A stretch of 34,166 nucleotides of DNA from a virus. The stretch spans positions 1-34,166 of the IMG/VR virus record IMGVR_UViG_3300045119_000271; one strand, given 5' to 3'. Below the pieces are notes generated by a model that had not been told where the DNA came from, did no database searches, and saw nothing but the letters and a program-made list of their open reading frames with translations. A program made the translations under genes and the position numbers. Of the stretch, positions 1-34,166 are shown in pieces (position 1 is the first letter of the stretch; every line of letters begins with the position of its first letter).

Positions 1-2
1 AC

Positions 3-935
3 GTCCCGAACATCATCCACGAGGTCGAGGAGGGCGGCCTGACCGACGGCGAGCCGATGCAGTTCCTGTTCGGCAACCCGACGCGGCGGCGCGGCGCGTT
101 CTACGACATCGTGTTCGGCGGGCTCGGGACGCGCTGGCAGACCTGGGTCATCGATGCGCGCACCTGTGCGTTTCCCAACAAGCAGCTCATCGCCGAGCAG
201 TTGGAAGACTACGGCGAGGACAGCGACCGCTTCCGCGTGCGTGTGCGCGGCCTGCCGCCCAACGCCGAGGATGCGCAGTTCATCGACATGGCGCGGGTGC
301 GCGCGGCGCAGAAGCGCGAGGTGGTGGTGCTGCCCGACGAGCCGCTGGTCGCCGGCTGCGACCTGGCGTGGGGCGGCAGCGACAGCAACGTCATCCGGTT
401 CCGCCGCGGGCGCGATGCGCGGTCGATCGCGTCCATCCGCATCCCCGGCGAACTGACACGCGACCCGGGCGTGCTGACCAACCGGCTCGCCGACGTGCTG
501 CGGCAGGACTTCGACGGCGAGAAGGTGCAGATGCTGTTCCTCGACAGCGCGGGGATTGCCGGCGCGGTCGGGTCGCGCTTGCGGCAGCTCGGGTTTCACA
601 ACGTCTGCGAGGTCAACTTCGGCGCGGACTCGCCCTCGCCCAAGTGTCGCTACATGCGCGACTACATGTGGAGCGAGCTGAAGGACTGGTTGCTGACCGG
701 CGCGATCGACACCTCGCCGCGGCTCGAGGCCGACCTCATCGGCCCGGGCGTGCGCGAGGAGCTGAAGCAGCGGATCTGGCTGGAGTCGAAGAAGGAGATG
801 AAGGCGCGCGACGTGCCCTCGCCCGATGAAGGCGACGCCCTGGCGCTGACGTTCGCGCAGCCGGTGGCGGCGCCGCGCAAGGTCGTCGTGCCGCTGCCGC
901 TGCCGGGGGGCGCGTCGAGCTGGATGGGGGCGTAG
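3..935 (+). CDS. Terminase large subunit, C-terminal part (cut by window edge)
   Basis: The frame is open to the left edge, so the N-terminal ATPase half lies outside; about 310 residues are visible. An early GNPTRRRGAFYD stretch matches the linker after the ATPase domain of phage packaging motors. The RNase H-like nuclease domain shows three acidic motifs in order: AGCDLAWGGSDSN, then FLDSAGIAG, then SPDEGDALALTFA near the C-terminus. In the family these Asp residues bind the metals that cut concatemeric DNA during headful packaging. The portal gene follows two small genes later, as expected. An ATG at 57 exists, but it lies inside the conserved domain and is not the start. Confidence 0.9.
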   Translation, partial: VPNIIHEVEEGGLTDGEPMQFLFGNPTRRRGAFYDIVFGGLGTRWQTWVIDARTCAFPNKQLIAEQLEDYGEDSDRFRVRVRGLPPNAEDAQFIDMARVRAAQKREVVVLPDEPLVAGCDLAWGGSDSNVIRFRRGRDARSIASIRIPGELTRDPGVLTNRLADVLRQDFDGEKVQMLFLDSAGIAGAVGSRLRQLGFHNVCEVNFGADSPSPKCRYMRDYMWSELKDWLLTGAIDTSPRLEADLIGPGVREELKQRIWLESKKEMKARDVPSPDEGDALALTFAQPVAAPRKVVVPLPLPGGASSWMGA

Positions 936-960
936 CACCGCCTAGATTTGCCCGCGCCCC

Positions 961-1194
961 ATGCGTCGTCGCATCCTGATCGCACCGATGCCGAGCCCGG
1001 CTAGCCTTAACCCGCGTGAGCTCCACCGCCGCCAGTTCCAGGCCGTCGCCGCCTCCGCGCTCGACCGGCAGGCCATGGCGATCGGCGCGACGCGCGAAGT
1101 GCTGGCGGATCTCGCCGTGCGACTCGATGCGCTCGAAGCGGTCCAGCGGCGCGGGCTGTGGGGCCGGCTGCGCTGGCTGGTGACGGGGCGATGA
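961..1194 (+). CDS. Small hypothetical protein between terminase and portal
   Basis: A 77-residue basic protein that I do not recognise. The C-terminal half is predicted helical (REVLADLAVRLDALEAVQRR), ending in a Trp/Arg-rich tail (GLWGRLRWLVTGR) that could be amphipathic. It starts 25 bases after the terminase stop and its TGA overlaps the next ATG (ATGA), so it is translationally coupled. Small genes here in P22-like phages often have no known role. The third-position GC bias fits a real gene. Confidence 0.65.
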   Translation: MRRRILIAPMPSPASLNPRELHRRQFQAVAASALDRQAMAIGATREVLADLAVRLDALEAVQRRGLWGRLRWLVTGR

Positions 1195-1469
1195 GCGACA
1201 CCATCGCCGACCGCCTCGCCGCCGCGCGCGCGGCGCACCAGCGCTACCGGGACGCGCTCCCGCAGCGCCGGCCCGGCGACGGCAGCATCGTGCCCGGCGA
1301 CCCCGCCGCCGCACGGCAGGCGTTGCAGGACGCCCTCGACGCGCGCACGGCGGCGATCGCCGACGACCCGGAACAGAACGACCCCGCGTGGCAGGCCGAG
1401 GCGGCGTCGGTCTACGACAACGCCGCCCTGCTGACGTTCTACCGCGAGCAGCTGGGGCGCGTGCACTGA
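1191..1469 (+). CDS. Small hypothetical protein upstream of portal
   Basis: A 92-residue acidic, Ala-rich helical protein of unknown function. I chose the ATG at 1191 because it overlaps the previous stop (ATGA) and removes a long overlap that an upstream start would cause. Its own TGA overlaps the portal ATG at 1469 in the same way. The motif PAWQAEAASVYDNAALLTFYREQLG near the C-terminus is probably helical. Tight coupling on both sides suggests co-expression with the portal. Confidence 0.65.
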   Translation: MSDTIADRLAAARAAHQRYRDALPQRRPGDGSIVPGDPAAARQALQDALDARTAAIADDPEQNDPAWQAEAASVYDNAALLTFYREQLGRVH

Positions 1470-3805
1470 TGGCGTATCCCGACGCCGCGGACGACGACGC
1501 GACCGGCGCCGGCGACCAGCCCGACGTCGTGCAGGAGGCGCTCGACCGCTTCGCCCTGTGCGTCACGGCCGAGGCCGCGCAGCGCGACCGCGAGCTCGCC
1601 GCGCTCCAGTTCCAGGTCCCCGAGCTGCAGTGGCCCGACGACATCCGCCAGGCGCGCAAGGCGCAGACCGTGGGTGGGGTCGCGCTGGCCGGCCGGCCGA
1701 TGCTCGCGATCCCGAAACTCGATCAGCCGATTCAGCTCGTGCTCAACCAGGAGCGCGCCGCGCATCTGGGCATCGACGTGCACCCGATCAGCCAGGACGC
1801 CGACGACGACACCGCCACCATTCTGCAGGGCCTCTATCGCGCCATCGAGGTCGACTCGCGCGCGGGGCTGGCGCGCTCGTGGGCGTTCGAGCGCCTGGTC
1901 AAGGCGGGGCGCGGCGCCTATCGCATCCTCAAGGCCTACGACGAGACCTCCGATCACCCGTCGGACCAGAAGATCGTCATCGCGCGCATCTACGAGCAGG
2001 GCGCGGTCTACTTCGATCCGTCGTCGACCGATCCTGATGGGAGTGACGCCGAGTATGCGTTCGTCGTCGAGGACGTGCCGCTGCGCCGCTACAAGCGCCT
2101 CTACCCCGAGTCCACACTGACCAGCTACACCGACGAGGACTTCGTCGCGCTGGGCAACGAGCGCCCCGGCTGGATTACCGGCGACACGGACGCGATCGCG
2201 ATCCGCGTCTGCGAATACTTCTATTATAGCTACGACACGACGACGGTGACGTGGGAGGGCGGCAGCCGCAGCAAAGAGACGCGCACCGTGCACTGGTGCA
2301 AGCTCAACGCGATCGAAGAGCTCGAGCGCGAAGTCTGGGACGGGCAGTACCTCCCGATCGTGCGCCTCGCGCGCCAGCTCGTGCCCTTCGACAACGACCA
2401 GCGCAGTGTCGGCCTCATCGAGCCCAACAAGGACGCGCAGCGCCTGTTCAACTACGCCGCGAGCGCGTCGGTCGAGATGGCCGCGCTCGAGACGAAGGCC
2501 AGCCACGCGCTCGACCCGCGCCAGATCGAAGGCTACGAGGCCTGGTGGAACCAGAAGAACACGCGCAACTTCCCCTACCTGCCGTTCCGCCGGCAGATCG
2601 ACGGGCAGGACCTCGGACCGCCCGTGCCGATCCAGGCCGACATGAGCAAGATGCAGATCAACGCGCTGCTCTTGTCCCAGGCGGGCGACTTCATCAACGC
2701 GGGCACGTCGACCTTTGAGCCGTCGCTGGGCGACACGACGCCCAACGTGCGCACCAAGGGCGGCACGCTCGCGCTGCAATCGCAGAGCGAGCAGGCGACC
2801 AGCCACTGGATCCAGATCCTGGCCGACACCGCCATGACGCACGAGGCGCGGATCGTGCTCGACCTGATCCCGCACGTCTACGACCGGCCGGGCCGGATCG
2901 CGCGCATCCTCGACACGGAAGACAACACCAAGCAGGTGATGCTCAATGCGCCCTTCGTGCGCCAGGGCGCGCGCCCCGTGCCGGCGCCGCTGGGCGCGCT
3001 CGGCCCGCGGCCGGTGGGCGGCCCGCCGCCCGGGCCGCCGTTGGGCGCCCCTCCGATGGGCGGTCCCACGGGCGCGCCGCCACGCCCCGGCGGCCCGTCC
3101 GCGCCCGCCGTCGAGCACTACGACCTCAAGAAGGGCCGCTACGGCGTGACGGTGTCGGTCGGCAAGGCCTACCAGTCGCTCAAGCAGGAAGGGCAGGACG
3201 CGCTCGCGCAACTGTTCCAGGCGCAGCCGCAACTGTTCTCCATCCTGGGCGACATCTGGCTGCAGTTTGCCGACTTCCCGGGCCACAAGGTCGCCAGCGA
3301 ACGCGTCAAGAAGATGCTGCCGGCGCCGCTGCAGGACCAGGACGCGCAGGGTCAGGCCGCCACCCAGCAGCAGCTCGCGCAGGCGCAGGCCCAGATCCAG
3401 CAGCTGACGCAGGCGCTGCAGGCGCTCGAGCCCGAGAAGATGGCCGCGCAGGTCCAGATCGCGACCACGCAGGCGCGGGTGCAGGCCGACACGCAGCAGG
3501 CGCAGTTGAAATCGCAGGCCGACGTCGAAATTGCGCGCATGAACAACGCGACCAAGGTGCTCGTCGCGCGCATCACCGCGGCGAAGGAAGCCAGCAGCGC
3601 GAACCAGGAAGACCTCGAGGAACGGATCGCGCTGGCCGCCGACCTGGCGCACGACGCCGAGCAGCAGGGGCTCGACCGGCGGCACGAGGTGGCGATGGCC
3701 GCTCATGACGCCGCGCTCGCGCCGCCGCCCCCGCCCCCGGGCGCGGGACCAACGGGACCAGATTTGCCCGCGCCCGCGCCGGGATCGCAGACTGAGCCGC
3801 AGTAA
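1469..3805 (+). CDS. Portal protein, P22 gp1-like
   Basis: About 778 residues, close to the length of P22 gp1 (725). Portal proteins form the dodecameric DNA channel at one capsid vertex and bind the terminase and neck. Portal-like blocks include QRLFNYAASASVEMAAL and, further on, TKGGTLALQSQSEQATSHW followed by a helical stem segment (HEARIVLDLIPHVYDRPGR). The C-terminal 150 residues are Gln/Ala-rich and helical (roughly residues 628-711), like the long barrel of P22-type portals. Unusual is a Pro/Gly-rich insertion at about residues 504-546. The ATG at 1469 overlaps the upstream stop; an upstream ATG at 1388 would read through the preceding gene and is rejected. Confidence 0.9.
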   Translation: MAYPDAADDDATGAGDQPDVVQEALDRFALCVTAEAAQRDRELAALQFQVPELQWPDDIRQARKAQTVGGVALAGRPMLAIPKLDQPIQLVLNQERAAHLGIDVHPISQDADDDTATILQGLYRAIEVDSRAGLARSWAFERLVKAGRGAYRILKAYDETSDHPSDQKIVIARIYEQGAVYFDPSSTDPDGSDAEYAFVVEDVPLRRYKRLYPESTLTSYTDEDFVALGNERPGWITGDTDAIAIRVCEYFYYSYDTTTVTWEGGSRSKETRTVHWCKLNAIEELEREVWDGQYLPIVRLARQLVPFDNDQRSVGLIEPNKDAQRLFNYAASASVEMAALETKASHALDPRQIEGYEAWWNQKNTRNFPYLPFRRQIDGQDLGPPVPIQADMSKMQINALLLSQAGDFINAGTSTFEPSLGDTTPNVRTKGGTLALQSQSEQATSHWIQILADTAMTHEARIVLDLIPHVYDRPGRIARILDTEDNTKQVMLNAPFVRQGARPVPAPLGALGPRPVGGPPPGPPLGAPPMGGPTGAPPRPGGPSAPAVEHYDLKKGRYGVTVSVGKAYQSLKQEGQDALAQLFQAQPQLFSILGDIWLQFADFPGHKVASERVKKMLPAPLQDQDAQGQAATQQQLAQAQAQIQQLTQALQALEPEKMAAQVQIATTQARVQADTQQAQLKSQADVEIARMNNATKVLVARITAAKEASSANQEDLEERIALAADLAHDAEQQGLDRRHEVAMAAHDAALAPPPPPPGAGPTGPDLPAPAPGSQTEPQ

Positions 3806-4053
3806 TGCCCGCCAAGTCCCAAGCGCAAGCGCGTCTCATGGCCGCCGCCGAACACGGCGCGACGTTTCCGCTGGCGCAGAGCATCCGGTCGGCGATGACC
3901 AAGAGTCAGCTGCACGACTTCGCCGCCACGCCGCGCAAGGGCCTGCCGGTGCACGTGCCGAAGACGCACACGCCGAAGGCGAGCCGCCCGGTCCTGGCGC
4001 ATCCGCACAAGAACCTGGGGCCGTTCCTCCATCCGCCGAAGCGCAGCCGCTGA
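3805..4053 (+). CDS. Small basic KSxAQxRLM phage protein (DUF3008-like)
   Basis: An 82-residue, very basic protein starting MPAKSQAQARLMAAAEHGA and containing SQLHDFAATPRKGLP. This pattern, with the KSKAQ start and a helix followed by a DFA..KGLP segment, is shared by a widespread family of small phage and bacterial proteins of unknown function (DUF3008-like, by recall). Its ATG overlaps the portal stop (TAATG), and its TGA overlaps the start of the scaffold gene. The His/Pro/Lys-rich C-terminus has no recognisable domain. Confidence 0.75.
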   Translation: MPAKSQAQARLMAAAEHGATFPLAQSIRSAMTKSQLHDFAATPRKGLPVHVPKTHTPKASRPVLAHPHKNLGPFLHPPKRSR

Positions 4054-5102
4054 TGGACGCCCAACCCGCCGAGCCGACCGTCGACGCGGCACAGACCACG
4101 GCGCAGACCGCCGCGGCCGCCTTCGACGCCGCCGTCACGAGCGAGTCGACCGCGCCCGAGCCGGAGGTCGATCACGTCAGCGAGGCCGCGAAGGCCGCGC
4201 GCGGCGCGAACGGCCGCTTTGCGGCGCCCGACGTCGAGACGACCGCCAAGCCGGACAAGAAAGCGCGCCACGATCCGCACGCGCGCGTCGAGCAGGCCGT
4301 CGCGAAACAACGCGAAGCCGAACGCCGCGCCGAGCAGGCCGAGCAGCGTGCGTCCGCGCTCGAGCAGGAGCGGCAGCGCCTCCACGCCCCGCCCCCGCCG
4401 CGCGCGGACGCCGCGCCCGCCGCCACCCCGAGCACCGAGAAGTTCCCGCGCTTCGACCAGTGGAGCGCCACGCACCCCGAGGCGACGCACGACGACTACC
4501 TCGACGCCCGCGACGAGTGGCGCGACGCGCGCACCGAGACGGTGCAGCGCGCGCGGCAGGACACCGCGCAGCGCACGCACGCCTTCGAGACGCGCGCCCA
4601 GACGTTCGGCCAGCGCTACGCCGAGGCCGTGCAGGCCGACGCGACGCTCAGTCAGCGCATCAACCCGCAACTGCTGACCGCGAAGCCGCTGTCGACGCTG
4701 ACCACCGAGGACAAGGCGATCATCAGCGCCATTCCCGACCCGACGCAGCGCAATCAGTTCGCGTTCCTGTGCTTTCTCGCCGACCAGTGGATTGATTCCG
4801 ATCACGCGGTGGCGCTGCTCGAATATGTCAGCGACCCGCGCGAATTTCAGCGCCTTGCCACGCTGCCCCCGGACCAGGTGATCCGGCAATTGGCGAGAGT
4901 CGAAGCCGGTTTCGCGGCTGCCCCTTCCGATCGCGGCCCAGTAGCGAAACCACCCGCAGCCAGTCAGGCGCATCCCCCGATCAAGCCGCTCGGGAGCGCG
5001 CCCCGATCGCCCGACGCCGACGACGGATCCGACGACGAACCGTTTGAGAAGTTTCTCACGCGGGAAAACGCGAAGGACCGCAAAGCCGGCCGTCTGGGCT
5101 AG
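4053..5102 (+). CDS. Putative scaffolding protein
   Basis: A 349-residue, highly charged, Ala-rich protein directly before the coat gene, the position of P22 gp8. It has a disordered acidic N-terminus, a coiled-coil segment around residues 86-110 (EAERRAEQAEQRASALEQER), a folded middle, a Pro-rich linker, and a basic C-terminal helix (FEKFLTRENAKDRKAGRLG). In P22-like phages such a basic C-terminal helix binds coat protein during procapsid assembly. The ATG at 4053 overlaps the previous stop; the long upstream extension in this frame covers two other genes and is rejected. The call rests on position and composition. Confidence 0.75.
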   Translation: MDAQPAEPTVDAAQTTAQTAAAAFDAAVTSESTAPEPEVDHVSEAAKAARGANGRFAAPDVETTAKPDKKARHDPHARVEQAVAKQREAERRAEQAEQRASALEQERQRLHAPPPPRADAAPAATPSTEKFPRFDQWSATHPEATHDDYLDARDEWRDARTETVQRARQDTAQRTHAFETRAQTFGQRYAEAVQADATLSQRINPQLLTAKPLSTLTTEDKAIISAIPDPTQRNQFAFLCFLADQWIDSDHAVALLEYVSDPREFQRLATLPPDQVIRQLARVEAGFAAAPSDRGPVAKPPAASQAHPPIKPLGSAPRSPDADDGSDDEPFEKFLTRENAKDRKAGRLG

Positions 5103-5114
5103 AGCAGGGCAGCG

Positions 5115-6347
5115 ATGAATACACTAGCGACCCCGACGTGGGTCACGAAGGAGACCTCGCGCGAGTTCTTCAACGACCTGACGTTCCTGGCGAACGTCAA
5201 TCGCACGTACGACGACCAGTACATCCAGAACGGCGCGAAAGTCGGCAACACCGTCAACGCGCGCCTGCCGCAGCGCTTCCAGGCCACCGACGGCCAGGCG
5301 CTGCAACTGCAGAACATCTTCGATCAGACCGTCCCGATCACGCTGACCAACCAAAAGAACGTCGCGTTCGGCTGGTCCAGCGCGCAGGCGACGACCGAGA
5401 TCGACGAAGTCCGCACGCGCTACACCAAACCCGGCGGCGAGGCGCTCGCCAACGTCGCCGAGGTGCTCGCGTTCAACGCGGTCTACCGCGACGTGTTCAA
5501 CGCGGTCGGCACGCCGGGGACGACGCCCGCGGCGACGCTCACGTACCTCCAGGCCGGCACCAAGCTGACCGACCAGGCCACCCCGCTGCGCGGCCGCGTC
5601 GCTGTGCTCGATCCGCTCGCGATGCAGACGATCGCCAACGCCTCATCGACGCTGTTCAACCCGTCGGCCGTGATCGGCGAGAACTACAAGAACGGCATGT
5701 TCGGGCGCCGGCAGCTGGGCATCGATGAGTGGTATCAGGATCCGGTGCGGCCGACGCACACGACGGGCTCCTTCACCGCGTCGACCCCGATCGTGAGCGG
5801 CGCCGGGCAGACCGGCTCAGCGATCAGCACCACCGGCTGGGCGAGTAGCGCGACGACGCTGAAGAAGGGCGACATCCTGACCATCGCCGGCGTCAATACC
5901 GTCAACCCGCTGTCCTACTCGTCCGTGGGCCGGCTGCAGCAGTTCGTCGTGACCGCGGACACGAGCGACGTCACCGGCGCGATCGCCGCGCTGCCGATCG
6001 CGCCCTCGATCATCACGTCGGGCCAGCTGCAGACGGTCGATGTCTCGCCGGCGGCCAACGCCGCGATCACGGTGTGGTCGGCGAATCCGGTTGGCGGCGT
6101 CCTGGCCGCGACCGCGTCCCCGCAATCGTTTGTCTACCACCCGGACGCCTTCGCGTTCGTGATGGCGGATCTCATGAAACCGGGCGCGGGCGCCGAAGCC
6201 ACGACCGTGCGGTCGAAGGCGCTCGGCTTCTCGATCCGGATGGTCGAGCAGTACCAGATCGGCACCGACCAGAACCCGTCGCGCCTCGATATTCTCATCG
6301 GCGCGGCCACCGTCCAGGCGCGGCTCGCGTGCCGCGTGGTCGGGTAA
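5115..6347 (+). CDS. Major capsid (coat) protein, P22 gp5-like
   Basis: A 410-residue protein matching P22-type coat in length (430) and pattern. The N-terminal arm reads TKETSREFFNDLTFLANVNR, followed by the GNTVNARLPQRF block and a spine-helix region (EALANVAEVLAFNAVYRDVF). The middle (residues 210-320) is beta-rich, where P22 coat has its inserted I-domain. The C-terminus (SFVYHPDAFAFVMADLMKP, then GFSIRMVEQYQIGTDQNPSRLDI) is strongly conserved in this family. The gene follows the scaffold by 12 bases, and the start is preceded by a modest purine-rich site. Confidence 0.92.
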   Translation: MNTLATPTWVTKETSREFFNDLTFLANVNRTYDDQYIQNGAKVGNTVNARLPQRFQATDGQALQLQNIFDQTVPITLTNQKNVAFGWSSAQATTEIDEVRTRYTKPGGEALANVAEVLAFNAVYRDVFNAVGTPGTTPAATLTYLQAGTKLTDQATPLRGRVAVLDPLAMQTIANASSTLFNPSAVIGENYKNGMFGRRQLGIDEWYQDPVRPTHTTGSFTASTPIVSGAGQTGSAISTTGWASSATTLKKGDILTIAGVNTVNPLSYSSVGRLQQFVVTADTSDVTGAIAALPIAPSIITSGQLQTVDVSPAANAAITVWSANPVGGVLAATASPQSFVYHPDAFAFVMADLMKPGAGAEATTVRSKALGFSIRMVEQYQIGTDQNPSRLDILIGAATVQARLACRVVG

Positions 6348-6360
6348 AGGAGGCATGATC

Positions 6361-6990
6361 ATGGCACTCACCAGCACGACCCTCGCCTCGCCCGCCTCCG
6401 TCAACGACGTCAGCATCGTGGTCGCCTCGGCGGCCGGCTTCGCGCCCGGGATGCCCTTCCGCATCGACACGGAATGGGGCCAGGTCGCCAAGAGCTACGT
6501 GAGCGGCAGCCTGACGATTCCCTGCTCGCGCGGCTTCGACGGCTCGGCCACGGCCGCGCACAAGAGCGGCACGAACGTCACGGTCGGGCTCGCGTCCGAC
6601 TTCCAGACCCCGCTCCCGCAGACCATGGTCACCGCGCCGCTGCAGGCGGCGTGGCCGATCTACTCCTACTCGGCCTCGGGCGCGATTCCGCCGATCGCGG
6701 GCATTCACGTGCTCAACGGCACGAGCGTGCTGGTGATGACGCTGACGAGCCCGACCAAGGACCAGGACGGCCAGATCCTGATCCTCATCGCCAACGGCAA
6801 AGCCGCGCACACGGTCACCTACACCACCGCGGTCGGCTGGGGCGGGGGCGCGGGCGCGTCCGACGTGGCGACGTTCACGGCGTCGTATCAGGTCGGCTGC
6901 ATCAGCATGGCGATGAACGGCGTCTGGGTGCTGATTGGCAACGGGCTGTTCTCGGCCGGCACGCAGGTCGGCGGCGCGGCCATCGCGTAA
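6361..6990 (+). CDS. Virion-associated beta-rich protein after coat
   Basis: A 209-residue protein just downstream of the coat gene. Residues 20-80 carry a pattern (FRIDTEWGQVAKSYVSGSL, then CSRGFDGSATAAHKSGTNV) common to phage head and tail proteins of unknown role, in which an RG.DG..AAAH turn follows a beta hairpin. The strong AAGGAGG site at 6347-6353 favours the second ATG at 6361 (7-base spacing) over ATG 6355 (1 base). No signal peptide. A decoration or head-completion role is plausible but not shown. Confidence 0.65.
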   Translation: MALTSTTLASPASVNDVSIVVASAAGFAPGMPFRIDTEWGQVAKSYVSGSLTIPCSRGFDGSATAAHKSGTNVTVGLASDFQTPLPQTMVTAPLQAAWPIYSYSASGAIPPIAGIHVLNGTSVLVMTLTSPTKDQDGQILILIANGKAAHTVTYTTAVGWGGGAGASDVATFTASYQVGCISMAMNGVWVLIGNGLFSAGTQVGGAAIA

Positions 6991-7001
6991 CACACGACCC
7001 T

Positions 7002-7035
7002 GACGGCGCGCGCCCTGGGAGGGCGTGCGCCCGTC
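7002..7035 (+). terminator. GC-rich hairpin after the capsid genes
   Basis: The left arm GACGGCGCGCGCCCT (7002-7016) pairs with the right arm AGGGCGTGCGCCCGTC (7020-7035) around a GGG loop, with one bulge and one mismatch. It lies in the only clear gap of the head operon, between 6990 and 7056. There is no U-tract, so it may act as an RNA stability element or partial terminator that sets the high coat-to-tail transcript ratio. The structure is seen directly; the function is inferred. Confidence 0.45.
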
Positions 7036-7055
7036 GGGCTCCAGCAGAGGCTTCC

Positions 7056-7637
7056 ATGAACTTCGAGGATCTCGCGCCGCATCCGCTCGACGACGACGCC
7101 CCCGGCGGGCTCGTCATCAACCCGCACTCCGCGCTCGGCAAAGAGCTGCGCAAGTGGGAACAGTTCCGCTCCGAGCTGGTGCCGCGCGGCACGAGTCCGG
7201 GCAATCCCTACGTCTACCGCCCGTACCCGAAGATGGTGTACGTCGCGCAGATCGATCCGGTGACGCTGCAGGCCGCGTGTCTGCTGCCGGTGCCCGATCC
7301 CTACAGCGTCGCCACGCCCGACGAGTATCAGCGGGCGTGCCTGCGCGTCGACTCGTTCAACCGGTCCTGCACGCGCATCGTCGCGGACGAGAGCGAGGAG
7401 CGGATCGCGAACGGCCAAGGCTGCGCGGAGACGCCGGCGCTCGCGCTCGCGCAGTATGAAGCGCGCCAGCAGGCGATCGGCAACGCGGCGGCCGAGGCGG
7501 CGTTCCAGGCGCGCGGCATGAGCGCGACCGCACAGGCCGAATTTAAAGCGGCGGGCGAGAGCACCCACCAACATGTCACCGACATCAAAGGCACCAAAAA
7601 AGGCGCGAAAGCGGTCACCGCGACCGAGGAGGGCTAG
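7056..7637 (+). CDS. Hypothetical head-region protein
   Basis: A 193-residue protein I cannot place in a family. The N-terminal half holds LGKELRKWEQFRSELVPRGTSPGNPYVYRPYPKMVY, aromatic and proline-rich, and the C-terminal half is an Ala/Glu helix ending in a Lys-rich tail. It lies between the coat-associated gene and an IPT/TIG protein, so a virion or head-completion role is possible. The ATG at 7056 follows a CAGAGG site; upstream in-frame starts would run through the hairpin and the previous gene. Confidence 0.65.
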   Translation: MNFEDLAPHPLDDDAPGGLVINPHSALGKELRKWEQFRSELVPRGTSPGNPYVYRPYPKMVYVAQIDPVTLQAACLLPVPDPYSVATPDEYQRACLRVDSFNRSCTRIVADESEERIANGQGCAETPALALAQYEARQQAIGNAAAEAAFQARGMSATAQAEFKAAGESTHQHVTDIKGTKKGAKAVTATEEG

Positions 7638-7638
7638 C

Positions 7639-8166
7639 GTGACGACGCACAAGGCGCACCCAAAGGCCCCCGAGACGGATCCCGACGCGCCGCGCGTCGC
7701 GCGGCTGGCCACGCGCGCCGGGGTCGAGCCGGTCTATCCGCGCTGGGCGCATCAGGCGGGCGGGACCGAGCTCGTCGTCTATTCGGAGGCCGAAGCGCTC
7801 GCGCTCGGCGACGACTGGAACTGGGTCCCGCCGCCGCCGCCGCCGGTGCTGACGGCGCTCGAGCCCGCCACCGTCGCGATCGGCGATCCCTCCTTCACGC
7901 TGCACGTCCACGGCACCGGGTTCCTCGACGACGCCGTGATCGTGTTTGCCGATCACGACGAGCCGACGACGGTGGTCTCGCCGACCGAGGTCACGACCGG
8001 CGTCGACATGAGCCTCTGGCTCGGGCCGGATACGGTGCCGGTGACCGCGCGCAATGCCGACGGCGTCGTGAGCAACGCGCTCGACTTCGTGTTCACCGAG
8101 GCGCCCGCGTCACGCAGCCGCCCGGGCCATGGGCACGGCAAGCACGCCGCGCATGAGGGGGATTAG
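7639..8166 (+). CDS. IPT/TIG (Ig-like) domain structural protein
   Basis: A 175-residue protein with GTG start at 7639 behind a GAGGAGGG site. After a six-proline run (residues 66-71) comes an Ig-like IPT/TIG domain: LTALEPATVAIGDPSFTL, then VHGTGFLDDAVIVF, then PVTARNADGVVSN. IPT/TIG folds on virions often decorate the capsid or bind carbohydrate. The C-terminus is His/Gly/Arg-rich. An in-frame ATG at 7573 would overlap the previous gene by 65 bases and is less likely. Confidence 0.7.
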   Translation: MTTHKAHPKAPETDPDAPRVARLATRAGVEPVYPRWAHQAGGTELVVYSEAEALALGDDWNWVPPPPPPVLTALEPATVAIGDPSFTLHVHGTGFLDDAVIVFADHDEPTTVVSPTEVTTGVDMSLWLGPDTVPVTARNADGVVSNALDFVFTEAPASRSRPGHGHGKHAAHEGD

Positions 8167-8168
8167 GC

Positions 8169-8423
8169 GTGTCCAACGACTACTACAACAAAGCCGCGCC
8201 GATCACGCCCTCCGACACGGTGAACATCGCCGGCGGCCCGCCCGGCCTGCTCGTCGACGCGGTCTATAGCGGGGCCGGCGGCACGGTCGCGGCGGTCTTT
8301 CAGGACGACACCGTCGTGAGTTTCACGACGGTCGCGGGCGAAATCCTGCCGATTCGGATCAAGCGCGTCAACGCGGCCGGCACGGCGGCGACGCTGCTGG
8401 TCGCGCTCTGGGCAACGCCATGA
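8169..8423 (+). CDS. Spike-base-like small structural protein
   Basis: An 84-residue protein with GTG start two bases after the previous stop. The pattern ITPSDTVNIA, then AVYSGAGGTVAAVFQDD, then GEILPIRIKRVNAAGTAAT resembles the short beta-barrel proteins called spike base in gene transfer agents and phages (RCAP_Rcc01079-like, by recall). In those systems it anchors head spikes on the capsid. Next to the IPT/TIG gene this suggests a head-fibre pair. The TGA overlaps a micro-ORF start. Confidence 0.6.
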   Translation: MSNDYYNKAAPITPSDTVNIAGGPPGLLVDAVYSGAGGTVAAVFQDDTVVSFTTVAGEILPIRIKRVNAAGTAATLLVALWATP

Positions 8424-8500
8424 ACGCCGCGCTGAGATACGGCAAGGGCGGCAAGGTCGCCGGCGGCGGGAAGACCGTCGGCAAGGGCAAGGGGAAGTGA
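8420..8500 (+). CDS. 26-residue Lys/Gly micro-protein
   Basis: A tiny frame starting with ATG at 8420, overlapping the previous TGA (ATGA), and ending at 8500 where its TGA overlaps the next gene's GTG (GTGA). The product is almost only Gly and Lys after the first seven residues (KGGKVAGGGKTVGKGKGK). The perfect couplings on both sides argue for translation; it may serve mainly to carry ribosomes to the next gene, whose ribosome site lies inside it. No function can be assigned. Confidence 0.45.
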   Translation: MNAALRYGKGGKVAGGGKTVGKGKGK

Positions 8501-9231
8501 CGTATCGCGATCTCATCCAGGGCGCGCTGCAGGACCTGCAGATCGTGGCGGCCGGCGATACGCTGAGCGCCGACGACGCGCAGCTCGGGCTGGACCGGCT
8601 CAACGACTGGATCGACGCGCTCGCGTTGGAAGGGCTCACGATGCCGCAACTGGTCGGCACGACCTGGCCGCTGCTGCCCGGCATCGAGAAATATCTCGTC
8701 GGCCCCACCGTGCTGCCCCCCGGGATCCAGATCCCGAAGCCCGTCAGCCCGCAGGCGATTGCGAACATCGGCTATTACGACACGACCCTCACGCCGACCC
8801 AGATCATCCTGCTGGGCGGCGTGATCACGGACCAGAGCATCGTCGCGCGGACGGCGGGCGCCTTCCCCTCGGCGGTCCCGCTGAGTTTCTATTACGATCC
8901 GACGCCCGGCCCGATCGGGGAACTGCACGTGTTTCCGACCCTCACGGGCACGACGCTGCGCCTCGTCCTCTATGCGCCCGGCCTCCTCGGCCAGGTCCAG
9001 CTCACGGATCTCGTCGCGCTGCCCGCCGGCTATCGGCGCTTCGTTCGATCGAATCTCACCGTGGAGCTCGCCGCCGCGTTCGAGAAACCGGTCCCGCCCG
9101 CGATCCTGCGGATTGCGACCGACTCGATGATGCGCGTGAAAACGGCCAACCTGCGGATCAGTGACTTGGGGTTCGACCCCACGATCCCCGGTGGGTCCGG
9201 TCACGGCTACGACATCCGGACGGACCAGTAG
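8497..9231 (+). CDS. Head-completion / tail accessory protein, P22 gp4-like
   Basis: A 244-residue protein with GTG start at 8497. The N-terminus TYRDLIQGALQDLQIVAAGD, then ADDAQLGLDRLNDWIDAL, is the helical signature of P22 gp4-type adaptor proteins that bind the portal and close the head. It is longer than P22 gp4 (166), with a beta-rich middle and a C-terminal helical part. It directly precedes the gp10-like gene, the same order as in P22. Confidence 0.75.
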   Translation: MTYRDLIQGALQDLQIVAAGDTLSADDAQLGLDRLNDWIDALALEGLTMPQLVGTTWPLLPGIEKYLVGPTVLPPGIQIPKPVSPQAIANIGYYDTTLTPTQIILLGGVITDQSIVARTAGAFPSAVPLSFYYDPTPGPIGELHVFPTLTGTTLRLVLYAPGLLGQVQLTDLVALPAGYRRFVRSNLTVELAAAFEKPVPPAILRIATDSMMRVKTANLRISDLGFDPTIPGGSGHGYDIRTDQ

Positions 9232-10707
9232 ATGCCCGCCTATCCCGGCTTCATCGGCGGCTCGGCGCCCAGCCAGAGCGTGATCGCGACGAGCGAGCGC
9301 ACGGTCAATTTCTACGTCGAGACGATCGGCACCGAGGGGCCGCAGCATAAGACCGCGCTCTATCCGACGCCGGGGCAACAGCCGTGGATCTCGACCGCGT
9401 CGGCCAGCGGCGCGCTCGTCGATGTGAATGCCAGCGCGGGCATTGCGGTCGAGGACCGCGCCTTTGTCGTGATCGGCGCCGGCCTGTATGAAATCTTTCC
9501 CAACGCCACGATCGTGCGACGCGGGATCGTGGCCCAGGGCGTCCCGCCCGCGCAGCTGACCTACAACGGCATCACGGGCGGGCAACTGCTCGTCGCCAGT
9601 GGCGGCAACGCCTATTGCTTTGCCCTCAGCAGCAACACCCTCACCCAGGTCCTCAACGGTGAGGCCACGCAGATCGGCATGCTCGACGAGTACTTCCTGG
9701 CGCTCAACGCGACGACCGGGAAACTCCGGCTCAGTAATCTCAACGACGGCCTGACCTGGGACCCCACGCAGTTCGCGCTGCGCAGTGCGCAGCCGGATCG
9801 CTGGGCGGCGATGCGCGTCAATCCGCCGGACATCTGGCTGCTCGGCCGCAACACCGGCGACGTCTGGTTTGATGCCGGGACGAGCCCCTTTCCGCTCGCC
9901 GCGCGGACGGGTCTCAACATCCAGTACGGCATCGTCGCGCCGGCCTCGTTCGCCTTTACGGCCGGGCAGGGCTTCTGGTTGACGCAGAGTCAGGACGGCG
10001 CCGGCCTCATCGTGCAAAGCAGCGGCTATGGCCCGCAGCCGATCAGCACGCTCGAGGTCGCGACCGCGATCGCCGGCTATCAGCGCACGGCGAGCATTCG
10101 CGATGCCGAAGCCTTCGTCTACCGCATGGCCGGCCACACGCTCTATGTGCTCCGCTTTCCCACGGCCAATGCGACCTGGCAGTACGACCTCAGCACCCAG
10201 AAGTGGACCGAGCTGGGCTCGTGGAACGCGGCGCGCGGCGACTACGACGTGTGGCGGCCGCGGTTTCATGTCTACGCGTTCGAACACCATATCGTCGGCG
10301 AAGCGCAGACCGGGACGCTCTCGCTGCTCGACGTGACCTACAGCACCGAGTCCACCGGCGACTTTGTGCGGCGGCTGCGCCGCGGCCCGGTGCTGATCCA
10401 GGACCTGCAGCGGCTCTCCCTGCGCCGCTTCGAGCTCGTGCTCGAGGCGGGCCTCGGCCTGGCGACGGGGCAGGGGAGCGACCCGCAGCTCCTGGCCCGC
10501 TTCTCGGCCGACGGAGGCCAGACGTGGGGCGTGTGGCGGTCGGGCGGCGTCGGCCGGATCGGCCAGTACCTGCGGCGCGCGGTCTTCACGCGGCTCGGGT
10601 CGCCGCGCCTGTTGGTCGCCGAGGTCGTGATGACGGATCCGATCCCGTGGCGGATCATCGATGCGCTGATTAATCACGAGAGCACGGGGGGAGCCAGTGC
10701 CGCGTGA
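9232..10707 (+). CDS. Packaged DNA stabilization protein, P22 gp10-like
   Basis: A 491-residue beta-propeller-like protein, near the length of P22 gp10 (472). It begins with PGFIGGSAPSQSVIATSERT and VNFYVE, typical of the family, and has repeated W/F-containing blades (LRLSNLNDGLTWDPTQF, WRPRFHVYAFEHHIVGE). gp10 proteins form a hexameric ring below the adaptor and plug the DNA exit channel. The gene abuts the gp4-like gene and its TGA overlaps the GTG of the next gene. Confidence 0.85.
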   Translation: MPAYPGFIGGSAPSQSVIATSERTVNFYVETIGTEGPQHKTALYPTPGQQPWISTASASGALVDVNASAGIAVEDRAFVVIGAGLYEIFPNATIVRRGIVAQGVPPAQLTYNGITGGQLLVASGGNAYCFALSSNTLTQVLNGEATQIGMLDEYFLALNATTGKLRLSNLNDGLTWDPTQFALRSAQPDRWAAMRVNPPDIWLLGRNTGDVWFDAGTSPFPLAARTGLNIQYGIVAPASFAFTAGQGFWLTQSQDGAGLIVQSSGYGPQPISTLEVATAIAGYQRTASIRDAEAFVYRMAGHTLYVLRFPTANATWQYDLSTQKWTELGSWNAARGDYDVWRPRFHVYAFEHHIVGEAQTGTLSLLDVTYSTESTGDFVRRLRRGPVLIQDLQRLSLRRFELVLEAGLGLATGQGSDPQLLARFSADGGQTWGVWRSGGVGRIGQYLRRAVFTRLGSPRLLVAEVVMTDPIPWRIIDALINHESTGGASAA

Positions 10708-11198
10708 GTATCGGGATCGATCCGATTCCGCAAGACGACCCGCTGGTCGATGCCACGCGCCACATGGGCGAGCGCTGGTATCGCTGGCTGTCGACGGTGG
10801 TCGATCAGTTGACGACGGCGATCGGGCGGGTGGCGCAGACGGCGACCGTCCTGCCGGCCGTGCACCGGCCGTCGACCAGCGCCGCGATCCTGCCCGTCAC
10901 GCTGCTGACGCCGACGCGGGCGGGGCTCGTCCGCGTGAGCTGGTCCGTCCAGGTGACGGCGCCCGCGACGACGAGCAGCGCGGTGACCGTGACACTCAAG
11001 TGGACGGCGAACAGCGTGGCGCAGACCGAGGCCTTTCCGGCGATCACCGGGAACACCACGGCGACGCACGCCAGCGGCCAGGTCCTGATCTATCCGACGT
11101 CGGCGCAGCCGATCACGATCGAGACGGCGTACACGAGCGTGGGCGCCGCGGCGCTCGGCTACTCGCTCGACGCGCTCGTGGAGACGGCCCCGTCGTGA
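10704..11198 (+). CDS. Putative tail protein with N-terminal helix and beta domain
   Basis: A 164-residue protein with GTG start at 10704 overlapping the gp10-like stop. Residues 18-47 form an amphipathic helix (HMGERWYRWLSTVVDQLTTA); the rest is Thr/Ser/Val-rich and beta-predicted, ending in a jelly-roll-like pattern. It sits where P22 has its tail needle (gp26), but the fold looks different, so I call it only a tail or minor fibre protein. It overlaps the acetyltransferase start (GTGA). Confidence 0.6.
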   Translation: MSIGIDPIPQDDPLVDATRHMGERWYRWLSTVVDQLTTAIGRVAQTATVLPAVHRPSTSAAILPVTLLTPTRAGLVRVSWSVQVTAPATTSSAVTVTLKWTANSVAQTEAFPAITGNTTATHASGQVLIYPTSAQPITIETAYTSVGAAALGYSLDALVETAPS

Positions 11199-11638
11199 TC
11201 CGCCGGCCGGCCACGCTGGCGGATGTGGACGCCATCGTCGCGATGGGCGCGCGGTTCCTCGCGCAGAGCGTCTACCGCGGGCACCTGGCCGACAATCCCG
11301 CGCAGGTGCGCGCGCTGGCGCAGCAGCTCATCGACGCGCCCCACGGCGACGTGCTGGTCGTCGACGCCGACGGCACGCTCGTCGGGATGCTCGCGCTCCT
11401 CGCCTATGCGCATCACCTGAGCGGCGAGTGGGTCGCCGGGGAAGTCGCCTTTTGGATCGACCCGGCGTATCGCGGGCTCGGGCTGCGGCTGCTGCGCGAC
11501 GCCGAACGCTGGGCGCGCGCGCACGGCGCGGCGCGGCTCGAACTGATTGCGCCGACCCCCGACGTGGAAACCCTGTACACGCGGCTCGGCTATGCGCCGA
11601 TCGAGCGCACCTATCAGCGGGAGATGACCGTATGCTGA
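11195..11638 (+). CDS. GNAT-family N-acetyltransferase
   Basis: A 147-residue protein with GTG start at 11195. The GNAT fold is clear: IRRPATLADVDAIVAM (strand 1, helix 1), GMLALLAYAHH (strands 2-3), then the acetyl-CoA-binding motif A GEVAFWIDPAYRGLGLRLL with R-G-L-G-L-R, then ARLELIAP and a C-terminal LYTRLGYAPIE. The enzyme transfers an acetyl group from acetyl-CoA to an unknown acceptor. It is co-translated with tail genes and directly precedes an oxygenase-like gene, so it might modify a virion or host surface molecule; that is inference. Confidence 0.85.
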   Translation: MIRRPATLADVDAIVAMGARFLAQSVYRGHLADNPAQVRALAQQLIDAPHGDVLVVDADGTLVGMLALLAYAHHLSGEWVAGEVAFWIDPAYRGLGLRLLRDAERWARAHGAARLELIAPTPDVETLYTRLGYAPIERTYQREMTVC

Positions 11639-12306
11639 CGAACTTCGCCGCCGGGCTCGCCGACCTGACGCGGCGCGCCGCCGCCAGCGCCCCGCCGACC
11701 GCCTCGCGCCCGGCCGCGTCCTCGCACCTGGGCGCCGGCTGTCTGCGCGTGCATGACGACGTGCTGGCCGACTGGCACGCCTACACCGCCGCCGTGCGCG
11801 CGTTGCCGTTTCGGAGTGTGCCGGTCGGCGCGGCGCTCTTTCACGGCATCGCGCCCTGTGAGGATGCGACGCTGGCTGACTGGATCCGCGCGCACTATCC
11901 GCACGCGGTGCCGACGCTGAGCTTCTATCGCCAGAGTCCGGCGGGGCAGGTCGAGCCGAACTTCATTCACACCGATCGCGACATGGGCGACTGGACCGGG
12001 ATTTTCTACCTCACCGTCGATCCGCCGCCCGACGACGGCACGACGTTCTGGCGCCATCGCGAGACCGGGGCCACCGCCAGCACGGCGACGACCGAGGCGG
12101 ACTTTCTCGCCGAGTGGCCGACCTGGCGCGATGCCGACACCTGGGAGCCGTGGCACACCGTCGACGCCGCGCCGAACCGGCTGGTGCTGTTTCCCGCGCC
12201 GCTCTTTCATTCGCGCGCCATCGTCGACAACTACGGCACGGCGGGCCGCGATGCGCGGTTGATTCAAGTCGTGTTCGGGACGGGCACCTTGGAGGACGAA
12301 CGATGA
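11632..12306 (+). CDS. 2OG-Fe(II) oxygenase-like protein
   Basis: A 224-residue protein. The segment NFIHTDRDMGDWTGIFYLT gives H113-x-D115, and LFPAPLFHSRA gives H193; R209 in RDARLIQVVF could bind 2-oxoglutarate. Together these form the H-x-D...H...R pattern of double-stranded beta-helix dioxygenases such as prolyl hydroxylases. GTTFWRH between them fits the cap strand. I chose the ATG at 11632, which overlaps the end of the acetyltransferase gene. The substrate is unknown. The stop overlaps the next start. The fold is inferred from motifs; activity is not shown. Confidence 0.7.
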   Translation: MLTNFAAGLADLTRRAAASAPPTASRPAASSHLGAGCLRVHDDVLADWHAYTAAVRALPFRSVPVGAALFHGIAPCEDATLADWIRAHYPHAVPTLSFYRQSPAGQVEPNFIHTDRDMGDWTGIFYLTVDPPPDDGTTFWRHRETGATASTATTEADFLAEWPTWRDADTWEPWHTVDAAPNRLVLFPAPLFHSRAIVDNYGTAGRDARLIQVVFGTGTLEDER

Positions 12307-13109
12307 GCGTCGCCACATCCACCGCGATCGCGCTGGGCACGGCGGCCGCAGGGGCCACCGCCGGGATCTATGGCGCCAACAAATCCGCGGGCGCCGCGAA
12401 GGAGGCCGCCACGGATCAGACCTCGGCCGCCAACTACGCGGCCGACGCGCAGGCGAAGTCCAACGCGGCCGCGCTCGACTTCCAGAAGCAGCAGGCGGCC
12501 GCCGACCAGGCGAAGTACGAGGCCAGCCAGCGCGCCAACTACGCGCAGTACCTGACGCACTACAACGCGGTGAAGGGGCTGGGCGGGCAGCTGGGCGTCG
12601 ACCTGCCCGACGCGCCGAGCTATGACGCGGCGCTGGGCAGCAACGGCGCGCCTGGTGCGACGGCGCCGGCCGCGACGGCGCCGGGGACGAGCGCGCCGGG
12701 GCCCGCGGCTCCGGGCCTGACGCCGCCCGCGGGCGGCCCGGTCCTCGCGGGCGCGACGACGAGTCAGAGCTACACCGGCGCGCCGACCGACCGTGCGGCG
12801 ATCAAGGCGTGGGTCAGCGGCCTCGCGTCCTTGCCCGGCGCGGACCCGTCGCTCAGCAAGGATCCCGACTACTGGGTCGGGCGCATCGTCGACACCGGCG
12901 GGCTCACCGGCGCCAACAGCGACTACTGGACGAAGGCGGCGACCGGGCCGACGGCATTCTTCGCCAATCCGGGGCGCGAAGGCGGGATGGCGGGGGCCGT
13001 GAGCGGCGTGCTGCCGAGCGCCATTAACAGCTATCTGTCGAGCGGCGGGACGCTGCAGGCGCCCGCGTTGCAGCGGCCGGCGCCGTTCCGGCTGGGAGGT
13101 GCGTCATGA
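12303..13109 (+). CDS. Ala-rich internal virion / ejection protein
   Basis: A 268-residue protein with a Gly/Ala hydrophobic N-terminus (IALGTAAAGATAGIYGANKS), a helical segment (residues 35-80), a Pro/Ala/Gly linker (115-150), and a small folded C-terminal domain (DRAAIKAWVSGLASLPGADP, then DYWVGRIVDTGG). This composition and position before the fibre match ejection proteins of P22-like phages, which leave the virion with the DNA. The ATG at 12303 overlaps the previous stop. Not assigned to a named P22 protein. Confidence 0.6.
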   Translation: MSVATSTAIALGTAAAGATAGIYGANKSAGAAKEAATDQTSAANYAADAQAKSNAAALDFQKQQAAADQAKYEASQRANYAQYLTHYNAVKGLGGQLGVDLPDAPSYDAALGSNGAPGATAPAATAPGTSAPGPAAPGLTPPAGGPVLAGATTSQSYTGAPTDRAAIKAWVSGLASLPGADPSLSKDPDYWVGRIVDTGGLTGANSDYWTKAATGPTAFFANPGREGGMAGAVSGVLPSAINSYLSSGGTLQAPALQRPAPFRLGGAS

Positions 13110-14161
13110 GTGCGCCGGGCGCGCCCTCGTTCGATCGCGTCAATCAGGACTATCAGACCTATCTCGGTCGGCCCCTGACGCAGGGCGAATACGATCAGTA
13201 CTGGGCCAACAAGACCGATTACACGTCCAACAACGTCGCGGGCACGCCCGAAGCGATCGCGTACAACCAACAGCAGGGCAACCCCGGTCCCATTCCGACG
13301 AACCCCGATGGGTCACAGGTCGGCACGGGGAGATCGCCGAGCGACCCGCCCCCGGGCTATCACTGGGATGAGCGGCTGTACATGTTCCAGCCGAACGCGC
13401 CCGCGGCAGCGGCGCCTCCCGTCACCGGCGGCGGCGGCGGCGGCGGCGGCGTAGGTGGCGGGGCGACCGCGCCGTCCCCGGGCGCCACGCCGCCGCCCGC
13501 CGCGACGCCGCCCCAGGTCGGGCCGCCGTCGGGCGCCAATCCCGGCGCGCCCACCCCGAATCTGCCCAGCTATACGCCGCCGCCCGCGTTCAGCTACGAC
13601 GCCTACACGGCGGCGACGCCGTTCTCGTATAGCGACTTTGTCGCCCCCGATCCGGGCGACCTCGCCAACGACCCCTGGACGCAGTACACGCTGAAGTCGC
13701 AGCAGGACGCGATCAATAAGTCTGCGGCGGCCAAGGGCGTCCTCAACACCGGCGGCACGATCAACGACCTCCTCCAGAATGCGCAGGCGATCGATTCGCA
13801 GGGCTATCAGAACCTCTGGAACAACAAGCTGCAGACCTACAGCACGAACCGCGGGAACGCCTTCGATACCTACAACACCAACGAGGGGAATCGCTTTCAG
13901 GACTACGCGACCAACCGGCAGAACGCCGTCGACACCTACAACACCAACTACCAGACGCAGTACAAAGATCCCTTCAACTACAAGTATCAGGCGGCGCAGG
14001 ACACCTACAACGCCGCCGCGCACAACTTCGACCAGGGCCAGTACTACTCGCAGCACAACATCGATCAGAACAAGACGTACGACTGGAACAACGTCCTGTT
14101 CGGCTACCAGCAGCAACAGGACCAGTGGGCCAATAAGTTCAAGCTGCTCGGGTTGGTGTGA
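13106..14161 (+). CDS. Repeat-rich internal virion protein
   Basis: A 351-residue protein in three parts: an N-terminal segment with DYQTYLGRPLTQGEYDQYW, resembling short helical modules in secreted and phage proteins; a low-complexity linker with eight glycines (about residues 109-116) followed by Pro-rich sequence; and a Gln/Asn/Tyr-rich C-terminal half with repeated YNTN, YATN and YSTN units (about 243-290), probably a long helix. It belongs to the ejection-protein cluster by position. The ATG at 13106 overlaps the upstream stop. Confidence 0.6.
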   Translation: MSAPGAPSFDRVNQDYQTYLGRPLTQGEYDQYWANKTDYTSNNVAGTPEAIAYNQQQGNPGPIPTNPDGSQVGTGRSPSDPPPGYHWDERLYMFQPNAPAAAAPPVTGGGGGGGGVGGGATAPSPGATPPPAATPPQVGPPSGANPGAPTPNLPSYTPPPAFSYDAYTAATPFSYSDFVAPDPGDLANDPWTQYTLKSQQDAINKSAAAKGVLNTGGTINDLLQNAQAIDSQGYQNLWNNKLQTYSTNRGNAFDTYNTNEGNRFQDYATNRQNAVDTYNTNYQTQYKDPFNYKYQAAQDTYNAAAHNFDQGQYYSQHNIDQNKTYDWNNVLFGYQQQQDQWANKFKLLGLV

Positions 14162-15852
14162 TGGCCTTCACGTTTCAACCGTATACGTCGCCCCTGACCG
14201 CGTCGATCGCCGATCGCCTCGCGCAGCAGGGCGCCATCGAGGCGCAGCGTGCGTATGCGACCGGGAACGCGGCGGCCAACGCCGCGCTGCAGAGCGGGAA
14301 CGCGTGGAGCGGTGCGATCCAGGGCGTGGGGCAGGCGATCGGCGCGCTGCCGGGGCAGATCGCGGCCGGGCAGGCGGCCGAGCAGAACCGCGCGATCCGC
14401 GCGCAGCAGCTGCAGAGCGGCGCGCTGCAACTCGGGCAGGCGCAGCGCACGGAGCAGCGCGCCTCGTTGCTCGATCAGTACCGATCGCGCGTGGGGGAGC
14501 TCGCCAACAACCCCGCGAATTTCAACGAGGATGGCACGCTCAATCTCGACGGGCTGGCCGGGCAGATGGCCACGTTGCCGGGCGGCGCGGCGGGGCCGGC
14601 GCCGCCGGTCGATCGGGAACTGCTCGCCAGCGTGGTGCATCCGATCAACCAGGACATCACCGACGCGCGCACGGCCAAACTGGCCTGGGAAGAAAAGCAG
14701 ACCAACGCGCTCGCCCGCATTGCGGGCACGGCCTACACGCTCGGATCGAAGGACGGGAATTTTGTCGGGCACGCGCAGCTCGGCCTCGCGGCCGCGCTCA
14801 GGGGCGGGCTGATCAATCAGGACCAGGCGAATCAGTTCCTGGTGCCGATGGTCGAGCACCCCGAGGCGGTGCCGGGCCAGCTGCAGTCGATCGCCGCGCG
14901 CTCCACGGCGGCGCCGATCAAGCTGGGGAAGGACGACACGCTGGTCAGCGCAGTGATGCCGGGGCAGGTGCTCGCGAAAGGGGCCGAGGGGCCGCCGACC
15001 GAAGCCGAGCTCGCGCTCAAGGCCGCCGGGGGCGATCCGAACGCGACGAGGGCGATGGCGCTGCTCAAGCCGCCGCCGGCCCCGCGCCCGCTCAACGAGC
15101 AACTCCTCGAGGCGATTGCCAACGGGGACACGACCAAGGCGAGCCAGATCACGCAAACGCTGAAAACGGCCGCCGCGGCGGGCCGCGATCCAGACGCGGC
15201 CGCGATGGCGCGCGAGCTCGGGGGACTGCGGGCCGACGAAGCGCGCGCCCGCCTGGCCGCGCTCGCGACCACAGCCGCGGCCAAAGCGGAAGGCAAGCCC
15301 TTGCCCGCGACGGAAGCGGACAAGATTTCCGAGATCGACAAGGGCCTGGCGGCCGTCCGCGATTTGCGGGAATCCCTCAGCACGGGTGCGACGGGGGGCG
15401 TGGCACGCGCCAAAGCGACGCTCGTGCCCAATGCGCTGGCGAATCTGGTCCCGGGCGCCGCCGAAGCGAAAGCCACGCAGGCCGACATCGTGCGGGCGCA
15501 ACAAGTGGTGGGCCGGATCATCCACGGGGGCGTGCTGCGGGCGAACGATCAGGCGGCGGCCGGCAAGTACATGCCGCAACTCGATGATGCGCCCTCCGTG
15601 ATTCAATCGAAACTGGATGCCGTGGAACAAATGGCCACGGAGGGACGCGCGACCCATCTGGGCAACCTGGGGAAGAGCGGCTATAACGTGAGTCAGTTCG
15701 CCACTGCCGACACGGCGGCCCCGCCGCCGAAGCCGCCGCCACACGCCACACTGGCTCCCGGCCGTACGCAGCGCGTGGTCCAGAACGGCGTCACCTATGA
15801 CGTGGTCACCGATGCGCAGGGGCGCCTGGTCAGCAGTCAGGTGGTGCGGTAG
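14161..15852 (+). CDS. Large Ala-rich internal virion protein
   Basis: A 563-residue protein, very Ala/Gln-rich and mostly helical. The ATG at 14161 is taken; a GTG three bases upstream is equally possible. A C-terminal block, RAQQVVGRIIHGGVLRANDQ, then AAGKYMPQLDDAPSVIQSKL, is a pattern I know from phage ejection and internal virion proteins. The last 50 residues are Pro-rich followed by a small beta motif. It is probably one of three or four proteins ejected with the DNA; enzyme motifs are not visible. Confidence 0.65.
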   Translation: MAFTFQPYTSPLTASIADRLAQQGAIEAQRAYATGNAAANAALQSGNAWSGAIQGVGQAIGALPGQIAAGQAAEQNRAIRAQQLQSGALQLGQAQRTEQRASLLDQYRSRVGELANNPANFNEDGTLNLDGLAGQMATLPGGAAGPAPPVDRELLASVVHPINQDITDARTAKLAWEEKQTNALARIAGTAYTLGSKDGNFVGHAQLGLAAALRGGLINQDQANQFLVPMVEHPEAVPGQLQSIAARSTAAPIKLGKDDTLVSAVMPGQVLAKGAEGPPTEAELALKAAGGDPNATRAMALLKPPPAPRPLNEQLLEAIANGDTTKASQITQTLKTAAAAGRDPDAAAMARELGGLRADEARARLAALATTAAAKAEGKPLPATEADKISEIDKGLAAVRDLRESLSTGATGGVARAKATLVPNALANLVPGAAEAKATQADIVRAQQVVGRIIHGGVLRANDQAAAGKYMPQLDDAPSVIQSKLDAVEQMATEGRATHLGNLGKSGYNVSQFATADTAAPPPKPPPHATLAPGRTQRVVQNGVTYDVVTDAQGRLVSSQVVR

Positions 15853-17030
15853 TGCCGCAGGCCGCCGCCTTCGATCCGTCGCAACCGTTCACGCCGGTCG
15901 CCGCCTTCGATCCGTCGAAGCCGTTCACGCCGGCCGACGAGCCGACGCCGGATTTTCGCGCGACGAATGAACCGCCGTCGGCGTGGTTGAAGGCGACCGC
16001 CTACGGCAAGGACGCCGCGAGCCTCGCGCTGGATGCGCTGCCGGGCGCGGGGGCGGTCATCGGGGGCGTGCTGGCGACGCCCGAGACGCTCGGCGGCGGC
16101 ACGCTCGCGGGCGCGGCACTCGGCGCCGGGGCGGGCAAGGGCGCGCGGGATTTCCTCAAAGCCGCCTTCGGGTTTGAACGGCCGACCACGGCGCTTGACG
16201 AAGCCGGCCGCATCGCGCGCGATACCGCGGAAACGTATGTGGTGGGCAAGATCCTGCCCGCGCTCTGGGAGGGGATCAAAAATCCGAAGGCGACGGTCGG
16301 CGATGTCTACGGCGAGATGGCCAATTTGTATAAAGGCCTGCCGAAGGCGGTCAAGGCGTTCCTGCCCGACATCGAAGCCTACCGCGCCAGTCTGCCGGCG
16401 CCGGTGGCGAAGGCGCCCGCCGCGATTCTTCAGCGGCCGGCGTGGCAGGGCTGGGACGTGCCCGAACATCTCGACCGCTCGGTGCCGATCCCGCCGTCTG
16501 CGCTGACGCAGGAGCAGATCGCCGAGCGCGTGTTCGGGGGCCAGGGCACGCCGTCCCCGGCGGTCGAGAAGCCGCCGCTCGGCCGCGTCAGAGGCGTGAT
16601 CGACGCGCTGCCGCCCGACGTGGCGCCCGTTCGACCAGCCGCAGCTGCTCTCGACGTTCCAGCGCCTCCAGTCGCGACAGGTGATCCAGCAGTTGCTCCA
16701 CCATCGCCGCCGGGATCAGCAGGTCCGGCCCCGCCGGTGACGAACACGCTGCCGGATCAGCGGGCGCTGAACGAGGCGGCGCTGGCGGCACGACGCGCGG
16801 CCTATCAGGCGCGGGTACAAGCCGCGGCCGAGGCCGACGCGGCCGCGCAGTCGCCGGCGCCGGCGCGGATAAAACTGACGGCGCCGGAGTCGAAAGAATA
16901 TCTGCGGCTGCGGCAGGGGGGGATGACGGACCCGCAAGCGGTCGAGGCGCTGCAGGCGGCGCGCGCGTTTCAGGCGCGCTTCGGGACGCCCACGCCCACG
17001 GTCGCCGAGACCACGTTTCCGAAACGATGA
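15852..17030 (+). CDS. Ejection-type protein with N-terminal tandem repeat
   Basis: A 392-residue protein starting at GTG 15852, overlapping the previous TAG. It opens with a duplicated 12-residue unit (AAFDPSQPFTPV, AAFDPSKPFTPA). Residues 48-98 are Gly/Ala-rich and hydrophobic (LPGAGAVIGGVLATPETLGG, then AALGAGAGKGARDF), a pattern seen in pore-forming internal proteins. The C-terminal domain ends with a helical block (KEYLRLRQGGMTDPQAVEAL). Residues about 256-295 are Pro/Ala-rich with unusual codon use (see findings). The gap to the fibre gene (65 bases) holds its ribosome site. Confidence 0.65.
   Translation: MPQAAAFDPSQPFTPVAAFDPSKPFTPADEPTPDFRATNEPPSAWLKATAYGKDAASLALDALPGAGAVIGGVLATPETLGGGTLAGAALGAGAGKGARDFLKAAFGFERPTTALDEAGRIARDTAETYVVGKILPALWEGIKNPKATVGDVYGEMANLYKGLPKAVKAFLPDIEAYRASLPAPVAKAPAAILQRPAWQGWDVPEHLDRSVPIPPSALTQEQIAERVFGGQGTPSPAVEKPPLGRVRGVIDALPPDVAPVRPAAAALDVPAPPVATGDPAVAPPSPPGSAGPAPPVTNTLPDQRALNEAALAARRAAYQARVQAAAEADAAAQSPAPARIKLTAPESKEYLRLRQGGMTDPQAVEALQAARAFQARFGTPTPTVAETTFPKR
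15864..15935 (+). repeat. 36-base tandem repeat, two copies
   Basis: Copy 1 is 15864-15899 and copy 2 is 15900-15935, differing at three or four bases. Each encodes AAFDPS[QK]PFTP[VA]. It lies at the extreme N-terminus of the ejection-type protein and preserves frame. Confidence 0.85.
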
Positions 17031-17080
17031 CGCCGACGCCGAGCCCGATCAGGAACCACATGCTGCACTCACTTTCGCGC

Positions 17081-17088
17081 CGAGGGGA
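17081..17088 (+). promoter_or_regulatory. Strong ribosome binding site of the tail fibre gene
   Basis: CGAGGGGA ends seven bases before ATG 17096. It is one of the few strong Shine-Dalgarno sites in a region where most genes rely on overlapping stop and start codons, suggesting independent, high translation of the fibre. Confidence 0.6.
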
Positions 17089-17095
17089 GAACTAG

Positions 17096-18487
17096 ATGGC
17101 CGTCGGCACGATCATGCCGCTGCCGCGGTTTACCGGGTTCGACGCCAACGGCAACCCCGTCCCCAATGGGCAGCTCTGGACCTATGTCGCCGGGACCTCG
17201 ACGCCCGCCACGACCTACACCGACGTCGGGCTGACGATCCCGCACGCGAACCCGATCCGCCTCAACAGCGCCGGCCGGCCCGCCTCGGGCGGCAGCGAGC
17301 TCGGCGTCTACCTGACGCCGGGCTCCAGCTACAAGTTCGTGTTGCAGGACGCCAACGGCGCCACCCTCTGGACGCAGGACAACGTCGCCGCGGTGCCGAC
17401 CTCGTCGCTGTCGGTCGATGTCGTCGGGTCGGCGGGTGAAAACCTCATGGCCTATAGCGCCGTGTTCCTGTCGGACGGGACCGGCGGCCGGACGGCCGGA
17501 TCGTGGTACCTCACCGACTCGGACGCCGCGGCCACATCCACGCAGCCGCGCCAGGTCGGCGTGACGATCGCCAATATCGCCGCCGGCACCCAGGGCGTGG
17601 TGCGCCTCGAGGGGGCGCTCATCATCCCCGGCGCCGGGTTCACGCCGGGCGCGACCTACTACGTGCACAGCGTCGCGGGCCAGCTCAGCGCCTCGGTCGC
17701 GCAGACCTTCCTGCGGGCCGTGGGCGTCGCGCAGGACGTGCAAACGATTATCCTCGGCGTGGGCGCGGGCGCGGCCGCGGCGGGCGGCATCACCTTTTCG
17801 AGCCCCCTGACCGGCCTGCAGCACAATCTCGCCATTCCCGCCGGCTGTGCGGTGCTCTATGTGACCACGCCGCTGCAACTGACCGGGATCGCGGCGGGCG
17901 TCCCCGGCCAGTCGTTGACGATCATCAACACGGGCGGGTCGGGGCAGGTGGACTTCCTGCATCTCAATGGCGGATCGAGCGCCGGCAACCGGCTGAGCAA
18001 CATCGCGCAGTCCGCGCCCACCTCGCTCGGCGTGACCGGGAGCGCGCACTATCTCTACGATGGGGCGCTGGGCTTCTGGCGGCTGCAGCAGCACGAACAG
18101 GGGGCCTGGCTCGATACGCCGTATAGCGCCAGCAATTACAGCGGCAGCGGCAGCATGACGTGGGCCGTCTCGGCGGGGCAACAGACCTTCAACCGCTATG
18201 TCCTCAACGGCCGCACCCTCCAGTGGCTGGTCTACATCGAAGGCGCGACGCTCGCCGGCACCGCCAGCACGCAGCTCTATGTCCGGCTGCCGGGGGCGTT
18301 TGTGGGGGCCGCCAAACGGGGCGTGGTGGCGACGGCGCAATGCTTCGACGGGACCACGCGTAAGGCCTGGGTGCGCATTCATACCGACACGATCAACGCG
18401 GCCATCGAACAGGATCCGGCCGGCCCGTTTGCGCTGAACACCAACACCACCTACATCGAATTTCTGCTCACTGTGGAGATCAACTAA
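17096..18487 (+). CDS. Tail fibre / receptor-binding protein
   Basis: A 463-residue protein. The N-terminus (PLPRFTGFDANGNPVPNGQL, then WTYVAGTSTPATTYTDVGLT, then IRLNSAGRPASGG, then KFVLQDANGATLW) is the virion-attachment domain common to podovirus fibres and P22-like tailspikes. The middle is Gly/Ala/Thr-rich and beta-predicted. The C-terminal 130 residues (FNRYVLNGRTLQWLVYIEG onward) form a beta-sandwich-like tip likely to contact the host. No pectate-lyase or hydrolase signature is visible, so it looks non-enzymatic. It is last but one in the late operon. Confidence 0.8.
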   Translation: MAVGTIMPLPRFTGFDANGNPVPNGQLWTYVAGTSTPATTYTDVGLTIPHANPIRLNSAGRPASGGSELGVYLTPGSSYKFVLQDANGATLWTQDNVAAVPTSSLSVDVVGSAGENLMAYSAVFLSDGTGGRTAGSWYLTDSDAAATSTQPRQVGVTIANIAAGTQGVVRLEGALIIPGAGFTPGATYYVHSVAGQLSASVAQTFLRAVGVAQDVQTIILGVGAGAAAAGGITFSSPLTGLQHNLAIPAGCAVLYVTTPLQLTGIAAGVPGQSLTIINTGGSGQVDFLHLNGGSSAGNRLSNIAQSAPTSLGVTGSAHYLYDGALGFWRLQQHEQGAWLDTPYSASNYSGSGSMTWAVSAGQQTFNRYVLNGRTLQWLVYIEGATLAGTASTQLYVRLPGAFVGAAKRGVVATAQCFDGTTRKAWVRIHTDTINAAIEQDPAGPFALNTNTTYIEFLLTVEIN

Positions 18488-18781
18488 ATGCCTGTCGGCC
18501 TGCCCGTCACCAAAGCCGAGATTGACAGCCGCGCCGGCGACATCGCGCGCGCGTTTCAGCGCGCGTTCGATGACGTCGCGGTGATGAAAACCTATCTGGA
18601 CGCGACGGTCGAGGCCGACCTGGTCGCGCTCGGGTACACCAGCGACGAGGTCGCGACGCTCAAGACGGCGTGGGGCGATCTGACCGCGCTCGCGACGATC
18701 TGGATCGGCGCGGCGGCGCTGCCGGCGGCGAAGGATTTTCGCGTCTTCGTGCGGCGGCTCTGGGGCGTCGGCGCGTTCTAG
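18488..18781 (+). CDS. Small protein downstream of tail fibre
   Basis: A 97-residue, mostly helical protein starting directly after the fibre stop. The pattern IDSRAGDIARAFQRAFDDV, then LVALGYTSDEVATLKTAWGD, then FRVFVRRLWG recurs in small phage proteins next to fibres. It could be a chaperone, virion-associated or internal protein; I cannot say which. It ends the rightward late operon, facing the leftward cassette. Confidence 0.7.
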   Translation: MPVGLPVTKAEIDSRAGDIARAFQRAFDDVAVMKTYLDATVEADLVALGYTSDEVATLKTAWGDLTALATIWIGAAALPAAKDFRVFVRRLWGVGAF

Positions 18782-18816
18782 CGGGCGCGCGCTCACGGGG
18801 TCACGCCGCGCCCCGC
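18781..18816. terminator. Possible bidirectional hairpin between convergent operons
   Basis: GCGGGCGCG (18781-18789) can pair with CGCGCCCCGC (18807-18816) with a one-base bulge. It lies exactly between the end of the rightward late genes and the end of the leftward cassette. There is no U-tract on either side, so the terminator call is weak. Confidence 0.3.
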
Positions 18817-18974
18817 TCACGCACGGCCGCCGCGATGTCGCGCACGGCGGCCTCGAGCGGGTGCGACGTCGCCCCCGGCTTGGGCCACAGTTTGTCGCGG
18901 ATGTTCAGCAGCGCCAGGGTGAGCGCCGCGGCGCCCATGAGCACCCCGAAGATCGTGCCTATCGCTGCAGCCAC
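18801..18974 (-). CDS. 57-residue membrane micro-protein
   Basis: Leftward frame from GTG 18974 to TGA 18801. Residues 1-23 form one hydrophobic helix (AAAIGTIFGVLMGAAALTLA), followed by a charged amphipathic tail (NIRDKLWPKPG, then AVRDIAAAVRERG). It overlaps the upstream micro-gene. GC-rich third positions support coding. A single N-terminal helix with a cytoplasmic tail is compatible with a holin-like, antiholin or inner-membrane regulatory protein. There is no ATG alternative before residue 13. Confidence 0.5.
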   Translation of the reverse strand: MAAAIGTIFGVLMGAAALTLALLNIRDKLWPKPGATSHPLEAAVRDIAAAVRERGAA

Positions 18975-19075
18975 AGATACACCGACATGCCGAGGAGTGT
19001 GATGGCCGCGAGGAGCTGCAGCAGGAGTGCCGGCCAGCTCTGGGTGAATGGTTCGTGTCGTTCAGGATTCATCAT
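18959..19075 (-). CDS. 38-residue membrane micro-protein
   Basis: Leftward frame from ATG 19075 (a second ATG at 19072) to TAG 18959. A polar N-terminus (NPERHEPFTQSW) precedes one membrane helix (ALLLQLLAAITLLGMSVYLW). Its ATG overlaps the TGA of the upstream gene (ATGA), the hallmark of a coupled operon. Function unknown; together with the next gene it resembles a small membrane pair. Confidence 0.5.
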   Translation of the reverse strand: MMNPERHEPFTQSWPALLLQLLAAITLLGMSVYLWLQR

Positions 19076-19278
19076 TCATTCTCTTTGCCGCCCGCGTCCT
19101 CGCCCTTGACGCCTTCATCCATCATCCGGTTCAGGAGCCGCAGCGCCGCCCGGTTCGCCTCGATCGCGCTCACCAGGATCGCATCGTGCGCGGCCCCGGC
19201 CGTGCGGACGGCGGCCAGGAGCGCGTCGTGACTGTCCAGAATGTGATGGATCTCGATGCGGATCTGGTGCTCGTTCAT
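19072..19278 (-). CDS. 68-residue helical protein, paralogue 2
   Basis: Leftward. It is a clear paralogue of the gene just upstream: both share MxEHxIRIxIHxILDxHD near the start and ALVSAI/ILVSAI, then ANRAALxLLNRMMDEGV at the end. The middle differs by a short deletion. The protein is all-helical with no known motif. Its GAAGAAGG ribosome site is also shared with paralogue 1, so the duplication included the upstream site. The C-terminus is acidic and basic mixed (KGEDAGGKENE). Role unknown. Confidence 0.7.
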   Translation of the reverse strand: MNEHQIRIEIHHILDSHDALLAAVRTAGAAHDAILVSAIEANRAALRLLNRMMDEGVKGEDAGGKENE

Positions 19279-19289
19279 CGGGCCTTCTT

Positions 19290-19496
19290 CTACTCGTCGG
19301 GGCTGACGCCTTCATCCATCATGCGATTGAGCAGCGTCAACGCCGCCCGATTCGCGGTGATCGCGCTGACGAGCGCGTCATCGTGCGACGTGAAGGCCGT
19401 CTGCATCGCCTGATGCGCGCGCCGGATCGCGGCGAGGACCTCGTCGTGGGCGTCGAGAATCTGGTGGATCTGGATCCGAATATCGTGTTCTTTCAT
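19290..19496 (-). CDS. 68-residue helical protein, paralogue 1
   Basis: Leftward from ATG 19496, which overlaps the stop of the HTH gene (ATGA) and follows GAAGAAGG. Sequence blocks are MKEHDIRIQIHQILDAHDE, then AFTSHDDALVSAITANRAAL, then LLNRMMDEGVSPDE. It is the neighbour and paralogue of the 19072-19278 gene, with 11 bases between them. A longer in-frame extension to 19580 lies inside the HTH gene and is rejected. Being co-transcribed with a DNA-binding protein, it could modulate that regulator or the membrane proteins; nothing in the sequence decides. Confidence 0.7.
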   Translation of the reverse strand: MKEHDIRIQIHQILDAHDEVLAAIRRAHQAMQTAFTSHDDALVSAITANRAALTLLNRMMDEGVSPDE

Positions 19497-19681
19497 CGAG
19501 CCTTCTTCTTCCGGCGTGCGGCGAGCGTGCGCATGCTCTCGAGCACGAGTTGATCCGGCCGTCGTAAGCCTTGCTCCCATGTTTCGACCGTGCGACCAGT
19601 GCGGCGCCAGCGTGCGCCAAACGTGGCGCGGTCCTCCTCCAGCAGTGTACGGAGCGCCCGCACCTCGTCGGCAATCGTCAT
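19493..19681 (-). CDS. Small helix-turn-helix regulator
   Basis: A 62-residue leftward protein. The core DRATFGARWRRTGRTVETW, then EQGLRRPDQLVLESMRTLA matches the helix-turn-helix of small XRE/antitoxin-type regulators, in which xxWExGxRxP follows the recognition helix. The C-terminus is very basic (AARRKKKAR). A GTG at 19690 gives three more residues, but the proposed leftward -10 box at 19692-19697 would place the RNA start after it, favouring ATG 19681 on a nearly leaderless mRNA. Two related operators lie just upstream, so it probably represses itself and the rightward early promoter. Confidence 0.7.
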   Translation of the reverse strand: MTIADEVRALRTLLEEDRATFGARWRRTGRTVETWEQGLRRPDQLVLESMRTLAARRKKKAR

Positions 19682-19691
19682 AGCCGACACG

Positions 19692-19724
19692 GTACTACAT
19701 TGCTGTATGTGCCGTCAACCAGTG
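19692..19724 (-). promoter_or_regulatory. Leftward promoter with embedded operator (OL-like)
   Basis: On the minus strand a TTGACG -35 box (19724-19719 in + coordinates) precedes the operator-like sequence TACAGCAATGTA and a TAGTAC -10-like box (19697-19692). The spacing is only about 15-16 bases, so the promoter is suboptimal. It shares the 10-mer TACAGCAATG with the rightward operator. It would drive the HTH gene and the four genes behind it. Confidence 0.45.
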
Positions 19725-19751
19725 CAAGGAAGGCATCTGTAGCAGGAGGGC

Positions 19752-19780
19752 TTGACACGACTACAGCAATGCTGTAGTCT
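19752..19780 (+). promoter_or_regulatory. Rightward early promoter overlapping a perfect palindromic operator
   Basis: TTGACA (19752-19757) is a perfect -35 box; 17 bases later stands TAGTCT (19775-19780) as -10. The spacer and -10 contain the palindrome ACTACAGCA-A-TGCTGTAGT (19760-19778) with 9-base arms. A repressor bound here would cover the promoter. It points to the early genes starting at 19915. All elements are seen directly; the regulator is inferred to be the adjacent HTH protein. Confidence 0.65.
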
Positions 19781-19796
19781 ACTCAAGTCAGTAAGC

Positions 19797-19888
19797 GGCG
19801 CCGCCCGGTGCTACCAACACCGACCGGCGCCTAACCCGTAACCGAGGCTAGTCGGCTCGCGGGCTCCCGCCAGTGTAAACGGGGAGCC
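19797..19888 (+). promoter_or_regulatory. Structured 5' leader of the early operon
   Basis: The roughly 128-base leader after the early promoter folds into two hairpins. Hairpin 1: GGCGCCG (19797-19803) with CGGCGCC (19825-19831), plus inner CGGTG (19806-19810) with CACCG (19818-19822). Hairpin 2: GGCTCCC (19862-19868) with GGGAGCC (19882-19888). No U-tracts follow. It might bind an antitermination factor or protect the transcript; no known riboswitch is recognised. Confidence 0.4.
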
Positions 19889-19914
19889 GCCGCCGCACCA
19901 AAGGCAGGCCCCCG

Positions 19915-20202
19915 ATGGCACGCTCCGCACGTTCGACCCGTTCGATTCCCGCCGCCGCCTGGTTCTACTCGCAGTCCTTCCATTCGTCCCCCGTCCCCGC
20001 GCCCGTCCAGCCGGCGCCCGTCGCCGCGCTCGAGGGGCTCGAGGGGCTCGAGACGATCGACCCGCGCGAACTGATGATGGACGCGCTCGAGGACGAGCGC
20101 CTCATCGCGGACCGCGATCTCGAGCGCGAGCTCGATTACCGCGCCGACCGTGAAGGCGACGCCTGCGGCTCGTTCTGCGGCTACTGCGGGCGGTGCAGCT
20201 AA
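19915..20202 (+). CDS. First early gene; small protein with Cys-rich C-terminus
   Basis: A 95-residue protein of unknown function. The N-terminus is Ser/Arg/Ala-rich, the middle acidic (ALEGLEGLETIDPRELMMDA), and the C-terminus carries four cysteines (DACGSFCGYCGRCS) that could bind a metal. It is the first gene after the operator-controlled promoter and folded leader, the usual place for host-takeover or regulatory proteins. Its TAA overlaps the next ATG by one base. Confidence 0.6.
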   Translation: MARSARSTRSIPAAAWFYSQSFHSSPVPAPVQPAPVAALEGLEGLETIDPRELMMDALEDERLIADRDLERELDYRADREGDACGSFCGYCGRCS

Positions 20203-20384
20203 TGGCTGCCGCGACCGCGCCGCTCACCCTGACCCCGACCGAGCTCGCCGCCGTCGTGCGGCGGCTCGGCCGCGGGCAGTCGCTCGTCACTTGCCTGCGC
20301 CTCATCGAGCTGCAGCGCGCTGTGTTTACCGAGGCCCGCGTCGAGGAGACGCGGCGCCCCCTCACCGCGACCCAGGACCGCTAA
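20202..20384 (+). CDS. Small hypothetical early protein
   Basis: A 60-residue basic helical protein (LTPTELAAVVRRLGRGQSLV, then TCLRLIELQRAVFTEARVEE). The ATG at 20202 overlaps the previous stop. The pattern of two helices separated by a Gly-rich turn could bind nucleic acid, but there is no diagnostic motif. Confidence 0.55.
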   Translation: MAAATAPLTLTPTELAAVVRRLGRGQSLVTCLRLIELQRAVFTEARVEETRRPLTATQDR

Positions 20385-20386
20385 TC

Positions 20387-20812
20387 ATGCCCAACATCAA
20401 CGACGTCTTTCCGTCGACCTTTCTCAAAGCCTACGACCTGAAGGGCAAGACCCCGACCGTGACGATCGACCGCGTCGAGTTTCAACAGGTGCGCGGCGGC
20501 CGCACCGGCAGTGTCGAGACGAAACCGATCGTCTACTTCACCGGCAAAGGCAAGGGCCTGCTGCTCAACAAGACCAACGCGCGCGCCATCCTCGCGATCG
20601 CCGGCAGCGCGATCACCGAAGACTGGAAAGGCGTCGCGATCACGCTCTACGCGACCGTCGACACCTTCGGCCAGCAGAAGCACGACGTCATCCGGATCAA
20701 GGCGCCGGCCGCGGCGGCGGCGCCGACGCCCGCGCGCCGGCCGGCGGCCGTCGCCCCGGCGATCCTGACCGACGAGCTCGAGATCGACCTGGCGGACGGG
20801 AGGGCTTACTAA
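20387..20812 (+). CDS. Conserved-looking early protein of unknown function
   Basis: A 141-residue protein. The first 105 residues look folded and beta-rich: INDVFPSTFLKAYDLKGKTP, then VTIDRVEFQQV, then KPIVYFTGKGKGLLLNKTNA, then TEDWKGVAITLYATVDTFG. The last 35 are Pro/Ala-rich linker plus an acidic tail (LTDELEIDLADG), an arrangement typical of ssDNA-binding proteins. I recall similar phage proteins without assigned function. It directly precedes and overlaps the nuclease gene, so a role in DNA metabolism is plausible. Confidence 0.6.
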   Translation: MPNINDVFPSTFLKAYDLKGKTPTVTIDRVEFQQVRGGRTGSVETKPIVYFTGKGKGLLLNKTNARAILAIAGSAITEDWKGVAITLYATVDTFGQQKHDVIRIKAPAAAAAPTPARRPAAVAPAILTDELEIDLADGRAY

Positions 20813-21648
20813 TGGCCGCCCAGGTGACGCAGGTCAACGGCCCGGACGGCCGGTTCTACAACGTCGACGGCGAGCTCTACCCGTCGGTGACGCACATCCT
20901 CGGCGCAGTAAATAAGCCGGCACTTATTCCTTGGGCGGCTAAGCAGGAACGCGAGGCTGTCAGCGAGGCGGCCACCGCGCTCTACGGCGAGCTCAGCGCA
21001 GGAGGGCAGCCGTATCCGGCCTCGTGGTTCGCGGCCGCGCTGGCCGCCAAGCTGGGCACCGTCAAGGCCCACCAGCGCACGCTCGCCAAGGCCGGCGACA
21101 TCGGCACCGAGGCCCACCAGGCGATCGAGTGGCTGCTGCGGACCGCGCTCGGCGCCGAGGCCGGCCCGAAGCCGGTCATCAGCGCGCCGGCGATGATCGC
21201 CGTCCAGGCGTTCAAGGCGTGGGCGGTGTCGGTGTCGCTCAAGCCGATCCTCATCGAACGGATCGTCTATTCGAAACAGCACCGCTATGCCGGGACGCTG
21301 GACCTGCTGGCGCGCGTCGACGGCGTCCTGACCACGATCGACTTCAAGACCGGCAAGGCGGTCTATGCCGAGGCGCATCTGCAGGCCGCGGCCTACACCG
21401 CCGCGCTCGAGGAGATGGGCTACCGGGAACCGGCGCAGGCGCTGATCGTCCGGCTCCCCAAGGTCGCCGGCGATCCGCCCGTTGAGGTCGTCCCGGTGGC
21501 CGACCCGGCGGCGCTGCTCCCGGTGTTCCTCGCGACGCGGCAGCTCTGGGCCTGGCAGTACGCCAACGAGCAAGCCTTCAAGGCGCGCACGCGGAAGCGA
21601 CCGGTGAAGGCCGTGGTCGTGCCGATGCCGATCGCGGTGGCGCGATGA
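20812..21648 (+). CDS. PD-(D/E)XK nuclease (RecB/Cas4-like), first copy
   Basis: A 278-residue protein. The nuclease core shows H102 in GDIGTEAHQAIEWLL, E149 in LIERIVYSK, D164 in GTLDLLARV, then D177 and K179 in TTIDFKTGKA, and a Gln/Tyr helix (HLQAAAYTAAL). This is the order of the RecB-type PD-(D/E)XK fold, H-E-D-DxK-Q/Y. Such phage enzymes degrade DNA ends to create single strands for recombination. The ATG overlaps the preceding TAA. A second, diverged copy lies at 27232. Confidence 0.85.
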   Translation: MAAQVTQVNGPDGRFYNVDGELYPSVTHILGAVNKPALIPWAAKQEREAVSEAATALYGELSAGGQPYPASWFAAALAAKLGTVKAHQRTLAKAGDIGTEAHQAIEWLLRTALGAEAGPKPVISAPAMIAVQAFKAWAVSVSLKPILIERIVYSKQHRYAGTLDLLARVDGVLTTIDFKTGKAVYAEAHLQAAAYTAALEEMGYREPAQALIVRLPKVAGDPPVEVVPVADPAALLPVFLATRQLWAWQYANEQAFKARTRKRPVKAVVVPMPIAVAR

Positions 21649-21830
21649 CGGTGCCGGAGGGCGATCCCACCTGTTGGCGCCACGGCACGCCGCTGCACGT
21701 CGACGCCGTGCGCGGCTGGGTTTGCCCCGCCTGCGACGCCGCGATCACCCGTTGGGGCGCCCGCTGGCGCCGCCGGGTCTGGGCGCGGGTCGCCCGCGCC
21801 TGGCGGGGAGGCCCGCCGGCGGAGCGCTGA
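21645..21830 (+). CDS. Zinc-ribbon-like small protein
   Basis: A 61-residue protein with two metal half-sites, CWRHG and WVCPACDAA, followed by a very Arg/Trp-rich helix (RWRRRVWARVARAWRGG). It overlaps the nuclease stop (ATGA). It could bind nucleic acid or the nuclease. The last gene before an apparent operon break. Confidence 0.6.
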   Translation: MTVPEGDPTCWRHGTPLHVDAVRGWVCPACDAAITRWGARWRRRVWARVARAWRGGPPAER

Positions 21831-21851
21831 GGCCATCACTCTGGCTGGGCG

Positions 21852-21857
21852 TATACT
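21852..21857 (+). promoter_or_regulatory. Possible -10 box before the DUF5678-like gene
   Basis: TATACT stands 16 bases before ATG 21874, in a 43-base gap. No good -35 box is seen 17 bases upstream, so the promoter is tentative. It would give the protease pair its own transcription. Confidence 0.3.
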
Positions 21858-21873
21858 GGGCATCACCTTCCAG

Positions 21874-22119
21874 ATGGCTGACGTGGACAAGGACATTGCA
21901 GTGTACGACGCGCTTCAGGGGCAGCTCGAGGCGAACCACATGAGCAAGTGGGTGCTCATTCGCGACGAGGCGCTCATTGGGGTCTACGAGAGTCTAGAGA
22001 CGGCGGCTGCCGACGCGGTCAAGAAATTCGGGCGTGGCCCATATCTCATTCGCCAGGTCGGCGCACCGCCGATCACGCTGCCGGCGTCGGTCGTCTATTT
22101 TCCGATGACGCATGGCTGA
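21874..22119 (+). CDS. DUF5678-like small protein
   Basis: An 81-residue protein. The pattern YDALQGQLEANHMSKWVLIR, then DEALIGVYESLETAAADAVK, then PYLIRQVGA matches the small DUF5678 family (by recall), whose genes in bacteria often sit next to a retropepsin-like protease, as here. The next gene starts eight bases before its end. Its codon choice is somewhat less GC-biased than its phage neighbours, suggesting later acquisition. Function unknown. Confidence 0.65.
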   Translation: MADVDKDIAVYDALQGQLEANHMSKWVLIRDEALIGVYESLETAAADAVKKFGRGPYLIRQVGAPPITLPASVVYFPMTHG

Positions 22120-22573
22120 GGTCTCGTGTGGCTTCAAGGACGTGGCGGGCGGCGCGAGCGGTGCGGACTTGCTCACGTTCTATGGACCGACGATTGCGGT
22201 CGACATCGGCTTCGACCCTGACTGGGATCCTGCGAAGAGCGGCGTGCCACTTGCGGGCATGACCGGCATCGCGGCACTGGTCGATACGGGCGCGACGGAG
22301 TGCTGTATCGACAGCGTGCTCGCCACGCAGTTGAACTTGCCGGTGGTGGACAAGCGCACGATGGCCGGCGCGCACGGCGCGCAGGATGTGAACGTCCATT
22401 TGGCGCAGGTGCATGTCCCTGGGTTACACCACGTCATGTGGGGGCAATTTTGCGCGGTGCACCTCACCGCGGGCGGGAGCGCCCACAAGGCGCTCATCGG
22501 ACGATCCTTCCTGAGTTCGTTCCAACTGGTCTATAACGGCAAGACCGGCGCGGTCAGCATCAAGTCCGAGTAA
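22112..22573 (+). CDS. Retropepsin-like aspartic protease
   Basis: A 153-residue protein. The catalytic motif ALVDTGATECCID (D58-T-G-A) followed by a hydrophobic segment (LNLPVV) is the hallmark of single-domain, retroviral-type aspartic proteases that work as dimers. The downstream AHKALIGRSFLSSFQLVYNG matches the second conserved element (IGRDxL...). It forms a pair with the DUF5678-like gene, a pairing usual in bacterial chromosomes and rare for phages. Possible roles: toxin-like cleavage, processing of the partner, or cargo unrelated to the phage cycle. Confidence 0.75.
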   Translation: MAEVSCGFKDVAGGASGADLLTFYGPTIAVDIGFDPDWDPAKSGVPLAGMTGIAALVDTGATECCIDSVLATQLNLPVVDKRTMAGAHGAQDVNVHLAQVHVPGLHHVMWGQFCAVHLTAGGSAHKALIGRSFLSSFQLVYNGKTGAVSIKSE

Positions 22574-22626
22574 CACCGCCCCGGCACTTTTGTCTCGAGC
22601 TGCCGCCGGACGATACCGTAAACACC

Positions 22627-22845
22627 CTGACCCGCCGCCTCCTCCTGCTCGGCCTCGCGACGCTCGCCGCCAGCTGCGCGAACCTGCACCATGTCGATGC
22701 GGGTCTCGACTACGTGCGGGCCCTGGTGCGGACGATGGACTGCCGCGACGGCGCGCCCGCGCGCGTGCTCGTCGACCCGCGCTGTGTGGATGGGATCTGC
22801 GGCGTGACCTGTGCGCCGGATCGTTGGCGGCCGCCCCCACCGTGA
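22627..22845 (+). CDS. Putative lipoprotein with non-standard start
   Basis: An open frame gives a lipoprotein-like signal: TRRLLLLGLATLAASC, i.e. two arginines, a hydrophobic core and a lipobox-type Cys. The mature part has Cys residues (MDCRDG, PRCVDGICGVTC) and ends RWRPPPP. No in-frame ATG, GTG or TTG exists after the upstream stop at 22534; the only candidates are CTG at 22627 or 22600. It is therefore either a CTG-started gene or a pseudogene that lost its start. Small Pro-rich lipoproteins occur as outer spanins of phages, but this is only one option. Confidence 0.4.
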   Translation: MTRRLLLLGLATLAASCANLHHVDAGLDYVRALVRTMDCRDGAPARVLVDPRCVDGICGVTCAPDRWRPPPP

Positions 22846-22962
22846 GAGGGCTGATAGAGTTCGGCGGATCGACGGCGTGCTGGGACGGGGCATCGCGGCA
22901 ATTCAGCCGTGGTTCCGTATAGCGCGCGCCGTCGGTCCGTCGCCGGCACTCCGGAGGACCCG

Positions 22963-23118
22963 ATGGGACTACTCGAAGCGTTGATCGTGCTGCTGCTCGT
23001 CGGCTGGCTGCTCGGCGTGTTCATCGTGCCGGTCGGCGGGTCGCTGATTCATCTCCTGCTGGTCGTCGTGCTCGTGCTGATCGTCGTGCGGCTGCTGCAG
23101 GGGCGGGACGTGTTCTGA
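22963..23118 (+). CDS. Small two-helix membrane protein (lmo0937/DUF5670-like)
   Basis: A 51-residue, very hydrophobic protein with a strong GGAGGA site before ATG 22963. It has two membrane helices: LLEALIVLLLVGWLLGVFIV and IHLLLVVVLVLIVVRLL, separated by a Pro/Gly/Ser turn. The pattern WLLG...GG.IH.LLV..L matches the widespread lmo0937/DUF5670 family of bacterial membrane micro-proteins (by recall). It looks like a host-derived gene next to the attachment-like site; it could also act as a holin. Confidence 0.65.
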   Translation: MGLLEALIVLLLVGWLLGVFIVPVGGSLIHLLLVVVLVLIVVRLLQGRDVF

Positions 23119-23196
23119 CCGCTGGCGCTCCCGACTCACTCCCGACCAGCCAGCTTCAGCGAGAAAACGTTAGCAAAAACGCGCTGCAGGAGTGCC

Positions 23197-23241
23197 TTCG
23201 CAACGCAGAGGTCAGGAGTTCGATCCTCCTGCGGTCCACCA
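23197..23241 (+). other. 3' half of tRNA-Ala(CGC): probable attachment site core
   Basis: The segment starts at the anticodon loop TTCGCAA (anticodon CGC), continues with the anticodon-stem 3' strand CGCAG, variable loop AGGTC, T-stem AGGAG/CTCCT around TTCGATC, acceptor strand GCGGTCC, discriminator A and CCA. Position 70 is U, the alanine identity element (G3:U70) if position 3 is G. The 5' half is missing: GTGCC precedes the loop instead of CTGCG. This is the form of an attP core, or a prophage end, that restores the 3' half of a host tRNA gene. Confidence 0.75.
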
Positions 23242-23258
23242 TTTTAAATCAATAGAAA

Positions 23259-23300
23259 CGGGCCTAAATCGACGATTTCGAGGATCGTTGGTCAGGCCCG
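23259..23300 (-). terminator. Leftward rho-independent terminator
   Basis: Arms CGGGCCT (23259-23265) and AGGCCCG (23294-23300) form the outer stem, with inner ACGAT/ATCGT. Read leftward, the stem is followed by TTTCTATT. It overlaps the stop codon of the leftward gene ending at 23264. Confidence 0.55.
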
Positions 23301-23560
23301 CTCTGTCCAGAAAACGTGCCAAAACACCCCTTTTCACTTGATTCCACTCCCAGCCCACTCACGGTTTTTTCGGCGCGTCTGGCCTCACGACGCTGTACGA
23401 GCAGGGCGATCGCGCGCGCGAGCAGCACATCCGTCTCGTCTTCGGCGTGCTCCAGCATCCGCACAAAGTAACGCGTCTGGGCCGCGCGCCGGGCGGTGGC
23501 GCGTTCCGCTGAACGACTTAAATGTCTGCAACTACATACACTGCCTGACACGTCACACAT
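23264..23560 (-). CDS. Leftward hypothetical protein beside the attachment-like site
   Basis: A 98-residue frame from ATG 23560 to TAG 23264. The first dozen residues are Cys/Ser-rich (MCDVSGSVCSC); the core is helical and charged (AERATARRAAQTRYFVRMLE, then DETDVLLARAIALLVQRREA). Third positions in the core are strongly GC-biased, supporting coding in this direction. A terminator-like hairpin at its end and a TTGACA box before it add support. A -10-like TACGAC seven bases before the ATG implies a leaderless mRNA. I recognise no family. Confidence 0.5.
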   Translation of the reverse strand: MCDVSGSVCSCRHLSRSAERATARRAAQTRYFVRMLEHAEDETDVLLARAIALLVQRREARRAEKTVSGLGVESSEKGCFGTFSGQSGPDQRSSKSSI

Positions 23561-23589
23561 CAGGTATGTCGTACAGTGCAGAAAATGTT

Positions 23590-23636
23590 TGTCAATACAC
23601 TCATTGCTTGACAGTCTGACCATACCTGCATAGCAT
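23590..23636. promoter_or_regulatory. Second divergent promoter region with inverted repeats
   Basis: Rightward: TTGACA (23608-23613), 17-base spacer, TAGCAT (23631-23636), with ATG 23648 about five bases after the expected RNA start. Leftward: TTGACA read from 23595 to 23590, 16 bases, TACGAC (23573-23568), with ATG 23560. CAGGTATG (23561-23568) and CATACCTG (23621-23628) are an exact inverted pair, one over each promoter, and are likely regulator sites. The local sequence is AT-richer than the genes around it. Confidence 0.55.
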
Positions 23637-23647
23637 ACGCGATTGTC

Positions 23648-23893
23648 ATGACTGACAAGACATTCATTGAGCAGTTGGCGACGTATCGCCTGGAGCGCGA
23701 TCTCACGTTCGAGCAACTCTCGGCAGAGATGGGGAAGGCGGGGTACGCGATTCGGGCTCGGTCGCTGCACCTGATGTTGACCCATCGTCTGCGGACCGAA
23801 CCGCACGACCGCACGCTCTACAAGGTGCGGCGGTTTCTCGAGCACGTCAGACCGACGAAACGGCGGGCCCGCTCAGAAGGGAGCGCGGCATGA
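23648..23893 (+). CDS. XRE-type helix-turn-helix regulator
   Basis: An 81-residue protein. RDLTFEQLSAEMGKAGYAIR, then ARSLHLMLTHRLRTEPHDRT is the typical helix-turn-helix order of XRE regulators, with the T.EQL.AEMG first helix. The C-terminus is basic (PTKRRARSEG). It starts without a ribosome site a few bases from the predicted RNA start, so it is probably translated leaderless, like lambda cI from its maintenance promoter. It faces a leftward gene and overlaps the excisionase-like gene (ATGA). Confidence 0.7.
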   Translation: MTDKTFIEQLATYRLERDLTFEQLSAEMGKAGYAIRARSLHLMLTHRLRTEPHDRTLYKVRRFLEHVRPTKRRARSEGSAA

Positions 23894-24111
23894 GGGCGGA
23901 ACCGCGGATCATCGAGACGCCGTACCTCAACACGCGCGAGGCGATGGCGTACCTGCGCCTCACCTCGCCCTCGTCGCTCTACTACCTCATCAACGAGCAG
24001 CGGCTCCCCCATCTGCGCCGCGGCGGCCGGCTCCTGTTCGACAAGCGCGAGCTCGACGCGTGGTTGCGCGGGACCGACGCGATCAGCCTCGCGCGGGTGC
24101 GACGCGCATGA
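23890..24111 (+). CDS. Excisionase-like / MerR-type HTH protein
   Basis: A 73-residue protein with YLNTREAMAYLRLTSPSSLY, then YLINEQRLPHLRRGGRLLF, then DKRELDAWL: the helix-turn-helix_17 pattern of phage excisionases and related DNA-binding proteins, in which the recognition helix is followed by a wing with R..GR..F...ELD.WL. It could be the directionality factor for the nearby att-like site or a transcription factor. It overlaps the XRE gene and is followed by unrelated early genes. Confidence 0.8.
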   Translation: MRAEPRIIETPYLNTREAMAYLRLTSPSSLYYLINEQRLPHLRRGGRLLFDKRELDAWLRGTDAISLARVRRA

Positions 24112-24124
24112 ACGGGGGCCGCTG

Positions 24125-24403
24125 ATGCCGACCAGCTCGCAGTACCTCTGTGGCTGTGGCCGGTTCCTGCGCGTCAAGCAGAACAGCGTCACCGTCGAAG
24201 AGCTGCTCGAGGACGGATCGCCGTACAAGCTCTGGGACGCGGATCTGCTCGAATGCGTCGAGTGCGGCGTCGAGCTGATCGCGGGGTTCGGCCGGGCGCC
24301 GATCGCGGAGCACTGGCAGCCGACCTACGCCGAGACGCGCGCCCGCCTGGCGCCGATCTATCCGGGCCGCTGCCGGCCGGCAGCGGAGGTCGTGATCCCA
24401 TGA
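24125..24403 (+). CDS. Zinc-ribbon-like hypothetical protein
   Basis: A 92-residue protein with LCGCGRFLRV near the N-terminus and LECVECGVEL in the middle, two Cys-pair knuckles separated by about 30 residues, as in a zinc ribbon. The C-terminal third is Pro/Arg-rich. Its stop overlaps the ATG of the next gene. Unknown function; probably nucleic-acid binding or a protein adaptor. Confidence 0.65.
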   Translation: MPTSSQYLCGCGRFLRVKQNSVTVEELLEDGSPYKLWDADLLECVECGVELIAGFGRAPIAEHWQPTYAETRARLAPIYPGRCRPAAEVVIP

Positions 24404-24549
24404 TCCTCGTCCTGACGGTCGCCGTGGTCGTCGCGGTGATCCTCGTCGGCGGCACGGCCTGGCTGATGGTGCAGGACCAGCGGGCCGACGACCGGGTGTC
24501 GACCGCCTGGCGCGACGAACACGCGCGGGACCGGAGGCACGATGGCTGA
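24400..24549 (+). CDS. 49-residue single-helix membrane protein
   Basis: The ATG at 24400 overlaps the previous TGA. Residues 2-22 form a membrane helix (ILVLTVAVVVAVILVGGTAW), followed by a charged tail ending RRHDG. The last codons contain the ribosome site and overlap the start of the next gene at 24542. The same end sequence (RRHDG plus ribosome site) recurs at 25447-25464. Possible holin-like or membrane anchor; no specific evidence. Confidence 0.55.
   Translation: MILVLTVAVVVAVILVGGTAWLMVQDQRADDRVSTAWRDEHARDRRHDG
24532..24549 (+). repeat. 18-base gene-junction repeat, copy 1
   Basis: CGGAGGCACGATGGCTGA is identical to 25447-25464. It encodes the end of one gene (RRHDG-stop) and at the same time the ribosome site and ATG-GCT-GA start of the next. 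It is likely a shared boundary between gene modules. Confidence 0.8.
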
Positions 24550-25309
24550 GATCCACACGGGAGGCGGCATGCTGCGGACGTATCTGAATTCGCCCCAACT
24601 GAAAGCGGATTTCCTCGCCGCGATCACGCAACACGAACAGCAGGACGCCCTCATCAAAGGCACCTACGGCCGGATGAACGGGACGTTCAAGGGCTGCGCG
24701 ATCGGGTGCTCGTTGCATTCGTTGAACATCATCGGCGGCAAGGCCGCGGCGAAGAAACCGACCGGCGATCACGCGCGGTACGAGAAGGAGCTCGGCCTCC
24801 CGATCTGGTTCGCGTATCTCGAGGACCAGATCTTCGAAAACCTCCCGATGGAGCAGGCGACGACTTGGCCGCGGCGACTCGCCGAGGCGATCCCCGTCGG
24901 CGCCGTCGTCGACGACATCGTGCTTGCGAAGATCCTGCGCTGGGTGCTCGCGGACGCGGACTTCGGCGTGCGCTGTACGACGGACGACGAAGAGATTCGC
25001 GGCTACATCGATGTCGTCGTCGCGATGTTCGATGCAGAGATCGCCACCGGCGGGCATGCGACCGCCGAGCAACGCGAGGCGGCCGCCAGGGACGCCAGGG
25101 CCGCCAGGGACGCCTGGGACGCCTGGGCCGCCTGGGCCGCCAGGGCCGCCTGGGCCGCCTGGGACGCCTGGGCCGCCTGGGACGCCTGGGCCGCCTGGGA
25201 CGCCTGGGACGCCCTACATCCCGAAGGGAAAAAGGCGGACGCCTTCTTCCCCTCGCTCTCGGAGTTCGTGCTGTCTCTGGTCAGGGCCTTACCGGGAGCA
25301 ACGTCATGA
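24542..25309 (+). CDS. Phage protein with C-terminal tripeptide (AAW/DAW) repeat
   Basis: A 255-residue protein. The first 175 residues look globular and helical ([20 protein letters not shown], then [13 protein letters not shown], then [19 protein letters not shown]). Residues 181-225 are 15 units of the tripeptide [AD]-A-[WR], then a short C-terminal helix. I recall a family of phage proteins of similar build with Ala/Arg/Trp repeats whose role is unknown. It starts behind a GGAGG site and lies in the early operon. Confidence 0.65.
25082..25216 (+). repeat. 9-base coding minisatellite, 15 units
   Basis: Fifteen consecutive 9-base units of the form GCC/GAC-GCC-TGG/AGG encode [A/D]-A-[W/R]. 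Units differ by single substitutions. No stop occurs in any of the three forward frames; one alternative frame would read a collagen-like Gly-x-Pro repeat. Confidence 0.9.
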
Positions 25310-25464
25310 GCGCGGGGGACGCCGCTCGACCCGACGCCCGACCCGACGACGACCGCCCCCGCTGCCCGCTGTGCGGCGAAGACACGTTGATTGACGTCGA
25401 CCCTGCGGGTCGGCGGTATTTCTGTTTCGTGTGCGCGCACACCTGGCGGAGGCACGATGGCTGA
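25306..25464 (+). CDS. Small zinc-ribbon protein
   Basis: A 52-residue protein with [15 protein letters not shown] and [12 protein letters not shown]: two CxxC knuckles, like the zinc ribbon of TFIIB-type or transposase-associated proteins. The ATG at 25306 overlaps the previous TGA. The stop overlaps the start of the RecT-like gene, and the junction is the second copy of the 18-base repeat. Confidence 0.65.
25447..25464 (+). repeat. 18-base gene-junction repeat, copy 2
   Basis: Identical to 24532-24549. Here it ends the zinc-ribbon gene and starts the RecT-like gene. Confidence 0.8.
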
Positions 25465-26311
25465 CGAGACGACCCCCGACACCACGACGAACGCGGCCCT
25501 TGCGCCTGCGCCGCCGGCCGCGAAGACCCCGGTGCGCATCGGTGTCTCGCCCACCTCCCTCGACGAAGGCTGGCGCCTCGCGACGATGATGGCGAAGTCG
25601 GAGCTCGTGCCGAAAGCGTTTCGCAACCACCCCGAGGACGTGCTCGTCGCGATTCAGCTCGGCACCGAGATCGGGCTCGCGCCGATGCAGGCCTTACAAA
25701 GTATCGCCGTGATCAACGGGCGGCCGTCGATCTGGGGTGACGGGTTCCTCGCACTGATCATGGCGTCGCCGCTCTACCGCGACCATGACGAGTACTACGA
25801 GGTCGACGGCCAGCGCGTCGACGGCCTCAATGCTGACGCGCTGAAGCAGGACACGACCACGGCGGTGTGCACGTTCTACCGGCGCGGGAAGGCCGAACCG
25901 GTGACGCGGCGGTTCACGGTCGCACAGGCGAAGAAGGCGCAGCTCCTCGGCAAGGACGGCCCGTGGCAGACGTATCCCGACCGCATGCTGCTGATGCGGG
26001 CGCGGTCGTGGGCCGGCCGGGACTGTTTCCCTGATCTGCTCCGCGGCATCCGCACTGCCGAGGAGGCGCTCGACGAGAGCACGGCCACGACCCGCGTGCG
26101 GCAGGTCACGCGGATCTCGGAGACGGCCGGCAGCCGTGCCTCGGCGCCCGAGGCCGAGGCCGAGCACGTCGACGAGACGACCGGCGAAGTGCTGCCGCTC
26201 ACCGATGATCCGTCGATGTCACCTGAGCGCGTCGAGCAACGTCGTCGTCGCGGCGTACCAGATCCCCCGGCTCCGATCACCGCGGCCGATATTCCCTTCG
26301 GTGGCCGATGA
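25457..26311 (+). CDS. RecT-like single-strand annealing protein
   Basis: A 284-residue protein. The block SLDEGWRLATMMAKSELVPK, then HPEDVLVAIQLGTEIGLAPM, then QALQSIAVINGRPSIWGDGF matches a large phage family annotated as RecT-type recombinases. It promotes annealing of complementary single strands, working with an exonuclease. The C-terminal 80 residues are acidic and Pro-rich, probably a protein-interaction tail. The start at 25457 has the GGAGG site; an upstream ATG at 25391 lies in the zinc-ribbon gene. The PD-(D/E)XK gene at 27232 is the likely partner. Confidence 0.8.
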   Translation: MADETTPDTTTNAALAPAPPAAKTPVRIGVSPTSLDEGWRLATMMAKSELVPKAFRNHPEDVLVAIQLGTEIGLAPMQALQSIAVINGRPSIWGDGFLALIMASPLYRDHDEYYEVDGQRVDGLNADALKQDTTTAVCTFYRRGKAEPVTRRFTVAQAKKAQLLGKDGPWQTYPDRMLLMRARSWAGRDCFPDLLRGIRTAEEALDESTATTRVRQVTRISETAGSRASAPEAEAEHVDETTGEVLPLTDDPSMSPERVEQRRRRGVPDPPAPITAADIPFGGR

Positions 26312-26484
26312 ACTCCCAGCCGGCGCCGACCGAGGCCGTGCGGATCGTCTCACGCTTCCATGCCGTGGCGCGCTGCAGTTCGTGCGAGTGGACCGCGGAG
26401 ATGACCGGTGACGAGGAACTGGAGGTCGCGAGGTTCCTCCGTGCCTTGCTCCTCGAACATGTCCATCGGATGCACCATCAATGA
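26308..26484 (+). CDS. 58-residue Cys/His micro-protein
   Basis: The ATG at 26308 overlaps the RecT-like stop. The protein contains ARCSSCEWTAEM (CxxC) and a C-terminal helix ending LEHVHRMHHQ (HxxHxxHH), a possible CCHH-type metal site. The spacing is similar in many phage zinc micro-proteins with this C-terminal EH..H pattern. It overlaps the next start (ATGA). Confidence 0.55.
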   Translation: MNSQPAPTEAVRIVSRFHAVARCSSCEWTAEMTGDEELEVARFLRALLLEHVHRMHHQ

Positions 26485-26642
26485 TCACCTATTCGCATTA
26501 CGTCGTGTGGGATGCACCAGGCGGGCGGCTGGTCCGCGCGCTCTGCGGCCTCCTGATCCGCCGCCGGGAACACGTCAATGCGCCGACGTGTCCGGTGTGC
26601 GCGAAGCTCCTCGCCGCGCGCGAGGCCGAGGTCGGCCCATGA
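26481..26642 (+). CDS. 53-residue Cys-pair micro-protein
   Basis: The ATG at 26481 overlaps the previous stop; its own TGA overlaps the next start (ATGA). It contains a Cys in VRALCGLL, a His in REHVN, and CPVC, a C...H...CxxC arrangement that could form one zinc site. Unknown function; coding support is the perfect coupling and the Cys pattern. Confidence 0.5.
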   Translation: MITYSHYVVWDAPGGRLVRALCGLLIRRREHVNAPTCPVCAKLLAAREAEVGP

Positions 26643-27235
26643 GCTTTGCGCGACTGCGGCTGAACTGCCCGCACTGCGGCGACGACATTGCGATTGATGT
26701 CGGCGTGGAGCTTCAGACCGCTCGGAAGTGGGAGCCGGATCGGGAGGCGGACGATTGGCGCCTCTCGCGCACGCCTGAGCAGATCGCGGTGGTGGAACAC
26801 GCGAGGAGCAGCGGCGTCCTTGAGGCGTTCACGGTGGCTGTGCATGCACGTCAGGCCGCCAACGGACAGCCCAAGAGCATGGAATCGTTCCTCCTGACGT
26901 TTCTTTCGTCGATGCGTCAGAACCGCGTGCCGCATTTCGTGTTGAAGCACTACATCCGGGAGTTTGGACACGGAACGATCTCGATCTGGAGCGCGCAGGG
27001 AGTCTTAGCCGTGGTCGCAGATGGACGATTGCGCGCCTTTGTGCCGCTCGAGGTGGTGCGGGGCCAATCTATCGTCTCCGTCTCCGGACTCAACAAGAGT
27101 CGCATCGGTGGCGACGAGGACTCCTTTCAGGCCTGGGTGAAAACCCGCAATGGGTATGTTCCCGCTGGGGCTCGCGTGTTCCTCGACGAGATGCGCGGTA
27201 AATCGTTCGGTGAATTTGCAAAGCCGAGTCTATGA
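26639..27235 (+). CDS. Hypothetical protein with N-terminal Cys knuckle
   Basis: A 198-residue protein. Residues 10-13 are CPHC in a zinc-ribbon-like context, with no second pair visible. The rest looks folded: a helical middle (TPEQIAVVEHARSSGVLEAF) and a beta-rich C-terminal half (HGTISIWSAQGVLAVVADGR, then LRAFVPLEVV). Codon use is less GC-biased than its neighbours, which may mark recent acquisition. I do not recognise a family. It overlaps the next gene by four bases. Confidence 0.6.
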   Translation: MSFARLRLNCPHCGDDIAIDVGVELQTARKWEPDREADDWRLSRTPEQIAVVEHARSSGVLEAFTVAVHARQAANGQPKSMESFLLTFLSSMRQNRVPHFVLKHYIREFGHGTISIWSAQGVLAVVADGRLRAFVPLEVVRGQSIVSVSGLNKSRIGGDEDSFQAWVKTRNGYVPAGARVFLDEMRGKSFGEFAKPSL

Positions 27236-27879
27236 GCCTAGCCTTCTTCGCGCCCGATCACACCTACGAGCTCGACGGCGTCCGCGTGCCCTCCGTCACG
27301 GGCGTCCTGCACCGCGCCGGCCTGATCAATTTCGACCACGTGCCGCCGTCGATCCTCGCCGCGGCGCTCGAGCGCGGGCGCGTCGTCCACCAGGCGATCC
27401 ACTTCTGGAACGAGCGTGACCTCGACGTCGCCGCCTTCGATCGCCAGTTCCCCGAGTGCGCGCCGTACCTGCACGGCTGGATCACGTTCACCGAGCAGCG
27501 CCGGTTCGTGCCGGTGCTCAACGAGCGGCGCGTGGCCTCGCGTCGGCACCAGGTCGCCGGCTCGCTCGACTGCCTCGGCACGCTCGACGGCACCGCCGTG
27601 TTGATCGACTTCAAGACGGGCCGCCCGCAGGACGTTGCCGCCGATCTGCAGACCGCGGCCTATCACGCCCTGGCGGCCGAGTGGGCCGAGGAGGACGACG
27701 CCCTCGCGCGGTTCTTCGCGGACCATCCCGTCGTGCGGCGGTTCGCGGTGCAGCTGCGCAAGGACGCGACGTTTCGCATCGAGGCCTACGCCGACCCGCG
27801 GGACTTTCGGGACTTTCTCACGCTGGTCGCGGCGCAGCAGATCGTCACGCGCCGCGGGCGCACCGAGGTGGCCGCATGA
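27232..27879 (+). CDS. PD-(D/E)XK nuclease (RecB-like), second copy
   Basis: A 215-residue protein. It shows H53 in GRVVHQAIHFWN, E98 in VLNERRVAS, D113 in GSLDCLGTL, then D126 and K128 in VLIDFKTGRP, and the Gln/Tyr helix DLQTAAYHAL. The N-terminus (YELDGVRVPSVTGVLHRAG) matches that of the nuclease at 20812 in pattern, showing common ancestry at low identity. Next to the RecT-like gene, it is the probable exonuclease partner in a RecE/RecT-type system. Confidence 0.85.
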   Translation: MSLAFFAPDHTYELDGVRVPSVTGVLHRAGLINFDHVPPSILAAALERGRVVHQAIHFWNERDLDVAAFDRQFPECAPYLHGWITFTEQRRFVPVLNERRVASRRHQVAGSLDCLGTLDGTAVLIDFKTGRPQDVAADLQTAAYHALAAEWAEEDDALARFFADHPVVRRFAVQLRKDATFRIEAYADPRDFRDFLTLVAAQQIVTRRGRTEVAA

Positions 27880-28559
27880 AGGCCGCCGTCCTCGACTTCA
27901 ATCAGCCGGACAGCGCGCGTGGCGTCGGTGGCGAGCTCGCGGCCGATACGACTGCGCTCGTCACCCGCGTCGGCGTCGTGCATGTCAGTGACCGCGCCTC
28001 CCTCGAGCAGGCCGTGCTCGACCGCCAGGCGATCGGCGAGTCCGTCAAGCGCGTGCAGGCGTTCTTCGAGCCGTTCAAGTCGAGCGCCTACAAGCTGCAC
28101 CGGATGCTGTGCGACCGCGAGAACGAGATCCTCGGGCCGCTGCTGCGGCTCGACCAGGCCATGAAGGCCGGCATCTCGACGTTCAAAGCCGCAGAGGATC
28201 GCGCGCGGCAACAGCGTGAACGCGAGGAGAGCGAGCGACGGCGCCGCGAGGACGAGGACCGCGCCGCACTCGAAGCCGCGGCGCTCGAGGTCGCCGGCGA
28301 TCACGCCCTGGCCGCGGCCGTCGTCGCCGAGGCGCTCGCCGCACCCGCGCCGGTCGTCGTGCTGCCCGACACCACCAAGGGCGTTGACGGCCTGAAGTTC
28401 ACGCGACGCTGGCTCTGGCGCCCCAGCAACGCGGCGCTTGTGCCGCGGGAGTTTCTCTGCCTCGACGAGAAAAAGATCGGCGCGTATGCGCGGGCGATGA
28501 AGGGCAGCGGGGCGATCCCCGGCATCGAGATTTACCACGTCGACGATCCGGTGAGGTAA
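27876..28559 (+). CDS. Coiled-coil protein in the recombination operon
   Basis: A 227-residue protein. The middle is a long charged helix (about residues 70-150: YKLHRMLCDRENEILGPLLR, then EDRARQQREREESERRRRED). The C-terminal part (LKFTRRWLWRPSNAALVPRE, then GSGAIPGIEIYHVDD) resembles a domain seen in phage proteins near RecT genes. The order suggests a role in recombination or replication, perhaps as an accessory or nuclease-inhibitor protein, but no catalytic motif is visible. Confidence 0.6.
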   Translation: MKAAVLDFNQPDSARGVGGELAADTTALVTRVGVVHVSDRASLEQAVLDRQAIGESVKRVQAFFEPFKSSAYKLHRMLCDRENEILGPLLRLDQAMKAGISTFKAAEDRARQQREREESERRRREDEDRAALEAAALEVAGDHALAAAVVAEALAAPAPVVVLPDTTKGVDGLKFTRRWLWRPSNAALVPREFLCLDEKKIGAYARAMKGSGAIPGIEIYHVDDPVR

Positions 28560-28566
28560 CCCGCGT

Positions 28567-28920
28567 ATGTGGTCCCGGCTCGACGACGAACTGATCGATC
28601 ACGCGAAAGTATTCGCCGCGGGTGAGGTGATCGGCAAGAACGGCCCGGCGGTCGCCCTCGGGTTCTACGCGGTCGGGTTGATGTGGGCGAACAAACATTT
28701 GACGGATGGATTTCTCCCGATGGCTGTGGTTCGTAGCTTCCGACATGTCGATCATCCGGCCTCCGTCGCTGACGCGCTCGTGAAGGCTGGGCTGTGGGAC
28801 AAGAACGGCGGGAGTGGCTTTCAAATCCACGACTTCGGCCATTTCAATGCCTCGGCCGCCGAGGTCAAAAGGAAGCGACGCGAGGACCGCGCGCGGAAAC
28901 TCGCGGCGGGGAAATCGTGA
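28567..28920 (+). CDS. Replication-initiation-like protein, possibly truncated
   Basis: A 117-residue protein. The start WSRLDDELIDHAKVFAAGEV, then GFYAVGLMWANKHLTDGFLP matches the winged-helix N-terminal domain of phage replication initiators and DnaD-like loaders (W.RLDD...H.K, then HLTDG). The frame ends at TGA 28918-28920 after a basic helix (KRKRREDRARKLAAGKS). Past this stop the same frame stays open for 65 codons to TAG 29116-29118 and encodes an Arg/Pro-rich tail containing RRNPRGIRADS, a type of tail I associate with this family. The stop may be a mutation or a natural end. Confidence 0.65.
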   Translation: MWSRLDDELIDHAKVFAAGEVIGKNGPAVALGFYAVGLMWANKHLTDGFLPMAVVRSFRHVDHPASVADALVKAGLWDKNGGSGFQIHDFGHFNASAAEVKRKRREDRARKLAAGKS

Positions 28921-28955
28921 CGGCACAGCTTATGCCGTCCGAGAATTTTCCGCGT

Positions 28956-28995
28956 GGAATCCAGACGGAATCCGCGTGGAATCCGTGCGGATTCC
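28956..28995 (+). repeat. Four 11-bp iterons: candidate replication origin
   Basis: GGAATCC occurs at 28956-28962, 28967-28973 and 28978-28984, and GGATTCC at 28989-28995, spaced by exactly 11 bases, one helical turn. The linkers are AGAC, GCGT and GTGC. An AT-rich patch (GAATTTT, 28943-28949) lies just upstream. Same-face repeats next to an initiator-like gene are typical iteron origins, as in lambda O. The pattern is seen directly; origin function is inferred. Confidence 0.6.
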
Positions 28996-29052
28996 AGAGC
29001 GCTCGCGCGCGCGTCGGGCGCGGGTGCGCGCGCCCGCGATCCCGTACCAAGC

Positions 29053-29080
29053 CCGTACCGGGTCCCGCGCCCCGGTACGG
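29053..29080. repeat. Perfect 10-bp inverted repeat
   Basis: CCGTACCGGG (29053-29062) and CCCGGTACGG (29071-29080) surround an 8-base loop. It lies in the non-coding or read-through stretch after the iterons and before the next gene. It could be part of the origin or a transcript hairpin. Confidence 0.6.
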
Positions 29081-29150
29081 CGTCTCGTCGTCCCGTCCGC
29101 CTTTGTACAACCAATTAGAGCAGCGCGCTGGCGCGCGCGGTTGCCTTTTT

Positions 29151-29456
29151 ATGCACAAAACGCAGCCGAAAACGCTGGCGAGCACGATCGCGCGGATCGT
29201 GCACGGGTTGCTGGCGACGGAACAGTTTGACTCGCTCGCCGACCTGACCGACGCGCTCAAATGGCGCCTGGCCGCGCTGCGTATTCGGTGGACCAACGAC
29301 GACCTCAACGACGCCTACCGCCTCGTCGCGACCGCGCGCCCACTGCCGTGCCGTCTGCTGCCGCGAAAGATCTCGCACGTCGAACGTGAGCCGGAGAACG
29401 TCATCTCGCGCGACGAGGCCGGGGCGATCTTGAACCGACTGGGGATCTTCCTGTGA
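29151..29456 (+). CDS. Small helical hypothetical protein
   Basis: A 101-residue protein from ATG 29151. The pattern TLASTIARIVHGLLATEQFD, then SLADLTDALKWRLAALRIRW, then NDDLNDAYRLVATARPL looks like a compact helical domain. A longer start (GTG 28917, overlapping the initiator-like stop) is open but would add a low-complexity Arg/Pro stretch encoded by the iteron region, so I prefer ATG 29151. No ribosome site is visible at either. Unknown function. Confidence 0.5.
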   Translation: MHKTQPKTLASTIARIVHGLLATEQFDSLADLTDALKWRLAALRIRWTNDDLNDAYRLVATARPLPCRLLPRKISHVEREPENVISRDEAGAILNRLGIFL

Positions 29457-29752
29457 GGACGTGGGCGCGCGTCGTGGCGCGGTCGACGATGTGCGGGCGC
29501 TGCGGACGCGAACTCGTGCAGGGCGATCCGGTGCTCAACATCGACGTGACCGGCCGCGGCGGCAGAGTGCTGCACCGCTGCGACCAGTGCGAAGGCCCGG
29601 CGCCGCCCGGCCTGCCGGCGTTCATCGAGCGGACGAATACGATCACACCGACGCCCTTGACGCGGTTCGCGCCGCTGCTGCCGCTCGGCACGCGCCTGGC
29701 TGACTTCCGCGCGCGTCAGAGCGGCGAGCGCGAGCCTGGCGAGGACGGCTGA
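29453..29752 (+). CDS. Zinc-finger-like hypothetical protein
   Basis: A 99-residue protein with GTG start overlapping the previous stop. MCGRCGREL and HRCDQCEGP are two CxxC knuckles about 30 residues apart, enough for one zinc site. The C-terminal half is Pro/Thr-rich with LTRFAPLLPLGTRLADFRAR. Probably nucleic-acid or protein binding; not a known family. Confidence 0.6.
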   Translation: MRTWARVVARSTMCGRCGRELVQGDPVLNIDVTGRGGRVLHRCDQCEGPAPPGLPAFIERTNTITPTPLTRFAPLLPLGTRLADFRARQSGEREPGEDG

Positions 29753-29982
29753 TGAAGATCTATCAAGACTCCAGCAACCTCAGCGCGTGTCGCTCGTGCG
29801 GCGCGCCGATCGAGTGGGCCGAAACCGCGAAGGGCACGCGGATGCCGTTCAACCCGCCGATCGTCACCGTGCCGGCGCTGATGCCGGTGATCATCGCGGG
29901 CCGCCTCGTCGAGGACGTCGACCCGGCGACGGTCTCACACTTCGCGACGTGCAAGGACGCGCAGGATTGGCGGCGGCGATGA
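29752..29982 (+). CDS. Cys/His metal-binding phage protein
   Basis: A 76-residue protein. ACRSCGAPIEWAETAKGTRM, then PFNPP, and later SHFATCKDAQDWRRR form a pattern I recall from small phage and actinobacterial proteins: CxxC...W...K..P, then SH..TC..A..WR. One zinc ion could be held by CxxC plus HxxxC. Function unknown. It overlaps the next ATG (ATGA). Confidence 0.6.
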   Translation: MKIYQDSSNLSACRSCGAPIEWAETAKGTRMPFNPPIVTVPALMPVIIAGRLVEDVDPATVSHFATCKDAQDWRRR

Positions 29983-30197
29983 TGACTGATCTCCAACCGG
30001 GCCGCAGCCCATCGGAGTTCTGCGATTGTCGTTCTCGGAACGATACGACGTTCTGCGCGTTGTGCCATCGGCCAAAGCCAACCTCTGCGTTTACCGAGAA
30101 CGAGATCAAGGACGTGCTGACGGCGCTCTATCAGGACGGTCACGTTGATCTGGTGCTGGCGGATCGTGTCGCGGCGCTCATGCGAGGGCGGGCGTGA
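29979..30197 (+). CDS. Cys-rich small hypothetical protein
   Basis: A 72-residue protein. FCDC and FCALCHRPK supply four cysteines in the N-terminal half; the C-terminal half is helical (FTENEIKDVLTALYQDGHVD). The ATG at 29979 overlaps the previous TGA; a second ATG follows at 29982. The stop overlaps the RusA GTG. Unknown function. Confidence 0.55.
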   Translation: MMTDLQPGRSPSEFCDCRSRNDTTFCALCHRPKPTSAFTENEIKDVLTALYQDGHVDLVLADRVAALMRGRA

Positions 30198-30670
30198 TCC
30201 TCCGGTTCACGGTCTACGGCGAAGCGCAGCCGCAGGGCAGCGCGAAGGCGTTCATCCCGAAAGGCTGGGCGCGGCCGGTGATCACCAGCGACAACCGGTC
30301 GCTGCGCTCCTGGCGGCAGCTCGTCGCCGAGGGCGCCAACCAGGCGCTCGGCGCGTTGCCGGCGGTCGAGCGGGCGTTGCTCGTCGAGGGCGTGCGCCTG
30401 TCGCTCGCGTTCTACCTGCCGCGGCCCAAAAGTCTGCCGAAGCGCGCAACCGCGCACACCAAGAAACCCGACCTCGACAAACTGGTGCGCAGCTGCTGCG
30501 ACTCGCTGACCGCGATCGTGTTCCGCGACGACAGCCAGGTCTGCGAGCTCGTGGCGGTAAAGCACTACGCGGCGGACCAGCAGCCGCCGCGGGTGGACAT
30601 CTGCGTCGAGGCGACGGCGGGGACGGTGCCGCTGGTGCGCGATCAGCCGTTGTTCGCGGGGATGCGGTAA
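30194..30670 (+). CDS. RusA-family Holliday junction resolvase
   Basis: A 158-residue protein with GTG start at 30194. RusA features: N-terminal FTVYGEAQPQGSAKAF (GxPxxxxRP-type strand), FYLPRPKS, then the catalytic HTKKPDLDKLVRSCCDSLTA with D93 and D95, then VFRDDSQVCEL with D112/D113, then a Lys (VAVKHY). RusA dimers cut four-way junctions. It completes a recombination set with the RecT-like and nuclease genes, resolving branched replication intermediates before packaging. Confidence 0.9.
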   Translation: MILRFTVYGEAQPQGSAKAFIPKGWARPVITSDNRSLRSWRQLVAEGANQALGALPAVERALLVEGVRLSLAFYLPRPKSLPKRATAHTKKPDLDKLVRSCCDSLTAIVFRDDSQVCELVAVKHYAADQQPPRVDICVEATAGTVPLVRDQPLFAGMR

Positions 30671-30674
30671 CGCG

Positions 30675-31169
30675 GTGCCGGATGTCTACCGGGACGGCAT
30701 CGGCGTGCAGCGGTGCGAGGCGTGTTTACGGCCGTGGCCGTGTGGCTGTGTGAAAGGGGAGGCGATGGCGAAGAAGGCGACGAAGTCAACGCGCGTCCAC
30801 GGGCGCGTCAACACGTTCAAGCCGAACGGCGGGGCGCCGGAGTCGCGCGAGGTCGCGCCGCCGCGTCGCGGCCGCCCGCGTCCGCGCCAGCCGGATCTCC
30901 CCGGCACCGAGGATCGCCGCCTCCAGCCGCTGGACGACATCGCCGCGGCGTACGTCGACGTGCGCGACCGGCGCATTGACCTGAACCGCGAAGAGGCCGA
31001 GCTCAAGGCCAGCGCGCTCGAGTTGATGCATCGGTTCGACAAGACGATCTACAAGCACGACGGGATCGAGATCCGCCTCGTCGCGGGCGAAGAGGACGTC
31101 AAGGTCAAGGTCCGCAAGGCAGCGGACGACCAGGACGACGATGTCGAGATCACCGAGGCGCAGCCGTGA
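30675..31169 (+). CDS. Hypothetical early protein with two possible starts
   Basis: 164 residues from GTG 30675, or 134 from ATG 30765, which has a very strong AAGGGGAGG site (30754-30762). The 5' part from the GTG encodes a Cys-rich piece (QRCEACLRPWPCGCVK), suggesting the long form or an upstream mini-gene is real. The shared body has a basic linker (APPRRGRPRPRQPD) and a helical part with DIAAAYVDVRDRRIDLNREE, then YKHDGIEIRLVAGEEDVKVK. I know the latter block from phage early proteins without function. Confidence 0.6.
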   Translation: MPDVYRDGIGVQRCEACLRPWPCGCVKGEAMAKKATKSTRVHGRVNTFKPNGGAPESREVAPPRRGRPRPRQPDLPGTEDRRLQPLDDIAAAYVDVRDRRIDLNREEAELKASALELMHRFDKTIYKHDGIEIRLVAGEEDVKVKVRKAADDQDDDVEITEAQP

Positions 31170-31441
31170 CGCCGTACGAACCCCCGCAGGGAATGACGGA
31201 TCTCGTGCGCATCGTACAAGCGGTCTCGCCGAGCCGCGCGGCCGACCTGCTCGCGCTCACGTTCCAGACCTGCGCGCACGACGCGGTCACGGACTATCTC
31301 CGCCTGCACTACGCGGCGCCGGTGCTGCTCGCGGCGTGCAAGGCGGCGCTCGCCACCGCCGAAACCGGCCGCGCGCTCGACTGGGACACGTTATCCGCCG
31401 CGGTGGAGCAGGCCGAACGCAGCGAGGTGCCGGTCGCATGA
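31166..31441 (+). CDS. Small hypothetical early protein
   Basis: A 91-residue helical protein with GTG start overlapping the previous stop (GTGA). Blocks: MTDLVRIVQAVSPSRAADLL, then DYLRLHYAAPVLLAACKAAL, then DWDTLSAAVEQAERS. The second block resembles the phage motif in which AAP.LL.AC..AL appears in short early proteins. Unknown function. Its TGA overlaps the next ATG. Confidence 0.6.
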   Translation: MTPYEPPQGMTDLVRIVQAVSPSRAADLLALTFQTCAHDAVTDYLRLHYAAPVLLAACKAALATAETGRALDWDTLSAAVEQAERSEVPVA

Positions 31442-31665
31442 CCCGCCGCCGCGTTGCCGTCGCGTCGTCGTGCCCCGACCGGGTGAAGGACGAGGCGATC
31501 CTCGTGCCGCGCGGCGAGACGACCTACACGCTCGACTTCGACGACGCGACGATCGAGCTACTCGCGGCCGGCATCTGCCCGGCCGACGTGGCGCGCCGTG
31601 CGTGGGAGTGTCTGAGCTGGAAACGCGAACAGCACCGCAACCTGGCGCGCGACCTGCGCCCGTGA
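31438..31665 (+). CDS. Small hypothetical early protein
   Basis: A 75-residue protein starting at ATG 31438 in an ATGA overlap. It has a basic N-terminus, a short beta segment (ETTYTLDFDDATIELLAAG), and a helical C-terminus with AWECLSWKREQHRNLARDL. Not recognised. Confidence 0.55.
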   Translation: MTRRRVAVASSCPDRVKDEAILVPRGETTYTLDFDDATIELLAAGICPADVARRAWECLSWKREQHRNLARDLRP

Positions 31666-31675
31666 AGGAGATTCC

Positions 31676-31936
31676 ATGTACCGCTTTCTGATCACCGACC
31701 CGTCGCCGATCCTCCAGGCGTGCACCTACACGCCGTCCGTGCACGCGCCCGGCAAAACGATCTGCACGAGCGAAAACGGCCTCGCGCTCGTCGTCGAACC
31801 CGGCGGCCTGGTGCGCGACCTGCGCCCCGGCGAAGACCCTGACTCGCCGTGGTGCTGGGCCGACCAGTGCGGCGACCTGCTCGTCTACCGGCCCGACCCG
31901 CCGACGATCGTCGCCTTCCGCATGGTGCTGCCGTGA
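31676..31936 (+). CDS. Small hypothetical protein with strong ribosome site
   Basis: An 86-residue protein preceded by AAGGAG seven bases before ATG 31676, unusual here. Beta-rich, with three Cys residues (LQACTYTP, KTICTSENG, DQCGDLLVY). Its stop overlaps the GTG of the TIM-barrel-like gene (GTGA), so the two are translated together. Function unknown. Confidence 0.6.
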   Translation: MYRFLITDPSPILQACTYTPSVHAPGKTICTSENGLALVVEPGGLVRDLRPGEDPDSPWCWADQCGDLLVYRPDPPTIVAFRMVLP

Positions 31937-33084
31937 ACGCGGGCTCGGTCATTCTGCTCGGGAGTGTCACCGACAGCGGCGGTGGCGCGCTCGGGCCGCA
32001 GCGTCCGGCCGTGCCGCGCGATCCGTTGCCGCCGTACCCCGAGCCCGTGGACTACAAGACCGTGCTCCCGTTCACACCGCCGACCTCTCGCGCCCTGGAT
32101 TTCTACCGTGGGCAGTTCTGCGGCCTACGGATCCCTGGCGCGCCGACCGTGCCGGGCAGTAACGGCGCCAACCCGTCGTGCATCATGGCGTGCCTGCTCG
32201 ACAACTATCCGCCAGCGATCCAGCACCAGTTCCTCGCGCAGTACGCCGCGGCCGGCTACACGCACCTGCAACGCTCGCTCGGCCACGCGCTCGGCTACGG
32301 CCACTCGATCGATGAATTCATGGCGCTCACGCACACGGCGCAGCGCGAGTACGGCCTCTATGCCGACGTGTGGCTGATCGCGAACGAGTTTCCCGACTTC
32401 CACTGGAACGCCGACGCGTCCTACTGGGGGCCGATCCTCGACCCGTACCTCGCGCGGATGGTCGACGCGGGCGCGATCGATTTGTGCTGCCCGTCGTGGC
32501 AGATGGACCAGGTCATGAACGGCGCGCCGGGCAACGCGACCATCTCCATCCTCGCGCACGTCGCCAAGCAGCTCCCCGCGCATATTCCGATGTACAGCCA
32601 CTGGATGAACGAAGCGCTCGCGTGGTGGAAGAAAGTCGGCACCAACCCGAACGGCAGCGACATCGGCGAGGTCTGGTCCGACGAGTACCAGACCATCGAG
32701 GTGCACGACCGCTTCAGCTGGTGGTACGCGATGCGCTACTACTTGTCGGGTGGCCATCACCAGGGCAACACGCGCATGCTGTGCAAGGAATATCAGGACC
32801 GGCTCTGCGACACGCTCGACTACTTCGGCAACGAGGACGGCCGCGACACCGGCAAGGGCGACATGGGGCAGTCGCTGCGCAGCGGCGAAGCCAAGCCGTT
32901 CGGCCTGACCGTGTTCGAGTGCTCGGCGCAGGACCAGTTCGACGACACGCCGGGCAACCCGTACGCGATCAGCGAGCTCGAGGGCGACCAGCGCGGCTAC
33001 ATCCTAACCTGCACAACCTCGCCGTGGGGCCACATGCGCGGGTACGGGAACGGATGCCGTCGCCCCGACGGGACGGCGCTGTGA
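31933..33084 (+). CDS. TIM-barrel-like (glycoside hydrolase-like) protein
   Basis: A 383-residue protein. After a Pro-rich N-terminus the sequence alternates hydrophobic strands and helices: FYRGQFCGLRIPG, then AAAGYTHLQRSL, then YADVWLIANEFPDFHW, then DLCCPSW, then IPMYSHWMNEALAWW, then FGLTVFECSAQDQFDD. E152 after strand 4 and E329 near strand 8 resemble the acid pairs of glycoside hydrolases. No classical lysozyme motif is seen. It lies in front of small membrane and terminase-proximal genes, where P22-like phages keep lysis genes, so it is the best endolysin or depolymerase candidate in the window. Confidence 0.55.
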   Translation: MNAGSVILLGSVTDSGGGALGPQRPAVPRDPLPPYPEPVDYKTVLPFTPPTSRALDFYRGQFCGLRIPGAPTVPGSNGANPSCIMACLLDNYPPAIQHQFLAQYAAAGYTHLQRSLGHALGYGHSIDEFMALTHTAQREYGLYADVWLIANEFPDFHWNADASYWGPILDPYLARMVDAGAIDLCCPSWQMDQVMNGAPGNATISILAHVAKQLPAHIPMYSHWMNEALAWWKKVGTNPNGSDIGEVWSDEYQTIEVHDRFSWWYAMRYYLSGGHHQGNTRMLCKEYQDRLCDTLDYFGNEDGRDTGKGDMGQSLRSGEAKPFGLTVFECSAQDQFDDTPGNPYAISELEGDQRGYILTCTTSPWGHMRGYGNGCRRPDGTAL

Positions 33085-33299
33085 CGGCGCCGCCCTGCGA
33101 GACGCGCCAGGTCGCGTATGCCACACACGACGACGCGCTCGAGGCCTGCGAGGCGCAGATGGCCGCGGGGCACGTCGCGCCGGGCTGTCACATCATGCCG
33201 GTGCGCTGCAATGTCTGCGGCGCCTGGCATACGCGCCCACAGCAGATCGTCGTTCCTGATGGGCCGGACGCGCGGCGACGGCAGGAGGATCCGCAGTGA
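33081..33299 (+). CDS. Small Cys/His protein
   Basis: A 72-residue protein with GTG start in a GTGA overlap. It contains EACEAQMA, then PVRCNVCGAWHTRP. The last block (RC..C..WH) is a frequent zinc knuckle in phage micro-proteins. Unknown function; position between the TIM-barrel and membrane genes. Confidence 0.6.
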   Translation: MTAPPCETRQVAYATHDDALEACEAQMAAGHVAPGCHIMPVRCNVCGAWHTRPQQIVVPDGPDARRRQEDPQ

Positions 33300-33577
33300 T
33301 GGCGGACGACACCCTGATGGCGTTCGTGACGCTATGGCGGGACACGGCGCATCGCGAGATTCGCCAGGGCCATATCAACTTCGCTGGAGGACTGCTGGCG
33401 TGTGCCCACCAACTCCAAGACCTGATCGCCGCTCACCAGCGCGCTCCTGCGGCGTGGCCCGGCTTGATGGCCGGGTTCACGCCCGCCGAGACCGATCGCA
33501 CCTCGACCAACAGCGGCGACACCGGCGGCCCGTCCTTGGATATTCCGAAAGGCAGCGTGTCCCATGGGACTGATTGA
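33296..33577 (+). CDS. Small hypothetical protein before membrane gene
   Basis: A 93-residue protein. AGGAGG at 33283-33288 precedes GTG 33296 (7 bases) and ATG 33299 (10 bases); either may start. The helical N-terminal part reads LMAFVTLWRDTAHREIRQGH, then FAGGLLACAHQLQDLIAAHQ; the C-terminus is Thr/Ser/Gly-rich. It overlaps the next gene by 14 bases. Confidence 0.55.
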   Translation: MMADDTLMAFVTLWRDTAHREIRQGHINFAGGLLACAHQLQDLIAAHQRAPAAWPGLMAGFTPAETDRTSTNSGDTGGPSLDIPKGSVSHGTD

Positions 33578-33764
33578 ACTCCTGATCTACGTCGTGGTCG
33601 TCACCCTGATCGGCTGGCTGGCGATCTGGGTGCTGGGGCAGGTCGCGCCGGGCCATCCGGCGATCATCGACCGGATCATCTGGGTGGTCGTCGTGCTGAT
33701 CATCGTGCTGGTCCTGGTGCGCGCCTTCGGCCTGGTGGATCCGCAAGTGCCGCGGTTGCGATGA
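33564..33764 (+). CDS. Two-helix membrane protein; holin candidate
   Basis: A 66-residue, very hydrophobic protein. Helix 1 (IELLIYVVVVTLIGWLAIWV) and helix 2 (IIWVVVVLIIVLVLVRAFGL) are joined by a short loop (GQVAPGHPAIID), and the C-terminus is short and basic. Size and topology fit class II holins. It lies just before the terminase-side genes and downstream of the TIM-barrel-like gene, so together they could be a lysis pair. This is inference from topology and position. Confidence 0.5.
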   Translation: MGLIELLIYVVVVTLIGWLAIWVLGQVAPGHPAIIDRIIWVVVVLIIVLVLVRAFGLVDPQVPRLR

Positions 33765-34120
33765 CGCACGGCACGCGCCCGACCTACCGCACCGGCTGCC
33801 GCTGCACGCCTTGCCGCGCCGCGAACGCGGCCTACTGGCGCGCGTGGCACGCCGCGCACCACACCGGCCGCCCGCGACTCGGGGCGCGCGTCTCGGCCGT
33901 CGAAGCCCAGCGGCTGATCCGGCTGCTGCTGATCGAGTGGCGCGCGCAGCGGGGCGCGAAGGGCCTGCTGAGCGCGGCGCTCGGCCTCCGGCGCCATCTG
34001 GCGCGCCTTCGGCAGCAAGACCGGGTGACGCTGCGCACGGAACTCAAGATCCGCCAGTTCTACCGCGCGCGCATGCTGGCGAACCCGGACCGGCGCCGCG
34101 ACAATGTCTCCACGGGTTAG
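33761..34120 (+). CDS. Basic Cys-motif protein before terminase
   Basis: A 119-residue, very basic protein. TYRTGCRCTPCRAANAAYWR is a motif I know from many phage and actinobacterial small proteins (C.C..C..A.A.Y.R), probably metal and DNA binding. The C-terminal part is helical and Arg-rich (RLIRLLLIEWRAQRGAKGLL). The ATG overlaps the previous TGA. Next to the packaging genes it may be a transcription or packaging accessory factor. Confidence 0.6.
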   Translation: MTHGTRPTYRTGCRCTPCRAANAAYWRAWHAAHHTGRPRLGARVSAVEAQRLIRLLLIEWRAQRGAKGLLSAALGLRRHLARLRQQDRVTLRTELKIRQFYRARMLANPDRRRDNVSTG

Positions 34121-34166
34121 AAAAATGGCCGCCGATCCCCAAGCCCATGCCCCCCGCGGCCCGCTC
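34104..34166 (+). CDS. Start of next gene, cut by window edge (terminase small subunit candidate)
   Basis: From ATG 34104 (SPRVRKMAADPQAHAPRGPL) or ATG 34125 in the same frame, open to the window end. It is too short to identify. Because the window begins inside the terminase large subunit, the expected gene here is the terminase small subunit. Confidence 0.35.
   Translation, partial: MSPRVRKMAADPQAHAPRGPL

Follow-up and report, generated by a model that had tools for sequence, protein, structure and literature searches.

A complete-looking attP at a tRNA-Ala(CGC) 3' half in a soil phage of Acidobacteriota that has probably lost its integrase and repressor

When a phage genome contains the 3' half of a tRNA gene, set out in the manner of an attachment site, and no recombinase can be found to act on it, what is the segment for? 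It might be used by an enzyme supplied from elsewhere, it might be a relic, or it might have arrived as part of a captured element, and these were the three options left standing by a first-pass annotation of the DNA considered here. This DNA, referred to below as the window, is an entire linear IMG/VR record of 34,166 bases. For its major capsid protein, a relative of 83% identity is encoded on a small contig of a genome of the Vicinamibacteria/gp6 class, so that a host group within the Vicinamibacteria/gp6 (Acidobacteriota) is well supported.

The segment itself (TTCGCAACGCAGAGGTCAGGAGTTCGATCCTCCTGCGGTCCACCA, 23197-23241, + strand) can be read directly as the 3' part of a tRNA-Ala(CGC), running from the anticodon loop to the CCA end and lacking the 5' half, just as had first been proposed; a search with ARAGORN detects no complete tRNA anywhere in the window, and an Rfam search gives no match. 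The exact 45-mer occurs in one other viral contig, L002, and in none of the GTDB genomes searched. With a degenerate form of the 45-mer, complete tRNA-Ala(CGC) genes with 1-4 mismatches were recovered from 14 MAGs, 13 of them titled Acidobacteria or Luteitalea and the last titled Bifidobacterium (which is taken to be misnamed). The nearest genes differ at just 1 position in 45 and come from Acidobacteria (gp6/Vicinamibacteria) genomes; in the closest of them the 5' acceptor strand, GGGCCGC, pairs with GCGGTCC of the window to give the alanine G3:U70 pair, whose U70 had been recognised from the phage half alone. In a separate pattern search, a match within 3 mismatches of the core (best 1) turned up in 22 of the 193 genomes of the class, and a reversed control pattern had 0 matches in the same genomes. 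As in attP sites of the lambda type, then, the core reproduces the 3' portion of a host tRNA gene almost exactly and reaches its 3' end. The corresponding attB would be this same portion of the host tRNA-Ala(CGC) gene, and insertion there would therefore rebuild the host tRNA.

For comparison, relatives of the phage were gathered via integrase, HTH gene and DNA pattern; several of these have a tyrosine recombinase of a divergent group, here labelled int-B, and in most of the phages with int-B the gene is adjoined by the 3' half of a tRNA. Against this background the initial reading of the segment as an attP core not only holds but can be extended, as pairs of putative integrase arm-type sites flank it on both sides. 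On the P side the pair is GCTCCCG/ACTCCCG (23127-23144, +) and on the P' side ACTCCCA/ACTCACG (23346-23363, +; kept in L002), each with a period of 11 bp. The P pair begins 115 bp before the CCA end, a position common to the relatives (115/116 bp in the window, L070, L071, L072, G012, L058 and L052-L054), and the P' pair starts 104 bp after it, within the range of +82 to +127 seen in relatives. Among 9592 background positions sampled on either strand of the window outside the site, none had both arms equally good. The arms thus have the motif and geometry of the int-B phages, so that the tRNA segment, judged by its sequence, would be a full attP and not a core alone. Two closest relatives, G006 and G007, have arms of the same 11-bp design built on a different motif, GGTTACG, which is what one would predict if each integrase dictates the specificity of its arms; no heptamer pairs of this kind are seen in L056, and three further loci from a wider arm-pattern scan (L064, L066 and L067) appear to be chance matches.

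Other elements surround the core. Direct repeats of AGAAAACGT, which had been noted as flanking the tRNA half, are real (copy 1 at 23162-23170, partly conserved in L002; copy 2 at 23309-23317, conserved there; both +), but they are distinct from the 11-bp arm pairs and, not being common to the int-B family, were rejected as arm sites. Between the core and the P' arm lies a hairpin (23252-23306, +), possibly a terminator, with a fold z-score of -4.9 and no equally stable fold among 200 shuffles; L002 has a hairpin at the same place, and in CrimD, a mycobacteriophage of cluster K, the corresponding position between core and P' arm is taken by a putative terminator (PMC3203893). Further upstream, an element at 22860-23003, ahead of and extending into a small membrane-protein gene (DUF5670) and overlapping a 19-nt inverted repeat, is matched at 77-88% identity over 68-150 bp in the otherwise divergent phages L002 (8785-8934), L004, L005, L006, G006 and G007, and is possibly a shared regulatory element. 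Also near attP is a gene unusual for a phage, encoding a retropepsin-like aspartyl protease (22112-22573, PF13975); another such gene, at 11632-12306, encodes a protein with matches to minor coat protein and 2OG-Fe(II) oxygenase.

The original remark that no tyrosine or serine recombinase is to be seen in the record is borne out by PF00589 and PF00239, neither of which has a hit. On its own a Pfam-based call of "no integrase" is unreliable for these phages, as PF00589 misses int-B in G006, G007 and G012, where blastp and a profile made from the other integrases did detect it; PHROG_1 does assign int-B as integrase (E=3e-35 for G006). A six-frame search with PHROG_1 was null in the window and positive, in the same search, in seven relatives, and tblastn with the relatives' integrases and hmmsearch with a custom HMM were likewise null in the window. 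PHROG_1 also finds tyrosine integrases missed by PF00589 in L016 (12551-13768), L017 (14861-16048) and L019 (8014-9384), which have an HWATR motif and GGW replacing LGH, so that lifestyle calls by integrase will err for phages like these. The window attP accordingly has neither a PHROG_1-type divergent integrase beside it, as int-B phages do, nor, as a lambda-type attP would, a cognate tyrosine integrase in the same element, and it is therefore named here an orphan attP, not a working integration cassette. An HTH_3 repressor is missing from the window too, as against its presence in 6 of 7 relatives. In another phage, L058 (record G208, 7886-8902), the int-B gene contains one in-frame TAA, possibly a further example of a decaying integrase beside an intact-looking attP.

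Where the missing genes would have been can be seen from relatives that keep them, a comparison already urged by the first-pass annotation. In L065 and L069 the order is att(+), P' arm, int(-), CI-like gene(-), Cro-position gene(+) and early operon(+), and the order in the window is the same minus the integrase and the CI-like gene, which would occupy 23364-23607 on the minus strand. Only 284 bp separate the P' arm from the early operon in the window, and 244 bp separate it from a promoter-like site, TTGACA-17-TAGCAT (23608-23636, +). This also disposes of the suggestion that the + frame upstream of the tRNA half (EKTLAKT onward) is the tail of a lost integrase: that frame has no match to any of ten integrases, and the vanished gene would be expected towards P' instead, on the opposite strand. 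No integrase or repressor remnant and no deletion scar was detected at 23364-23607; a minus-strand stretch at the P' arm that might be what is left of an integrase C-terminus (RREARRAEKTVSG compared with AKRRAVETVSEA of L065) ranks 114 and 54 among 2280 segments, which is not significant.

The early operon itself is retained. It begins with a small protein in the Cro position (23648-23893, +; homologues in G012, 44%, and L065, 41%), followed by an HTH_17 excisionase-like protein (23890-24111, +), an assignment made at first sight and now backed by PF12728 (E=1.5e-12) and by the PHROG_66 excisionase profile (E=2e-6). At the DNA level this gene is 91.6% identical to the one lying between int and attP in G006; the genomes of the host class contain no match to the protein at E<1e-8. 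By analogy with the relatives, it is likely to act as the directionality factor. Further along, 24542-25309 encodes a protein of 255 aa that includes a long tract of Ala/Trp/Asp repeats and matches nothing in Pfam or PHROG.

In host genomes, int-B lies directly behind a complete tRNA-Ala(CGC) gene and convergent with it in G098 and G183, the layout expected of an inserted element with its integrase on the P' side, and in G067 it lies beside a 3' half. The int-B family does use this site in hosts. One host contig, L095 (G147 C218), has the tRNA-Ala(CGC) 3' part twice on one strand, at 14513 and 22920, 8.4 kb apart, one copy being within a complete gene; this is probably another element inserted at the same attB.

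Taken together, these features suggest how the locus would once have worked. A tyrosine recombinase of the int-B group would recombine within the core and bind the CTCCCG pairs, spaced at 11 bp, on either arm, and the HTH_17 protein would probably set the direction; the genes for the integrase and the CI-like repressor, which in relatives lie between the P' arm and the early operon, would then have disappeared from this genome, while attP and the Xis-like gene were retained. On the simplest account the phage was temperate and shed these two genes without losing attP or the Xis-like gene, and it is probable, though short of certain, that this is what happened in this soil phage of Acidobacteriota, by deletion of the two genes. 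We infer deletion, as against relocation or an assembly path, and it need not have been a single step: there is no scar or remnant, and the cassette of the closest relatives, G006 and G007, is an int-Xis-attP arrangement for tRNA-Gly in the opposite orientation, so that a simple deletion starting from their arrangement would not account for the window, and an exchange of cassettes with later loss of the genes is just as likely as one deletion event. Of the three options with which this account opened, the relic is therefore favoured, in the form of a deletion derivative; a captured element is unlikely, because the order from att to early operon is that of the relatives.

Against deletion, it must be remembered that the record is linear and that, from a contig alone, a deletion variant and a wrong assembly path look alike; an integrase of some unrecognised kind might also, conceivably, be present. 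A related reading is that an integrase exists outside the record, having been relocated, having fallen in a missing end piece, or having been lost in assembling a mixture of strains. Related phages do keep the gene, and the record is short by about 0.9-1.2 kb, its ends falling that far apart on G006 and G007, but more than half of this gap is there the N-terminus of the terminase, leaving too little else, so that a 1.1-kb integrase gene is unlikely to be hidden in it unless inserted; moreover, the gene adjoins att in the relatives examined. This reading is accordingly considered improbable. Far more improbable still is that the tRNA half is a matter of chance, or a transcript-end element, and no attachment site at all: a genome without an integrase would be consistent with that, but the arm pairs have the geometry of the int-B family, and the same element is found both in phages, next to int-B genes, and in hosts, where it is integrated.

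The option of integration in trans deserves more attention, even if it is rather unlikely; it would have the orphan attP in use, the phage integrating at tRNA-Ala(CGC) by means of the int-B of a related prophage or co-infecting phage. The attP is intact in its core and in both putative arms, and int-B elements occupy host tRNA-Ala(CGC) genes, so donors exist. The core is also identical to that of L002, whose attP-Ala again has no adjoining int-B and, were the trans reading true, would be another such case. (L002 has tandem tRNA 3' halves at 9349-10957, tRNA-Gly(CCC) then tRNA-Ala(CGC), in the order other-group integrase, tRNA-Gly(CCC) half, HTH gene and tRNA-Ala(CGC) half without an integrase of its own.) Over a 188-bp match between the window and L002 the 45-bp core is identical and the remainder differs at 36 of 143 bases; at that divergence, 45 unchanged bases would be expected by neutral drift about twice in a million, and the core must therefore have been constrained for most of the time since the two separated. 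This implies either recent integrase loss in each phage or a site still working with a borrowed integrase, and recent loss accounts for the conservation equally. L002 has no recognisable P arm pair, which speaks for decay of its attP; the repressor is missing from the window too, so that lysogeny would also need foreign repression; and no attL or attR of the window phage has been seen, 193 genomes of the class having yielded no prophage of the element and one close relative, G075, on a 3.8-kb contig.

On the preferred reading of loss by deletion, the phage is most likely unable to lysogenise alone, having lost both integrase and CI-like repressor, and presumably no longer forms lysogens; it resembles a temperate phage that has been crippled naturally, or else a borrower of a relative's integrase. 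For phages of the Vicinamibacteria, a soil group with little prior study, the locus provides an attP with putative arm sites, together with a host tRNA and the integrase family that matches, and it offers a clean test case of whether integrase-less phages with an intact attP are dead ends or users of integrase in trans.

Several known systems bear comparison. The virulent lactococcal P335 phage C41431 is similarly of temperate ancestry and without an integrase gene, but keeps repressor-type genes, and the accessible part of its description mentions no attP with arms (PMC7693887). The cluster J mycobacteriophages Omega and BAKA (PMC3706429) have an attP of similar design, with a tRNA 3'-half core (44 bp) and flanking pairs of arm-type direct repeats, but their integrase is present, the tRNA is tRNA-Leu and the arm motif is TGCATAC. 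The int-B phages (L065, L069-L072, G012, G006 and G007) share the attP design and early-operon order, and several also have arms of the CTCCCG type and tRNA-Ala(CGC) as their target, whereas G006 and G007 have a tRNA-Gly target and GGTTACG arms; unlike the window, they keep the PHROG_1-type integrase and, in most of those examined, a CI/Cro-type gene. The precedent for the reading given here is the cluster K mycobacteriophage TM4 (PMC3203893), in which the integration region has been lost and Xis kept; in the window, likewise, integrase and repressor are absent and the Xis-like gene and gene order are retained. The two differ in extent, as TM4 lost attP together with int in a deletion of about 3.5 kb and its repressor was lost at the right end, whereas in the window the repressor is missing beside att, and attP is kept with both of its arms.
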